From IMG/VR virus record IMGVR_UViG_3300004774_000005, positions 1 to 44,959 of that record: a stretch of 44,959 nucleotides of DNA, one strand, 5' to 3'. The DNA comes from a virus. Shown here piece by piece: positions 1-44,959 of this stretch. Numbering within the stretch: the stretch's first letter is position 1; each line of letters begins with the position of its first letter. The notes under the pieces are model-generated. The model did not search any database. It had not been told where the DNA came from and saw nothing but the letters and a program-made list of their open reading frames with translations. A program made the position numbers and the translations under genes.

Positions 1-390
1 CAACAAGTCCTCGATATCTTCCTTGCGCTTCTTGGCGTGCTTCTCTGCCAGTATCTCTTCCGTCTTGCGTTTCTGGATTAGGTTGTTGCGCTCCACCAGT
101 AGCTGCTGCCAGAGGTCAGCATGTCCAGACATCACCATCCAGTTATTCAATTCCCGCTCGGCATCAGCTAATTGCTTTGCCTGCATCACTATCTCAAACG
201 CAGCCGCTGTATCAGACTTAGCAAAACTAGACTTAGGTTGGGATGCCGCCTTTTGGACGACATCCTTGGCCTCAAAGAACTTCATCATCTCCCCGCCAAT
301 GGCGTGGATGTCCTTACCCATCTTGATTGCGGCTTGCACCCCCTTGATAGCCGCTTGGGCCGTAGCGAAAGCGGTTATCGGGTCAATCAT
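1..390 (-). CDS. Hypothetical virion-associated protein, 3' end cut by window edge
   Basis: The minus strand is open from an ATG at 390 to the window edge (130 codons, no stop), so the C-terminus is missing. The protein begins MIDPITAFATAQAAIKGVQA. It is Ala/Lys/Glu-rich and predicted helical, and its last 40 residues are strongly basic and coiled-coil-like. I do not recognise a domain. It lies directly downstream (3 bp gap) of the small gene at 394-618 and is probably the next gene of the leftward tail transcript. A minor virion or internal protein is the likeliest role, inferred only from position. Confidence 0.75.
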   Translation of the reverse strand, partial: MIDPITAFATAQAAIKGVQAAIKMGKDIHAIGGEMMKFFEAKDVVQKAASQPKSSFAKSDTAAAFEIVMQAKQLADAERELNNWMVMSGHADLWQQLLVERNNLIQKRKTEEILAEKHAKKRKEDIEDLL

Positions 391-393
391 GAT

Positions 394-618
394 TTAGTTC
401 AATACTTCAACTTCTTTGGGCTTGGCAAGCTCAGCTTTTAGCATTGTCAGGAATGCGTCTTTGCCTACCATGAGTTGCTGTAGCTGAAACTGCGTGGAGC
501 CGATCTTGCGATCTAAATCCATTAGGTGGTTCAGGTACATAACTTCCTGCTCGTTAAAGTCGTTAGCATCGTATTCCGTGCCGTCTATCGTTACGATCTG
601 GGGCTTTTTGTTTTCCAT
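394..618 (-). CDS. Small phage protein, DUF6447-like
   Basis: This 74-residue protein starts MENKKPQIVTIDGTEYDAND and continues as an amphipathic helix with a DLDRKIGSTQFQLQQLMVGKDAF segment around residues 35-57. A short beta segment with 'TIDGxEYD' followed by a Q/L-rich helix is the pattern I remember for DUF6447 proteins of tailed phages; the assignment is from memory. The start has an AGGAAAAACGAAATG-type ribosome-binding site. It sits between the fibre-associated small gene and the partial gene at the left edge, so a minor structural role is plausible. Function is unknown. Confidence 0.7.
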   Translation of the reverse strand: MENKKPQIVTIDGTEYDANDFNEQEVMYLNHLMDLDRKIGSTQFQLQQLMVGKDAFLTMLKAELAKPKEVEVLN

Positions 619-666
619 TTCGTTTTTCCTCTTAATGCGCCGCCAAGGTCGGGTGGCGGCTTCCCG

Positions 667-879
667 TTATGCTGATGCTGCTTGCAAAGGCGACAGGTCT
701 TCTGTAGTCCAGTACGGTTTTTCAAGCATTATTTTCAAGTGATCTTTGTTGCGGGACAGGCAATCGGCCCAGTCCTCGTCGGACATCATCTCAGGCTTGC
801 CGCCGTTGATGAGGGCTACGCTGTCCATTGCTGCACTGTAGTGCTTGGCAATTTGTTCTGCTGTGATTTCGATTTCCAT
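667..879 (-). CDS. Small hypothetical protein next to the tail fibre
   Basis: This 70-residue protein begins MEIEITAEQIAKHYSAAMDS and contains DEDWADCLSRNKDHL in the middle, an acidic, helical composition. The gene starts 12 bp after the stop of the S74 tail fibre and has an AAGGAGCTTAAAAATG ribosome-binding site, so it is translated from the same message. I do not recognise a domain. Small genes in this place, just after an S74-type fibre, are often fibre chaperones or accessory factors in other phages. That role is only a positional inference here. Confidence 0.75.
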   Translation of the reverse strand: MEIEITAEQIAKHYSAAMDSVALINGGKPEMMSDEDWADCLSRNKDHLKIMLEKPYWTTEDLSPLQAASA

Positions 880-891
880 TTTTAAGCTCCT

Positions 892-3800
892 TTAGGTTGA
901 TTCAAGTGCCGTGATACGGGCGGTCAGGGATGTGATGAGGGCTTGTTGTTCTTGGATTAAAGAAACAAGATTTGCCATTACTTCAGATGAAGATGGCTGG
1001 ATGGATTGGTAAACGGGCTTGCCGTCGGCATCCACAGCGTCTTTTTTGCCTTGACCTGAATGTTTGGCGACCTCCATAAACTCGTGGGCAACAAAGCCTA
1101 CGCCCTCACCAGAGCCGTCCCACCATTGCCATTTTTTAGGCTGCAAGGCCATGACAAACTCTTTAGCGCCTGTCAGAGGTTGTTGGTTGTTCTTCAGGCG
1201 ATAGTCAGAGGTTAGGTTATATAAAACGCCTGTTGTCCCGTTTTGAGTAATAGAGCCAATTTCTGTTCCAGCAAGCATATATTGAGCATACGCATTACCT
1301 CCAGCAGTCCCAGTTGCATGGCCCGTTGCAATTCTTGGACTTCCTGTTGAAGTTGGGCCTAGGATGCATGTTCCTCCAGCAGTTGCTGTAGCCGTTACCG
1401 TGTCAAAGAAAACTTGGGCCGAGTTATTTATAAAAGCCCGTGGATTCCCATCCCCATCAGACAGCACGATGTAGTTGCTTGCTGTGCGGATGTCTAGGCT
1501 ACTTTGGTTGCCGGTGAAACCACCAATAATGGTGTTCTTGGAACCTGTGGTCATTGAGCTTCCGCAACCATTGGTAGAACCAACAACCAAATTTCCAACA
1601 AATGTATTGCCTTGCCCTGTAGAACCAATACCCGCTAACGGCCCTACTATGCAATTCCCACCGTTTGTAGTAATAGCGTCACCAGCCCTATATCCAATCA
1701 GAACATTGTATTGACCAGTAGTATTTGCAGTCCCCGCCTGATATCCTACAGCAGTATTTTGAGCGCCGGTGGTGTTGGAATACAACGCCTGATAACCTAC
1801 AGCAGTGTTGTTTGAGGCTGTGGTATTTGCTCCAAGAGCCTGCATACCTACTGCGGTATTGTTGGATCCTGTGGTGTTGTAGTAAAGAGCGTAAGCCGCT
1901 CCAACGGCTGTATTGTTAGCGCCTGTTGTATTGCTGTATAAAGCCTGAGAGCCAACACCCAACCCTTGAGTAGCAGTAGTGTTGCTATACATCGCCAAAT
2001 AGCCAAGCGCGGTGTTTTGTAATCCCGTGGTATTTGCTTTAAGAGCCGCATAACCAAGAGCAACATTACCATCTCCTGTGGTATTTGCGTAAGCGGCTTG
2101 ATACCCTACAGCAGTGTTGTAGTTTGCTGTGGTGTTGGAAAATAAAGAACCTTCACCTACTGCGGTATTAGCTATACCTGTGCTATTTGTTTTTAATGCT
2201 GTAGCACCAAAAGCACTATTAGAGTATCCGGTGGTGTTTCCATAACCAGCTTGATAACCAACGGCTACAAGATTGCCAGTGGTATTTGTGTATCCCGCCT
2301 GATAACCTATAGCAACGTTGCCTGATGCTGTGGTGTTGGAGACAAGTGCATAAACACCAATACCAACATTAGAAGACCCAGTAGTGTTGGACTTTAAAGC
2401 TCCCGGCCCAAAAGCTGAATTACCTGAACCTGTAGTGTTACTGTATAAAGGGGATTCAATATTTCCGCCCCAATACGATCCCACCGCAGTGTTAGCCGCA
2501 CCAGTAGTATTGCTGTATAAAGCCAGTGAACCAATTGCTACAATACCATTTGCTGTTGTATTACTATACGCAGCTTGATAACCTACGGCGGTGTTTTGAG
2601 ATGCTGTGGTGTTTAAGTAAAGGGCGTAGTAACCCATTGCTGTATTGTTTCCGCCAGTTGTATTTGAGTACAAAGCAACAGAACCAAGTGCCGAGTTGTA
2701 ATTACCAGTTGTGTTTAACCTTAAAGCATAAGAACCAACTGCGGTAATCTGAACGCCAGTTGTGTTGGCGTAACCAGCGGTATAGCCTACAGCAGTGTTT
2801 TCTGATGCTGTGGTGTTGGAGGTTAATGCACCGTTACCTACAGAAGTATTAGAAGAACCTGTAGTATTGGAATTTAACGGGGGAAGTGCTGCGCTACCAT
2901 CATATCCACCTACTGCTACGTTATTAGATCCAGTAGTATTATTTTGTAAAGCGCCATACCCAATAGCAACTAAACCGGCACCTATAGTATTGGTATAAGC
3001 AGCCCGCATACCAACAGCAGTGTTATATGCTGCTGTAGTATTTGAATACAACGCACTTTGACCTACAGCAGTTATTGCTGTACCCGTTGTATTACTGTAA
3101 CTAGCCTGATAACCTACAGCAGTGTTGTTAGCGGCTGTGGTGTTTGCCGCAAGGGCTTGGGAGCCAAGCGCAGTATTTTGAGCGCCAGTGGTATTGGCAT
3201 AACCAGTGGTAAATCCAAGGAAGGTATTATCTGTTCCAGTGGTTGTACCAAAACCAGCCGACTGTCCAATACCTGTATTTTGAGTTCCAGATGTGTTGGC
3301 TTTTAATGAAGAAAAACCATAAGCCGCATTGTTGTTGGCTGTATTGTTTAATAAAGACTGATAGCCTATAGCAGTGTTGTTTGCACCTGTAGTGTTAGCA
3401 CTTAAAGCACTAGTCCCCACCGCAGTATTGGTGGACACAGCACCAGCACCACGGCCCACGGTGAGGCCATACACAGTCAGGTCAGTACCGCTGTACAAAA
3501 GGTTGGCAGAGTCAGTCTCAAGGCCACCAGTGGTGGAGTACACCACACGGCCCGATGTCAGGCCGGTGTTGGTGATGGAGCTAAATGTTCCTGCGCCGCC
3601 CGGTGTGTTGGATAGCTTGGCATAGTCAGAGCCGTTCCAAAATATTTGGGCCTTCTCGCCGTTGACCATCGTTACGCCGCTGGTAGCAGAGCCTTTAACC
3701 GTCAGGGCAAACCCACCAGTGGTATTGTTGTTGATGACGTACTGACGGCTGCTGCTAGGCAGGATCAAGTTACGCGCTGCGGTCATTGCCCCGCTTACGT

Positions 3801-4029
3801 TCAGGATGGCGTACTGCGCCGTGGTCGAGCCGATGTTAGTTGCCGAGCTTGTACCCTGTGTGAGCGTGAGCGTAACGTCTGTCGTGGTGATAGAGACCGA
3901 CAAGCCGCCAGCAATGGCAATGTCCAAGTAAGACGTAACGCTGTTGTTTACGTCATCGCCCCATGTACCGGATTCTGTGCCGGTTACCGGCTGTCCGAGG
4001 GCTAGATTGGTTGTGTAATTGACCGTCAT
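892..4029 (-). CDS. Tail fibre/spike with C-terminal S74 intramolecular chaperone
   Basis: This 1045-residue protein has three parts. Residues 1-190 are an N-terminal attachment-like region. From about 190 to 850 there are some forty copies of a 17-residue repeat of the form NTTGxxNTAVGYQALYS, with a few irregular inserts. The C-terminus from S941 (SDYRLKNNQQ) is a peptidase S74 intramolecular chaperone domain ending in a coiled coil. In that family the C-terminal domain trimerises the fibre and then cuts itself off before the conserved Ser. The repeats suggest a left-handed or triple beta-helical shaft. The start has AGGAGTTATAAATG. The product is most likely the receptor-binding fibre at the tail tip. 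Confidence 0.92.
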   Translation of the reverse strand: MTVNYTTNLALGQPVTGTESGTWGDDVNNSVTSYLDIAIAGGLSVSITTTDVTLTLTQGTSSATNIGSTTAQYAILNVSGAMTAARNLILPSSSRQYVINNNTTGGFALTVKGSATSGVTMVNGEKAQIFWNGSDYAKLSNTPGGAGTFSSITNTGLTSGRVVYSTTGGLETDSANLLYSGTDLTVYGLTVGRGAGAVSTNTAVGTSALSANTTGANNTAIGYQSLLNNTANNNAAYGFSSLKANTSGTQNTGIGQSAGFGTTTGTDNTFLGFTTGYANTTGAQNTALGSQALAANTTAANNTAVGYQASYSNTTGTAITAVGQSALYSNTTAAYNTAVGMRAAYTNTIGAGLVAIGYGALQNNTTGSNNVAVGGYDGSAALPPLNSNTTGSSNTSVGNGALTSNTTASENTAVGYTAGYANTTGVQITAVGSYALRLNTTGNYNSALGSVALYSNTTGGNNTAMGYYALYLNTTASQNTAVGYQAAYSNTTANGIVAIGSLALYSNTTGAANTAVGSYWGGNIESPLYSNTTGSGNSAFGPGALKSNTTGSSNVGIGVYALVSNTTASGNVAIGYQAGYTNTTGNLVAVGYQAGYGNTTGYSNSAFGATALKTNSTGIANTAVGEGSLFSNTTANYNTAVGYQAAYANTTGDGNVALGYAALKANTTGLQNTALGYLAMYSNTTATQGLGVGSQALYSNTTGANNTAVGAAYALYYNTTGSNNTAVGMQALGANTTASNNTAVGYQALYSNTTGAQNTAVGYQAGTANTTGQYNVLIGYRAGDAITTNGGNCIVGPLAGIGSTGQGNTFVGNLVVGSTNGCGSSMTTGSKNTIIGGFTGNQSSLDIRTASNYIVLSDGDGNPRAFINNSAQVFFDTVTATATAGGTCILGPTSTGSPRIATGHATGTAGGNAYAQYMLAGTEIGSITQNGTTGVLYNLTSDYRLKNNQQPLTGAKEFVMALQPKKWQWWDGSGEGVGFVAHEFMEVAKHSGQGKKDAVDADGKPVYQSIQPSSSEVMANLVSLIQEQQALITSLTARITALEST
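1480..3460 (-). repeat. About forty 51-bp in-frame repeats in the tail-fibre gene
   Basis: The DNA of the fibre shaft is a degenerate direct repeat of about 51 bp (17 codons) centred on AATACCACAGG/AACACTGCGGTAGG-type blocks on the minus strand. The repeats are diverged at synonymous sites but keep the N-T-T and A-V-G residues, so selection has kept the protein pattern. The block is coding and is not a CRISPR array, because there are no unique spacers. Recombination between units would change fibre length in 17-residue steps. Confidence 0.85.
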
Positions 4030-4038
4030 TTATAACTC

Positions 4039-4989
4039 CTACTCAGTTGGGATAAGCACCCAGTTGGGTGTTTCGTCGTTCGTAATTCCTGACCACCCCG
4101 GTGTCTGATTATTACCTATATTCTGCCAATCAGCTACCTGCATGTCATCTATCAATTTCCAGTAAACCGCGATAACTACACCTACATCACCCTTGGCATA
4201 GTTACCTGTCAGCGCAAAACTTCTTGGCCCTAAACCAACCGAACCAACCGCACCTGCCGTAGACACTCCAGACAGCGCAATAGAGAGTCCTTGAGTAACC
4301 GAACCAACCGAACCTGTAGCCGTCAACGGGCTAAGAGGAACAATTACTTGCGACACCTCTGCCTGCGCCATAACACCCACAAGAGGCACAGCAGCAGACT
4401 GAACCACCGTACCTACTGCGCCTGTGGCGGCGACCCCTGTCAGGGCTTTATCTCTATCTGGGGATACTGTCCCCACCAATCCCGCAGCAGCATCACCTGT
4501 CAATGCAAGTGAGCGAGTACCAAGAGCTACGTTACCTACCGCACCTGCGGCTGAAACTCCTGTAAGCGTTACCGCTTTACTCTGTACTACAGTCCCAACT
4601 GCCCCAGAAGCTGACACGCCTGTAAGCGCAACCGTCAAACTTGGGGTGACCGTACCTACTAGACCTGCTGCAACATCCCCATCCTCACTCTCTGAGGTAC
4701 TTGGAACAACCGTGCCAACCGCACCTGAAGCCGCTACCCCAGTTAAAGCAAGGGATGTGTTTCCTCTGGAGACTGTGCCAACCGCGCCTGCTGCCGATAC
4801 TCCGGTCAGGGCTACCGTTATGACTGGGCTTACTGTTCCTACTGCGCCTGCTGCGGATACTCCGCTTAGAGCTACTGTCCTGCTAGGCGTGACTGAACCG
4901 GGGGAGCCGGTTGCCTCATCCCCAGTGAGGATGGTTTCGCCGTTGCCCCAAGTGCCGTAGCCCCAAGCGCCAACGCCCCATCCAGCCAT
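4039..4989 (-). CDS. Repetitive virion protein with 20-22-residue beta repeats
   Basis: This 316-residue protein opens with MAGWGVGAWGYGTWGNGE, a Gly/Trp-rich N-terminus, followed by about eleven repeats of 20-22 residues with the core ALTGVSAAGAVGTV. A distinct C-terminal module of about 40 residues contains DWQNIGNNQTPGWSGI and a similar DETPNWVLI repeat. The alternating small and hydrophobic residues predict stacked beta strands. I recognise the type as a fibre- or spike-like structural protein but know no named family. It lies immediately upstream of the S74 fibre in the same transcript with an AAGGTAGGTC ribosome-binding site, so it is probably a tail appendage. Confidence 0.8.
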   Translation of the reverse strand: MAGWGVGAWGYGTWGNGETILTGDEATGSPGSVTPSRTVALSGVSAAGAVGTVSPVITVALTGVSAAGAVGTVSRGNTSLALTGVAASGAVGTVVPSTSESEDGDVAAGLVGTVTPSLTVALTGVSASGAVGTVVQSKAVTLTGVSAAGAVGNVALGTRSLALTGDAAAGLVGTVSPDRDKALTGVAATGAVGTVVQSAAVPLVGVMAQAEVSQVIVPLSPLTATGSVGSVTQGLSIALSGVSTAGAVGSVGLGPRSFALTGNYAKGDVGVVIAVYWKLIDDMQVADWQNIGNNQTPGWSGITNDETPNWVLIPTE

Positions 4990-4998
4990 GACCTACCT

Positions 4999-5490
4999 TT
5001 AGGTTGTAGCCAAGCGCAACAGAGCAGTCGTAGTCGTGTTGGAAGGCATGGTCAAGGTAAAGGTTCCGGCAGTAATAGTCTGGGAACCAAAGGTGTGGAC
5101 ACTGATTGCCTTATTACTCTGCGTCGAGTTATAGATCAAGACACAATCAAACGCAGTAGACAGCGTTACGGTTGTGTAAGTAATAGAAGCAGAAGGTGTC
5201 CAGTACCCTACGCCCGCCGTTGAAGACGAGTTGGTAGAAGTTGGAGCCGTTGCATTCGTTACCGTCACCCCGCCCGCTGTGTAGCCTGTGCCGGAAACTT
5301 CACCAGTAGCAGAATACGCTGTAGTGGAAGCATTGACCGTAGCAGAAGCCAAGTACAACGCCGCCTTAACTGTGTCCGTAGTAGGTGAGGTTAGGCTCCC
5401 GCGAGAAACGATAGTAGAAGTGCCAAGCTGGTGTTGACCTAGCATCAGTTCCCCAAGGAACGAAGTGACCATTGATTGCGTGTTGCTCAT
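4999..5490 (-). CDS. Tail/virion structural protein, paralogue of the gene at 5704-6120
   Basis: This 163-residue Thr/Ser-rich protein begins MSNTQSMVTSFLGELMLGQH. It shares with the 138-residue protein at 5704-6120 the run 'EVSGTGYTAGGVTVTN', the 'TVKAALYLASA' segment and the final 'MPSN...ALLRL' segment. The two are paralogues with the same beta-rich fold, and this one carries an extra Thr/Ser-rich insertion. Proteins of this type occur in many phage contigs beside adaptor and fibre genes. A tail-surface or fibre-connector role is inferred from context. The ribosome-binding site is AAGGAAATATTATG. Confidence 0.8.
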   Translation of the reverse strand: MSNTQSMVTSFLGELMLGQHQLGTSTIVSRGSLTSPTTDTVKAALYLASATVNASTTAYSATGEVSGTGYTAGGVTVTNATAPTSTNSSSTAGVGYWTPSASITYTTVTLSTAFDCVLIYNSTQSNKAISVHTFGSQTITAGTFTLTMPSNTTTTALLRLATT

Positions 5491-5499
5491 AATATTTCC

Positions 5500-5694
5500 T
5501 TAAAAAGAAGCAGCTTCGCCACCTGCAAAGGTAGGCATTTTCTTCAGCGTAACGTGCGCTGATCGGTGAACCAACTCGCCATCCAGCCAGTACTCAACCC
5601 ACGTTGTCAGTTCATTCTCATTATCGACTGTGCCTTCCCGCTTTTCAAGCAAGGAATCATCCATGTCGCCTTTGGTGGTAGTTACAAGTGCCAC
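5500..5694 (-). CDS. Small conserved virion-operon protein, GTG start
   Basis: This 64-residue protein starts at a GTG preceded by AAGGAATTCAA, which is a better start than the internal ATG at codon 11 because that one has no ribosome-binding site. It contains TTWVEYWLDGELVHRSAHV, a segment I remember from small proteins beside phage tail genes, but no function is known to me. It lies between the two paralogous structural genes in the same orientation and is probably co-translated with them. Confidence 0.75.
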   Translation of the reverse strand: MALVTTTKGDMDDSLLEKREGTVDNENELTTWVEYWLDGELVHRSAHVTLKKMPTFAGGEAASF

Positions 5695-5703
5695 TTGAAT
5701 TCC

Positions 5704-6120
5704 TTAGATGATACGTATAAGTGCCAAATCGGAGGAGTTGGAAGGCATCAAGATCTGAAAACCTTGGTTTATCATTACCTGAGCTTGACCAAAATTAAGC
5801 AATCCCACCGATTTATTGGATTTGGAAACATTGTAAATCAGGGCCCCCTGCGCAGTAAAGGTGGCTCCAGCCCACGTTGGGTCATCAAAGTCCACAAACG
5901 CCACGCCATTGCTCAAGGTTACCGTTACATTGGTGGCCGTCACACCACCAGCGGTATACCCAGTACCCGTCACTTCATTGGTGGTCGTATAGACCGTGGT
6001 GGTGGGGCCCATATCAGCGCTTACTGTGTACAAAGCAATCTTGATCGTGTCCACGGAAAAATCATGCTGCCCCAACAACAGTTGGTACTTGAAGCTATTG
6101 GTAAGGCCTGCGGTAATCAT
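5704..6120 (-). CDS. Tail/virion structural protein, paralogue of the gene at 4999-5490
   Basis: This 138-residue protein begins MITAGLTNSFKYQLLLGQHD and carries 'TIKIALYTVSADM', 'EVTGTGYTAGGVTATN' and 'MPSNSSDLALIRI'. These are shared in the same order with the 163-residue neighbour. The sequence is beta-rich with no signal peptide or membrane segment. It starts 3 bp after the stop of the next gene upstream is passed, with AAGGTGGCCTGAGCATG as ribosome-binding site. The pair looks like a local tandem duplication of a structural gene. The exact location in the virion is unknown. Confidence 0.8.
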   Translation of the reverse strand: MITAGLTNSFKYQLLLGQHDFSVDTIKIALYTVSADMGPTTTVYTTTNEVTGTGYTAGGVTATNVTVTLSNGVAFVDFDDPTWAGATFTAQGALIYNVSKSNKSVGLLNFGQAQVMINQGFQILMPSNSSDLALIRII

Positions 6121-6122
6121 GC

Positions 6123-6776
6123 TCAGGCCACCTTATTCTTGACTTGGCCATCGCGGTACGTGTCCATCCGCTGCTTGCCATCGCCCAAGTTCTTCAGTAG
6201 CAATAAAGCTTCCTTGTACTTGGCATCGTAAACGCCCATCAAGTCTTGCTCACCCTTCATAAAGGTGTATGCCTCGACCAAGGAGCCATAAAGAAGGGTC
6301 GAATCAAAGTTATCGCCCAGCCACGATGTACCAGCAGTGACGATAGACTCGGGGTAGTAGTAGTAATGCAACTCCACGCTGAACGTGGTGCTTGGCGTTG
6401 GTCCGAGGATGAAGGAAAGCTCCGTTACATTGCTCGACTGTGGTCCAAAAATGGCGTAATACTTGGGCGTGCCCGTGGTAGTGGACGAAGGGTAGACTTC
6501 CCGGATGAAGTTGACATCCTTATCCAACAGGTAGGTGTAATCGCCGCCCCCGTACGGGAAAATTGCAAGGGAATAGACCGACAAAAAGTCATCTGGGGCC
6601 GACAAATACTTGTTGTTTGCCGTAACAGTGCCCGTCATGTTCTTGCGCAAGTTGGCAAGCTGCACCGTGTTGTAGATTCGCTGCTCTGCCTGCTTCGTAA
6701 ACGTAGAAAGTTCCGTTGCCGTGAACGTATTCTGGGTGTAGTCAGCAATTGCTGCGCAAAGTTCTGTGTAGGTCAT
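6123..6776 (-). CDS. Phage adaptor (head-tail connector) protein
   Basis: This 217-residue protein begins MTYTELCAAIADYTQNTF and contains FTKQAEQRIYNTVQL, a 'LSAPDDFLSVYSLAI' beta segment and a C-terminal helix with LLYGSLVEAYTFMKGEQDL. This helix-beta-helix layout matches the adaptor proteins (T7 gp11/SU10-type) that bind below the portal and join it to the tail. The assignment rests on remembered family features, not on a search. The start overlaps the stop of the upstream zinc-ribbon gene by 4 bases (ATGA). A second adaptor-like gene lies at 7108-7782. Confidence 0.75.
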   Translation of the reverse strand: MTYTELCAAIADYTQNTFTATELSTFTKQAEQRIYNTVQLANLRKNMTGTVTANNKYLSAPDDFLSVYSLAIFPYGGGDYTYLLDKDVNFIREVYPSSTTTGTPKYYAIFGPQSSNVTELSFILGPTPSTTFSVELHYYYYPESIVTAGTSWLGDNFDSTLLYGSLVEAYTFMKGEQDLMGVYDAKYKEALLLLKNLGDGKQRMDTYRDGQVKNKVA

Positions 6777-7105
6777 GTTATTCGTGTCCCAACTTGCCCC
6801 ATAAGTCCTGCTGCATCCAACGGTTTGGCATAAGGCATAGGAGTCATACCTACACTTGAGAAGGAAGTATCCGCCGTAAACCCTACAAAGATTGTAACAA
6901 GCAATTTAGACTCTGGGCGGGGTTGATACAGGGCTTGCGGCTCTGTAATTGTGCGCTTGGGCTCCAACTGCGGATGCTTAGGCTCGTAACACTCTTCGCA
7001 GACCTTAAAGCCTTTCCAATCTCGGATCAACTCAAGCAGCTTGTACCTTTGCCCACACTGATCACAGAGGGCAATCGCAAACTTACCAGAAGCGAAGCCT
7101 GACAT
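6773..7105 (-). CDS. Small protein with a CxxC...CxxC zinc-ribbon motif
   Basis: This 110-residue protein has the motif C14-D-Q-C17 (FAIALCDQCGQRYKL) and C35-E-E-C38 (KVCEECYEPKHP), a typical zinc ribbon of two CxxC knuckles. The second half, after LEPKRTITEPQALYQPRPES, is low in structure. It lies between the two adaptor-like genes and overlaps the downstream one by ATGA. Similar zinc-ribbon proteins occur at this place in other phages with the same adaptor pair, as I recall. Its role in the virion or in assembly is unknown. Confidence 0.75.
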   Translation of the reverse strand: MSGFASGKFAIALCDQCGQRYKLLELIRDWKGFKVCEECYEPKHPQLEPKRTITEPQALYQPRPESKLLVTIFVGFTADTSFSSVGMTPMPYAKPLDAAGLMGQVGTRIT

Positions 7106-7107
7106 GG

Positions 7108-7782
7108 CTATCTACCTGTGAAAGTAGGTATCAAAAACACACTGGCGGTGTCTCTGTCCTCCATGGCAGCCCGGGCAAACTCTTCTTCGTAATACTGCTT
7201 GAGCATCTGCACGCGCTCAGGTGCACGCTTCAAAGCAAGGTAGTACGCCAGCGCTGCAACCAAAGCGGGGAGGAAACGGAAAACAATGTCTGCCGTATTG
7301 ATGTAAGTGCCTGCATTGTCGATCCGGCGAACAGCGTAATACACAAAGGTGTAGGTAGTCGTACTATCGGGAGCAGGGTACAGGTACAAAGTTGTAGGTA
7401 CAGAGCGCTGTACATAGTACTGGGCGGGCCGGGACTGAGTGTTCTTGTTGGGAATGTGCAGGTATTCAGCGCGGCTGATGCGATCAATCGTGATGTCTTG
7501 CTGCGTGGATCCACTTCCCGTACGAATGACCGCTGACAGGGCATTTACGGTGTCATCGGGAAGGTTGTAGTTGTTTGTCCCAGCCACAAGGGTCACGGTC
7601 CGCTGCTCAATCGTCCACAGATTAAGCCCTCGGTTGGCCCACTCAGCAAAAATCAGGTTTAAAGACCGCAAAGCGGTCTTCATGTCGTAGCCTGCCCTGA
7701 CCTCTATGCCGCAGCGTTCGTACGCCTCGGCAATTAAGTCATCAAATTGCAGGTCAAAGTTGGCTACGCCCGAAGTGGTCAT
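7108..7782 (-). CDS. Phage adaptor / packaged-DNA stabilisation-like connector protein
   Basis: This 224-residue protein begins MTTSGVANFDLQFDDLIAEA. Features typical of phage connector proteins (P22 gp4, HK97 gp6 and SU10 adaptor types) are LIAEAYERCGIEVRAGYD, the 'RSLNLIFAEWANRGLNLWT' helix, 'NYNLPDDTVNAL', the 'YLYPAPDSTTTYTF' beta hairpin and a C-terminal helix LAYYLALKRAPERVQMLKQYYEEEF. It would sit under the portal and close the head after packaging. The ribosome-binding site is weak. The neighbouring 6123-6776 gene is a second, diverged member. Confidence 0.8.
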   Translation of the reverse strand: MTTSGVANFDLQFDDLIAEAYERCGIEVRAGYDMKTALRSLNLIFAEWANRGLNLWTIEQRTVTLVAGTNNYNLPDDTVNALSAVIRTGSGSTQQDITIDRISRAEYLHIPNKNTQSRPAQYYVQRSVPTTLYLYPAPDSTTTYTFVYYAVRRIDNAGTYINTADIVFRFLPALVAALAYYLALKRAPERVQMLKQYYEEEFARAAMEDRDTASVFLIPTFTGR

Positions 7783-7785
7783 TTT

Positions 7786-8235
7786 TTAGCAAATTTTTGC
7801 AGTGCGTGCGCGTGCTGCACCCATGCCTTTTACTTGTACGCTAGACACCTTACCGCCACCGGCATAACCGCGCTGGGCAATGCCTTGGCCACGGAGTGCT
7901 GCGCCGCCTTTATTTAAAAAAGCAGGCACTTTTTGGCCATCTTTCATCTTCATAGGCATTCCACCTTTTTTGTAGCCCATCATGGCTTCTTTATCAGCCA
8001 TCATGTCTTTTTTGGAGCCTTCTTTCATGCCTTTTTCCATGTCCTTAGAAGATGCTTCAAACTTCTTCATGCTCATCTTTGCTTTCATATCGCCACCTTT
8101 TTGAAATTTGCGGCCCTTGTCCGCTTTAGAAAAATCTTGGCCCACGGATTGTGGGATACCAACCTTTTTGGCAAAAGCGGGGCTGTGCGCCACCGCTTCC
8201 ATCAAGTTGTGCTGCTTTTTACTCTTACTAGGCAT
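7786..8235 (-). CDS. Lys/Met/Gly-rich small virion-operon protein
   Basis: This 149-residue basic protein begins MPSKSKKQHNLMEAVAHSPA and contains KKVGIPQSVGQDFSKADKGRK. A very Lys/Met-rich middle (MKAKMSMKKFEASSKDMEKG) follows, and the C-terminus holds GYAGGGKVSSVQVKGMGAARA. The N-terminal block recurs, as I recall, in proteins of many uncultured tailed phages. There is no membrane segment. High charge and low complexity fit a DNA-associated or internal virion protein, but no function is known. It overlaps the start of the next gene upstream by 8 bases. Confidence 0.7.
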   Translation of the reverse strand: MPSKSKKQHNLMEAVAHSPAFAKKVGIPQSVGQDFSKADKGRKFQKGGDMKAKMSMKKFEASSKDMEKGMKEGSKKDMMADKEAMMGYKKGGMPMKMKDGQKVPAFLNKGGAALRGQGIAQRGYAGGGKVSSVQVKGMGAARARTAKIC

Positions 8236-8413
8236 CGGTTTTTACCAGTTTCTGTATCGTATCGGTTTCCCAAATACGAATACCTAGCCACACAATAGTC
8301 AAGATGCCGCCAATAAGTGTTACCACGGGAGTCATCCATCCTAAAAAACCGCCAAGGCCCATGACTACCGCAGCGCCATCAGCCATTGTCTTTGCGTCAT
8401 GTGCATCGTTCAT
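8228..8413 (-). CDS. Small single-span membrane protein, holin candidate
   Basis: I choose the ATG at 8413 (61 residues, MNDAHDAKTMADGAAVVMGL) because it has GAGGTCAATATG; an upstream ATG at 8437 lies inside the preceding gene and has no ribosome-binding site. Residues 14-47 are hydrophobic (GAAVVMGLGGFLGWM and VVTLIGGILTIVWLGIRI), long enough for one or two membrane spans, followed by a short charged tail ETDTIQKLVKTDA. Size, topology and position among late genes fit a small phage holin or an inner-membrane virion protein. No endolysin gene is adjacent, so holin is only a possibility. Confidence 0.65.
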   Translation of the reverse strand: MNDAHDAKTMADGAAVVMGLGGFLGWMTPVVTLIGGILTIVWLGIRIWETDTIQKLVKTDA

Positions 8414-8420
8414 ATTGACC

Positions 8421-8663
8421 TCAGCATTTCCAAGCACGAAGGCTTTTATTGATTCGTGAATTTGGGTCTTTCGCCGTTTTTTCGCTGGTAAGTTTCTTTT
8501 TCATGCCTTCCATTCGTGCACAAAAAGAATCTTTCCTGCTACCGCCTTCTGGCTGAGGAGCTTTCAAATTCATCCCTTGTTTCTTGGCAGAGGCGCGGCC
8601 CTTGGCATTCAAGCCCCCATTGGGGTTTTTGCCTTCCTTACGCTGCCATGCCGGGGACTTCAT
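8421..8663 (-). CDS. Small basic protein, DUF6321-like
   Basis: This 80-residue protein begins MKSPAWQRKEGKNPNGGLNA and ends RMEGMKKKLTSEKTAKDPNS followed by RINKSLRAWKC. The pattern AWxRKEGKNPxGGLNxKGR ... SFCARMxGMKKKLTSxKTAxDPxSRINKSLRxWxC is one I remember for DUF6321 proteins of tailed phages and their relatives. The function is unknown. The ATG overlaps the TGA of the 50-residue gene upstream (ATGA), so the two are probably translationally coupled. Confidence 0.75.
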   Translation of the reverse strand: MKSPAWQRKEGKNPNGGLNAKGRASAKKQGMNLKAPQPEGGSRKDSFCARMEGMKKKLTSEKTAKDPNSRINKSLRAWKC

Positions 8664-8812
8664 TTTTTAGGCTTCTTTGCAGTTTTTGCGGATTGTTTAA
8701 AAGCAGCAGCGGTTGGAGCGCCTTTGCTACCAACTTTTCTCATCTTTTCACCAGAACCAGCTTTAATCCGGTCCTGTTTTGCATTGATGTTGGCATACAA
8801 ACCGGGCTTCAT
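8660..8812 (-). CDS. 50-residue basic phage protein
   Basis: This short gene encodes MKPGLYANINAKQDRIKAGS and then a Lys/Ala-rich C-terminus ending FKQSAKTAKKPKK. The 'GLYANIxAKQxRIKAGSGEKMRKxGxKGAPT' pattern is one I remember from small proteins in phage late operons. Its stop overlaps the start of the 80-residue gene at 8663 by ATGA. The ribosome-binding site is AAGGAGCAGCCATG with a short spacing. The high positive charge would suit DNA or RNA contact, but no function is established. Confidence 0.7.
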   Translation of the reverse strand: MKPGLYANINAKQDRIKAGSGEKMRKVGSKGAPTAAAFKQSAKTAKKPKK

Positions 8813-8821
8813 GGCTGCTCC

Positions 8822-9007
8822 TTAGTACATCTTGCAAGGCTTATTGCGGGCCTGACCTACACCACGGGGAGAAACAGAGCTTACGGGGCCTTTTCCGGGC
8901 TTCCTAGGCGTTTGTTTAGGGCCACCCTTGCCCATGTCTTGCTTTTGCGCACCGGGCTGGCATTCGCCTTGGTACTGATCATCTGCCATTTTTGCTGCAC
9001 GTCCCAT
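8822..9007 (-). CDS. Small hypothetical virion-operon protein
   Basis: This 61-residue protein begins MGRAAKMADDQYQGECQPGA and continues with a Gly/Pro/Lys-rich tail ending VGQARNKPCKMY. The start has AAGGAGTCCATCATG. I see no domain or membrane segment. It is one of five consecutive small genes (7786-9007) with high Lys/Gly content, which look like a set of internal or DNA-associated virion proteins. That view comes only from composition and position. Confidence 0.65.
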   Translation of the reverse strand: MGRAAKMADDQYQGECQPGAQKQDMGKGGPKQTPRKPGKGPVSSVSPRGVGQARNKPCKMY

Positions 9008-9017
9008 GATGGACTCC

Positions 9018-9533
9018 TTATCCGTAATAAATAGTCAAGCCAGTCTGGTTTGACAATTGAGCATACAAGCCATTAGTTGCCCAAATACCATCGCCGGGGA
9101 TCAACAGTGTGACCGTAGCGGAGTTATTTGTGGTGTCCCATGAAGTCATCCAACGGGAACCAACGGCGCTTTGGGAAGCTGCTGCACCGGCAGTGATGCT
9201 ACCGGAATTAATGTCCGTTACAGTGTATGTACTCGATGTGAGTACCGTAACAACATAATTTCCATTGGTAGCTGTACCACCTGTGCCTGCGCCAAAGGCG
9301 AGGCCGACCACATCACCGGTAGTCAAGCCGTGGGAGGCCAGAGTAATGGTGATAAGAGTTCCAGCACGGCCATAAGTGACGGCAGTTGGGGCCGCAGAAG
9401 AATCCCAAATGTTCACTGTGCCTGCTGTGCCAGAGCCAATACCAATAACGCCTTTCAGGCGCGTTCTGCCAGTGACCATTTGGCCACTGGCATTTACATG
9501 CGAACTTTTTACGTCAAATTGAAAGCCACTCAT
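9018..9533 (-). CDS. Beta-rich structural protein
   Basis: This 171-residue protein begins MSGFQFDVKSSHVNASGQMV. A module of about 70 residues around 58-108 has ITLASHGLTTGDVVGLAFG and GNYVVTVLTSSTYTVTDINS. The pattern 'HGLTTGDxV ... G.Y.V..... ' is a small beta domain I remember from many phage tail and baseplate proteins. The rest is Gly/Thr/Ala-rich, ending LYAQLSNQTGLTIYYG. The ribosome-binding site is AGGAGGCCCTATG, one of the strongest in the operon, which fits an abundant virion protein. It is most likely a head or tail surface component. Confidence 0.75.
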   Translation of the reverse strand: MSGFQFDVKSSHVNASGQMVTGRTRLKGVIGIGSGTAGTVNIWDSSAAPTAVTYGRAGTLITITLASHGLTTGDVVGLAFGAGTGGTATNGNYVVTVLTSSTYTVTDINSGSITAGAAASQSAVGSRWMTSWDTTNNSATVTLLIPGDGIWATNGLYAQLSNQTGLTIYYG

Positions 9534-9544
9534 AGGGCCTCCTA

Positions 9545-10084
9545 TTAGGAATCGGCAAACGGTGTAGCAACGGTGCCAGTGCCGAGGATCACGCCAGTGA
9601 CGCAGTACTTCAATGCGGCAATTGCGCGGATCTCAATCCAAGTGCCTGCAACGCCACCAGTGGTCGTTCCATTCAAATTGATGAAGTCGTTTGAAGCTGC
9701 GGCAGTAAAACCTACCATTGCGCCAGCCGAATCGGTGTCCACCGACAACAGAGAGCCGATGAATTTGTCAGTGCCATCAGTACCAATCTTCAAAGAGCTA
9801 GTGCTAATCGTGGTGGAAACCCAAATGGTGTACAGCACGCCTAGATTATTCTGGGTGTTGTAATCGCGGCCCGGGCCAGCAGTGGAAGCATCAGCGTTGG
9901 TGTTGATGGTGGGGAGAGTCAAGGTCAAAGCAGCCGCCAAAGAGCCGCCAATAACCAAAAGCCGTCCGCCGTGGGTGACGGGGTCCAGCGTAGTGCTGGA
10001 AGTGAGCGTAAGAACAGCGCCGGGGCCCTGTTGATACAAGCCACCCATCGAACGAAGGGGGCCGCTGAACGTAGTGCGTGCCAT
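9545..10084 (-). CDS. Structural protein, first gene of the tail-side operon
   Basis: I choose the ATG at 10084 (179 residues, MARTTFSGPLRSMGGLYQQG) because AAGGACTATTA precedes it; an in-frame ATG at 10105 adds seven residues but has no ribosome-binding site. The sequence is Thr/Gly/Ala-rich and beta-predicted (LTLTSSTTLDPVTHGGRLLV and similar). I recall comparable 'FSGPLRS..GF..G' proteins beside capsid genes in uncultured phages, so a head or tail surface role is likely. It is the first gene after the TTGACA/TATATT promoter at 10175-10202. Confidence 0.75.
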   Translation of the reverse strand: MARTTFSGPLRSMGGLYQQGPGAVLTLTSSTTLDPVTHGGRLLVIGGSLAAALTLTLPTINTNADASTAGPGRDYNTQNNLGVLYTIWVSTTISTSSLKIGTDGTDKFIGSLLSVDTDSAGAMVGFTAAASNDFINLNGTTTGGVAGTWIEIRAIAALKYCVTGVILGTGTVATPFADS

Positions 10085-10110
10085 ATTAATAGTCCTTACA
10101 TACAAGTGAA

Positions 10111-10153
10111 GTACATTGATCGGTATGTCGTCTGCCGGGACAGTTCAATGTAC
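10111..10153. repeat. 9-bp inverted repeat in the 5' leader of the tail-side operon
   Basis: GTACATTGA at 10111-10119 and TCAATGTAC at 10145-10153 are perfect complements separated by 25 bp. The repeat lies between the minus-strand promoter (10175-10202) and the start codon at 10084. It could be a stem-loop in the leader RNA or a regulator-binding site. Confidence 0.6.
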
Positions 10154-10174
10154 CGGAAAGCCCGGGTTAGCTGC

Positions 10175-10202
10175 AATATACACTATTTTTAAGGCTTGTC
10201 AA
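10175..10202 (-). promoter_or_regulatory. Sigma-70-type promoter for the tail-side operon
   Basis: On the minus strand TTGACA (10197-10202) is followed after 16 bp by TATATT (10175-10180). The -35 box is perfect and the -10 has five of six consensus bases. Transcription would start near 10168 and run left into 10084 and the tail genes. The -35 box touches the start codon of the plus-strand HNH gene. Confidence 0.7.
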
Positions 10203-10203
10203 T

Positions 10204-10575
10204 ATGCCCTTCAAAGACCCAGAAGTTCACAAGGCAAAGCACAAGGAATACTCAGCAAAGTACTACGAAAGGAACAAAGAGGCTGAAAAAAACCGTATCA
10301 ATGATCGTCGCAGGGAAAAACGCAAGGAGTGGAAAGACTACAAAGCCCGTCTATCTTGTTCAAATTGCGGGTTTAACCACCCCGCCTGTATAGATTTCCA
10401 TCACCCGCCGGATACTAAAGAATACAGCGTTAATGAGTTAGCCCAAAACGGCCGGTACAAACTAGCGTACAAAGAAGCGGCAAAATGTATAGTTCTGTGT
10501 TCAAACTGCCACCGCATACACCACTACAATGAAAGACAAAAGAAAAAGGAGGCCAAAGCCTCCCAATCTGGGTAG
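10204..10575 (+). CDS. HNH endonuclease, free-standing, opposite strand to the virion genes
   Basis: This 123-residue protein starts MPFKDPEVHKAKHKEYSAKY, a Lys/Glu-rich helix. It then has CSNCGFNHPACIDFHHPPD (zinc CxxC plus the HH of the HNH motif) and CIVLCSNCHRIHHYNE (second CxxC and final His). The ββα-metal layout with two zinc knuckles is that of HNH endonucleases common as free-standing genes in phages, often homing enzymes. It is the only plus-strand gene among the virion genes. It is inserted between the capsid block and the tail block, and its start abuts the -35 of the minus-strand promoter. AAGG precedes the ATG. Confidence 0.85.
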   Translation: MPFKDPEVHKAKHKEYSAKYYERNKEAEKNRINDRRREKRKEWKDYKARLSCSNCGFNHPACIDFHHPPDTKEYSVNELAQNGRYKLAYKEAAKCIVLCSNCHRIHHYNERQKKKEAKASQSG

Positions 10576-10586
10576 GGTCGTACCCA
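10569..10586. terminator. Weak hairpin at a convergent gene junction
   Basis: TGGGTA (10569-10574) and TACCCA (10581-10586) form a 6-bp stem with a 6-nt loop, between the ends of the HNH gene and the acidic-protein gene that face each other. There is no run of T on either side, so termination here is uncertain. Confidence 0.25.
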
Positions 10587-10587
10587 A

Positions 10588-10845
10588 TTAAGCAGCGGAC
10601 TCTTCCTCTTCAGCTTCGTCTTCCGCAACTTCTTCGCACTCGTACCAGTCGTCAGACTCTTCGTCGTATGCGTACCAAACTTCATTTTCTTCGTCGTACC
10701 AATACGCTACGCCTTCATCATCATATACATACTCTTCGTCAGCAAACTCATCTTCAACTTCATCACCAAAAACATCCTCAACTTCAACCCCAAAATAGCT
10801 AAGGAAATCAAACAAATCAACTTTAGCCACAAATGTAATGTCCAT
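10588..10845 (-). CDS. Very acidic small protein
   Basis: This 85-residue protein is dominated by Asp and Glu from residue 21 on (VEVEDVFGDEVEDEFADEEY). It also has regularly placed Trp and Tyr: AYWYDEENEVWYAYDEES and DDWYECEE form a degenerate 12-13-residue repeat. It would be strongly negative. It is encoded just downstream of the capsid gene terminator with its own AGGGGTTTATCATG start. Acidic phage proteins of this size can be DNA mimics that block host nucleases or nucleoid proteins, but I see nothing that proves this. A virion decoration role is equally possible. Confidence 0.7.
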   Translation of the reverse strand: MDITFVAKVDLFDFLSYFGVEVEDVFGDEVEDEFADEEYVYDDEGVAYWYDEENEVWYAYDEESDDWYECEEVAEDEAEEEESAA

Positions 10846-10920
10846 GATAAACCCCTATAAAAATGATGCAACACCGCGCTGCAAGCACATCTTAGGCGGC
10901 ATTTATGACAGATTTGAAAC

Positions 10921-10947
10921 AATAAAAAGGGCCCCCGAAGGGGCCCT
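10921..10947 (-). terminator. Rho-independent terminator after the major capsid gene
   Basis: A GC-rich stem AGGGCCCC...GGGGCCCT (10928-10947, UUCG-containing loop) is followed on the minus strand by TTTTATT. It lies 38 bp after the stop of the capsid gene at 10985 and before the acidic gene at 10845. It would limit read-through and protect the abundant capsid mRNA. Confidence 0.85.
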
Positions 10948-10984
10948 AGTGGCAGGCCAGTCACCTCTACCGTACTGAAGCTTA

Positions 10985-11899
10985 TCAGGTCGAACCCGAA
11001 GAGCCGTAGATGCCGCGAGGGTCAGACCAGCCGAAGCTGTAACGCTCACGAGCCTTGTAGCGCACATTGCCGGTGTCAAAATCGCCTTCAAAGGCGGTCT
11101 TGATTGGCGAACGCTGGAACATCTTCAGACCGTTGGGCGCATCGGTCATGATGAACCATGCGTTGGTGTCGGTCAAGAAGTGGTTCACGGCATAACCGTC
11201 AGGAATCAAGCCCATCGATTTGATGGCATTGATATCGTTGTCGGCAGTCGCAGTACGCAGAGTGGACTTCATCAGGCGCTCGGCAGTAAACTGAAGTTCT
11301 TTTGGAACAATCATTTTCTTGCCCATAACAGCGATCTTCAAGCCACGCTCGTCGATGAAGCTTGCAATGTCGATCAAACCTTGTTCCAAAGACGTTTCGT
11401 TCAGGTCAGCCTGAGTCGAAGGCGTATTGGCAAAGTTTTGAGCCAGTGCAGTGGGGTGGTTCAAGTTGCACAGAGAAACGCCGTCACCGCCGACATAATT
11501 GCCGCCAGTAAATGCATTGTTCAGTACAGAAGCCGCCTTGACTTGCTTGGTGTGAGACATCGAACGCGCCAGTGCTTTGGTGTAGCGACCAGAGAGGCGG
11601 TCATAGAGGTTGTCCTCTACAGCTTCTTCAGTCAATGCAAACGCCATTGCAATGGTTTCGTGCGTATAACGGGCCGTGAACGATTCGTTCGCGGTGTCAT
11701 ATTGCACGCCTGCGCCTTCAACCTTGGTTGGAGCAGAACCGAAGCCGGTCAACATTACCTCTTCTTCAAACGCACGGTCAGAAGATTCGATTTCGAAAAT
11801 CTCTTCGTGTTCGTTTTCATAGCGGTTGTACTCCATACCAAACAAGGCATTGAGTCCGGGCTCTAGCTCTTTTACGAGTTGTGAACGTGTAATAGCCAT
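10985..11899 (-). CDS. Major capsid protein
   Basis: This 304-residue protein begins MAITRSQLVKELEPGLNALF and has LTGFGSAPTKVEGAGVQYD, a segment EAVEDNLYDRLSGRYTKALA, and AASVLNNAFTGGNYVGGDGV followed by SLCNLNHP. I recognise this pattern as the phage major head protein group related to Mu gpT (HK97 fold); that group is remembered, not searched. Hundreds of copies would form the shell on the scaffold encoded at 12991-13887. The start has CGGAGCATAATCATG. A strong terminator follows at 10921-10947. The decoration-like gene lies directly upstream with a 2-bp gap. Confidence 0.9.
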   Translation of the reverse strand: MAITRSQLVKELEPGLNALFGMEYNRYENEHEEIFEIESSDRAFEEEVMLTGFGSAPTKVEGAGVQYDTANESFTARYTHETIAMAFALTEEAVEDNLYDRLSGRYTKALARSMSHTKQVKAASVLNNAFTGGNYVGGDGVSLCNLNHPTALAQNFANTPSTQADLNETSLEQGLIDIASFIDERGLKIAVMGKKMIVPKELQFTAERLMKSTLRTATADNDINAIKSMGLIPDGYAVNHFLTDTNAWFIMTDAPNGLKMFQRSPIKTAFEGDFDTGNVRYKARERYSFGWSDPRGIYGSSGST

Positions 11900-11901
11900 G
11901 A

Positions 11902-12489
11902 TTATGCTCCGTCTGCTGCAACGCCAACACTACCGTATTGATGTTGATTAAGTTTCACAACCACCTGTGCATAGGTGCCAAATGCGTTCGTCGAGGTGTC
12001 GGATAGACCCACGATTTTGAACGTCAATGCAGCAGTCTTAGCAATGGAGGACGAACTGAGAGTTCCATTGGAGATACCGGTGTAGGTACTGCCAGTGGTA
12101 GACGCAGTTGGGTCAGCATTTTTGCCGATGTTTGCTTGGGTGACCGAACCATCTGCCTGTACAAGGAACAATTGGTTTGGATCGTCCTGAACTTCACACA
12201 CAATGCTACCAATATTGGGGGTAATACTACCGGGGTAGTAATTCTTCCAAGTTGGTTTGTCGGTGCGAGTCGGGTCGTTGTATTGGCAACCGTTAAACAC
12301 GCCCGTGGGGGCAGTGTGTGTGGAAGCGTCATACTTGATGATGTATCCGTCATAGACAACAACTAAGTCGCCCTGATAGATCGCAGTTCCGTATCCACTT
12401 GCAATCAGATAGCCATACTGCTTTTGAGCACCAGTAGCTGAAAGATTACCTAGCGGACGCAGACCAAAAGGCTTATTTACATTTGCCAT
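11902..12489 (-). CDS. Head decoration-like structural protein
   Basis: This 195-residue protein begins MANVNKPFGLRPLGNLSATG. The 'NKPFGLRPxG' start and a beta-rich body with AIYQGDLVVVYDGYIIKYD are features I remember for proteins encoded next to phage capsid genes and usually annotated as head decoration or stabilisation proteins. The ribosome-binding site AGGAGCTACAAATG is strong, as expected for an abundant virion protein. It is translated together with the capsid gene 2 bp downstream. No membrane or catalytic motif is seen. Confidence 0.7.
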   Translation of the reverse strand: MANVNKPFGLRPLGNLSATGAQKQYGYLIASGYGTAIYQGDLVVVYDGYIIKYDASTHTAPTGVFNGCQYNDPTRTDKPTWKNYYPGSITPNIGSIVCEVQDDPNQLFLVQADGSVTQANIGKNADPTASTTGSTYTGISNGTLSSSSIAKTAALTFKIVGLSDTSTNAFGTYAQVVVKLNQHQYGSVGVAADGA

Positions 12490-12520
12490 TTGTAGCTCCT
12501 AAAAGATTAAAAAATCCGAA

Positions 12521-12988
12521 TTAACGGTTTCCGAAAGTTGTTTTGGAACTTCTCTCGGGGGATTGAATGCGCATTGTAGAGTGTGCGTTTTCTCGCATCA
12601 ACTCATTGTCTACTGCGGACAACTGCTCACGGGCCTTCATACGGTAATGGGCATTACGCTCTTCAGCAGTCTCATCAGGGATTTTTGCTAGAAGCAGGCC
12701 ACCGGTGGTGACCACCCCTGCATGCTTCCCATCCTCAATGGTGGGCATCATGCCTTGGTATTCTTCAGGCAATTCCTCAATGCGCACGAGTTCATAACCT
12801 TCGCGCATGCTGCTGTAGACATTTTGCTTATCTACGAATCCATTGACTTCTGCACGAATCCAACGGTATCCATAGCCTTCTGGAGGCGGTGGTGTATCTA
12901 AGCGTGAAGGCGCTGCCCATGGCTTGCGACGAGTTTCCTTATCCCGAGTTGGGCGGGCGGCTCTATCGATGGTAATTTTTTCGCTCAT
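12521..12988 (-). CDS. Hypothetical head-module protein
   Basis: I choose the ATG at 12988 (155 residues, MSEKITIDRAARPTRDKETR), which has AAGGAATGATCATG; an ATG two codons upstream overlaps the stop of the scaffold gene and is also possible. The sequence has PPPPEGYGYRWIRAEVNGFV, ELVRIEELPEEYQGMMPTIE and VVTTGGLLLAKIPDETAEER. I remember such proteins between scaffold and capsid genes of many tailed phages, always without a known function. Position suggests a role in head assembly. Confidence 0.7.
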   Translation of the reverse strand: MSEKITIDRAARPTRDKETRRKPWAAPSRLDTPPPPEGYGYRWIRAEVNGFVDKQNVYSSMREGYELVRIEELPEEYQGMMPTIEDGKHAGVVTTGGLLLAKIPDETAEERNAHYRMKAREQLSAVDNELMRENAHSTMRIQSPERSSKTTFGNR

Positions 12989-12990
12989 GA

Positions 12991-13887
12991 TCATTCCTTT
13001 ACGTACTTAGCATATTCCTCAAGAGGAACATTCAGCTTCTTAGCAATAGCAATCTGACTCGGCGATAGCCGGACAGTACGGCGCGCACTATTTATCCCCG
13101 AACTACGGGAAGCAGGTGCAACAGCAGGCGCGGAACGCTGTTGTCTGGGTTGGGCTGCAAAGCGGGTCGGGAGTTCTTCCCGAAGTCTTCGATCTAATTC
13201 ATTGTAATACTCATCTGAATCGGGTTCAACCCCCTCTTGCTCAACAAGAGTCTGGTGGATTCCCCAAGCGGCATAAGTAGCCACGCGATCCTGACCATAC
13301 CATGTATTGCGAGAGGCCCAATCCTCCGCCCGGGGCGAGGGGGTGGGTTTTTGTTGTACCTGAGGGACCTGCTGCTGCGGCATGGGCTGGCGGAAGTTTT
13401 CCACCTGCTGTTGCTGGGTCTGGAGCCAGCCTGTAACTTGGCGGGACTCCATAGTCAGGTCAGTCAGACGCTGCTGGGCTTCGGTTTCGGTGTCAATGTC
13501 ACCTTCTTCTCGGGCTTTGCGGATGATTGCCTTCAAAGTAGCCTGCTGAGTGTCCAGTCGGCCCTTGGCTTCGTTCAAACGGCTGTAATCCGTGTTGACA
13601 AGCTTTTGCTGAAGGGTGTACTTCTCGCTTTGCAAGCCTTGGGCAAAGGCAATAGCTGCATCCTTTTGGCGTTCGGCTTCCCGCATGCGGGCAGTAAGCT
13701 TGGAGATGCGTTTTTGAACACCTTCACTGACAGTGTCCAGTTCATCACGGTGTTCTTGATTCTCCGAGGGGGCCGCAGGAGCAGCGCCGCCTTCTTCTAC
13801 GGGATCTTCCACGGAAATGTCCGTGGCGACCTCGCCTTCACCTAGATCAAACTCTAGCTGGTTGTCATTCATAAATTGTCGTGCCAT
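12991..13887 (-). CDS. Capsid scaffolding protein
   Basis: This 298-residue protein starts MARQFMNDNQLEFDLGEGEV. It has an acidic N-terminus and a long coiled coil (about residues 60-165, with KRISKLTARMREAERQKDAA). A Gln/Pro-rich linker follows (MPQQQVPQVQQKPTPSP), then a basic C-terminus with RRTVRLSPSQIAIAKKLNVP and the tail LEEYAKYVKE. An acidic and coiled-coil body with a basic helical C-terminus that binds the capsid protein is the usual build of phage scaffolds. It lies upstream of the capsid gene with AAGGAGCCCAAAAATG. It would guide shell assembly and then leave or be degraded; no protease gene is visible nearby. Confidence 0.85.
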   Translation of the reverse strand: MARQFMNDNQLEFDLGEGEVATDISVEDPVEEGGAAPAAPSENQEHRDELDTVSEGVQKRISKLTARMREAERQKDAAIAFAQGLQSEKYTLQQKLVNTDYSRLNEAKGRLDTQQATLKAIIRKAREEGDIDTETEAQQRLTDLTMESRQVTGWLQTQQQQVENFRQPMPQQQVPQVQQKPTPSPRAEDWASRNTWYGQDRVATYAAWGIHQTLVEQEGVEPDSDEYYNELDRRLREELPTRFAAQPRQQRSAPAVAPASRSSGINSARRTVRLSPSQIAIAKKLNVPLEEYAKYVKE

Positions 13888-13898
13888 TTTTGGGCTCC

Positions 13899-14372
13899 TT
13901 ACATGTGAAGAATGTCATTGGGGTCTTTAATCTTGGCCAAGATCTCGTCATCGTTCAAGATTCGAATCTCGCCACCCTCAATTTGCATCCTTGCACCGGC
14001 ATATCGGCCAAAAATAATCCAATCACCTTCCTTGCACCAAGGACCGTGAGGGAATTTCTGAGTATCGGCATATGCCAAAGGGCCAACGGCTAAAACGTAG
14101 GCACAAGTAGTGAGCAATTGCTGACGATCTAGGGTTTGCCCGGGTAAATGAATTCCACCCTTTGTTTGGCCAACGCCTCGGTAAGGCAAAACCACAATTC
14201 GCCAGCCAGTAGGCTGTGGCAAATGGTCTTTGACAGCGTCAAGCTGTTCTTCATGGCTTTGCTTGGCACGAGCTTCGTCTTCTTGCATTGCAATTGCCGC
14301 TTGGGCCTCGGCTTCTGCCTTTGCGGCAAATTCCTGAGCCCACTTTTCTTCCAATGGAGTAGCTACAGTCAT
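13899..14372 (-). CDS. GroES-like co-chaperonin with N-terminal extension
   Basis: I choose the ATG at 14372 (157 residues, MTVATPLEEKWAQEFAAKAE), which has AAGGATCTATTGATG. Residues 1-50 are an Ala/Glu-rich helical extension absent from bacterial GroES. Residues 54-149 show the Cpn10 fold: PTGWRIVVLPYRGVGQTKGG, a mobile loop with GGIHLPG (IHL at 74-76 in place of the GroEL-binding IVL), AYVLAVGP, CKEGDWIIFGRYAGARMQIE and ILNDDEILAKI. Phage co-chaperonins (T4 gp31 and relatives) help the host GroEL fold the capsid protein. Its place between portal and scaffold fits that job. Confidence 0.85.
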   Translation of the reverse strand: MTVATPLEEKWAQEFAAKAEAEAQAAIAMQEDEARAKQSHEEQLDAVKDHLPQPTGWRIVVLPYRGVGQTKGGIHLPGQTLDRQQLLTTCAYVLAVGPLAYADTQKFPHGPWCKEGDWIIFGRYAGARMQIEGGEIRILNDDEILAKIKDPNDILHM

Positions 14373-14382
14373 CAATAGATCC

Positions 14383-14568
14383 TTAAAGGTTTGGATTTTT
14401 CTTGAGAATCTCTTGCACAGCATCCTCAACGAAGTTAAACCCTTCCAACCGGCCCATCATGAACTTGTATTGCTCCATATTCTGCACACGGCCATTCAAA
14501 ATCATCTCTTGGGACTCTTTACGGAGCCGTTTGATCTGAACAAATACCGCTTCTGCAAATTCCAGCAT
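14383..14568 (-). CDS. Small coiled-coil head-module protein
   Basis: This 61-residue protein begins MLEFAEAVFVQIKRLRKESQ and is helical throughout, with QYKFMMGRLEGFNFVEDAVQ followed by EILKKNP. The ribosome-binding site is ATAGGAGAAATCCATG. I remember short proteins of this type beside portal genes in other phages, without a known function. It lies between the 43-residue gene and the co-chaperonin gene in the same transcript. Confidence 0.7.
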   Translation of the reverse strand: MLEFAEAVFVQIKRLRKESQEMILNGRVQNMEQYKFMMGRLEGFNFVEDAVQEILKKNPNL

Positions 14569-14630
14569 GGATTTCTCCTATGAAAGCAAACAGTTTGGCC
14601 CCTGTTTGAAGGGTTCGTGCGTACTATACC

Positions 14631-14651
14631 GTAAAACTACGCAAGTTTTAC
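14631..14651. repeat. Small hairpin at the end of the 43-residue gene
   Basis: GTAAAAC (14631-14637) and GTTTTAC (14645-14651) form a perfect 7-bp stem with a 7-nt loop across the stop codon of the small gene. On the minus strand a TATAGT lies just after the stem (14625-14630), so this could be a weak promoter/operator or a processing site. Confidence 0.35.
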
Positions 14652-14768
14652 CTTATTAAACGCATCTTTTCGGTAGACGTACGTAACTTTTGGTTTTTCT
14701 GAGGCTTTTACTGCCGTTTTTTGCGGCTGTTCTGGCATTTTCTTTGGTTTAACGGGCTTGGTTGCCAT
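14637..14768 (-). CDS. 43-residue Lys/Pro-rich protein overlapping the portal gene end
   Basis: The gene starts at ATG 14768, 20 bases inside the 3' end of the portal gene in another frame, with GGAGCCCAAAATG as ribosome-binding site. It encodes MATKPVKPKKMPEQPQKTAV and then KASEKPKVTYVYRKDAFNKV before KLA. It is basic and low in complexity with a short beta-like C-terminus. The good start site and overlap support a real gene, but I know no relative. Confidence 0.55.
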   Translation of the reverse strand: MATKPVKPKKMPEQPQKTAVKASEKPKVTYVYRKDAFNKVKLA

Positions 14769-17088
14769 TTTGGGCTCCTAGTTGTTGCTGTTTCAAGGCC
14801 AAGTTGGCCTGATCCATGCGTTCATCGGACTGTTCTTTCTGCTGATCAAGCTGTAGCTTGGCCTGATTGACCTGTTGCTTGGCTTGATCGCTGGCAGCAG
14901 ACTGCTGAAGCTCTTGTTTCTTCAAATCAATCAATGGATCAGGGGGAGATGGAGGCTGCAACTTGTCCTGCATAGCCTTCATTGCTTGAAAACCTTCTAC
15001 TACCTTTAAAGCCACCATGGCTTCGCGTTGCAGCGGCGAGATCATTGAGTCAGGGTCAGTGCCGTATTGCTTAAACAGTTCAGCTTCCACGGCCTCTTCG
15101 GCTTGGATAGAGATGTGTTCAAGGATATGTTTCTGCAAAATAATGGGTGCGCCCGGAGCGCCCTGCACTATTGGTGACATACCAAACATTAAATGAGTCA
15201 TTATGTGCGCATCGTGCTGTTGGCCAGCAAAAGCTTTAAGCGGTGAGCCGTCCAACGCCATGCTGTTTTCGCTGGCCGGGTCTTTAGGCTTGTCCACGTT
15301 CTGCGAGTTCAAGATGGAGTCAATATCCCGCACGCCAATGGCTTCGTACATCCTACGGTACGACTCGTACATGTTGTGCATCTGCGGAGCGCTCTGAGCC
15401 AGTTGTAACTGGGTTTGCGCCATAGTAATGCGCTGGGCCACCGAGAAGATGTTGGGGTCAGATACCGGCAGTACGTCCACACGGTCATCAAAGTCAGACT
15501 TCTTGATGAGGCGCGACTCGCCGGGGACATCGTACGGATACTGGTCAGGAAGGAACTCCGCAAAACCCTTGGCCAGCAATTGGAACTCCAGCTTCTGGCT
15601 GTAGTGCAGGCGCTTGTGGATAGAGGACATGACCGCGCTGCCTTTTTCCAGCAGTGCAATCGTTGTGCCCACGGCGGCATTTTGGTTGCTGTCGCCAACT
15701 TGCATGTCGGTGATAGATGCCATGCGCCGACCAGCGTCCACGCAAAATCCAAGCAGAGTAAACAACGTCTGACTTGGCTCCTTGTACGGCAGCGGCAACA
15801 GGGAGGACTGCAACTCTGCTCCGCCTGCATCCATGTCCCGGAACTCACCCGGTTGCAGCGGCACGTCATCATTCATGATCCGTGCGCCCTTGGCCTTAAA
15901 GCCCGCTGGCAGATTGGCGAACGTACCGGCATCGACCAGTTGCTGCAAGGCAGACGTTGCTGTCTTGGTCAGGCCACCAACCAATTGCAAGAAACCAAGG
16001 CCATAGGCTCCCGGGCCTTGGACCAAGATGTAGTGCACGTAGTACTGTTTGCGTGCATGCTTTTTGTCGCCCTCTTCCCAATTGCGGCGGATGCCAACAA
16101 CGGATTTGGAGGTCTCATCCACAGTGATGATGTAGGGCAATTGGATATTTGTTTCCTCGCCCTCCTCATCCTTGTCTTCAAAGCCGGGGAGATCGTAGTC
16201 AACTTGGAATTCCAGCAAGGAGACTTCATCGTTATCAGGAGTGGGGGCCACGCCGGTCAGCTTGTCCACTGCCTTTTGGATAACGCTTGGGCTATTGCTG
16301 CCAGCGTCTGCGGTCTCGGCATCATCTAAGTACTGACCGCGAACCACGGCCTTGCGGTAGGCGTTGGCGGACATGAATACGCGGTGCGTGATGCGTTCGC
16401 ATTCGCTCATGACTGACGAACCGTGGTACGGGATGTACAGGTTGTCGGCCAACACAAGAGCGCTCACCATGCGACCCTTGTTCTCGTCGTAGTAGACCTT
16501 CTTGAAAGTGGAGCCGCCGTAACCGGTGTAGAACAAAAGCTGGTCAAACTCAGGCGTGTACTCTTCCATCACGTCTGTGATTTGGTAGTTCATGTAGTCC
16601 CGCACGCGATCCGCTTGCATCAGCTTCTCGCGGGTTTCCTTGCCCATCACTTGCGTACGCACGGGGCCTTCGGCAGGGAGCAATTCCTTGAGTGCTTGGG
16701 ATTGGAACTGGACGATGCTCTCGGTGAGCAAGGGGTGGCTCACGCCGCACGCTCCTTTGAAGGGACGGGTGCGCTCTTCGATGTTAAAGCCCAAGAGCTT
16801 GAGGCCCTTGCTGTACTGATCTTCCCACTCCTTGCGTGATGCCACGTCCGCATCAAACATGTCCATTAGTTCTTGAGAGATAGAGGCAAGGACAGACTCC
16901 GGTACTACCTCGGCAAGGTTGCTGTCAAAGGGGACTTCAGCAGCATCGTCTTCGCCCATGTCAATGACCACGCCACCGGTCTCAATGTCAAAGGTGATGT
17001 TGACATCGGGCAGCGGACCGTCATCGACTTCAATGTCCATGCTGCCTGAAGGCAGGTCTTCAGCACGTAGGGCTTTTTCAACTGGCAT
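14749..17088 (-). CDS. Portal protein
   Basis: This 779-residue protein begins MPVEKALRAEDLPSGSMDIE. It has an acidic N-terminus and then a portal core with RKEWEDQYSKGLKLLGFNIE, RTRPFKGACGVSHPLLTESI, VQFQSQALKELLPAEGPVR and DQLLFYTGYGGSTFKKVYYD. A helical stretch QMHNMYESYRRMYEAIGVRD follows. The Gln-rich coiled-coil C-terminus (KLQLDQQKEQSDERMDQANL) would form the barrel inside the head. Length and layout match P22/SU10-type portals. Twelve copies would form the DNA entry ring for the terminase at 21390-22871. The start has ATAAGGACAGAATATG. Confidence 0.9.
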   Translation of the reverse strand: MPVEKALRAEDLPSGSMDIEVDDGPLPDVNITFDIETGGVVIDMGEDDAAEVPFDSNLAEVVPESVLASISQELMDMFDADVASRKEWEDQYSKGLKLLGFNIEERTRPFKGACGVSHPLLTESIVQFQSQALKELLPAEGPVRTQVMGKETREKLMQADRVRDYMNYQITDVMEEYTPEFDQLLFYTGYGGSTFKKVYYDENKGRMVSALVLADNLYIPYHGSSVMSECERITHRVFMSANAYRKAVVRGQYLDDAETADAGSNSPSVIQKAVDKLTGVAPTPDNDEVSLLEFQVDYDLPGFEDKDEEGEETNIQLPYIITVDETSKSVVGIRRNWEEGDKKHARKQYYVHYILVQGPGAYGLGFLQLVGGLTKTATSALQQLVDAGTFANLPAGFKAKGARIMNDDVPLQPGEFRDMDAGGAELQSSLLPLPYKEPSQTLFTLLGFCVDAGRRMASITDMQVGDSNQNAAVGTTIALLEKGSAVMSSIHKRLHYSQKLEFQLLAKGFAEFLPDQYPYDVPGESRLIKKSDFDDRVDVLPVSDPNIFSVAQRITMAQTQLQLAQSAPQMHNMYESYRRMYEAIGVRDIDSILNSQNVDKPKDPASENSMALDGSPLKAFAGQQHDAHIMTHLMFGMSPIVQGAPGAPIILQKHILEHISIQAEEAVEAELFKQYGTDPDSMISPLQREAMVALKVVEGFQAMKAMQDKLQPPSPPDPLIDLKKQELQQSAASDQAKQQVNQAKLQLDQQKEQSDERMDQANLALKQQQLGAQNGNQAR

Positions 17089-17097
17089 ATTCTGTCC

Positions 17098-20000
17098 TTA
17101 TAGGTAGCGGCGATTATCGTCCGATTGGCGTTCAACGGAGCCGCCGTGGCGGAAGCGTACACCCTGTTTCAAGATCCGCGCAGCGGCTTCGGGGCTCCAG
17201 ACTATCGCATGCGAAAGCATTGTAAGGGGCTCGTTATTCATAACTATGCCATTTGCATCCGTTGGATATTCAACAGACTTTGCTTTCATCAGTTTGTACA
17301 TTTTTGTGCTATCCACCCCTTCAGGCAAAGGAAGACGCACTATTTGATGTTCAAAACCGGGGCCAAGGTCTCTTAAAATTTCATCAATGTTTCGTGGCAT
17401 TTTTTCATAAAGTTTTGCTTGATCTGACTCTACCCCGGGAAAAGCCACGAAATTCTTTCCACGTTTTACGCCAGCAAGTACTGCATTTTTAGCTGCAAGT
17501 TGTTGAATTACTTGCGGAGAATTCTCCATTCCCGCATAAGCTGGAGCAACATCGTATTTTTTGTTTTTAATGTCTGAAATTAAAATATCTTTGTTAAGCA
17601 ATTCATTTTGTAAATCACGTAATTTAGCCCCCGTTACTTCATAGCTAATAGTATTTGGGTTTTCTCCGTATTTTGAATACGACTCATGTTCTTCCCTTAG
17701 AGTTTCTATTTGGGAATTTAAATTTTGTTGTTCTTGTTTTATTTTATCAATTTTAGGGGCATCATCTGCCGCGCTTTTCCCAACAGCGCCTCTTTGCTTT
17801 AACCGTTTATACAAATCGGACTGTAGCTCAGTCACATACATTCCTTCCATTTTTTGACCATTAAGATTTACAGTGTGGTCAGTAAACCGGCTAAAAGCCA
17901 CCGGGTTTGTTTCATGGCTGTAATGCAACATCATGTGTGTGTACCCCTCCCCCTCAGGGAGTTTGCTGGAATACAAATCACCATGACCTAGGTCAGGGAC
18001 TAAATAATCAGGAAGTTTATGTTTTAGCCTAGCAAACTCTGAGCCCGTTGCTGTGTGAAAGTCTTTTAAATCACGGTTTATTACATTATCCGCCTGTTTA
18101 AATGCGAAATCAGTGTAAGTACCTTGTCCATCCCCAATAGCTTGATCGGCATCAACGGCATCTTTAAACATGGTTTTAACTTCATGATTAAGGACGTTGT
18201 GTTTTTCAAAGAAAACCATTAATTTTTTGCGGGTTTCATCTCTTAATTTTTCTACCGTATTTTTTGTAATCATCTGCGCTCTTTCTGTGCCAGAAAGATT
18301 TGGATACTGTTGACTAATAATTTTTCCTTCTTGCTCATATTTTTGTGAAAACAATTTTGCATCTGCTTTTGCCATGGGATATTTAAATTCTTGTTGTAAT
18401 TTTAAGTATTCAGGAATTTGCTCTAAGTAAGGAACAATTTGTTCTTGTTTCCGGCGTATAAGATCTACAGATTCCATGGCATCAAGGGCTTCTTCACTGC
18501 GTTGCCCATGGACATCCGCTATCAAACTGGCTGCTTTTTCCGCTGATGTCATTACGGAGTTAGATGTAACACTGGGGTTGATTAAACTCAATTTATAACT
18601 TCTTAAGTTTTCTAAAGCAATTTGTACTTGCCTAGCTTCCCGCATTTGATCCGTAACTGGAAGATGCAAGCTTATTACGCCTTGTGGAGGGCTTTTGCCT
18701 CTCCCATTGACCATAGTCCACGAAAGCGCTGGATCAGAAGGGTATCTTCCGTTGAACACGTTATCTACCTCGGGGTGGGTGTATCCAACGGTTCCCGGTT
18801 CTGCAACTTTGGTGATAAAGTTTTCAGGATGGTAAGTTTCGTCTAATGAATCCAAAATCTGGGAACGAGAAACTTGGCCCGTGCCTAGTTTTTGCATGGC
18901 TTCTTTTGCCCGCTCTACCTCGTATGCACGGAAACCCTTGTTCTGTACTTGCTTAATAAACTCAGCCGGGGTAACGGGGCCTGTTAGCGTTTGAGCGTAT
19001 GCATCCAAAGGGCTAAAAAATGGGGTGGGCGTAGCTCCCCTTTGGGTAGCCATAGCAGAAAGGGATGCGGCGGCGGGAGTTGCTGCATCCAGTGCAGGCT
19101 CAATGTTAGCGGCCACTTGCGCTGGAGTTTTTAATTCTTTCAACATGTCAGAAGCTTTTTTGGCAGTTTTTACACCCGCCTTGGCCGCTTTGTAGCCGAC
19201 AGCGCCAGCACCTACGGTGTCCAAAACATCCAGCGGGGAAGGCGCATACCCTTTGCCAACACTGCCCAGAACATTGCTCACTCCCGTTCCGCCAACAAGG
19301 TCGGACATCTTTACGCTGTTTAATGCGTCAGTTACAGGAACCTTAGAAGTTTCAACACCTACTGCCACGTTTGGATTTGTGGGAGAACGTGTATACCTCG
19401 TAGGCAAAGTAACGGTGGACTCTTCCATGCTTTTACGTAGGTCTGGGCCAACAAAAGGTATGGCCCCCACTACGTCACCTACCACGTTACCTACTGATGG
19501 TCCGCTATCAATAAAACGGTTGAAAGTGTCCACTCCCGACTTTACCGCCTTGACAACAGGGTTCATGCGCTCGGTTTTAGGGTAAAGCTTATGCTCATTG
19601 TCCGTGCGAGGAACCCCCATAAAAGAATACTCAGGAGAACCTTCCCCTTCCTCGGGGGAGCCATCGGCGCGTTTGATGGGAATACCGTATTCATTTGGGC
19701 CAGTTGTGTGCTTGCGAAAGAAACGGGTCATGGATCCCGGCTCTTCATACAAGTAAGAAGGAACAGGGGTATGGGGAGGCATGTCCCGCGCATCCATGCG
19801 AGTCTGGCGCGGCCCGGTCAGCGCATCGTACACCGCCATCATGCTGGTGTTGTTGTACAAAGGGTTTGACGGGAAAATCAGTTCACGCATCTTAGGGTCG
19901 TGCGTCAAAAACTTTCCCGTTTGCCGCTCCAAAGCCGACAAAGTTGCCAACTGTTCAGAAAACAAAGCAGACGGATCGCCATCCTTGGCAACATTGGTAT

Positions 20001-21324
20001 ACGTTTCTTTTCTGAAATACGAGTTGTCTAACGGACGGCCAAAGAACTGTTCCAGTTCATCCTTGTTGTCCACAATGTTCTTAACCGTCATGTTGATAGG
20101 GGCCCACCGGCTTCCCATCAGGTAATACGCCCGGTAGTTGTTGTCCATGCCTTTAATATTTGGCCGACCAAGCAAATCCCCACCCCGGGCATCCATTGAA
20201 TGCTCGGCTTCATGCAGCATAGTTTCTTCGCGTGAGCCGGGGGAAAGGATAGGACTTAAATTAATTGTGCTGGGATCTTTCCGACTTATAAATCCTCTGA
20301 CCGAATCACTGAGAGGGTATTTTTCCCGTACATTTGCATCAGGAACCATTGCTTGTACATAAGCCTCAAGAGCCTGCTTAGAACGTGACGGTGGTAGATT
20401 AGCACCTTGCGCAGCGGGGTAATCTTTTCCTTGGAAAGAATAGACCGGGGTTTGTTCACCATACTTTGTGGTAACAACCCGACCTGTCTCAGGATCAGTG
20501 TTGCTTGCCATGGTATCGCTATCACTGGCAATTTCTTCTCCCTCCTCAGGCGATCCACCCGCACGATGGATCAACCCACCCCGGGCAGCGGTCACCGGTT
20601 CTTGGAACGGGCTGCTTGCTTTGAGGTCCACGCTGGCCAAAGCAACAGGGGCTGACTCCTGACTCAACCAATCACTGCCGCCTTCATTGCGCTCCCTGTA
20701 CGCCTGTATCGTCGGATCATCCTCATCGGTGTTGTCTGCAAGATAGGACAGCGCCATAGCGGCATGGTAGTTTGGTCCGAGGGCCGCGATCCTCGATTTG
20801 ATATCCTCGGTCGGCGCAGCCTCTGCCTTCCTCACAGGAGGCGTAGCCGGAGGTTTGGGAGCGCCAGCGGTGGCTGCTGGAGCGGGGGCGGCGGCAGCGA
20901 AAGAAGGAGTAGGCTCTGCCTTTTTGGCTGTTTGTATTGGGGAGCCCGTCACCCTGACAACATAATTTGCTGTCTCCTCGGGGATAGCGCCTTTCTTTCC
21001 CCCAGCAACCCACTTGTCCACGTTGCCCGGACCCCAGTTGTAAGCCATGGCAGCAATTTGCCGATCCTTGTCATACCGATCCAACATCGCCTGCGCATAA
21101 TCCTTGCCCACCCGGGCCCGCTCATCAGGAGACTTGTTCTTGGCCGGGGTTACCCCAAAGCCGGGATCAAGATTGGTCTTATCGATAACCTGCATCTCAC
21201 CCTTGGCAGTACCATGCTTGGTCCTTGGACCTTGCAGCAGCTTGCCATTCTTATCATACCTACGGCCACTGCTTTCCGCATCCATGATGCGGTTGATGAA
21301 TTCTTGATCTGATGGGTTAGCCAT
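17098..21324 (-). CDS. Large polyvalent protein with lytic transglycosylase and HExxH domains
   Basis: This 1408-residue protein begins with an SLT-type lytic transglycosylase domain: E17 in DAESSGR, GEMQV at 42-46 and AMAYNWGPGN at 92-101. A Pro/Ala linker follows, then RAGGSPEEGEE, a zinc-peptidase-like HEAEH at 371-375, and a second RADGSPEEGEG motif. A hydrophobic Gly-rich stretch is near 720. The C-terminal half has YVTELQSDLYKRLKQRG, KRGKNFVAFPGVESDQAKLY and a final SPEAAARILKQGVRFRHGGS. Multi-domain phage proteins of this size are injected with the DNA. The N-terminal domain would open the cell wall locally. The part coded by 17400-18650 is visibly more AT-rich than its surroundings. 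Confidence 0.85.
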   Translation of the reverse strand: MANPSDQEFINRIMDAESSGRRYDKNGKLLQGPRTKHGTAKGEMQVIDKTNLDPGFGVTPAKNKSPDERARVGKDYAQAMLDRYDKDRQIAAMAYNWGPGNVDKWVAGGKKGAIPEETANYVVRVTGSPIQTAKKAEPTPSFAAAAPAPAATAGAPKPPATPPVRKAEAAPTEDIKSRIAALGPNYHAAMALSYLADNTDEDDPTIQAYRERNEGGSDWLSQESAPVALASVDLKASSPFQEPVTAARGGLIHRAGGSPEEGEEIASDSDTMASNTDPETGRVVTTKYGEQTPVYSFQGKDYPAAQGANLPPSRSKQALEAYVQAMVPDANVREKYPLSDSVRGFISRKDPSTINLSPILSPGSREETMLHEAEHSMDARGGDLLGRPNIKGMDNNYRAYYLMGSRWAPINMTVKNIVDNKDELEQFFGRPLDNSYFRKETYTNVAKDGDPSALFSEQLATLSALERQTGKFLTHDPKMRELIFPSNPLYNNTSMMAVYDALTGPRQTRMDARDMPPHTPVPSYLYEEPGSMTRFFRKHTTGPNEYGIPIKRADGSPEEGEGSPEYSFMGVPRTDNEHKLYPKTERMNPVVKAVKSGVDTFNRFIDSGPSVGNVVGDVVGAIPFVGPDLRKSMEESTVTLPTRYTRSPTNPNVAVGVETSKVPVTDALNSVKMSDLVGGTGVSNVLGSVGKGYAPSPLDVLDTVGAGAVGYKAAKAGVKTAKKASDMLKELKTPAQVAANIEPALDAATPAAASLSAMATQRGATPTPFFSPLDAYAQTLTGPVTPAEFIKQVQNKGFRAYEVERAKEAMQKLGTGQVSRSQILDSLDETYHPENFITKVAEPGTVGYTHPEVDNVFNGRYPSDPALSWTMVNGRGKSPPQGVISLHLPVTDQMREARQVQIALENLRSYKLSLINPSVTSNSVMTSAEKAASLIADVHGQRSEEALDAMESVDLIRRKQEQIVPYLEQIPEYLKLQQEFKYPMAKADAKLFSQKYEQEGKIISQQYPNLSGTERAQMITKNTVEKLRDETRKKLMVFFEKHNVLNHEVKTMFKDAVDADQAIGDGQGTYTDFAFKQADNVINRDLKDFHTATGSEFARLKHKLPDYLVPDLGHGDLYSSKLPEGEGYTHMMLHYSHETNPVAFSRFTDHTVNLNGQKMEGMYVTELQSDLYKRLKQRGAVGKSAADDAPKIDKIKQEQQNLNSQIETLREEHESYSKYGENPNTISYEVTGAKLRDLQNELLNKDILISDIKNKKYDVAPAYAGMENSPQVIQQLAAKNAVLAGVKRGKNFVAFPGVESDQAKLYEKMPRNIDEILRDLGPGFEHQIVRLPLPEGVDSTKMYKLMKAKSVEYPTDANGIVMNNEPLTMLSHAIVWSPEAAARILKQGVRFRHGGSVERQSDDNRRYL

Positions 21325-21354
21325 GGTCCGTGGTCCTCGGAGCGGGAATGATGC

Positions 21355-21383
21355 GTATTATCACCATTTTACTGAGTCGTCAA
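21355..21383 (-). promoter_or_regulatory. Possible sigma-70 promoter before the 1408-residue gene
   Basis: On the minus strand TTGACG (21378-21383) is followed after 17 bp by TAATAC (21355-21360). It lies in the 65-bp gap between the large terminase stop and the start at 21324 and could drive the head operon. The boxes are only partly consensus. Confidence 0.4.
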
Positions 21384-21389
21384 GCCGAG

Positions 21390-22871
21390 TCAATAGTACT
21401 CCATCACCGCGCTGTCTGCATATTCTGGATCTTTCTCGTCCGAGTCCAAAGCAATAAAGTTGCCAGCCCTGAACCGGCTCCAAGCCATCACAGCAGAATC
21501 CACCTGATCATCATGTGAGCCATTAGGAAACGCAGCGCACTCCTCCACCATCTCTTGTGCCCACTCCAAATCAGGCGGATACCAAATCATTCCCGACTCC
21601 AACAAAGGGGCTACCGCATTGGCGCGGGATATCTTGTCTTGGCCCGTGCGCCGCCCACCAGGGGAGTACATAGTCACAGGAATTCCTATCTTGCGGAGTT
21701 CCTGCTGGAGTGGCGTTCCGGTGGCCTTGGCCTCTATCAAGACGTTATCGGGATTCCAATAAAGGTACTCGGCCCGCGCAACGCGCTTAAGCTCAGGGAA
21801 ATCCCAGCGCCCGCGCTTGACGTTGAGCAAGATGAGATTGGGCCCCGAGTCGGCATTGGGAGTGAATACGCCCCACGTCGAGATAACAGAGTAGTCCGCC
21901 GTCTCCTTCTTGGAGTACGCCGTATCGTACGACTGGATAATGTACTCACAGGCCGGGGGCTCATCATACGTCCACTTGCGCCACCAGTCGCGCTTCAAAA
22001 TAGCGCCCTCATCATTGGTGGGCTGCTGCTGCCACTGGGCGTTCCACTTCTTCAGGCCAATGCTGACTTTTACCTTTTCTAGCTCATCTATGCTCCAATA
22101 CTCGGGCCAAAGAGCGCGGCCAGAAGGAAGAATGGCAGGAAATTCCAATATCTCCCACTGATCAGACTTTAACTGCCCCTGCTGCTTTAGTAAGCGTCCT
22201 GTAAGGTCATCGGTCTTCCAACGGGTATTGATCACGATGATCGTGCCGTTGGGCTGGAGCCGCTGACGGGGGCCAGAGGTATACCACTCCCACGTATTCT
22301 CCATAGCCGTTTCTGACAAAGCATCCTGCTCGTCCAAGATATCGTCCAAGATCACAATGTCTCCGCCGCGCCCGGTCATCGCGCCACCCTTACCAATGAA
22401 ATAGGCTTCTCCACCACCCTTCGTGTTCCACCGACCAGCAGCCTTGCTGTCAGCAGATAGGCCCACGCCGGGGAAGAGTTCCTTGTACTTGTCCTCGTCA
22501 ACAAGGTTCCTGATCATCCGGCCAAAGCGCTGAGCCAACTCGGCAGTGTGAGATCCAACAATAAGCTTAGAAGCAGGGAGCTTGCCCATCAGATAGGCGG
22601 GGAACAGATAGCTGCCCATCTGTGACTTGCCGTGGCGCGGGGGCATGGCAACCATCAACCGCTTGCACTTGCCCTCGATTACACGATCAAGGGCCTTGGC
22701 GATACGCCGGTGGTGTTCACCAATGATGATCTCCGGCCAGACGTAACGACAGAATTCTAGGAATTCATTGGATGCTTTAGCGCGGATATCGATTTGCTGG
22801 AGGCGCAGCTCTAGCAAGAGGCGTTTGTGTTCTACATCGGACGGTGGAGCGAGGCTCATGGGCAGACTCAT
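21390..22871 (-). CDS. terL: Terminase large subunit
   Basis: The product (493 residues from the ATG at 22871) has an N-terminal ATPase with PPRHGKS at 77-83 (Walker A) and DIVILDDILDEQDA near 171-184 (Walker B plus the catalytic acidic residue). A C-terminal RNase H-like nuclease has SYDTAYSKKETADY, LIEAKATGTPLQQEL and HDDQVDSAVMAW. It cuts and pumps DNA into the head through the portal. A second ATG at 22859 (MSLAPPSDVEHKRLLLE) is also possible; both have weak ribosome-binding sites. Extension further upstream to 23030 would run through a hairpin and is not supported. The small subunit is encoded separately at 28042-28710. Confidence 0.93.
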   Translation of the reverse strand: MSLPMSLAPPSDVEHKRLLLELRLQQIDIRAKASNEFLEFCRYVWPEIIIGEHHRRIAKALDRVIEGKCKRLMVAMPPRHGKSQMGSYLFPAYLMGKLPASKLIVGSHTAELAQRFGRMIRNLVDEDKYKELFPGVGLSADSKAAGRWNTKGGGEAYFIGKGGAMTGRGGDIVILDDILDEQDALSETAMENTWEWYTSGPRQRLQPNGTIIVINTRWKTDDLTGRLLKQQGQLKSDQWEILEFPAILPSGRALWPEYWSIDELEKVKVSIGLKKWNAQWQQQPTNDEGAILKRDWWRKWTYDEPPACEYIIQSYDTAYSKKETADYSVISTWGVFTPNADSGPNLILLNVKRGRWDFPELKRVARAEYLYWNPDNVLIEAKATGTPLQQELRKIGIPVTMYSPGGRRTGQDKISRANAVAPLLESGMIWYPPDLEWAQEMVEECAAFPNGSHDDQVDSAVMAWSRFRAGNFIALDSDEKDPEYADSAVMEYY

Positions 22872-23004
22872 AAAGTTCTGAATTTTTTTAGTATACCCCC
22901 ACCCTTGCCTTTTTAAAAATAAGGGGGTGGGTTCCGTAAGTCCTAGATACCGTTGTGCAGGTGTAAAACAGAGGCGAAGCTGGCGCTGAAGCTGACGGTA
23001 CCTT

Positions 23005-23137
23005 TGTGGCCCTCCCCCCATGCCACGCATGGGGCCCTAACGGGCAAGGGAGGGCCACAGCCCATAGCCTGCGGCTATGGGGCGCGGTGCGCGATAGGGG
23101 GATAGGCTTAGGCTATGGGCGGCATGCCGCCCATAGC
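23005..23137. repeat. Three consecutive strong hairpins sharing a CCCATAGC module
   Basis: Hairpin 1 has a 12-bp outer stem (23005-23016 with 23048-23059) enclosing CCCCATGC/GCATGGGG (23016-23023 with 23027-23034). Hairpin 2 is CCCATAGCC-TGC-GGCTATGGG (23061-23081). Hairpin 3 is a perfect 26-nt palindrome at 23112-23137 with arms GCTATGGGCGGCA. The arms of hairpins 2 and 3 share CCCATAGC/GCTATGGG, so they can also pair with each other. Confidence 0.8.
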
Positions 23138-23285
23138 TATTGGGTAATGCTTACCAATTTATATTGCGTTATTGGAAATCATTAAAGCGACTCTATTACA
23201 TTTGGCAAGCATCGCGTAAGTGCTTGATTTATAAGGCTTTTTTGGGAATAGGCCAGGTGCACGAACTGGGGCGCTGCGCACAGGC

Positions 23286-23314
23286 AAAAGAAAAGCGGCC
23301 CGACTGGGCCGCTT
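23286..23314 (-). terminator. Rho-independent terminator of the accessory cluster
   Basis: AAGCGGCCC (23293-23301) and GGGCCGCTT (23306-23314) form a 9-bp stem with a GACT loop, followed on the minus strand by TTTTCTTTT. It lies 33 bp after the stop of the gene at 23347 and should stop leftward transcription before terL. Confidence 0.85.
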
Positions 23315-23319
23315 AGGGT

Positions 23320-23341
23320 AACTGGGCCCACGGGCCCAGTT
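23320..23341. repeat. Second GC-rich hairpin next to the terminator
   Basis: AACTGGGCCC (23320-23329) and GGGCCCAGTT (23332-23341) form a perfect 10-bp stem with a 2-nt loop. It lies between the stop codon at 23347 and the terminator. Without a T run it may protect the mRNA 3' end or assist termination. Confidence 0.7.
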
Positions 23342-23346
23342 CGGGG

Positions 23347-23628
23347 TTACGCTGCTGCTTTTTCCATTGCTTCGCGTGCCTTATACGCTGCTTTGCTTTC
23401 TTCGCTCAAGCGCTTGGCATCCGCCTCTGAGTGTAGATCTACTTCCTCAAGTTGTACGCCAGCGAAGTTGCTGGCGTATGAGAAGTCAGGGCCAGCGAAG
23501 TTGCCATGCGCAGAAGTCTTGCGCAGCGTGCCGATAAACCCGATAAGCGCTTGCAAGTCTTTGGAAGAAACGCTCTCAGGTATTACCAGTTTGCAATCCC
23601 ATCCGAGGTTTAGTATACGAGTCTTCAT
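23347..23628 (-). CDS. Small hypothetical protein of the accessory cluster
   Basis: This 93-residue protein begins MKTRILNLGWDCKLVIPESV, has a beta start then a helix (SKDLQALIGFIGTLRKTSAH), and ends with a charged helix AKRLSEESKAAYKAREAMEK followed by AAA. I do not recognise the family. It has its own leader with a TATAAT box, a 10-bp hairpin and AGAAAGAATAGCATC before the ATG, and it is closed by the terminator at 23286-23314, so it may be a single-gene transcript. Confidence 0.7.
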   Translation of the reverse strand: MKTRILNLGWDCKLVIPESVSSKDLQALIGFIGTLRKTSAHGNFAGPDFSYASNFAGVQLEEVDLHSEADAKRLSEESKAAYKAREAMEKAAA

Positions 23629-23716
23629 GATGCTATTCTTTCTAGGTTGGTTGATACCGGATCCGGCGGATCCGGTAGGTGAATTATACCATCAATCAAA
23701 TGTGATTGATACGTTT
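23629..23716 (-). promoter_or_regulatory. Promoter-hairpin leader of the gene at 23347-23628
   Basis: Reading left: an inverted repeat ATCAATCA-N4-TGATTGAT (23691-23710), then TATAAT (23683-23688), then a 10-bp hairpin with arms TACCGGATCC (23655-23677), then AGAAAGAATAGCATC and the ATG at 23628. There is no TTGACA-like -35 box. Unlike the four best modules, the GATTG box here is 15 bp rather than 21-22 bp from the -10. Confidence 0.55.
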
Positions 23717-24153
23717 GCGCCGCTCAATAAATCCTGTACATCGATTGGATTACTTGACATGTAATCTTGCACTTGTGTCTCCAAATCTATGTTATCAATC
23801 GCGTTCTCAATCTGGCCCTCAATATCCAGATCTTCAATGGCCGATTCAATTTTCTCGTCCACCTTTCGATCAAAGGCATCGAGCGCGTGCTCGATGCTAT
23901 TCTGCACCACGGTGAAAGACTTTTGAATCTCCGATTCAATTAGCTCGAGCAGCGGCGCGTTAGCCTTGGCCATGTCTGCCTGATGCAATTTTATGGCCGT
24001 ATTCAAAACCATATGAACGGCAGTGTGCACTGCCGCTGCGTTGTCCGCGCCGCCTGCAATATTGGCGGCTTGGGTCAATGCTGTTTCCATGTCCTCGCAT
24101 GTTGCGAACATGTTGTTCACGTACGTGGAGAGTTTAGTGCCTTGGGTTTTCAT
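23692..24153 (-). CDS. Hypothetical coiled-coil protein
   Basis: This 153-residue protein begins MKTQGTKLSTYVNNMFATCE. It has an Ala-rich helical part (AANIAGGADNAAAVHTAVHM), then a long acidic coiled coil with IESEIQKSFTVVQNSIEHAL and IESAIEDLDIEGQIENAIDN followed by IDLETQVQDYM. I know no relative. The start follows AGAAAGGATAGCATC. It is one of the single genes of the accessory cluster, each separated by a structured leader. Oligomerisation through the coiled coil is likely, but function is unknown. Confidence 0.7.
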   Translation of the reverse strand: MKTQGTKLSTYVNNMFATCEDMETALTQAANIAGGADNAAAVHTAVHMVLNTAIKLHQADMAKANAPLLELIESEIQKSFTVVQNSIEHALDAFDRKVDEKIESAIEDLDIEGQIENAIDNIDLETQVQDYMSSNPIDVQDLLSGANVSITFD

Positions 24154-24241
24154 GATGCTATCCTTTCTAAGTTGATAATGTAGCCCTGCTGGGGGCTGGG
24201 GTAAGTATACCCCAGCAGGGCGGCTGCGCTACACAATTTTA
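24154..24241 (-). promoter_or_regulatory. Promoter-hairpin leader of the gene at 23692-24153
   Basis: Reading left, an AT-rich box TAAAATTGTG (24232-24241) is followed after 22 bp by TATACT (24204-24209) and then AGAAAGGATAGCATC before the ATG. The -10 lies inside a hairpin with arms CCCTGCTGGGG (24184-24194) and CCCCAGCAGGG (24210-24220). The box matches the AAATnCAATC consensus of the other modules only weakly. Confidence 0.45.
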
Positions 24242-24242
24242 T

Positions 24243-24266
24243 CTATCGGGGCGTGAGCCCCGATAG
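24243..24266 (-). terminator. Terminator-like hairpin after the gene at 24274-24720
   Basis: CTATCGGGGC (24243-24252) and GCCCCGATAG (24257-24266) make a perfect 10-bp stem with a GTGA loop, 8 bases past the stop codon. The minus strand continues ATAAAATTGT, which is AT-rich but lacks a clean T run, so termination may be partial. Confidence 0.5.
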
Positions 24267-24273
24267 CATACCG

Positions 24274-24720
24274 CTACCAGCTGGACTGATAAGTAAATGT
24301 TGACCACCTGTCGCGCTGCGCGAATGCCAGCGCCTTATCCAGCGCCTCTACAGTGTCGCGCAAATCGTCAAAATAATAATCGGTGATATCGGTGGTGCCA
24401 AAAAAGAATCCGGCACTGGGCGGCAACAGCTCCCCAGCCAAAGCGTTATCGTCCAGCACTTGCTGGCAAGTGTCGCGCAGCGCCTGCAAGTGCTCTTTTT
24501 CCACAACATACGAATCGCAATTGTCCACGCCATCTTGCACGTTATCCACAAACCATTTGTGAATGGCATTTGCTTTGCGCCAGTACATAGCGCGGTAAGT
24601 AATCCCACTTACCCGCATACCAGCGGCCGCGATAAACGGCACTTTTTCCAATTCCATTTGTTCGGCATCGTCATAAGCATTGACGCTGCTGCGCGCATTG
24701 AGATACATATCTAAGCCCAT
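24274..24720 (-). CDS. Conserved 'MGLDMYL' hypothetical protein
   Basis: This 148-residue protein begins MGLDMYLNARSSVNAYDDAE and contains TYRAMYWRKANAIHKWFVDN, VQDGVDNCDSYVVEKEHLQA and PPSAGFFFGTTDITDYYFDD. Proteins starting MGLDMYL with a YWRKANAIHKWF core are known to me from many phages and some bacteria as a family of unknown function. It is probably cytoplasmic; no membrane or metal motif stands out. It has its own promoter-palindrome leader and a terminator-like hairpin, so it may be transcribed alone. Confidence 0.8.
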   Translation of the reverse strand: MGLDMYLNARSSVNAYDDAEQMELEKVPFIAAAGMRVSGITYRAMYWRKANAIHKWFVDNVQDGVDNCDSYVVEKEHLQALRDTCQQVLDDNALAGELLPPSAGFFFGTTDITDYYFDDLRDTVEALDKALAFAQRDRWSTFTYQSSW

Positions 24721-24805
24721 AAAATATCCTTTCTAGGTTGTATGCCATCGGCCGATGGCATAGCTACATTATAGGGGCATACCAGCCCCAGCCCCGATTG
24801 TATTT
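24721..24805 (-). promoter_or_regulatory. Promoter-palindrome leader of the gene at 24274-24720
   Basis: Reading left: AAATACAATC (24796-24805), 22 bp, TATAAT (24768-24773), then a perfect 22-nt palindrome at 24741-24762, then AGAAAGGATATTTTATG. No -35 hexamer is present. The box and its spacing recur before three other genes of the cluster (26043, 26900 and 27540). Confidence 0.65.
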
Positions 24806-25002
24806 ATCAATCAAACCAGCCCCACCGATAGATAACAAAGCTTCGCGGCCCTTGGCTGCGCCAGCCCTTCGGGCGCGGGCCGCGAAGCTTTGAGCGTGGC
24901 ACGCGAAGCGCGTGCCACGGACCACGGAGCGCGGCCCGTGGTGCATTTTTATTCGCTGTCGGTGCGCGGCTCGAGGGCAGGTTTACGATATTAAAAACAA
25001 CC
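24806..25002. other. Structured gene-free stretch downstream of the DUF932-like gene
   Basis: No gene is visible between the DUF932-like gene terminator (25003) and the promoter box at 24805. The stretch is dominated by three GC-rich hairpins (24836-24942), which would lie in RNA reading through the terminator. Confidence 0.55.
24836..24942. repeat. Three consecutive perfect hairpins
   Basis: A 16-bp stem CAAAGCTTCGCGGCCC / GGGCCGCGAAGCTTTG (24836-24851 with 24877-24892) encloses a small CCC-TTC-GGG hairpin. It is followed by CGTGGCACGCG-AAG-CGCGTGCCACG (24895-24919) and ACCACGG...CCGTGGT (24921-24942). All stems are perfect, which is unlikely by chance. Confidence 0.8.
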
Positions 25003-25046
25003 GAAAAAGCGCCAGCGTATTTTCCCTTTTTACGGGGGAAATACGC
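25003..25046 (-). terminator. Terminator of the DUF932-like gene
   Basis: GCGTATTTTCCC (25015-25026) pairs with GGGGGAAATACGC (25034-25046), with one mismatch or wobble. On the minus strand the stem is followed by a short GC-containing gap and TTTTTC at 25003-25008. It lies 17 bases past the stop codon at 25063. Confidence 0.65.
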
Positions 25047-25062
25047 CAGCGTTACGCTATCG

Positions 25063-26043
25063 TTAAGCGGCCAGCAATTCCACGGCTCGATTTTTTAGGG
25101 CGCTGCCGGTGCCAAACCATGCCGATTCAAGGCGGGTATTGTCGCTGCGTCCGCGCTCATGGTCCACCAATTCGGTGACAGCGTTAAGCATTCCCCAGCG
25201 CGTGCCGGTAACCCCGTCGATATCCGAACCAATGGCCGCGCCTTCGAATAATTGAATAATTCGCTTGTATGCGCGGCTATCGGTGACAGCGGTTTTCCCT
25301 TGGTGGTAAGGCTTGAGCAATTCGGCCACAAATGCATCGGCTTCGGTGGTGGTCATTGGCACGCCTGCCAATTGGCGGCTTTGCACTAAAAAGCGCTCGA
25401 ATTGATTCGCCACGATTCCCAATTGCAAGCGGACAGCGTCAGCGTCGAAGCGCTCACTATGCAGCACGCGAATTGCACTTTTCAAATAGCCCTTTTCGGT
25501 GTCGGCTTCGCCGCCTACTGCTGCTGTGATTGTGTTATTGCAAACCACGCGAATAGCGGTGAATTTGGCCACTGTGGCCATTGTTCCATCATATGACGTG
25601 CCCAGCAATAGGTAGGGCTTGACCATATCGCCGTCAATAACCGGTGCAGCGTCACCCACGGATGCCAGCGCCCAAACCCTACGGCCAAAGCTAAGGGCTC
25701 CGGCTGTTTCCAATTGAAAACCGCCTAGCGCTACTAAGTCAGAAAAGAACCCCATTATTTGCGCGGGCTGGACTACGTGGTATCCGTCAGACACTACGGC
25801 CAAGGGCGCGCCGGTATCGCTGCGGTGCAATACTTTGCGGCCCTTGAAAGCTTCCGGCTCGGTGGCCGCAGCAGTGCGGAACAATACGGGAGATTCCAGC
25901 ACGTCATAGGCCAAACCGGCTTCGCGTGTCCACGTATCGATTGAAGCATCGGGGGTTAGTGCCTGCCCTAGGCCGTGCCATGGGGTTTTACCAGCGTAAG
26001 CAATTGCGGCTGTGCCGGTAGTGGTGTCGATCATATGTGCCAT
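25063..26043 (-). CDS. DUF932 / phage-plasmid-like protein (TIGR03299 type)
   Basis: This 326-residue protein begins MAHMIDTTTGTAAIAYAGKT and continues PWHGLGQALTPDASIDTWTR. Diagnostic stretches are 'TPWHGLG', LAVVSDGYHVVQPAQIMGFF, a core KPYLLLGTSYDGTMATVAKF, TAIRVVCNNTITAAV and a C-terminal AWFGTGSALKNRAVELL. These are typical of the DUF932 family found on phages and plasmids. Its function is not established, although single-strand DNA or replication links have been proposed. The start follows AGAAAGAATAGTTATG, within a promoter-hairpin leader. It is one of the best conserved genes of the accessory cluster. Confidence 0.9.
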   Translation of the reverse strand: MAHMIDTTTGTAAIAYAGKTPWHGLGQALTPDASIDTWTREAGLAYDVLESPVLFRTAAATEPEAFKGRKVLHRSDTGAPLAVVSDGYHVVQPAQIMGFFSDLVALGGFQLETAGALSFGRRVWALASVGDAAPVIDGDMVKPYLLLGTSYDGTMATVAKFTAIRVVCNNTITAAVGGEADTEKGYLKSAIRVLHSERFDADAVRLQLGIVANQFERFLVQSRQLAGVPMTTTEADAFVAELLKPYHQGKTAVTDSRAYKRIIQLFEGAAIGSDIDGVTGTRWGMLNAVTELVDHERGRSDNTRLESAWFGTGSALKNRAVELLAA

Positions 26044-26135
26044 AACTATTCTTTCTGTAGAGTTTAAAAAGTACCGGTTAATTTGTGCCGGTACTGAATT
26101 ATAAGGGGAATATTCACTGCCTGCCGATTGAATTT
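26044..26135 (-). promoter_or_regulatory. Promoter-hairpin leader of the DUF932-like gene
   Basis: Reading left: AAATTCAATC (26126-26135, inside a larger CGATTGAA...TTCAATCG inverted repeat), 22 bp, TATAAT (26098-26103), an 8-bp hairpin AGTACCGG/CCGGTACT (26070-26095), then AGAAAGAATAGTTATG. No -35 hexamer is seen. The box overlaps the end of the 22-residue gene. Confidence 0.7.
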
Positions 26136-26136
26136 T

Positions 26137-26205
26137 TCAATCGAATTTATCAAGTAGCCAGCCTAGGGCTATGATGACCCCAAGGGCCACGAATGCCATG
26201 ATCAT
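26137..26205 (-). CDS. 22-residue membrane micro-protein
   Basis: The gene starts at ATG 26205, overlapping the TGA of the upstream Cys-rich gene (ATGA), with GGAGGGCTACTGCATG as ribosome-binding site. It encodes MIMAFVALGVIIALGWLLDK followed by FD, a single hydrophobic span with a charged end. Coupling and the strong ribosome-binding site support translation. A small inner-membrane peptide that acts in lysis, superinfection exclusion or membrane stress is possible, but nothing indicates which. Confidence 0.5.
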   Translation of the reverse strand: MIMAFVALGVIIALGWLLDKFD

Positions 26206-26900
26206 GCAGTAGCCCTCCCGATATCGCCTGCGATATGGTGGCGCAACATTGAGCGGTGCGGCAAGCGCTGCGCAAAATCCCGCACTGCCTGCGCATCATT
26301 GGCCGCGCCCTTCTTTTTAGTAGCGTGCCACTGAATCGCTGTCGGTCCCGATGCAGCGTAGCAGCCGCCTTCGGCATCGGTGCCTACTTTCTTTTTACCC
26401 GTGCCATGGCCGACAAACACCACAACAAAATCGCGGTTTCCACGTGCGCATAAGGGGGAACCATTCCCGCACTGGTGGCATGTAAACGAATCGGACAATT
26501 CGGCAGGGCATCGAACAAAGCTTATCCCGTGGAATTTTTTAGGCCATTGTTCGGCGCTGTCATATGGTGCAGCATACACGGCAGGCCTTCCAAGCTCAAC
26601 GGCCCGCGCAGCGTCCTGCATAGTGTCACAGCTCGCATTGAATGTCGTTTTCCCTTCGGCAGGCAGTGGCAAAGCTTCCGCCTGAAAGTGACTGTAAGCC
26701 CACGCCAAGCCGCCACGGGGTACAGCGTCATAAACCGCCTGCATATATTCGCTGTCGATTTGATCCGTGCCGGTTTCGCTTTTCGGGTGAAGCTTGCATG
26801 TCTTCGGGCAAGTGCCATATGTCTCGTGTTCGCCTGCGCGGTAAGTTACCGCTATAGGGCCCGTTTTGCTGTTTCCGCTAATTGCTACTGTTTTTAACAT
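26202..26900 (-). CDS. Cys-rich phage protein, DUF7227/Gp88-like
   Basis: This 232-residue protein begins MLKTVAISGNSKTGPIAVTY. Conserved-looking Cys are in YGTCPKTCKLHPKS (near 31-35), NASCDTMQDA (near 90), FVRCPAELSDSFTCHQCGNG (near 130-145), SPLCARGNRDFVVVFVGHG and EGGCYAASGPTAIQW. The pattern of a first 'GxxKTGPIxVT' block, a middle CxxC and a late 'CAR..R' block resembles Cys-rich phage proteins annotated DUF7227 or Gp88, from memory. A metal or iron-sulphur site is likely. The start follows AGAAAGGATAGCATC. It is coupled to the 22-residue gene. Confidence 0.7.
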   Translation of the reverse strand: MLKTVAISGNSKTGPIAVTYRAGEHETYGTCPKTCKLHPKSETGTDQIDSEYMQAVYDAVPRGGLAWAYSHFQAEALPLPAEGKTTFNASCDTMQDAARAVELGRPAVYAAPYDSAEQWPKKFHGISFVRCPAELSDSFTCHQCGNGSPLCARGNRDFVVVFVGHGTGKKKVGTDAEGGCYAASGPTAIQWHATKKKGAANDAQAVRDFAQRLPHRSMLRHHIAGDIGRATA

Positions 26901-26981
26901 GATGCTATCCTTTCTGTTGTGCCGGACTATTCCGGCATGGGTTGATTATGCAATAGCTGTCGCTGTCCTTTGATTGTATTT
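26901..26981 (-). promoter_or_regulatory. Promoter-hairpin leader of the Cys-rich gene
   Basis: Reading left: AAATACAATC (26972-26981), 21 bp, CATAAT (26945-26950), a hairpin TGCCGGA-N4-TCCGGCA (26920-26937), then AGAAAGGATAGCATC and ATG at 26900. The box lies in the last codons of the gene at 26946-27314 and the -10 overlaps its stop codon. Confidence 0.65.
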
Positions 26982-27314
26982 TTCTATGGTTTCACGGGAG
27001 ATAATAGGTATCGCAGTGCGTGCCGGAAAATCCCACGGAAAACCATATATCACCATATTTTCCGCATGATGACGGGCGGCTTTGAGAGTATCGAAAGCAG
27101 CGACAGCAGTGCGGGTGCTAGGGTAGCAAACAACGAATTTCACGCGCTGGCGCGGCTTGGGGTGCTGGCGGTGAATGCTTACGGGGTTAGGCCCTTCGTG
27201 AACAAAGGCGGCATTACCCGTCTGCTCAATATAAAAAGCGGCTTCGCTGTCGGCAGCGTGCTTGGTGTCGAATGATCCGAGCAGGGTGTGATTATGGTTA
27301 TAAACATTAAACAT
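26946..27314 (-). CDS. Hypothetical accessory protein
   Basis: I choose the ATG at 27314 (122 residues, MFNVYNHNHTLLGSFDTKHA) because GGAAGGGGCAAAAAATG precedes it; a longer reading from 27383 lacks a site and lies inside the upstream gene. It contains ADSEAAFYIEQTGNAAFVHE and two similar halves, each with 'FDT.KAA' (SFDTKHAADSEA and AFDTLKAARHHA), suggesting an internal duplication of a short alpha-beta unit. Function is unknown. The start overlaps the end of the 77-residue gene by 8 bases. Confidence 0.7.
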   Translation of the reverse strand: MFNVYNHNHTLLGSFDTKHAADSEAAFYIEQTGNAAFVHEGPNPVSIHRQHPKPRQRVKFVVCYPSTRTAVAAFDTLKAARHHAENMVIYGFPWDFPARTAIPIISRETIEKYNQRTATAIA

Positions 27315-27540
27315 TTTTTGCCCCTTCCTTCCAATACATAGCGCCAAAGCCCATAGCATGGTTCCACAAAATGTATGCGTCAATTACCGTGCGGCTTTCG
27401 CAAAAACGCTCCGATATTTTTTCCTCGTCGTAGTCCATCGACAACATGAGAGCAATGGTCTCGACATTTGCTTTGCTTTCATAGCCCATGCATTGGCCGT
27501 ACGCCTCAACAAAAGCTTCTATCTCTTTTGCGGTTTTCAT
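27307..27540 (-). CDS. Small hypothetical helical protein
   Basis: This 77-residue protein begins MKTAKEIEAFVEAYGQCMGY and continues ESKANVETIALMLSMDYDEE, RTVIDAYILWNHAMGFGAMY and WKEGAKNV. The sequence is helical with no recognisable motif. It has its own leader (TACAAT box, imperfect hairpin, AAGAAAGGATAGAG) and is translated together with the gene at 26946-27314. Confidence 0.7.
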   Translation of the reverse strand: MKTAKEIEAFVEAYGQCMGYESKANVETIALMLSMDYDEEKISERFCESRTVIDAYILWNHAMGFGAMYWKEGAKNV

Positions 27541-27630
27541 CTCTCTATCCTTTCTTGGGTTTAACAGTACCAGCTAATCTATGCCGGTGCACCATTGTAA
27601 TCGGGTTTTAGCGTCCCGCCGATTGCATTT
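27541..27630 (-). promoter_or_regulatory. Promoter-hairpin leader of the 77-residue gene
   Basis: Reading left: AAATGCAATC (27621-27630), 21 bp, TACAAT (27594-27599), an imperfect hairpin with arms GCACCGGC and GCTGGTAC (27567-27590), then AAGAAAGGATAGAGATG. The box starts just past the stop of the nuclease gene at 27639. No -35 hexamer is present. Confidence 0.6.
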
Positions 27631-27638
27631 TTCTATTG

Positions 27639-28064
27639 CTATTCGGTTGCCAATAGCTTTCGCAATTCTGACCAGTTCATGGTACGCGAAGGCCACCACG
27701 CCAAGGGCGCAAGGCGCAGCCCTTGCTGGTATAGCTCAATTGCAGCCGCGCCCTTGTACAAGGCAATGGAATCAGGCGGGACAGCCGATTGACTACTGGC
27801 CGCGCCGCCGTCCCGTTTGACCAGCACAAAAGAAGGCCTGCCCGCAGCCGTGTGCCGAGTAGCAAATGCCACTTGATGGGACCGCAGCGCGACCTTCAGG
27901 CCACTGGTAACGACCTTTAGCTCGACCATGACAAACCGAGAATCAACGCCGACCAGCATGTCAGGCACACCAAGATTTACGCGATTCTCTATGCGCTCAA
28001 TGTCACAGCAGCCAAGGGAAGCCCGCACGCGCTGCGCGAATTTACTTTCCGGTGTCGTCGCCAT
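27639..28064 (-). CDS. VRR-NUC-like PD-(D/E)XK nuclease
   Basis: I choose the ATG at 28064 (141 residues, MATTPESKFAQRVRASLGCC). The longer reading from 28169 is an accident of the upstream gene's other frame. The active-site pattern is visible: GVPDMLVG with D35, then VMVELKVV with E48 and K50, then RSHQVAFATRHTAAGRPSFV. This is the PD-(D/E)XK core as found in VRR-NUC and Holliday-junction-resolvase-like phage nucleases. It could resolve branched DNA before packaging. It overlaps the end of terS by 23 bases and is next to it in the same operon, which fits that role. Confidence 0.8.
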   Translation of the reverse strand: MATTPESKFAQRVRASLGCCDIERIENRVNLGVPDMLVGVDSRFVMVELKVVTSGLKVALRSHQVAFATRHTAAGRPSFVLVKRDGGAASSQSAVPPDSIALYKGAAAIELYQQGLRLAPLAWWPSRTMNWSELRKLLATE

Positions 28065-28710
28065 GGTCCATCTCAAAAATGTCGAGAGGCGGCTCCGGTA
28101 CGCCTGCGTCGAAGGCCGGATCTGCCTGCTTGGCCATGCTGTCCATGACTTGACCGGTATCAGCGTCAATCAAGGCAGTGGGAGGGGGTCCGCCATACAA
28201 GCGCTTGAGTTCGTCTAGCTGGTGCTGTACTTCCTCCTTGCTCATGCTGTCGATGGTGCCGTGCCTGATTTCCTTGCGCTCGACATAAATGGTCCCTAGC
28301 GCCTGTCCGCGCCGGTATTCCGCAGCCACGGCAGCCGAGAAGGCCCCAGCGGCCAACGCCTTGTCGCGGATGATTTGCAGGTCCATCATGTGCCGCTCAT
28401 AGCTGGTGTTGTACTTGGAGGCCAATTCAGCCCTGTAGGCCTGTATTGCAGCCACTACGTGGGGGTACTCCTTGGGGTTGGTCAGCTTCCACGCCATGAC
28501 GCTTGCAGAGCCCTCCTTGTAGCCTGCACGGATGGCAGCTTCCTTCAGGGTCACCCGCCCGTCACCGGAAACGTACTCCTGCACAAACTTCCATTCTTTT
28601 TCATTGAGCACTTTGCGCTGCTGACGCAGGGGCACAACTACCCCAGCCATGCGCTGCTTGGCCTTGTCCGGCACAACCGGAGGTACGTTCCAAACGTCCT
28701 TACGTGTCAT
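28042..28710 (-). CDS. terS: Terminase small subunit
   Basis: I choose the ATG at 28710 (222 residues, MTRKDVWNVPPVVPDKAKQR), which has GGAGGACAGCATG and overlaps the stop of the upstream gene (ATGA). Residues 35-95 contain NEKEWKFVQEYVSGDGRVTL and KEAAIRAGYKEGSASVMAWK, the helix-turn-helix of Terminase_2-type small subunits ('F...Y.......AA..AGY....A...A..L...P.V...I'). A helical oligomerisation part follows. It should recognise the packaging site and bring DNA to TerL. It lies about 5 kb upstream of terL, separated by the accessory cluster, which is unusual. Confidence 0.85.
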   Translation of the reverse strand: MTRKDVWNVPPVVPDKAKQRMAGVVVPLRQQRKVLNEKEWKFVQEYVSGDGRVTLKEAAIRAGYKEGSASVMAWKLTNPKEYPHVVAAIQAYRAELASKYNTSYERHMMDLQIIRDKALAAGAFSAAVAAEYRRGQALGTIYVERKEIRHGTIDSMSKEEVQHQLDELKRLYGGPPPTALIDADTGQVMDSMAKQADPAFDAGVPEPPLDIFEMDHGDDTGK

Positions 28711-29033
28711 GCTGTCCTCCACAGGCGAAAGCCTTTATCCACTTTGCGAAGGGTGAAGTGCCAAGTGGGCTCATGCGTCTTGCAGAAATGGCTAGAAGCC
28801 ACCCTAGCGGACGTGCCCTTAGCCAGCTCAGCAAAGAAGATGCTATCGCCTACTTCCATCTCACGGAAAGGGTACAGCGTCCTTCCCCTAGGAACGGGGA
28901 TATCGGGGTCAATTTGTAGGTCTGGGAGTAGCATTTCATTAAGCCTATCGAAACAAGGATAACGATAGTTTAACTCATGTAAGGCAGGAAAGCAAGGGGC
29001 ACTTCCAGAGGCCTCCCTATAGAGTTTTTTCAT
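28707..29033 (-). CDS. DUF7303-like small phage protein, start uncertain
   Basis: The reading from ATG 29033 gives 108 residues (MKKLYREASGSAPCFPALHE) but has no ribosome-binding site, only a run of A/T. An internal ATG at 28934 (MLLPDLQIDPDIPVPRGRTL) gives 75 residues and has a weak AGG upstream. The conserved part is near the C-terminus: REMEVGDSIFFAELAKGTSA, then HFCKTHEPTWHFTLRKVDKG and RLWRT. A 'MEVGDS.F ... R....VDGG.R.WR' layout is that of small phage proteins annotated DUF7303, from memory. Function is unknown. It is coupled to terS by ATGA. Confidence 0.65.
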   Translation of the reverse strand: MKKLYREASGSAPCFPALHELNYRYPCFDRLNEMLLPDLQIDPDIPVPRGRTLYPFREMEVGDSIFFAELAKGTSARVASSHFCKTHEPTWHFTLRKVDKGFRLWRTA

Positions 29034-29228
29034 CAGAAAATAAAAATGGAAATTTTTTTTTTTAAACGTAGGGACCCCCCAGTAAATTACACCATCACAC
29101 TACCCCTGATCTCACTGTAATGAGATAACCTATTGATTTATATCACTTATTACACCAATTACGTCATTACGCCTAATTCCACGAAAATAAAAACAAAATC
29201 TTTTTTCTTTGGAAAAACTCTATAGGGA
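29012..29228. repeat. Long-range inverted repeat of AAAAACTCTATAGGGA
   Basis: AAAAACTCTATAGGGA is present on the minus strand in the first codons of the gene at 28707-29033 and on the plus strand at about 29213-29228. The two copies point away from each other over a span of about 200 bp. Each ends in CTATAGGGA, reminiscent of a phage promoter initiation site, although no phage RNA polymerase gene is visible. Confidence 0.55.
29086..29173. repeat. Iteron-like ATTACRYC repeats
   Basis: ATTACACC occurs at 29086-29093 and 29149-29156, followed at 8-9 bp intervals by ATTACGTC (29158-29165) and ATTACGCC (29166-29173). The three right-hand copies are nearly contiguous. Such short direct repeats in an AT-rich gene-free region are typical of replication origins or operator arrays. 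Confidence 0.5.
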
Positions 29229-29233
29229 CCCCT

Positions 29234-29272
29234 CCAAATACATATAAAAGCCCATTCTTTATATGTATTTGG
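29234..29272. repeat. Perfect 15-bp inverted repeat
   Basis: CCAAATACATATAAA (29234-29248) and TTTATATGTATTTGG (29258-29272) are perfect complements around a 9-bp loop. It is AT-rich, so it is a poor terminator, but suits a protein-binding site or an extruding hairpin in the control region. Confidence 0.8.
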
Positions 29273-29321
29273 GCATATAAGCCAAATCTCTAAGGGTAAA
29301 CCCTAGTATCAATTTCTACAA

Positions 29322-29368
29322 TTGACACCCAAAACTAAGGGTGTTTGTAAGGCAAACTAAGGTAGAAT
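29322..29368 (+). promoter_or_regulatory. Possible promoter elements of the rightward small-gene operon
   Basis: TTGACA is at 29322-29327 and TAGAAT at 29363-29368, which are too far apart to form one promoter. The TAGAAT box is followed by a GGGC-AACG-GCCC hairpin and then AGAAAGGATAGAGAAATG at the first gene. This matches the -10, hairpin, ribosome-binding-site order seen in the accessory cluster but lacks the AAATnCAATC box. Confidence 0.4.
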
Positions 29369-29427
29369 AAGCCTCGGGCAACGGCCCAAAACCCTTTAAT
29401 CGTCATAAACTTAGAAAGGATAGAGAA

Positions 29428-29646
29428 ATGACATCAATGATACCTAAACACACTAGCATAGCTGACTTAACGCTAAAGTTACCCATAGAGGTGCATTATG
29501 GTAACGATGACAGTGGTTCTGCGCGTATAACTTCGGTAAAAGTCGTCGTGGGCCGCGAGGCGTTAGAAGTGATCACTTTGTTGTCTGAAGAGGACTTTTT
29601 TGACATCTTCATACAGCTTGAAAACTACTACAACGTGGTGGACTGA
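29428..29646 (+). CDS. First gene of the rightward operon, hypothetical
   Basis: This 72-residue protein begins MTSMIPKHTSIADLTLKLPI and continues EVHYGNDDSGSARITSVKVV, ending with an acidic helix SEEDFFDIFIQLENYYNVVD. It looks like a small alpha-beta protein. The ribosome-binding site is AGAAAGGATAGAGAAATG, the best in the operon. I know no relative. It is the entry gene of a chain of very small genes that are mostly overlapping. Confidence 0.7.
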   Translation: MTSMIPKHTSIADLTLKLPIEVHYGNDDSGSARITSVKVVVGREALEVITLLSEEDFFDIFIQLENYYNVVD

Positions 29647-29647
29647 C

Positions 29648-29905
29648 ATGCCATATTTGAACTACTTATACGCTTTGACCGGCCCGATTCGCTCTTTGGA
29701 TTGCGAGTTGTATTACGAGCCTGCTACGCCAGCGACCTTTGACGAGCCTGCCGACCCCGGCGTGTTGACATTGAGCAGCGTAAAGGCAAACAAGGTTGAG
29801 ATTATGGACATCCTGTCCTACTCCACGATCCGAGACATTGAGCAGTGTGCTGAGATCGCTTTTGACACTATGGGCGACGAGCCCGAAGGAGATTTTGATG
29901 AATAA
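29648..29905 (+). CDS. Small acidic hypothetical protein
   Basis: The start at 29648 (one base after the previous stop) gives 85 residues, MPYLNYLYALTGPIRSLDCE. The protein is acidic, with TFDEPADPGVLTLSSVKANK and a C-terminus EQCAEIAFDTMGDEPEGDFD. A longer reading from 29600 lies inside the previous gene and is rejected. No domain is recognised. GGTGGACTGACATG is a weak ribosome-binding site, so translation probably depends on coupling. Confidence 0.7.
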   Translation: MPYLNYLYALTGPIRSLDCELYYEPATPATFDEPADPGVLTLSSVKANKVEIMDILSYSTIRDIEQCAEIAFDTMGDEPEGDFDE

Positions 29906-30224
29906 AGTAAGCAACATGGGAGACCTTATCAACGAGGAAGTAGCTCAGAAGGTTGCGGCCTTTCGGGCCATACCCCCTGAGCAGTTAGAGCGGGAGGAGC
30001 GCCAACGGGAAGAGCAGCGTAGGTACGAGGCGCTGCATACCCGCTTTGAAACCGAAGAAGACAGGGACAAGGAATACCTGTTTTGGTCCAAGGAGCATGG
30101 TGAAGTGCAGATCTTTGCGCAGGACGAGCAAGAGGCGTGGGACAAGTTCTACGAGGAACATAGTGGTAACGGCGACTACGAGGTCACGATCCAAGAAGTC
30201 GTAGCAGGGGGCCAGGATGACTGA
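29898..30224 (+). CDS. Small charged coiled-coil protein
   Basis: The start at 29898 has AAGGAGATTTTGATG and overlaps the previous stop by 8 bases. The 108-residue product begins MNKVSNMGDLINEEVAQKVA and contains a Glu/Arg-rich coiled coil (QLEREERQREEQRRYEALHT), then a beta-like C-terminus with FAQDEQEAWDKFYEEHSGNG. It is very acidic. I know no relative. The C-terminal 'F..DE.EA.D.F' resembles segments in neighbouring small proteins such as the next gene. Confidence 0.7.
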   Translation: MNKVSNMGDLINEEVAQKVAAFRAIPPEQLEREERQREEQRRYEALHTRFETEEDRDKEYLFWSKEHGEVQIFAQDEQEAWDKFYEEHSGNGDYEVTIQEVVAGGQDD

Positions 30225-30525
30225 TACCCGCTTCCCTTCCCCGACTTGGTACATAGTATTGCTGGAAATTCCTGAGGGTTCGTATTCGGTTTTGGTTCTT
30301 GCTGACAACGAGGCTGATGCCAAGGACGAATTTAAGAGTACGTACCCCGAAGTCAAGGCTACGGATGAGCAGTTGGAGGTCTACGAGGCCACTGAGTGTC
30401 CCGAATGCCACTACATGAACCATAAGCAGTCCACGATCCGCGATTCGTGGGGCGTGGACCTGTATTCCTGCTACGTGTGCGAAAGCTGCGCTGAGCAGTA
30501 TGGAGGAGATTTAGACCATGCGTAA
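30217..30525 (+). CDS. Small zinc-ribbon protein
   Basis: This 102-residue protein begins MTDTRFPSPTWYIVLLEIPE, a beta-rich half with SVLVLADNEADAKDEFKSTY. A zinc ribbon follows: ECPECHYMNHKQ and SCYVCESCAEQYGGD (CxxC ... CxxCxxC). It overlaps the previous gene by 8 bases. Zinc-ribbon proteins of this size in early phage operons can bind host RNA polymerase or ribosomes, but no evidence here points to a partner. Confidence 0.75.
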   Translation: MTDTRFPSPTWYIVLLEIPEGSYSVLVLADNEADAKDEFKSTYPEVKATDEQLEVYEATECPECHYMNHKQSTIRDSWGVDLYSCYVCESCAEQYGGDLDHA

Positions 30526-30610
30526 TTTTGTTCGTTTGTATTTCATGTTCAGGCGCAAGGGATGGTCCTTTGCGAATGCCGTGAAAGATTCTTGGAGAAT
30601 AGTGAAATGA
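30518..30610 (+). CDS. 30-residue basic peptide
   Basis: The gene starts at 30518 after GGAGGAGATTTAGACC and encodes MRNFVRLYFMFRRKGWSFAN followed by AVKDSWRIVK. It overlaps the genes on both sides (8 bases before, ATGA after), which supports translation. It is an amphipathic basic helix. Function is unknown; a membrane-surface or RNA-polymerase-binding peptide is possible. Confidence 0.6.
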   Translation: MRNFVRLYFMFRRKGWSFANAVKDSWRIVK

Positions 30611-30960
30611 GTTTTTTTAATTTTAAACAGGATGCCAACCTATTGGCGCGAGTCGAGGTCCTTGAGACTCGACTCTCTATTCTTGAAGGCACTTTGAGAC
30701 AGGCTAGAAACACAGTGGCCGTCCATGCAGGGATGTTGCAGGCCTTGATTCTTGACAAGAAGGCCAACGATTCGCGTGAAGACTTTGAAAAAGCGGCCAA
30801 GTTGGAGCGCCAGCGTGAGTATGCCCGCAAGTATTACCACGCCAACAAGGAGGCTATCAAGGCCAAGAAGCGCGATAAGCAGTTAATGAATGGGCAAACA
30901 ACAGTTGTAAATCCTAACCAGTTGGAGTTGCCTGACATGGCGGTAGGGGGCACGTCATGA
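30607..30960 (+). CDS. Coiled-coil plus basic-tail protein
   Basis: The start at 30607 overlaps the previous stop (ATGA) and has GGAGAATAGTGAAATG. The 117-residue product begins MSFFNFKQDANLLARVEVLE and has a coiled coil (ARVEVLETRLSILEGTLRQA) and a Lys/Arg-rich region (KLERQREYARKYYHANKEAI), then a short tail. The basic region after a coiled coil could bind nucleic acid. I know no family. Confidence 0.65.
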   Translation: MSFFNFKQDANLLARVEVLETRLSILEGTLRQARNTVAVHAGMLQALILDKKANDSREDFEKAAKLERQREYARKYYHANKEAIKAKKRDKQLMNGQTTVVNPNQLELPDMAVGGTS

Positions 30961-31130
30961 CCCCAGCAGAATCAAAGGCGTACTACTTAATATCATCGTT
31001 GCACACCGAAGCTTTGATAGAAAACGTACGTTTGCAGCAGCGCCTTGATGATGTTTCTTCCAATTGGTTTAAGGCGTTTAAATATTGGATAAAACGTAAA
31101 CTTGGAATTGAGAAAGGATACAAAATATGA
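30957..31130 (+). CDS. 57-residue hypothetical protein
   Basis: The ATG at 30957 overlaps the previous stop by ATGA. It encodes MTPAESKAYYLISSLHTEAL and then IENVRLQQRLDDVSSNWFKA followed by FKYWIKRKLGIEKGYKI. The protein is helical and basic at the C-terminus. The position in an unbroken chain of coupled genes is the main support. Function is unknown. Confidence 0.6.
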   Translation: MTPAESKAYYLISSLHTEALIENVRLQQRLDDVSSNWFKAFKYWIKRKLGIEKGYKI

Positions 31131-31330
31131 TGCGAAAGATCGGGTTACGGGAATTATTTAAAGAGCCATTTCGCAAGCCTTCCCCTTTGGAGATGATAGC
31201 GGAGGAGCTTGCTGAAAGTCACTTGGCCAAGCTCCAAGCTGAAACGGCAGTCGAGTATGCGCAAAGCGTAGTTGACTACAACCTTAAACGCATTGAGCGG
31301 CTTAACGCCCGCATGGAGGAATATAAATGA
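31127..31330 (+). CDS. Small helical hypothetical protein
   Basis: This 67-residue protein begins MMRKIGLRELFKEPFRKPSP and has a helix EELAESHLAKLQAETAVEYA ending RIERLNARMEEYK. The ATG overlaps the previous stop by 4 bases and GAGAAAGGATACAAA precedes it. A second ATG one codon later is also possible. The pattern 'A..ELAEA...LL.A.....A......Y...RI..L' is common in small phage proteins of unknown function. Confidence 0.65.
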   Translation: MMRKIGLRELFKEPFRKPSPLEMIAEELAESHLAKLQAETAVEYAQSVVDYNLKRIERLNARMEEYK

Positions 31331-31557
31331 AAGATGAAACGATTGATGCAACGATTGCGAAACAATACACCGACTGGCACGTAAAGACCGGCGGATTTGC
31401 AAGGGACAAAACTTTGCGTGATGAATTTGCGGGGGTAGCGTTGCGGGGCTTGCTTTCTTATGCGGCGACATCAGGCAAATACGCACCGCCCGACGATGAA
31501 CTTGCAAGGGAAGCATACAAGATGGCAGAGGCCATGCTCAAGGAGCGTGCCAAATGA
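31327..31557 (+). CDS. Small conserved phage protein
   Basis: This 76-residue protein begins MKDETIDATIAKQYTDWHVK and contains RDEFAGVALRGLLSYAATSG and AREAYKMAEAMLKERAK. The pattern 'DEFAG.AL.GLL......... A..AY..A.AML..R' is one I remember from many phage and prophage proteins of unknown function. It overlaps both neighbours by ATGA. It is probably cytoplasmic. Confidence 0.75.
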   Translation: MKDETIDATIAKQYTDWHVKTGGFARDKTLRDEFAGVALRGLLSYAATSGKYAPPDDELAREAYKMAEAMLKERAK

Positions 31558-31775
31558 CTAACTGTTGCAACGCAAACGGCGAATGTACACAAGGGCGTGA
31601 TTGCCCTATACGCAAGCAACGCGCTCAAGAAGCCAACGATGCGTTTATGAATCGAAACAATGGGCTTGAGCCTGACTTAATAGATGATCTTGCTGCCAGC
31701 GTCAAGGGCTTGATTGCTTTGGTGTGCGTGGCGACTGGTGTGGCAATGATTGCTTTTGCGTTTTGGGGGAAGTGA
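31554..31775 (+). CDS. Cys-rich protein with a C-terminal membrane span
   Basis: This 73-residue protein starts MTNCCNANGECTQGRDCPIR, giving a Cys cluster (C4, C5, C11, C17), then a charged helix. It ends with one hydrophobic span (VKGLIALVCVATGVAMIAFA followed by FWGK). The layout suggests a tail-anchored inner-membrane protein with its Cys-rich part in the cytoplasm. Similar 'CC....G.C.QG..CP.R' proteins are known to me from phages and prophages without function. It overlaps both neighbours. Confidence 0.75.
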   Translation: MTNCCNANGECTQGRDCPIRKQRAQEANDAFMNRNNGLEPDLIDDLAASVKGLIALVCVATGVAMIAFAFWGK

Positions 31776-31936
31776 TGAACAACGAAACACAAAGAATCAT
31801 GGAAGCACTGATGCTGATATACGGTAGTGACTTGCAGGCCGCAACGATAACGGTGCTACTTAAAGATGGCGACACTGCTGTGCGTTATTTATCGTCAACA
31901 TTCCCACAGAAAGAAAAACAAGATGACACAAACTGA
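31775..31936 (+). CDS. 53-residue hypothetical protein
   Basis: The start at 31775 shares its first base with the previous stop and has GGGGGAAGTGATG. It encodes MNNETQRIMEALMLIYGSDL followed by QAATITVLLKDGDTAVRYLS and STFPQKEKQDDTN. A longer reading from 31724 is rejected because it lies in the previous gene. No domain is recognised. Confidence 0.6.
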   Translation: MNNETQRIMEALMLIYGSDLQAATITVLLKDGDTAVRYLSSTFPQKEKQDDTN

Positions 31937-32225
31937 AAAAGCAATCAGAGACTTTTGCGGACATCACGCAGACTGGTGGCCCTCTACTACTCAAGTGCAA
32001 GAGATGCTGGCTTTGGCGCAGCCCTGCTCAACGTGTGAAGCGTTAGCCCGTGCTGTGATGCTTGACCAGACATCGCATGACACACAGCGCAAGCCTCTAA
32101 GAGACCATGAGATTGCACAGATTCTTGACCGTGAGCGCATGAAGTGGAACAAGTCACCGCCCACGGGTGAGTTTGATTTAGCGTTTGCTAGAGCCATTGA
32201 AGCCGCCCACGACATAAAGGAGTAA
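31923..32225 (+). CDS. Small hypothetical protein
   Basis: The start at 31923 gives 100 residues, MTQTEKAIRDFCGHHADWWP, and overlaps the previous gene by 14 bases. It contains EMLALAQPCSTCEALARAVM (one CxxC) and SPPTGEFDLAFARAIEAAHD. A longer reading from 31866 lies in the previous gene and is rejected. The single CxxC alone does not prove zinc binding. Function is unknown. Confidence 0.65.
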   Translation: MTQTEKAIRDFCGHHADWWPSTTQVQEMLALAQPCSTCEALARAVMLDQTSHDTQRKPLRDHEIAQILDRERMKWNKSPPTGEFDLAFARAIEAAHDIKE

Positions 32226-32228
32226 AGC

Positions 32229-32468
32229 ATGGCCTTTTCACGACTACCGGATAACTTTGAAGAAGCATTAGCGGAGGTCAAAAGTTGGAGGGCTTCTCAC
32301 TGGAATGCGAAAACAGTGTTGGCTGAAGATGCTATCCAGCGCATGGCAGCAGAGTTAAAAGCAGCCAACGAGTGGATAAGGGCGACAGAGAAAATCATTG
32401 CCGACCAAACAGCCCGCATCGTTGACTTGCAGACACACATTGATAACTTTGATGGAGAAGACAGATGA
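32229..32468 (+). CDS. Small coiled-coil protein
   Basis: This 79-residue protein begins MAFSRLPDNFEEALAEVKSW and is a helix followed by a coiled coil (AIQRMAAELKAANEWIRATE and IIADQTARIVDLQTHIDNFD). The ribosome-binding site is AAGGAGTAAAGCATG. I recall similar 'L..AAE.IR..E..I..Q..RI.DL' proteins in small-gene operons of phages. Function is unknown. Confidence 0.65.
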   Translation: MAFSRLPDNFEEALAEVKSWRASHWNAKTVLAEDAIQRMAAELKAANEWIRATEKIIADQTARIVDLQTHIDNFDGEDR

Positions 32469-32755
32469 AACTAACTGAAGAACAAATTTGGAAGTGCAAC
32501 CAAACCATCAATTATGAAAATGGCGAAGTTGTAGATGCTGTGCACATCTGCCTTGAGCATCAGAACGTGGTGGACTTTGCACGTTCAATTGAGCGTGAGA
32601 TTGGGTTTGCCCGTGCAGAGCTTTGGATTAAGCGCATCAATGACGCTGTTGAGGCAGAGCGTGAGGCGTGTGCAAAGGTGTGTGATGACTGGCCCAACGG
32701 TCGTGACGATGTGTATTCAATCGGCGTTGCCATCCGTAACAGGGGACAAGCATGA
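32465..32755 (+). CDS. Small hypothetical protein with 'EREACAKVC' motif
   Basis: This 96-residue protein begins MKLTEEQIWKCNQTINYENG and ends AVEAEREACAKVCDDWPNGR followed by DDVYSIGVAIRNRGQA. The motif 'REACAK(V/A)C...... AIR.RG' is shared with the gene at 33066-33338 and is widespread in small phage proteins. The two genes are probably distant duplicates. It overlaps both neighbours by 4 bases (ATGA). Function is unknown. Confidence 0.7.
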   Translation: MKLTEEQIWKCNQTINYENGEVVDAVHICLEHQNVVDFARSIEREIGFARAELWIKRINDAVEAEREACAKVCDDWPNGRDDVYSIGVAIRNRGQA

Positions 32756-33069
32756 AAGAAGAGTGGCTATTCCCCGGAGCAATGGTTCCGGTGGACATGG
32801 AAACGACAGCCGCGCTGGTGGCTGAAATCAAAAGGCTGATTGACGTTGTTGGCGGCTTGGTATTGAAGCAAGGCCCAGATTACGAGCGCGGGTTTGTTGA
32901 CGGTATGCAAAAGCAGATGCAGTCTAGTGTTGACAGGGCGGTGAATGCAATGGCTGAGCAAGACTGCGTAGGTTGGTTTAGCTATGACACTGGTTTGCGT
33001 CTTTGGTTTGAAGCAAACAAAGGTGACGATGGCGCTATCCCACTATACAAGGCAAGGAGTAACACATGA
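32752..33069 (+). CDS. Small hypothetical protein
   Basis: This 105-residue protein begins MKEEWLFPGAMVPVDMETTA and has a helical middle (LVAEIKRLIDVVGGLVLKQG) and a C-terminus with GWFSYDTGLRLWFEANKGDD followed by GAIPLYK. The final 'W....DTGLRL.......AIPLY' part resembles the C-terminal module of small phage proteins whose function is unknown to me. It overlaps both neighbours by 4 bases. Confidence 0.65.
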   Translation: MKEEWLFPGAMVPVDMETTAALVAEIKRLIDVVGGLVLKQGPDYERGFVDGMQKQMQSSVDRAVNAMAEQDCVGWFSYDTGLRLWFEANKGDDGAIPLYKARSNT

Positions 33070-33338
33070 ACAACGAACAAGTAATGCAGCTACTGGCTGA
33101 CAACGGACTGCATGAAGGCGGCATGGACAACTGGGTTCTTGATAACGCTTGGGTGCAGTTTGCTAACTTGGTAGAAGCAAAAGCCCGTGCCGATGAGCGT
33201 GAGGCGTGTGCAAAGGCGTGTGAGAGCCATGTATGGAGCAAGGATACTACATGGTGGCTTGAAAGTACCAAATCAGAAGTAGGTGCAGAATCAGGAATTC
33301 AATGCGCCGCCGCCATTCGCGCAAGGGGAACAACATGA
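33066..33338 (+). CDS. Small hypothetical protein with 'EREACAKAC' motif
   Basis: This 90-residue protein begins MNNEQVMQLLADNGLHEGGM and contains VEAKARADEREACAKACESH and a C-terminal GIQCAAAIRARGTT. It shares the 'EREACAK.C ... AIR.RG' motif with the gene at 32465-32755, and the Cys spacing suggests a common ancestor. ATGA overlaps exist on both sides. Function is unknown. Confidence 0.7.
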   Translation: MNNEQVMQLLADNGLHEGGMDNWVLDNAWVQFANLVEAKARADEREACAKACESHVWSKDTTWWLESTKSEVGAESGIQCAAAIRARGTT

Positions 33339-33577
33339 CAGGCTATCAAAGCAAAAAGGCAGCGGCGCTGGACGAGGAAGGGATGTACCTTGTGCATCAC
33401 ACTAAGCGCAAAGTAGATGACGATGATGACATCCAAGTCTATAAGCGCCCGTGGGTAAGCCTGACGGATGAGGAAATAAAAGAAATCGTTGGGCCGTGGG
33501 GCGACACGCCTATCAAAGGCTACACCCGCAAACTGTTTGACCAAATTGAATCCAAACTAAAGGAGAAGAACACATGA
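33335..33577 (+). CDS. Small protein with 'RPWVxLTD' module (first copy)
   Basis: The start at 33335 gives 80 residues, MTGYQSKKAAALDEEGMYLV. A C-terminal module has KRPWVSLTDEEIKEIVGPWG and ends FDQIESKLKEKNT. The same RPWVxLTD module recurs in the genes at 33574 and 34063. The last codons (AAGGAGAAGAACACATG) are at the same time the ribosome-binding site of the next gene. Function is unknown. Confidence 0.65.
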   Translation: MTGYQSKKAAALDEEGMYLVHHTKRKVDDDDDIQVYKRPWVSLTDEEIKEIVGPWGDTPIKGYTRKLFDQIESKLKEKNT

Positions 33578-33801
33578 ACTCACAAGAAAAAACATTTGAT
33601 GCCATTGCCAAACTAAAAGACATTGAGCTTGAATTGCTCCGCTTGAGGAATGCTTTGGATATGACAAACAAAATAATAGACGCGCAGACGCGCCCGTGGG
33701 TAGGGCTGACGGATGGGGATGAGATTGATTGGGATGGTGGCGATTTAAAGTCACTTATTGCCTCAGTTGAAGCCAAACTAAAGGAGAAGAACAATGGATG
33801 A
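33574..33801 (+). CDS. Small protein with 'RPWVxLTD' module (second copy)
   Basis: This 75-residue protein begins MNSQEKTFDAIAKLKDIELE, a helical coil, then TRPWVGLTDGDEIDWDGGDL and a tail LIASVEAKLKEKNNG. It shares the RPWVxLTD module and the KLKEKN tail with the gene at 33335. The tail codes for AAGGAGAAGAACAATG, the start site of the next gene. Function is unknown. Confidence 0.65.
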   Translation: MNSQEKTFDAIAKLKDIELELLRLRNALDMTNKIIDAQTRPWVGLTDGDEIDWDGGDLKSLIASVEAKLKEKNNG

Positions 33802-34066
33802 AGACAAATACGATCAGCTTGGCGCTCGTTACGTTAAAGCGTTGGGGGAGTCTATGAAACGAACACAGGACGATGAGGTCAACAGCATAAAGAGAGTCCA
33901 ACTACACCTTGACGCTTCGGCTTATGCAAACAAGCGTATAGCAATGCACAAGGAAGCGATCAAGCAACAAAAGCAAACGCCGCTGGACGATAAGGTACAC
34001 AACGGCACATGGATAGCGCACTACGAAGGCTATGTAGCGGGATACGAAGCAAAGGAAAAGAAATGA
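33794..34066 (+). CDS. Small helical protein
   Basis: This 90-residue protein begins MDEDKYDQLGARYVKALGES and has LDASAYANKRIAMHKEAIKQ and a C-terminus WIAHYEGYVAGYEAKEKK. It overlaps the previous gene by 8 bases and the next by 4. Helical and charged, no domain recognised. Function is unknown. Confidence 0.65.
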   Translation: MDEDKYDQLGARYVKALGESMKRTQDDEVNSIKRVQLHLDASAYANKRIAMHKEAIKQQKQTPLDDKVHNGTWIAHYEGYVAGYEAKEKK

Positions 34067-34308
34067 CTATCGCATGGTACGACCCCACTAACCACCACGT
34101 TAGCACGGACAAGAACGACCCCATGTTCACGCCGCTTGGGCAGTTAAAACCTTTGGAAGAAAAGCGCCCGTGGGTTGACCTGACAGACAGTCAGATTGAA
34201 CAGGTCTACTACGATATTGTAAAGATTCACCGTGGTGCGCCTATGCCGTGGGGACAAATTAATTTTGGCAAAACACTGCAAGCCCTTATTAAGGAGAAAA
34301 ACACATGA
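34063..34308 (+). CDS. Small protein with 'RPWVxLTD' module (third copy)
   Basis: The start at 34063 gives 81 residues, MTIAWYDPTNHHVSTDKNDP. It contains PLEEKRPWVDLTDSQIEQVY and a tail FGKTLQALIKEKNT. This is the third copy of the RPWVxLTD module within 0.7 kb, here with a different N-terminal half. The tail again doubles as the ribosome-binding site of the next gene (AAGGAGAAAAACACATG). Function is unknown. Confidence 0.65.
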   Translation: MTIAWYDPTNHHVSTDKNDPMFTPLGQLKPLEEKRPWVDLTDSQIEQVYYDIVKIHRGAPMPWGQINFGKTLQALIKEKNT

Positions 34309-34502
34309 AAGTAACAATCCAACTTGAAGAAAAAGCTGAAGTGCTTGATGCAATTCACGCCGATGAAGCGTGGTTAGCGCTCAGAGAAATACAGCGCTTG
34401 CTACGTATAAACGAAAAGCATGATGTTGGCGATGCAGTCACGCTACAGCGTATCTCAACTGAGATAATTGATGTTTTTAGTGCTAGAGGTGACAATGTAT
34501 AA
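34305..34502 (+). CDS. Small helical hypothetical protein
   Basis: This 65-residue protein begins MKVTIQLEEKAEVLDAIHAD and ends with AVTLQRISTEIIDVFSARGD followed by NV. It reads as a beta strand followed by helices. It overlaps the previous gene by 4 bases and the next by 8. I recall no named family; it is probably a cytoplasmic accessory protein. Confidence 0.65.
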   Translation: MKVTIQLEEKAEVLDAIHADEAWLALREIQRLLRINEKHDVGDAVTLQRISTEIIDVFSARGDNV

Positions 34503-34740
34503 GTCCAACCACCACGCCATAAGGATGGCTCTACAAAAGTATCCTGATGGGTTGACCGCAGCTGAGATAGCTGAACGCACTGAAAAAGACCGGACCGCGA
34601 TCAATCGTTCTTTATCAGTAATGCCCGATACATACATAGACCGATGGGTTTCCTTTAGGGAACATAAAGGTCAATGGACCGCTATATGGTGCGTAGTAGT
34701 ACCCCCCGAGAATTGCCCTAAACCCACGGAGAAACCATAA
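34495..34740 (+). CDS. Winged-helix DNA-binding protein
   Basis: The start at 34495 has GAGGTGACAATG and gives 81 residues, MYKSNHHAIRMALQKYPDGL. Residues 5-45 form a winged-helix motif: IRMALQKYPDGLTAAEIAER and TEKDRTAINRSLSVMPDTYI, followed by wing strands DRWVSFREHKGQWTAIWCVV. This is the layout of small transcriptional regulators and replication initiators. It is the only clear DNA-binding protein in the small-gene operon and a candidate for the factor that acts on the repeated promoter boxes of the accessory cluster. Confidence 0.75.
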   Translation: MYKSNHHAIRMALQKYPDGLTAAEIAERTEKDRTAINRSLSVMPDTYIDRWVSFREHKGQWTAIWCVVVPPENCPKPTEKP

Positions 34741-34741
34741 A

Positions 34742-34930
34742 ATGATATTGACCTTTGATAACGTAATCGCAGTGCTGGATGACTTGGCTAAGGCCTACCG
34801 CCAGACCAACGGCCTTGACGGGGCCCACGATAAAGCGCTGGTAACGGCTGAAGCGGTGATCAATAAATTCCGCGACATCCAAGCACAACAGGCAAAATAC
34901 ATGCAGCAGCCTGATCCAACAGCGAAGTAG
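34742..34930 (+). CDS. Last small gene of the rightward operon
   Basis: This 62-residue protein begins MILTFDNVIAVLDDLAKAYR and continues QTNGLDGAHDKALVTAEAVI and KFRDIQAQQAKYMQQPD. It is helical and uncharacterised. It starts one base after the previous stop, with GGAGAAACCATAAAATG as ribosome-binding site. It is followed directly by the structured stretch at 34945-35149. Confidence 0.65.
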   Translation: MILTFDNVIAVLDDLAKAYRQTNGLDGAHDKALVTAEAVINKFRDIQAQQAKYMQQPDPTAK

Positions 34931-34944
34931 AATACCGCCGACTC

Positions 34945-35149
34945 ACCCCCGTAAGGGGTGGCCATCACGCATGGGGATTGGTCTTATCGGGAAAGCTGCC
35001 GGTGACCAGCAGACACATCGTCTGACAAACCAGTCCCCAGCCGTGTTGGTGTAGTTCAGCTAATTCACCTTAAGGTGGGCCGAGGCATCGGTGGGAAGAA
35101 CAGGCCCATGCAGGGTTACGCGCTGGGTTCGAAGCCAGCCACCAACAAC
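34945..35149 (+). ncRNA. Candidate structured RNA at a convergent junction
   Basis: No gene fits here. Reading right there is CACCCC-N5-GGGGTG (near 34946-34962), a long stem GGGGATTGGT / ACCAGTCCCC enclosing CAGAC-N5-GTCTG and a GCTG...CAGC stem, then a second domain closed by GTTGGTG (35045-35051) and CACCAAC (35140-35146). Inside it are GGGCC/GGCCC and, abutting the closing stem, GCTGG-GTTCGAAG-CCAGC. The T-arm-like hairpin and 7-bp closing stem recall a tRNA, but no anticodon arm fits. The strand is inferred from the end of the rightward operon. Confidence 0.5.
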
Positions 35150-37015
35150 CTACTTTGCTGATCCCCAAGTCGGACCGACTTCCACATCGCACCGGCTTGG
35201 GACTTCCAGCTTCACTGCTTCCATCATGATCTGCGCAGCGGCCTGCGCCTCTTCCCTGCTCTTAACGGACAATGCAAGCTCATCATGCACTTGCAGCATG
35301 CTCCTGATCCCCGCTTTGTGCAGCGCCACCATGGCGGACTTGACCTGATCCGCAGCCGACCCCTGTATCAACCTGTTGAGACCCTTGTAAGTCCCGCTGC
35401 GCTTGATCCGTTGCCCGTATTCCATGACTGCCTGCTCTCGCGGCAGCGCCTTGTTCACACCCCATTCCATTGGTTCCCACAAAGGGAACCTACACTTGCG
35501 GCCCAGCAGCGTGCGGATGCTCCCGTTGGACGTGGGGCTATCTATGCGCTTCATGACCGCATTGACCGTGCCCTTAAGGAACGGCACATTGTGGTGAAAC
35601 TTGGTGATCAATTCATCAGCCTCGCTGATGTGCAAGTCCAACTGGTTGGCCAGCTTGCCCTTGCCCATACCGTACATCAACCCTAAGCCAATTGTCTTGG
35701 CAGACTTGCGGCCAATTCCCGCCATGTCGGCCACCATCTGGTGAAAGTCAGTGTTAGGGTTTTCCCTATAGGCGTTTACCATTACATCGGCCCCGGGCAA
35801 ATCCAAGAGGCTTGCATAGTGGACCAGCAGTCTAGGTTCTTGAGAACTAAAGTCATTCGATGCCCAAAGCTCCCCCTCTTCCGGCAGGAACAAGTTACGC
35901 ACCATAGGGCCAATGATTTCGTGGCGGGCGGGTACTTGCTGGAGGTTGGGGTTGGCCATGGACAGCCGTCCTGTAACCGTGCCCCCATCATCACTGCGCA
36001 TCTGATTGACGTGCGGGTGGATGCGGCCTGTCTTGGCGCTGAACTCAAGGTAGGGCTGTAGGAACGTGCTATGGGTCTTGTTGGTCTCACGGGCTTCCAC
36101 AATCATCTTGGCAACAGGGTGACTGCATGACTCCAAGAAGCTCTTGGTAAAGCTCGGCGCACCGGCCTCGGTCTTGGCGTAGGGGAGCCCCAGCTTGTCA
36201 AAGGCGGAGGCAATGCTTTGTGGAGTCCAGATATCCACAGAGTTACCCACAAGGTTGCGCATGTGCGTATAAAGCTCCTTCTCCCGCTTTTTGAGCTTAT
36301 CCATCAGCATCTCACAGTTATGTCTGTCAAAGCGGATGCCACGACGAGTCATATCCAGCAGCACAGGGAACACAGCAGTTTCTAAGTCAAAAATAGATTC
36401 GACTTCTTCTTGTCTCATCTTTATCTTTAGTGCTTGCCAAAGTTTTAAAGTTAAGGCAGCATCTTGCTCGGCGTAGTCGCCCACATACATGGCGGGCAGC
36501 TTCCACAGCTCCTTCTTTGGATGCACACCAAAGTCGGCTGCGGCCATCTTCAATCCGGTTTCCGACTTGGTCTCTTGTAGGTAGTCGTAGCCAAGGGAGT
36601 TGAGGGAGAAACTGAAGCGATTTTCGTCAATGAGTGGCGCTGCAAGCATCGTGTCCACGATACGGCCATTGATGGTAAATCCGCTGGCGTAAAGCCACCC
36701 TGTGTCATAGGCTGCGTTATGCATGACCTTTGTTGCGGAGGTGGAGAGGATTTCTTGTATCCAGCGATCAACTCGGGATTTGTCAAGGTTACCACCGCCT
36801 TGATGGGCAATAGGGTAATAGCCGGACCATCCGTCCACAGCAACAGCGTAACCAACAATAAAACCATCGTTTCTGGGCCAGCCCGGTCCAAAAGATTCCA
36901 TATTTGGGTCACAGGTTTCGAGGTCAATTGCAATCTCCTTGGCGGTGGATAAGTTGGGAAATGTGTCTGGGGCAACCCACTCGCAAGGGGTGGGAAATAA
37001 TGGCATGGTCTTCAT
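35150..37015 (-). CDS. PolA-family DNA polymerase with 3'-5' exonuclease
   Basis: This 621-residue protein has an exonuclease domain (AIDLETCD with D31/E33, HNAAYD near 99-104, YAEQDAAL near 181-188) and a family A polymerase domain. Motif A is SNDFSSQEPRLL (D388), motif B is RKSAKTIGLGLMYG (436-449) and motif C is QVHDELAL (H577-D578-E579). The residue matching E. coli Phe762 is Leu444. It lacks a 5'-nuclease domain, as usual for phage replicases. The start overlaps the stop of the helicase gene (ATGA) and has AAGGATTCAAGATATG. It is the last gene of the replication operon. Confidence 0.93.
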   Translation of the reverse strand: MKTMPLFPTPCEWVAPDTFPNLSTAKEIAIDLETCDPNMESFGPGWPRNDGFIVGYAVAVDGWSGYYPIAHQGGGNLDKSRVDRWIQEILSTSATKVMHNAAYDTGWLYASGFTINGRIVDTMLAAPLIDENRFSFSLNSLGYDYLQETKSETGLKMAAADFGVHPKKELWKLPAMYVGDYAEQDAALTLKLWQALKIKMRQEEVESIFDLETAVFPVLLDMTRRGIRFDRHNCEMLMDKLKKREKELYTHMRNLVGNSVDIWTPQSIASAFDKLGLPYAKTEAGAPSFTKSFLESCSHPVAKMIVEARETNKTHSTFLQPYLEFSAKTGRIHPHVNQMRSDDGGTVTGRLSMANPNLQQVPARHEIIGPMVRNLFLPEEGELWASNDFSSQEPRLLVHYASLLDLPGADVMVNAYRENPNTDFHQMVADMAGIGRKSAKTIGLGLMYGMGKGKLANQLDLHISEADELITKFHHNVPFLKGTVNAVMKRIDSPTSNGSIRTLLGRKCRFPLWEPMEWGVNKALPREQAVMEYGQRIKRSGTYKGLNRLIQGSAADQVKSAMVALHKAGIRSMLQVHDELALSVKSREEAQAAAQIMMEAVKLEVPSRCDVEVGPTWGSAK

Positions 37016-38514
37016 ATCTTGAATCCTTTTTCAATGTGTTTAGGCAGCACCAAGTGCAGGGTTTGTTTTGCCCGGGTGATGCCCACGTAGAACAACCGGT
37101 GTACGTTGTCAGGGTTGCGGGCATATTCTTTGGCAAACTTTGGGGACAGGTCCATGAGCAGCAGGACGTGGTCCGCCTCGCCGCCTTTGGCTCCATGAAT
37201 GGTGGATAACCTGATCCTCGGCGCTTGATTCAGTTTCACCCCACGGCGCAGCAGGGCAATCATGTACTCCTTTGTATCGTCAGCAATCTTGGTCAGCGCT
37301 TCATGCCAAATAACATCAGTCAGCAGGCCAAAATTGTCTTTCAGTGTTTGCATGTTGTATAGCGCAGAGCTATCCCCGCTGCGAAAGGTCTTGTGGCCTC
37401 GGGCCACGGCACTCGCATCGAGATACCGGTAAATAGATGCGACCTGATCCCCCAGCACTTCGCCACCACGGCGTAATCGCTCCCAGTTGATGACGGCGTT
37501 GGCCGCTGGCTGGGATAGGCTAGGGATGCCGTTGCGCTCAAACAGGATGCCCATTCCCTTAAGCCACTCATGCACGGGATTGAGCATGTAGTTGGTGCTG
37601 GCCATGATCAACCACTGGCCTTGGCTCACATCCACATCTTCAAAACGGTAGTAGCTTAGAACGCTGCCCTCGCTGTCACGAGACTTCCAAGTCTTTTGCT
37701 GTCGCTCCCTGATCCGGTGCACGATAGCATCGGCCAGCGTATGGATGCGCATAGGTACACGGTAGGACTGATCAAGGATGGTCACGGAGCCTTCAAATGA
37801 CAAGAAACTCTTGACATCAGCACCCGCCCATGTGAACACAGCTTGGTCATCATCTCCTGCTAAGAAAGTGCGCTTGGCCCGTGAGGCGAGGGCCTCGACC
37901 AGTTGCCATTGAATGCGCGATAGATCTTGCGCTTCATCTACAATTAAAACTTCCAGCGAGGGCAATCTGGAAGGCTCAGCTACGACCATTTCTAAGAGGT
38001 CTGTGAAGTCCAGTAGGTTGTGTGCATGCTTGTAGTGCCGGTAGGTGCGCTCCACAAACTCAAAGTGATGCCATTCAATGTCCATACCGGACTGGTTGTA
38101 GTGGGTGCGTAAATCTTGGCCCTTAATCCGCGCAAGGTTGACTTCGTTCAGGATAGGGTTATCCGCCTTGACAAAGCCCATCTCTTCATCTTTGGTCAAG
38201 TCAATGTCGATCCCAGCTTCTGCCGCAAACTCTTTGAAGTGCGCAGGCTGCATGATGTCATCGGTCTTCGTACCAAGGCAGCGAAATGCAAGGCTGTGAA
38301 GCGTACGGAAGTATGGGAAATCCGTACGGGCATTGAGCGCCGGGAATTTTTCAATTGCCCTGTCCCGCGCTTCGTTGGCAGCCTTTCTGGTGAAAGAAAA
38401 GTAGCCAATACTAAGCGGTGATGTACCGGCCACAAGCTCGGCATCCACTACGTTGAGTAGGTATGTCGTTTTGCCTGTGCCGGGGGGCCCAAATATCTTT
38501 CTGATATCAGGCAT
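37012..38514 (-). CDS. UvrD/Rep-like SF1 helicase
   Basis: This 500-residue protein shows the SF1 motifs in order: GPPGTGKTT at 9-17 (I), TRKAANEARDRA (Ia), VDEAQDLSRIQW near 169 (II), GDDDQAVFTWAGAD (III), DQSYRVP (IV), STIHGAKGGEADHV (V) and VGITRAKQTLHLV (VI). It is shorter than cellular UvrD, closer to phage enzymes such as T4 Dda. It should unwind DNA ahead of, or clear proteins for, the polymerase encoded just downstream with ATGA overlap. It overlaps the 82-residue gene by 8 bases. Confidence 0.92.
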   Translation of the reverse strand: MPDIRKIFGPPGTGKTTYLLNVVDAELVAGTSPLSIGYFSFTRKAANEARDRAIEKFPALNARTDFPYFRTLHSLAFRCLGTKTDDIMQPAHFKEFAAEAGIDIDLTKDEEMGFVKADNPILNEVNLARIKGQDLRTHYNQSGMDIEWHHFEFVERTYRHYKHAHNLLDFTDLLEMVVAEPSRLPSLEVLIVDEAQDLSRIQWQLVEALASRAKRTFLAGDDDQAVFTWAGADVKSFLSFEGSVTILDQSYRVPMRIHTLADAIVHRIRERQQKTWKSRDSEGSVLSYYRFEDVDVSQGQWLIMASTNYMLNPVHEWLKGMGILFERNGIPSLSQPAANAVINWERLRRGGEVLGDQVASIYRYLDASAVARGHKTFRSGDSSALYNMQTLKDNFGLLTDVIWHEALTKIADDTKEYMIALLRRGVKLNQAPRIRLSTIHGAKGGEADHVLLLMDLSPKFAKEYARNPDNVHRLFYVGITRAKQTLHLVLPKHIEKGFKI

Positions 38515-38755
38515 TTGGGGTCAAGCAAAAATAATCATCTGGCCAAGCAAGGATGGGGGTATCTGGCCCTACATAGGAGTTCTCAATATTGGATTCAATA
38601 AACTCCCGCGCTTCGTCAGCAGCCATGCCATCGCGCCGTTGCAATATCCATCGGATGGCCTCGGCGTTGTAGACAAGGACCTGTACACGTTCGTTGCCAT
38701 TCCAAATAAATGCTGGGCCGATGATGGCGGGCCCGTAGCCATCTAACTGTTTCAA
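38507..38755 (-). CDS. Small replication-operon protein
   Basis: This 82-residue protein begins MKQLDGYGPAIIGPAFIWNG and has NERVQVLVYNAEAIRWILQR, DGMAADEAREFIESNIENSY and VGPDTPILAWPDD. I remember this 'G.A...W.NG..V.VLVY....I...L...DGM...EA.E....NIE.AYVG..TP' layout from small proteins in replication operons of several phages. Function is unknown. It overlaps the helicase gene by 8 bases and the primase gene by 4. Confidence 0.75.
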   Translation of the reverse strand: MKQLDGYGPAIIGPAFIWNGNERVQVLVYNAEAIRWILQRRDGMAADEAREFIESNIENSYVGPDTPILAWPDDYFCLTPNA

Positions 38756-40287
38756 AATGGACTCCCTTCTTTACGAATGGTGTTTGTCTCAAACGGAGCA
38801 TCTTGCTTAGTAAAGCATGGGATTCTCCAGCATCGGGTAGCCCGCGATTTTAGGAACAATGAGATAGGCTCCCCGCCAAGATCACGGATGCGCTGTGCAA
38901 TCTTGGGAGCGGTAAGGCCCATGAAGTTGTTGCGCTTTAAATGCGCCATCAGGTCTTTCATCCTGAAATAGGTCTTGGCTTCAGTATCGTCTGTCCATGG
39001 ACGGCCCATGAGTAATTCATCACGATCCAACGCTTGCTGCATGTGCGTTGTGAATTCTTCTAAAAGGTCCATGAACTGACCAGTTACGCTGGTGTCTTCG
39101 CTGGCCTCGACGATCTGTTCTGTCTCCACCATCTCTTTGAGCAGGGAATTGAGCATGGTCTCCCAATCCTGCTTGCGCAAGGTAGGCGGCACAATGTTCA
39201 GGCGCTCTAAGCATGCCTTTTGAAACGCCATTTGGTTGAACAAGTTGTCGGTCTCCAACTCCACCCTACGGCCATTGATATCTAAGAACCACAGCGGCGG
39301 CTCACTGGCGTATTTAGACAGGGAACTGATCTTTGGTGCATCGGGGCCGGACGAGCCAATCCCAAACTTGCGGCTTCTGCACAGGCCGGAATTACAAAAG
39401 GAATTAAGCGGGCTATCCTTGCACTTGTACAGGTATTCTTTCTTGTTCAACTGCTTCAGGATGACCTGAGCTTCGTTGTTGGGTAGCGGTGGAGAGACAT
39501 ACTTGTGGTTGTATTCCATCAGCTTGTCCTCCCATGTGGTGGGCGATGCCTTTTTGAGGAACACCCCTATGTTGAACAGACCGTTGTTTCTTGTGCCCTC
39601 AGGGAATCCCTGCGCACACAGCGCTTGCAGGCATGGTGGGCCGTCCTTGATGGGGCTTTCGGCCTGCTTGGGTGGCTCAGGGTAGCTCAGTGGCACTGCC
39701 TGCGCATTGGCTTCGTACAGGGCAAAGAATTGATCTAGCGTGGCAGCAGAGCCATCAAGATTAAAAGCATAACGTGTGCCGTTATCACCTGCAAAATAAG
39801 GCAGATTTAGAAAGTTACCCGTGTCACCACGTTCAACCAAAATCTCAGCTTGCTTAGGAAATATTTCCCGGCCAGCCTCACCCAGCAATGCAGCCGCATT
39901 GTTCAGGTAATGCTGCATGTCGGCAGCAGGTATCGGTTCCCGTACAAAAAGGAAAACGTGCGCTCCGCCAGACTTACTCCGGCACACTACCAAAGGTAGG
40001 CCTAGCGCTTCAATTCTTTGTACAAGGCCCTTGTGATCAATGGGATACTGATCAATATCAATACAGCCCCATATGCAGCTATTATCAGAGCGAATAGGGA
40101 TGATACCAAGACTAGGCTCAACACCGTCAAGATGTTTAATCCAAAGTTCTTCAATGGGTGGCTTGCGAACCACTGTGGCCTTACCCGCTTGTTTTCCATC
40201 ACCGCGCTCCGATTTGATTACGTATGTCCCATAGGCAATATCCAGCCCGCTGAATATCGCCCTAAATTTTTCAAGTTGTTCTTGCAT
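38752..40287 (-). CDS. AEP-type primase (TOTE-primase-like)
   Basis: This 511-residue protein has an archaeo-eukaryotic primase core: GCIDIDQYPID with D77 and D79 (metal-binding DxD), VVCRSKSGGAHVFLFV with the S-x-H of motif II (H110), and FPKQAEILVERGDTGNFLNL. From about 210 it continues into a PriCT-like helical part with a Cys cluster (YKCKDSPLNSFCNSGLCRS). The C-terminal third is helical, with MKDLMAHLKRNNFMGLTAPK, perhaps a winged helix. It would make primers for the PolA-type replicase. The lineage resembles the TOTE conflict primases and phage LigD-like primases, from memory. No DnaB-like helicase is present. Confidence 0.85.
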   Translation of the reverse strand: MQEQLEKFRAIFSGLDIAYGTYVIKSERGDGKQAGKATVVRKPPIEELWIKHLDGVEPSLGIIPIRSDNSCIWGCIDIDQYPIDHKGLVQRIEALGLPLVVCRSKSGGAHVFLFVREPIPAADMQHYLNNAAALLGEAGREIFPKQAEILVERGDTGNFLNLPYFAGDNGTRYAFNLDGSAATLDQFFALYEANAQAVPLSYPEPPKQAESPIKDGPPCLQALCAQGFPEGTRNNGLFNIGVFLKKASPTTWEDKLMEYNHKYVSPPLPNNEAQVILKQLNKKEYLYKCKDSPLNSFCNSGLCRSRKFGIGSSGPDAPKISSLSKYASEPPLWFLDINGRRVELETDNLFNQMAFQKACLERLNIVPPTLRKQDWETMLNSLLKEMVETEQIVEASEDTSVTGQFMDLLEEFTTHMQQALDRDELLMGRPWTDDTEAKTYFRMKDLMAHLKRNNFMGLTAPKIAQRIRDLGGEPISLFLKSRATRCWRIPCFTKQDAPFETNTIRKEGSPF

Positions 40288-40368
40288 CAGGCATCTCTAT
40301 AAGGTGGGGGTACTCGCTGCACCGATGGCTTAGAGCCGATGTACCGGCATCCGCTTTCCCCCCGAAAA

Positions 40369-41139
40369 TCAGAACGGTACTGTTGCGCCTGATGAGGCGA
40401 CATCCTCATCAGCGTGCTTGACTTTCACGTCACCGGCATTAACCGATTGCGCAAATGCCTTGGCAGCTTGATAGACGTTCATGTCTTCAATCGGCCCAAT
40501 ACGCTCAACTTCCCAGCCATACCATTTACCCTTGTCGTTGGACTCAGCCTGTGTCGTTAGACGATACAGGTGCGAGTACATCGGAGGTGTGTACGGCCCG
40601 TTCTTGCCCATAAGCTTGGTGGACATCATCATGGAATTCCATTTACGCGACTTCTTCAGTTGCGTGGACTTCATGGTGATCAAGGCAGGCTCAGGAATGC
40701 CATCATCGCTCATGACCATCACGTAGTGGTTGGCCGTGTTTTCAATGTAGTTTCCGTTGTCAAGGTAGTCCTTGTTGTCCCCCGGTTCGCGGTGCGTGCG
40801 GCTCAATACATCAGACGTGGCCGGGTAGATGGCGATAGGAGCGCCTGAACCCACTCCGCGAGGAGCCCACTCGATGTACTGACGTACATACTGGCAAGGC
40901 ACGACAATCAAGCCTTTCTTGCCGTCATACAACGCGCCAGTGACGGTGTTGTAGACCATACCGGGCATTGCACCATCTACTTCACCTACCTCGGGAGAGG
41001 TGTTGGTCAAGAGTCGGAGAAACGGAAGCGCAAAGTCATCCTGATTCATCGACTCAAAGCCACCCGATGCGTCCTGTTCAAAGTCACTGGACAATACGAT
41101 TGCGTTGTCCGCTTTTGCTGCTACTTCATTTTTAGCCAT
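40369..41139 (-). CDS. Putative single-stranded DNA-binding protein
   Basis: This 256-residue protein begins MAKNEVAAKADNAIVLSSDF and has FALPFLRLLTNTSPEVGEVD, a beta-rich core (GMVYNTVTGALYDGKKGLIV and VPCQYVRQYIEWAPRGVGSG), AYDGKK-type loops and a Ser/Asp-rich acidic C-terminus ADEDVASSGATVPF. An OB-like beta core with an acidic tail ending in a hydrophobic residue (VPF) is typical of phage SSB proteins. The family match is from memory and no fold search was possible. It sits in the replication operon, with AAGGAAATTGAATCATG. Confidence 0.7.
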   Translation of the reverse strand: MAKNEVAAKADNAIVLSSDFEQDASGGFESMNQDDFALPFLRLLTNTSPEVGEVDGAMPGMVYNTVTGALYDGKKGLIVVPCQYVRQYIEWAPRGVGSGAPIAIYPATSDVLSRTHREPGDNKDYLDNGNYIENTANHYVMVMSDDGIPEPALITMKSTQLKKSRKWNSMMMSTKLMGKNGPYTPPMYSHLYRLTTQAESNDKGKWYGWEVERIGPIEDMNVYQAAKAFAQSVNAGDVKVKHADEDVASSGATVPF

Positions 41140-41155
41140 GATTCAATTTCCTTTT

Positions 41156-41713
41156 TCATGCTGATTTGATGGTTGCCTTTTGGCCGATGTACACGCCAAA
41201 AAGCTCTGTAGGGAACTCGCTTCCACGTTCCACTTGCTCACGAACCCAAGCTTTCAAGGTCATGGGTTCGATCTTCTGCGCTTGCTCGACTGGATAGTTT
41301 TGCTCACGCAGTTGATTCAGTAATGTGTCGCACAGGCCGTCTTCTCCACGACCAAAACGTACGGACACGGTGTTTTTGATGATGTCATCAAAACCGTTAT
41401 CGCGCAGCCACTCATAGGCCTTCGCACGGTTCTCTTCCCTTATGCTTGCGCTGTAAAAAGGCTTCACATCGATCATGCTGCCATCGGCCATCTTGAATGA
41501 TTTCATGCCCAACTCAGACAGCATGGCGGGGATGGTTTCTTCCAACAGTTTGCGGTACTGATCTTGGCGCTCTTTAAGCACTAAGTTCATGTCCTCAATC
41601 TCTTTCTCCAACTCTTTGGCCCGCTTGGCCAAAGCTCCAACAGAGGATAGGTCTTCGTTCTTTACAACCAAAGCGCCTGCGTCCTCTTCGAACAGCGAAT
41701 TCATATCAGTCAT
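41156..41713 (-). CDS. Coiled-coil protein of the replication operon
   Basis: This 185-residue protein begins MTDMNSLFEEDAGALVVKNE. A coiled coil runs about residues 25-60 (ALAKRAKELEKEIEDMNLVL and KERQDQYRKLLEETIP), followed by ELGMKSFKMADGSMIDVKPF and a beta-rich half with TVSVRFGRGEDGLCDTLLNQ. This layout of a coiled coil plus a 'M.....DG....V' beta unit is that of small phage proteins annotated DUF7173, from memory. It overlaps the start region of the next gene by 8 bases. A role as a recombination or SSB partner is possible. Confidence 0.7.
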   Translation of the reverse strand: MTDMNSLFEEDAGALVVKNEDLSSVGALAKRAKELEKEIEDMNLVLKERQDQYRKLLEETIPAMLSELGMKSFKMADGSMIDVKPFYSASIREENRAKAYEWLRDNGFDDIIKNTVSVRFGRGEDGLCDTLLNQLREQNYPVEQAQKIEPMTLKAWVREQVERGSEFPTELFGVYIGQKATIKSA

Positions 41714-42050
41714 CTTGCTCTCCTTTCTCGGTGATGTCCAAACGGACGGGAATATACATCTTTTCTCGGCGGTCCCACTTTAACGCAGTGTATCGGCCTG
41801 AGTTATAGGCTGCGGCTATCGAACAGGCTAAACCGATAGCTACAGGGTCTCCGGTCAGGAGCAGAAAATCATTGTTGTTATACCCCCTCAACTTGCGCTT
41901 TAGCATCCGCACTGCCGGGGCAGTGGAGAATGCAATTTGCGTATTGAAGGGCAGCAGAACAACCATGTCGCCAAAAGACATTGCCGAAGCAATATCGTGA
42001 TTTGGCATCTCTTGCACAATAAACACACGGGGGTCAGTTTTTATGGTCAC
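41706..42050 (-). CDS. First gene of the replication operon, GTG start
   Basis: This 114-residue protein starts at GTG 42050 with AAGAAAGGATAACGTAACGTG. It begins MTIKTDPRVFIVQEMPNHDI and contains SFGDMVVLLPFNTQIAFSTA, KRKLRGYNNNDFLLLTGDPV and RYTALKWDRREKMYIPVRLD. I remember this 'VF.VQE ...VVLLP ... L....DDD.LL..GDP..I..A......G....L.WDRR...Y' pattern from a family in replication operons of many phages, without known function. The near-consensus sigma-70 promoter lies 32 bp upstream. Confidence 0.75.
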   Translation of the reverse strand: MTIKTDPRVFIVQEMPNHDIASAMSFGDMVVLLPFNTQIAFSTAPAVRMLKRKLRGYNNNDFLLLTGDPVAIGLACSIAAAYNSGRYTALKWDRREKMYIPVRLDITEKGEQDD

Positions 42051-42081
42051 GTTACGTTATCCTTTCTTAAAACGTACGATC

Positions 42082-42109
42082 AGTGTACAATAGTTTTTCC
42101 GGTTGTCAA
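42082..42109 (-). promoter_or_regulatory. Sigma-70 promoter of the replication operon
   Basis: On the minus strand a perfect TTGACA (42104-42109) is followed after 16 bp by TACACT (42082-42087). It would start near 42075 and drive 42050 down to 35150. On the plus strand TACAAT at 42086-42091 overlaps the -10 and could serve the SNF2 gene, so the two promoters would compete. GTAC-type half-sites in the 42074-42089 stretch are a possible operator. Confidence 0.75.
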
Positions 42110-42128
42110 CACAGAAAGTGAGAAAGTT

Positions 42129-43580
42129 ATGGATTATTTTTTATCTGCCTACCCGTATAGGTATAAACCCTTCCTCCATCAAGCTGCCTATTTAGAGCGG
42201 TTTTGGGAGGAGAAAGAAGTCGCGCTGTTCGCAGACATGGGCACGGGCAAGAGCTTCATGCTCATCAACAATGCCGCCCTGCTCTACGACAAGGGCAAGA
42301 TTGACTCCATGCTGGTGGTGGCTCCCAAGGGGGTGTACAGGAACTGGTACACGAGTGAGCTACCCAAGCACCTCCCGGACCACGTTCCTCGGTCCATTGC
42401 CTGTTGGTCTCCCACCCCGCGCAAGGCAGAGAAAGCAGAGATGGATGCCATGATGAATTCGGTGGACACGATGCGCATCCTGATCATGAACGTGGAGGCG
42501 TTCAGCACGGAGAAAGGCTCTGCCTTTGCCAAGCTGTTTTTGCGGGTTACCAAGTGCTTCATGGCTATTGACGAAAGCACCACCATCAAGACACACACGG
42601 CCAAGCGTACCAAGAGCATTGTGCATGTCGGCAAGGAAGCGCGGTATCGCCGTATTGCCACCGGTTCCCCCGTCACCAAGAGCCCGCTGGACCTGTACGC
42701 CCAGTGCGAGTTTCTTGGCCCTGACTGCCTCAATGCAAGCAGCTACTACGCCTTCCAAGCGCGGTACGCGGTCCTCGTAGAACGCAAGATGGCGACCCAT
42801 ACATTTAAACAAATTGTCGGCTACCGCAGGCTGGATGAATTGCAGGAAAAGCTCAACGATTTTGCCTTCCGTGTGACTAAGGAAGAGTGCCTTGATCTGC
42901 CCGACAAGATCTACACCCGCAGGGATGTGGAATTGACCAAGGAGCAACAGACTTACTACGATCAAATGAAGCTCATGGCGCTGGCCGTGATTGACGGTGA
43001 TTTGATGTCTACCAACAATGCGTTGACACAACTCATGCGCCTGCATCAAATTGTTTGCGGCCACATCAAATTAGATGACGGCAGGCAACTTGATATTCCC
43101 AGCAACCGGATTACTGAACTGATGGCCGCGCTGGAGGAAACCAGCGGCAAAGTCATCATCTGGGCCAACTACCGAAAGGACATCGAGAACATCAAGCTGG
43201 CTTTGCAAAAAGAGTACGGCATGACCTCTGTGGCTACCTACTTTGGGGACACCGAGGCTGAGGATCGGCAGGAAATTGTCACCAAGTTTCAAGACCCAAG
43301 CAGTGAGCTACGCTTCTTTGTCGGCAACCCCCGCACAGGCGGCTATGGGCTGACGCTCACTGCTGCCAATGTGGTGATCTACTACAGCAACAGCTTTGAT
43401 TTGGAGGTGCGCTTACAGTCCGAGGACCGCGCTCACCGTATCGGGCAAACCAAGAACGTGACATACATCGACCTGATTGCCAAGGACACCGTGGACGAGT
43501 ATATCGTCAAGGCACTCAGGAACAAAATCAACATCGCCAGCGCAGTGCTGGGTGAAAAATTTAAAGGCTGGATCATCTAA
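42129..43580 (+). CDS. SNF2-family helicase/ATPase
   Basis: I choose the ATG at 42129 (483 residues, MDYFLSAYPYRYKPFLHQAA), which has AGAAAGTT; the open frame further upstream crosses the promoter region. Motifs are ADMGTGKS near 35-42 (I), MLVVAPKGVYRNW (Ia), MAIDESTTIKTHTAKR near 145 (II), RRIATGSPVTKSPLDLYAQ (III), GKVIIWANYRKDIE (IV), GNPRTGGYGLTLTAANVVIY (V) and SEDRAHRIGQTKNV (VI). Phage SNF2 proteins remodel protein-DNA complexes or help recombination. Here it is paired with a nuclease, overlapping it by one base. Confidence 0.92.
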   Translation: MDYFLSAYPYRYKPFLHQAAYLERFWEEKEVALFADMGTGKSFMLINNAALLYDKGKIDSMLVVAPKGVYRNWYTSELPKHLPDHVPRSIACWSPTPRKAEKAEMDAMMNSVDTMRILIMNVEAFSTEKGSAFAKLFLRVTKCFMAIDESTTIKTHTAKRTKSIVHVGKEARYRRIATGSPVTKSPLDLYAQCEFLGPDCLNASSYYAFQARYAVLVERKMATHTFKQIVGYRRLDELQEKLNDFAFRVTKEECLDLPDKIYTRRDVELTKEQQTYYDQMKLMALAVIDGDLMSTNNALTQLMRLHQIVCGHIKLDDGRQLDIPSNRITELMAALEETSGKVIIWANYRKDIENIKLALQKEYGMTSVATYFGDTEAEDRQEIVTKFQDPSSELRFFVGNPRTGGYGLTLTAANVVIYYSNSFDLEVRLQSEDRAHRIGQTKNVTYIDLIAKDTVDEYIVKALRNKINIASAVLGEKFKGWII

Positions 43581-44269
43581 TGCAACTCATCCCCATCCGC
43601 AAGCGCTATGTGTACAAAAAACTCGAAAGAATAGACACGTCATCCGGACGTGTATACGAAATAGACAAATCTGAGCGTGTGCCAAGCGTAACCAGTATTT
43701 TGTCGGAGACCAAAGATAGGACGCACTTGAAGGAGTGGGCAGCACGGGTTGGCGAGGAGCAGGCTGAGCGCATTAAGAATGAAGCAGCCACTGTTGGCAC
43801 CCATATGCACAACGTAGTTGAGCGCCTACTCTTGAACCGCGATCTACCGGCCCCGAGGACTTGGCAGGCAGTCAAGGGCTACCAGATGGGCTACAAGCTG
43901 ATTGAGGAGTTCTTCCCGCACGTCAATGAGGTATGGGGCGCGGAGATCCCGCTGTATTACCCGGGCCGCTATGCAGGCACTTCTGACTGCATTGGGGTGT
44001 ACAAGTCTGACGAGTCAATCATTGACTTTAAGCAGACCAACAAGATGAAGAAGCGCGAGTGGATTGAGGACTACTTCATCCAGTTGGCCGCTTATGCCAT
44101 GGCGCACAACAAGGTCCACGGCACGTCGATCCGGCAGGGCGTGATCATGATGGTTTCACAAGAAGGTCAAACCCAAGAGTTCCTGACTTGTGGCAGGGAG
44201 TTTGATTCCTATGGAGACAAGTGGATGCGCAGGGTAGAGGCGTTTGAGCGCCTCATTGGTAAGGATTAA
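43580..44269 (+). CDS. RecB/Cas4-type PD-(D/E)XK exonuclease
   Basis: This 229-residue protein begins MQLIPIRKRYVYKKLERIDT. The nuclease motifs are ATVGTHMHNVVERLL (H75/H77), GTSDCIGVYKSDESIIDFKQ with D136, D149 and K151, and the helix with EDYFIQLAAYAMAHNKVHG. It lacks the four-Cys iron-sulphur cluster of classical Cas4, so it is the phage exonuclease branch of the family. It probably processes DNA ends for recombination or degrades host DNA, together with the SNF2-type ATPase. The ATG shares a base with the stop of that gene (TAATG). Confidence 0.88.
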   Translation: MQLIPIRKRYVYKKLERIDTSSGRVYEIDKSERVPSVTSILSETKDRTHLKEWAARVGEEQAERIKNEAATVGTHMHNVVERLLLNRDLPAPRTWQAVKGYQMGYKLIEEFFPHVNEVWGAEIPLYYPGRYAGTSDCIGVYKSDESIIDFKQTNKMKKREWIEDYFIQLAAYAMAHNKVHGTSIRQGVIMMVSQEGQTQEFLTCGREFDSYGDKWMRRVEAFERLIGKD

Positions 44270-44959
44270 TTCCTTTACTTAGCATCCCTGCTTTTTGTAG
44301 TATTTCAGGGGAAAGATGGCTAGTGGAAGCTAAACCGCCGTCCGCCATCATTTCCATTCGATCATTTAGCGTGTGATCTGAAAATCTATTAGACTTTTCA
44401 TACATAGTGCGGCCAAAACGATCAACTGCGGGAATTTCTCCAATCACATTGCCATTGCGATCAACAGATCCGGTGGAAACAACTGTATCCCGCGCATTTG
44501 GATTTAAAGTTTCTCTTTGTTGAGTTCCCCCTGTTATTTCGCTTACTGGCACTCCTGCCCCCGAGCCGTTGCCCTCGTCTCCACCGCCCGCTCGAATGTC
44601 ATCACTACTATTTTTTCCTTCACCACTGACCCCCGGAATAGGTAAGGGGGCTGGAGGAGCTACTGGAGTAGGAGGAGGAGCTACTGGAGTAGGAGGAGGA
44701 GCTACTGGAGTAGGAGGAGGAGCTACAGTAGTAGGAGGAGGAGTTACTGGAGTAGGCAGAAGATCAGGGGTAGTGTAAGTAGGGGGCGGAGCTACCGTGA
44801 CAAGAGGCTGGGCGGCTACGGGCATAGTCGTGATAGGGCGCTCGTCAGGGGGCTTGATAGGCATTGGGGAAACAAGATCAGGAATAGTAATTGGATTTAC
44901 AGGCGAAGGAGGCGAGGGGGCTACCGGAGTTGGAGGAGCAACCGTGACAGGGGGTGGGG
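44253..44959 (-). CDS. Proline-rich protein, 5' end cut by window edge
   Basis: The minus strand is open from the window edge to a stop at 44253 (235 codons visible, the start is outside; an internal ATG at 44864 is not necessarily used). The visible N-terminal half is a Pro/Val/Ala/Thr repeat with VAPPPTP units. It is followed by SGEGKNSSDDIRAGGGDEG and a C-terminal domain with GEIPAVDRFGRTMYEKSNRF and SDHTLNDRMEMMADGGLAST. The 'MADGGL' pattern occurs in phage polyvalent proteins such as that at 17098-21324. The 3' end overlaps the nuclease gene by 17 bases tail-to-tail. A virion fibre or internal protein is likely. Confidence 0.75.
   Translation of the reverse strand, partial: PPPVTVAPPTPVAPSPPSPVNPITIPDLVSPMPIKPPDERPITTMPVAAQPLVTVAPPPTYTTPDLLPTPVTPPPTTVAPPPTPVAPPPTPVAPPPTPVAPPAPLPIPGVSGEGKNSSDDIRAGGGDEGNGSGAGVPVSEITGGTQQRETLNPNARDTVVSTGSVDRNGNVIGEIPAVDRFGRTMYEKSNRFSDHTLNDRMEMMADGGLASTSHLSPEILQKAGMLSKGINPYQ
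44654..44760 (-). repeat. 21-bp direct repeats coding for VAPPPTP
   Basis: The unit GGAGCTACTGGAGTAGGAGG plus one base is repeated about five times on the plus strand with few changes, giving the 7-residue VAPPPTP unit on the minus strand. Nearly identical units show recent expansion. Similar, more diverged units run to the window edge. Confidence 0.8.

Follow-up and report, generated by a model that had tools for sequence, protein, structure and literature searches.

The window that we analysed is a viral record of 44,959 bp (IMG/VR IMGVR_UViG_3300004774_000005), in which an intergenic gap of 219 bp (positions 34931–35149) separates the end of an open reading frame (ORF) on the + strand (34930) from the gene for DNA polymerase A, which is read from the − strand and has its stop codon at 35150. 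A run of small + strand ORFs lies to the left of the gap and the polymerase gene to its right, as expected from an earlier note that had described convergent operons here. The note had listed several stems in the gap, and those of sequence CACCCC/GGGGTG, GGGGATTGGT/ACCAGTCCCC and CAGAC/GTCTG are indeed present, as are a T-arm-like GCTGG-GTTCGAAG-CCAGC and a closing pair GTTGGTG/CACCAAC that also pairs in homologues. The first of them, a small hairpin CACCCC-CGTAA-GGGGTG (34945–34961, + strand), stands directly 3′ of the + strand operon, and the sister phage L002 has it too (L-numbers, here and below, are labels of the viral contigs compared with the window).

ARAGORN and Rfam 15 gave no match anywhere in the window. 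When 34850–35250 was searched permissively with Rfam (E up to 10), the tRNA-like domain fell into no class, no tRNA was matched, and the single weak hit, a chance one, lay beyond the gap. No sigma-70-like promoter was found beside the array in the window. The single-sequence folding energy of the gap RNA modestly beats that of shuffled sequences; because the z-score is only about −2, energy alone would not settle the structure, and the comparative evidence described below was decisive.

A conserved tRNA-like RNA beside the polymerase gene

The 102 nt at 35045–35146 (+ strand), termed unit B or TLS here, almost certainly constitute a real, conserved structured RNA. Pattern scans of IMG/VR, together with a stem-aware descriptor, recovered homologues from L124, L125–L128/L130, L136, L200, L220, L228/L476, L238, L239, L477 and L478, as well as near-identical copies from L104 and L118 (IMGVR_UViG_3300004805_000007, 59.9 kb); the homologues fall into about ten distinct viral contig groups. 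In nine distinct sequences of the unit every pair cell is formed (279/279, 100%), and two-sided changes occur at four pairs in four different helices: U-A to A-U in the acceptor, U-A to C-G in the D-stem, C-G/U-A in D-loop hairpin 1 and C-G/G-C in the anticodon stem. The covariation score was reached by none of 500 shuffles, and structures that are slid out of place fail. A covariance model gave the window 125 bits; among 80 polymerase-related loci the runner-up, with 20 bits, was a tRNA-like match of the ordinary kind.

All elements of the unit lie on the + strand. The 5′ strand of an acceptor-like stem (35045–35051) pairs with 35140–35146 and carries the compensatory U-A to A-U change in L125, where the D-stem, formed in the window by GUUC (35054–35057) and GAAC (35098–35101), reads GCUC/GAGC. 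The D-loop of an ordinary tRNA has 7–11 nt, whereas that of unit B is expanded to 40 nt (35058–35097) and holds two hairpins, one that covaries (35065–35069/35074–35078) and one that is invariant and carries a GGCA loop (35079–35083/35088–35092); in some homologues the GGCA loop is found in the anticodon arm as well. The "anticodon" arm (35103–35117) has a covarying 5-bp stem and, across homologues, a loop of 4–6 nt, never of 7 nt. The T-arm GCUGG-GUUCGAAG-CCAGC (35122–35139) can be drawn either with an 8-nt loop or, if one G is bulged out, with a G-C pair closing a canonical UUCGARG loop. The acceptor 3′ strand (CACCAAC) and the A/ACC after it span 35140–35152 and end in contact with the polymerase stop codon on the opposite strand; in many B units, AACCTA or a similar sequence comes next after the closing strand. 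One stem of the earlier note, GGGCC (35077–35081) with GGCCC (35103–35107), is not kept in homologues; instead, GGCCC pairs with GGGTT (35113–35117), covarying, and GCCGA (35079–35083) pairs with TCGGT (35088–35092).

Unit B thus shares with tRNA (RF00005) a 7-bp acceptor-like stem, U8, A9, a D-stem (GYUC/GARC), A14, G15, A21 (just 5′ of the D-stem 3′ strand), A26, C48 (5′ of the T-stem) and a T-arm with UUCGA in its loop. It encodes no CCA, as is true of many phage tRNAs. It differs from tRNA in its enlarged D-loop, in an extra G in the T-arm and in an anticodon arm so stunted that it leaves no room for an anticodon loop, such that unit B cannot decode; neither ARAGORN nor the Rfam tRNA model recognises it. 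The earlier note was therefore right about the length of about 102 nt, the lack of a fitting anticodon arm and of an encoded CCA, and its proposal that the gap holds a new structured RNA whose second domain is tRNA-like is borne out by a conserved RNA that keeps tRNA tertiary nucleotides and that Rfam and ARAGORN assign to no class. tmRNA also has a tRNA-like domain without an anticodon, but the D-stem of unit B is intact, its 102 nt could not accommodate a tag frame together with pseudoknots, and the window gave no tmRNA match with Rfam or ARAGORN.

Paired connectors and the exchange of units

Upstream of unit B homologues the ends of the sequence are conserved and the interiors unrelated. 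This region of the window is unit A (34962–35049, + strand), a hairpin of the layout CCAACACGCATGGGGATTG – variable interior – CAGTCCCCAGCCGTGTTGG with a strongly covarying stem. Its 5′ strand is connector R2, CCATCACGCATGGGGATTG (34962–34980); the interior, or payload (34981–35030), contains the hairpin CAGAC/GTCTG and is identical in the unrelated contig L588; and its 3′ strand is connector R1, CAGTCCCCAGCCGTGTTGG (35031–35049), whose GTTGG also begins the tRNA-like unit. The inner helix joins 34972–34980 with 35031–35039 and the outer helix 34966–34969 with 35042–35045, the two being separated by a tandem mismatch (C34970·C35041 and A34971·G35040). When complementarity was not required, a partner connector was found upstream in 132 of 140 distinct R1 copies. 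Among these 132 R1/R2 pairs, the inner helix has at its third pair G-C in 99, A-U in 26, G·U in 5 and A·C in 2, and at its fourth pair G-C in 97, G·U in 21, A-U in 13 and A·C in 1. That G·U is far commoner than A·C indicates that the folding strand is the one co-oriented with tRNAs. The outer helix of A and the acceptor of B share GTTGG, and adjacent units may therefore compete for it.

Units A and B are separable, B occurring without the A hairpin in L104 and L125. The view of the gap as one RNA with two domains consequently stands in part only: both parts are structured, but they are separate, exchangeable units of an array. In particular, the window and L588 share unit A at 87 of 87 positions (100%) and nothing else, L588 being short and "unrelated" referring to the compared sequence. 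L228 and L581 share 77 bp at 100%, L200 and L563 share 83 bp at 98.8%, and L002 and L495 share 99 bp at 98%, while the window has only the connector and the tRNA-like unit in common with L124 and L136, bar a few short repeats. Over all arrays, 342 pairs of segments have only an isolated stretch in common, with a median length of 78 nt; 74% of these stretches begin within 10 nt of a connector, compared with 7.7% at random. Units are thus very probably exchanged as cassettes between unrelated phages, in swaps that end in the conserved connectors.

Arrays, payloads and carriers

Arrays that alternate A-B-A-B, with each B unit running from GTTGGTG to CACCAAC, are found in L124, L136, L220, L485, L495 and L544. 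A scan for the second connector found at least 119 contigs, and at least 159 arrays were counted on 131 viral contigs. The A heads form about 73 clusters, a count taken from a set chosen, and so biased, for connector complementarity (the stem covariation was recomputed without that condition), and the B units about 41. These modular RNA arrays of phages could be matched to no described class and seem not to have been recognised before; a literature search returned no account of them, although some may already appear, without a name, in older large-scale compilations of candidate phage RNAs.

The payloads are structured RNAs of about 60–140 nt. One B family consists of two hairpins whose loops pair (GCUGA/UCAGC, ACUGA/UCAGU) around a variable middle; both-sided changes occur in 7 of its 23 pairs, which was matched by no shuffle. 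In another payload family UUAGC goes with UGCU (14 cases) and UUGGC with UGCC (4 cases), and mixtures never occur. Canonical T-arms are present in 7 of 123 A heads (0.04 in shuffles) and in 5 of 112 B units (0.1 in shuffles). Further tRNA-like B units, with an altered D-loop or anticodon arm, lie in L575, L328, L276/L313 and L549, and Rfam calls that of L276 a tRNA despite its 104-nt span. The units of L575 and L328 represent an independent design, with an enlarged D-loop that holds a GGCA hairpin and a GGCA tip on the anticodon arm; the predicted fold supports this design for L575 only. Matches of Rfam 15 models to the arrays were limited to tRNA, abiF and a weak int-alpA; the last is a sub-threshold int-alpA RNA (31.9 bits, cut-off 35.8) at L550:2677–2753, a few hundred bases 3′ of an array. 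A distinct phage family of tRNA-like RNAs of about 98 nt, with normal D- and T-arms and an enlarged anticodon region bearing a motif like UUCAUGGUGAAGGACC, was seen in L275, L305, L320, L332, L338, L345 and L351.

The carriers are varied tailed phages. A homologous ORF of any kind is shared by 1,020 of 8,385 contig pairs, and the widely shared proteins are general phage proteins only (terminase-like and others). Unit B is found 3′ of DNA polymerase A, upstream of TerS/TerL or upstream of primase, and these differing gene contexts argue against a cis leader. That the RNA serves a single gene in cis, as leader or terminator, was accordingly rejected, the only terminator-like site in 34400–35300 lying elsewhere, on the opposite strand. 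Many arrays begin directly 3′ of terminator-like hairpins or tRNA ends, phage tRNAs are often their neighbours, and several carriers have tRNA-Met genes. In the related phages L016, L029, L037 and L045, genes for tRNAs or tRNA-like RNAs occupy the slot 3′ of DNA polymerase A, which looks like a hotspot for small-RNA genes; in sister phages, too, this slot is taken by tRNAs or by other RNAs.

Connector R1 was absent from all 768 Burkholderiales and Gammaproteobacteria genomes searched, groups that may not be those of the host, which argues weakly against a host origin of the units. A loose-pattern scan of genome contigs showed no tRNA-like design among the matches listed, blastn of the window gap against isolate phages returned nothing real, and plasmids gave short chance matches only.

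Counter-defence and other readings

Taken together, these observations lead us to favour, tentatively and somewhat short of an even chance, the reading that the gap holds two units of a phage modular RNA array whose payloads each act in trans as a decoy or RNA-antitoxin mimic against a host RNA-targeting defence or toxin. With its acceptor/T stack, D-stem and elbow nucleotides, unit B could be bound by tRNA-binding proteins without decoding, and the shape of such non-decoding tRNA mimics suggests that they may be decoys for tRNA-binding nucleases. Antitoxin mimics such as abiF RNA would neutralise toxins. The units would be transcribed from the upstream operon and then processed, and by exchange the phages would assemble a changeable set of payloads.

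The strongest hint comes from one array. In L552 an abiF RNA with a T-run (1269–1305; 55.2 bits, cut-off 37) begins directly where the array stops; no abiF gene was seen among the ORFs of this 4-kb contig, and the case is the only one among 77 array loci scanned with Rfam. abiF RNA is known to neutralise the AbiF toxin (PMC12373285), and there is precedent for a phage escaping a type III system by means of a ToxI-mimic RNA (PMC3475682). The window units resemble abiF RNA (RF03085) and type III antitoxins such as ToxI in being structured RNAs; they match neither family and have no toxin gene alongside, and the abiF model was matched solely by the separate element in L552. Beyond the tRNA-like payloads and that adjacent abiF RNA, no payload could be matched to a known defence target. 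The lack of a promoter beside the array in the window and the many array starts 3′ of terminator-like hairpins or tRNA ends also count against this reading. Function could instead reside in the connectors, with the payloads as mere spacers; the conservation and covariation of the payloads speak against this. An anti-defence function of the arrays is a plausible if doubtful proposal, and it is more speculative that the phages share a recombining library of RNA cassettes, each neutralising a different host RNA-targeting defence or toxin, as a changeable counter-defence arsenal.

The main rival is that the units are processing or stability elements whose cleavage by RNase P, E or III of the host separates and protects co-transcribed phage tRNAs and mRNAs, with payload sequence of minor importance. 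Arrays can abut tRNA genes: in MW202484.1 (a metagenome-assembled complete genome in GenBank) an A unit follows tRNA-Asn, the CCA of which opens the connector, and a tRNA-Met lies directly 3′ of the tRNA-like unit in L200. A tRNA-like shape would, moreover, attract RNase P and Z, and the ORF nearest downstream of an array usually shares its strand (108 versus 38). However, many arrays have no tRNA nearby, and the payload families are of dozens of kinds, conserved in detail and with covarying loop contacts, leaving processing an unlikely account overall. An integron-like or other single-strand DNA cassette system, in which the A hairpin would be an attC-like site and the B units its cassettes, ranks lower and is improbable. 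Like attC in outline, unit A has an outer helix (CCAAC/GTTGG), a spacer that is left unpaired, an inner helix and a tip that varies; the units, like integron cassettes, are swapped as wholes at paired ends. The R boxes of attC read RYYYAAC and GTTRRRY, a consensus that GTTGGTG/CACCAAC does not fit; the ORFs shared most widely included no conspicuous integrase; and the payloads are structured RNAs, their inner covariation and the one-strand G·U pairs suggesting folding as RNA.

The two remaining rivals concern the tRNA likeness itself. That unit B is a captured phage tRNA, decaying after an insertion into its D-loop, would suit the tRNA genes that polymerase-related phages carry in the same slot. 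Against it stand the compensatory changes and invariant elbow nucleotides across several unrelated phages, and a second class of the same design (L575 and L328); we consider it very improbable, and of the three options in the earlier note the tRNA mimic fits best and the tRNA remnant with an insert poorly. A remnant of attP/tRNA integration was set aside, since the conserved stretch is a whole RNA with compensatory changes, not a 3′ tRNA half. Least probable of all is membership of the bacterial Y RNA class. YrlA combines a Ro-binding stem with a tRNA-like module, a plan similar to that of the gap, but the phage domains are separable units in arrays of many payloads, unit B can stand without the A hairpin, no Rfam match was found for the gap (E up to 10), and a TROVE/Ro protein was seen in none of 11 carrier records (possibly fragments), the control genome being positive.

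If expressed, the arrays would be a common, unrecognised phage RNA element that sets dozens of structured RNA families, among them several independent designs of non-decoding tRNA mimic, in one exchangeable frame. They would then be a rich source of candidates in work on RNA-based counter-defence and on tRNA mimicry, and the exchange of noncoding RNA modules could be studied in them as it occurs in nature.

Two further features of the window lie outside the gap. At 33302–34308, and also in L136 and L534, neighbouring small ORFs encode proteins with a shared motif, PW(V/Q).LTD, and the DNA of these ORFs recurs inside the window and across phages. At 892–4029, a large − strand protein has many repeats of the NTTA..NTAVGY type and a C-terminal part that, by eye only, resembles a tail-fibre chaperone domain.
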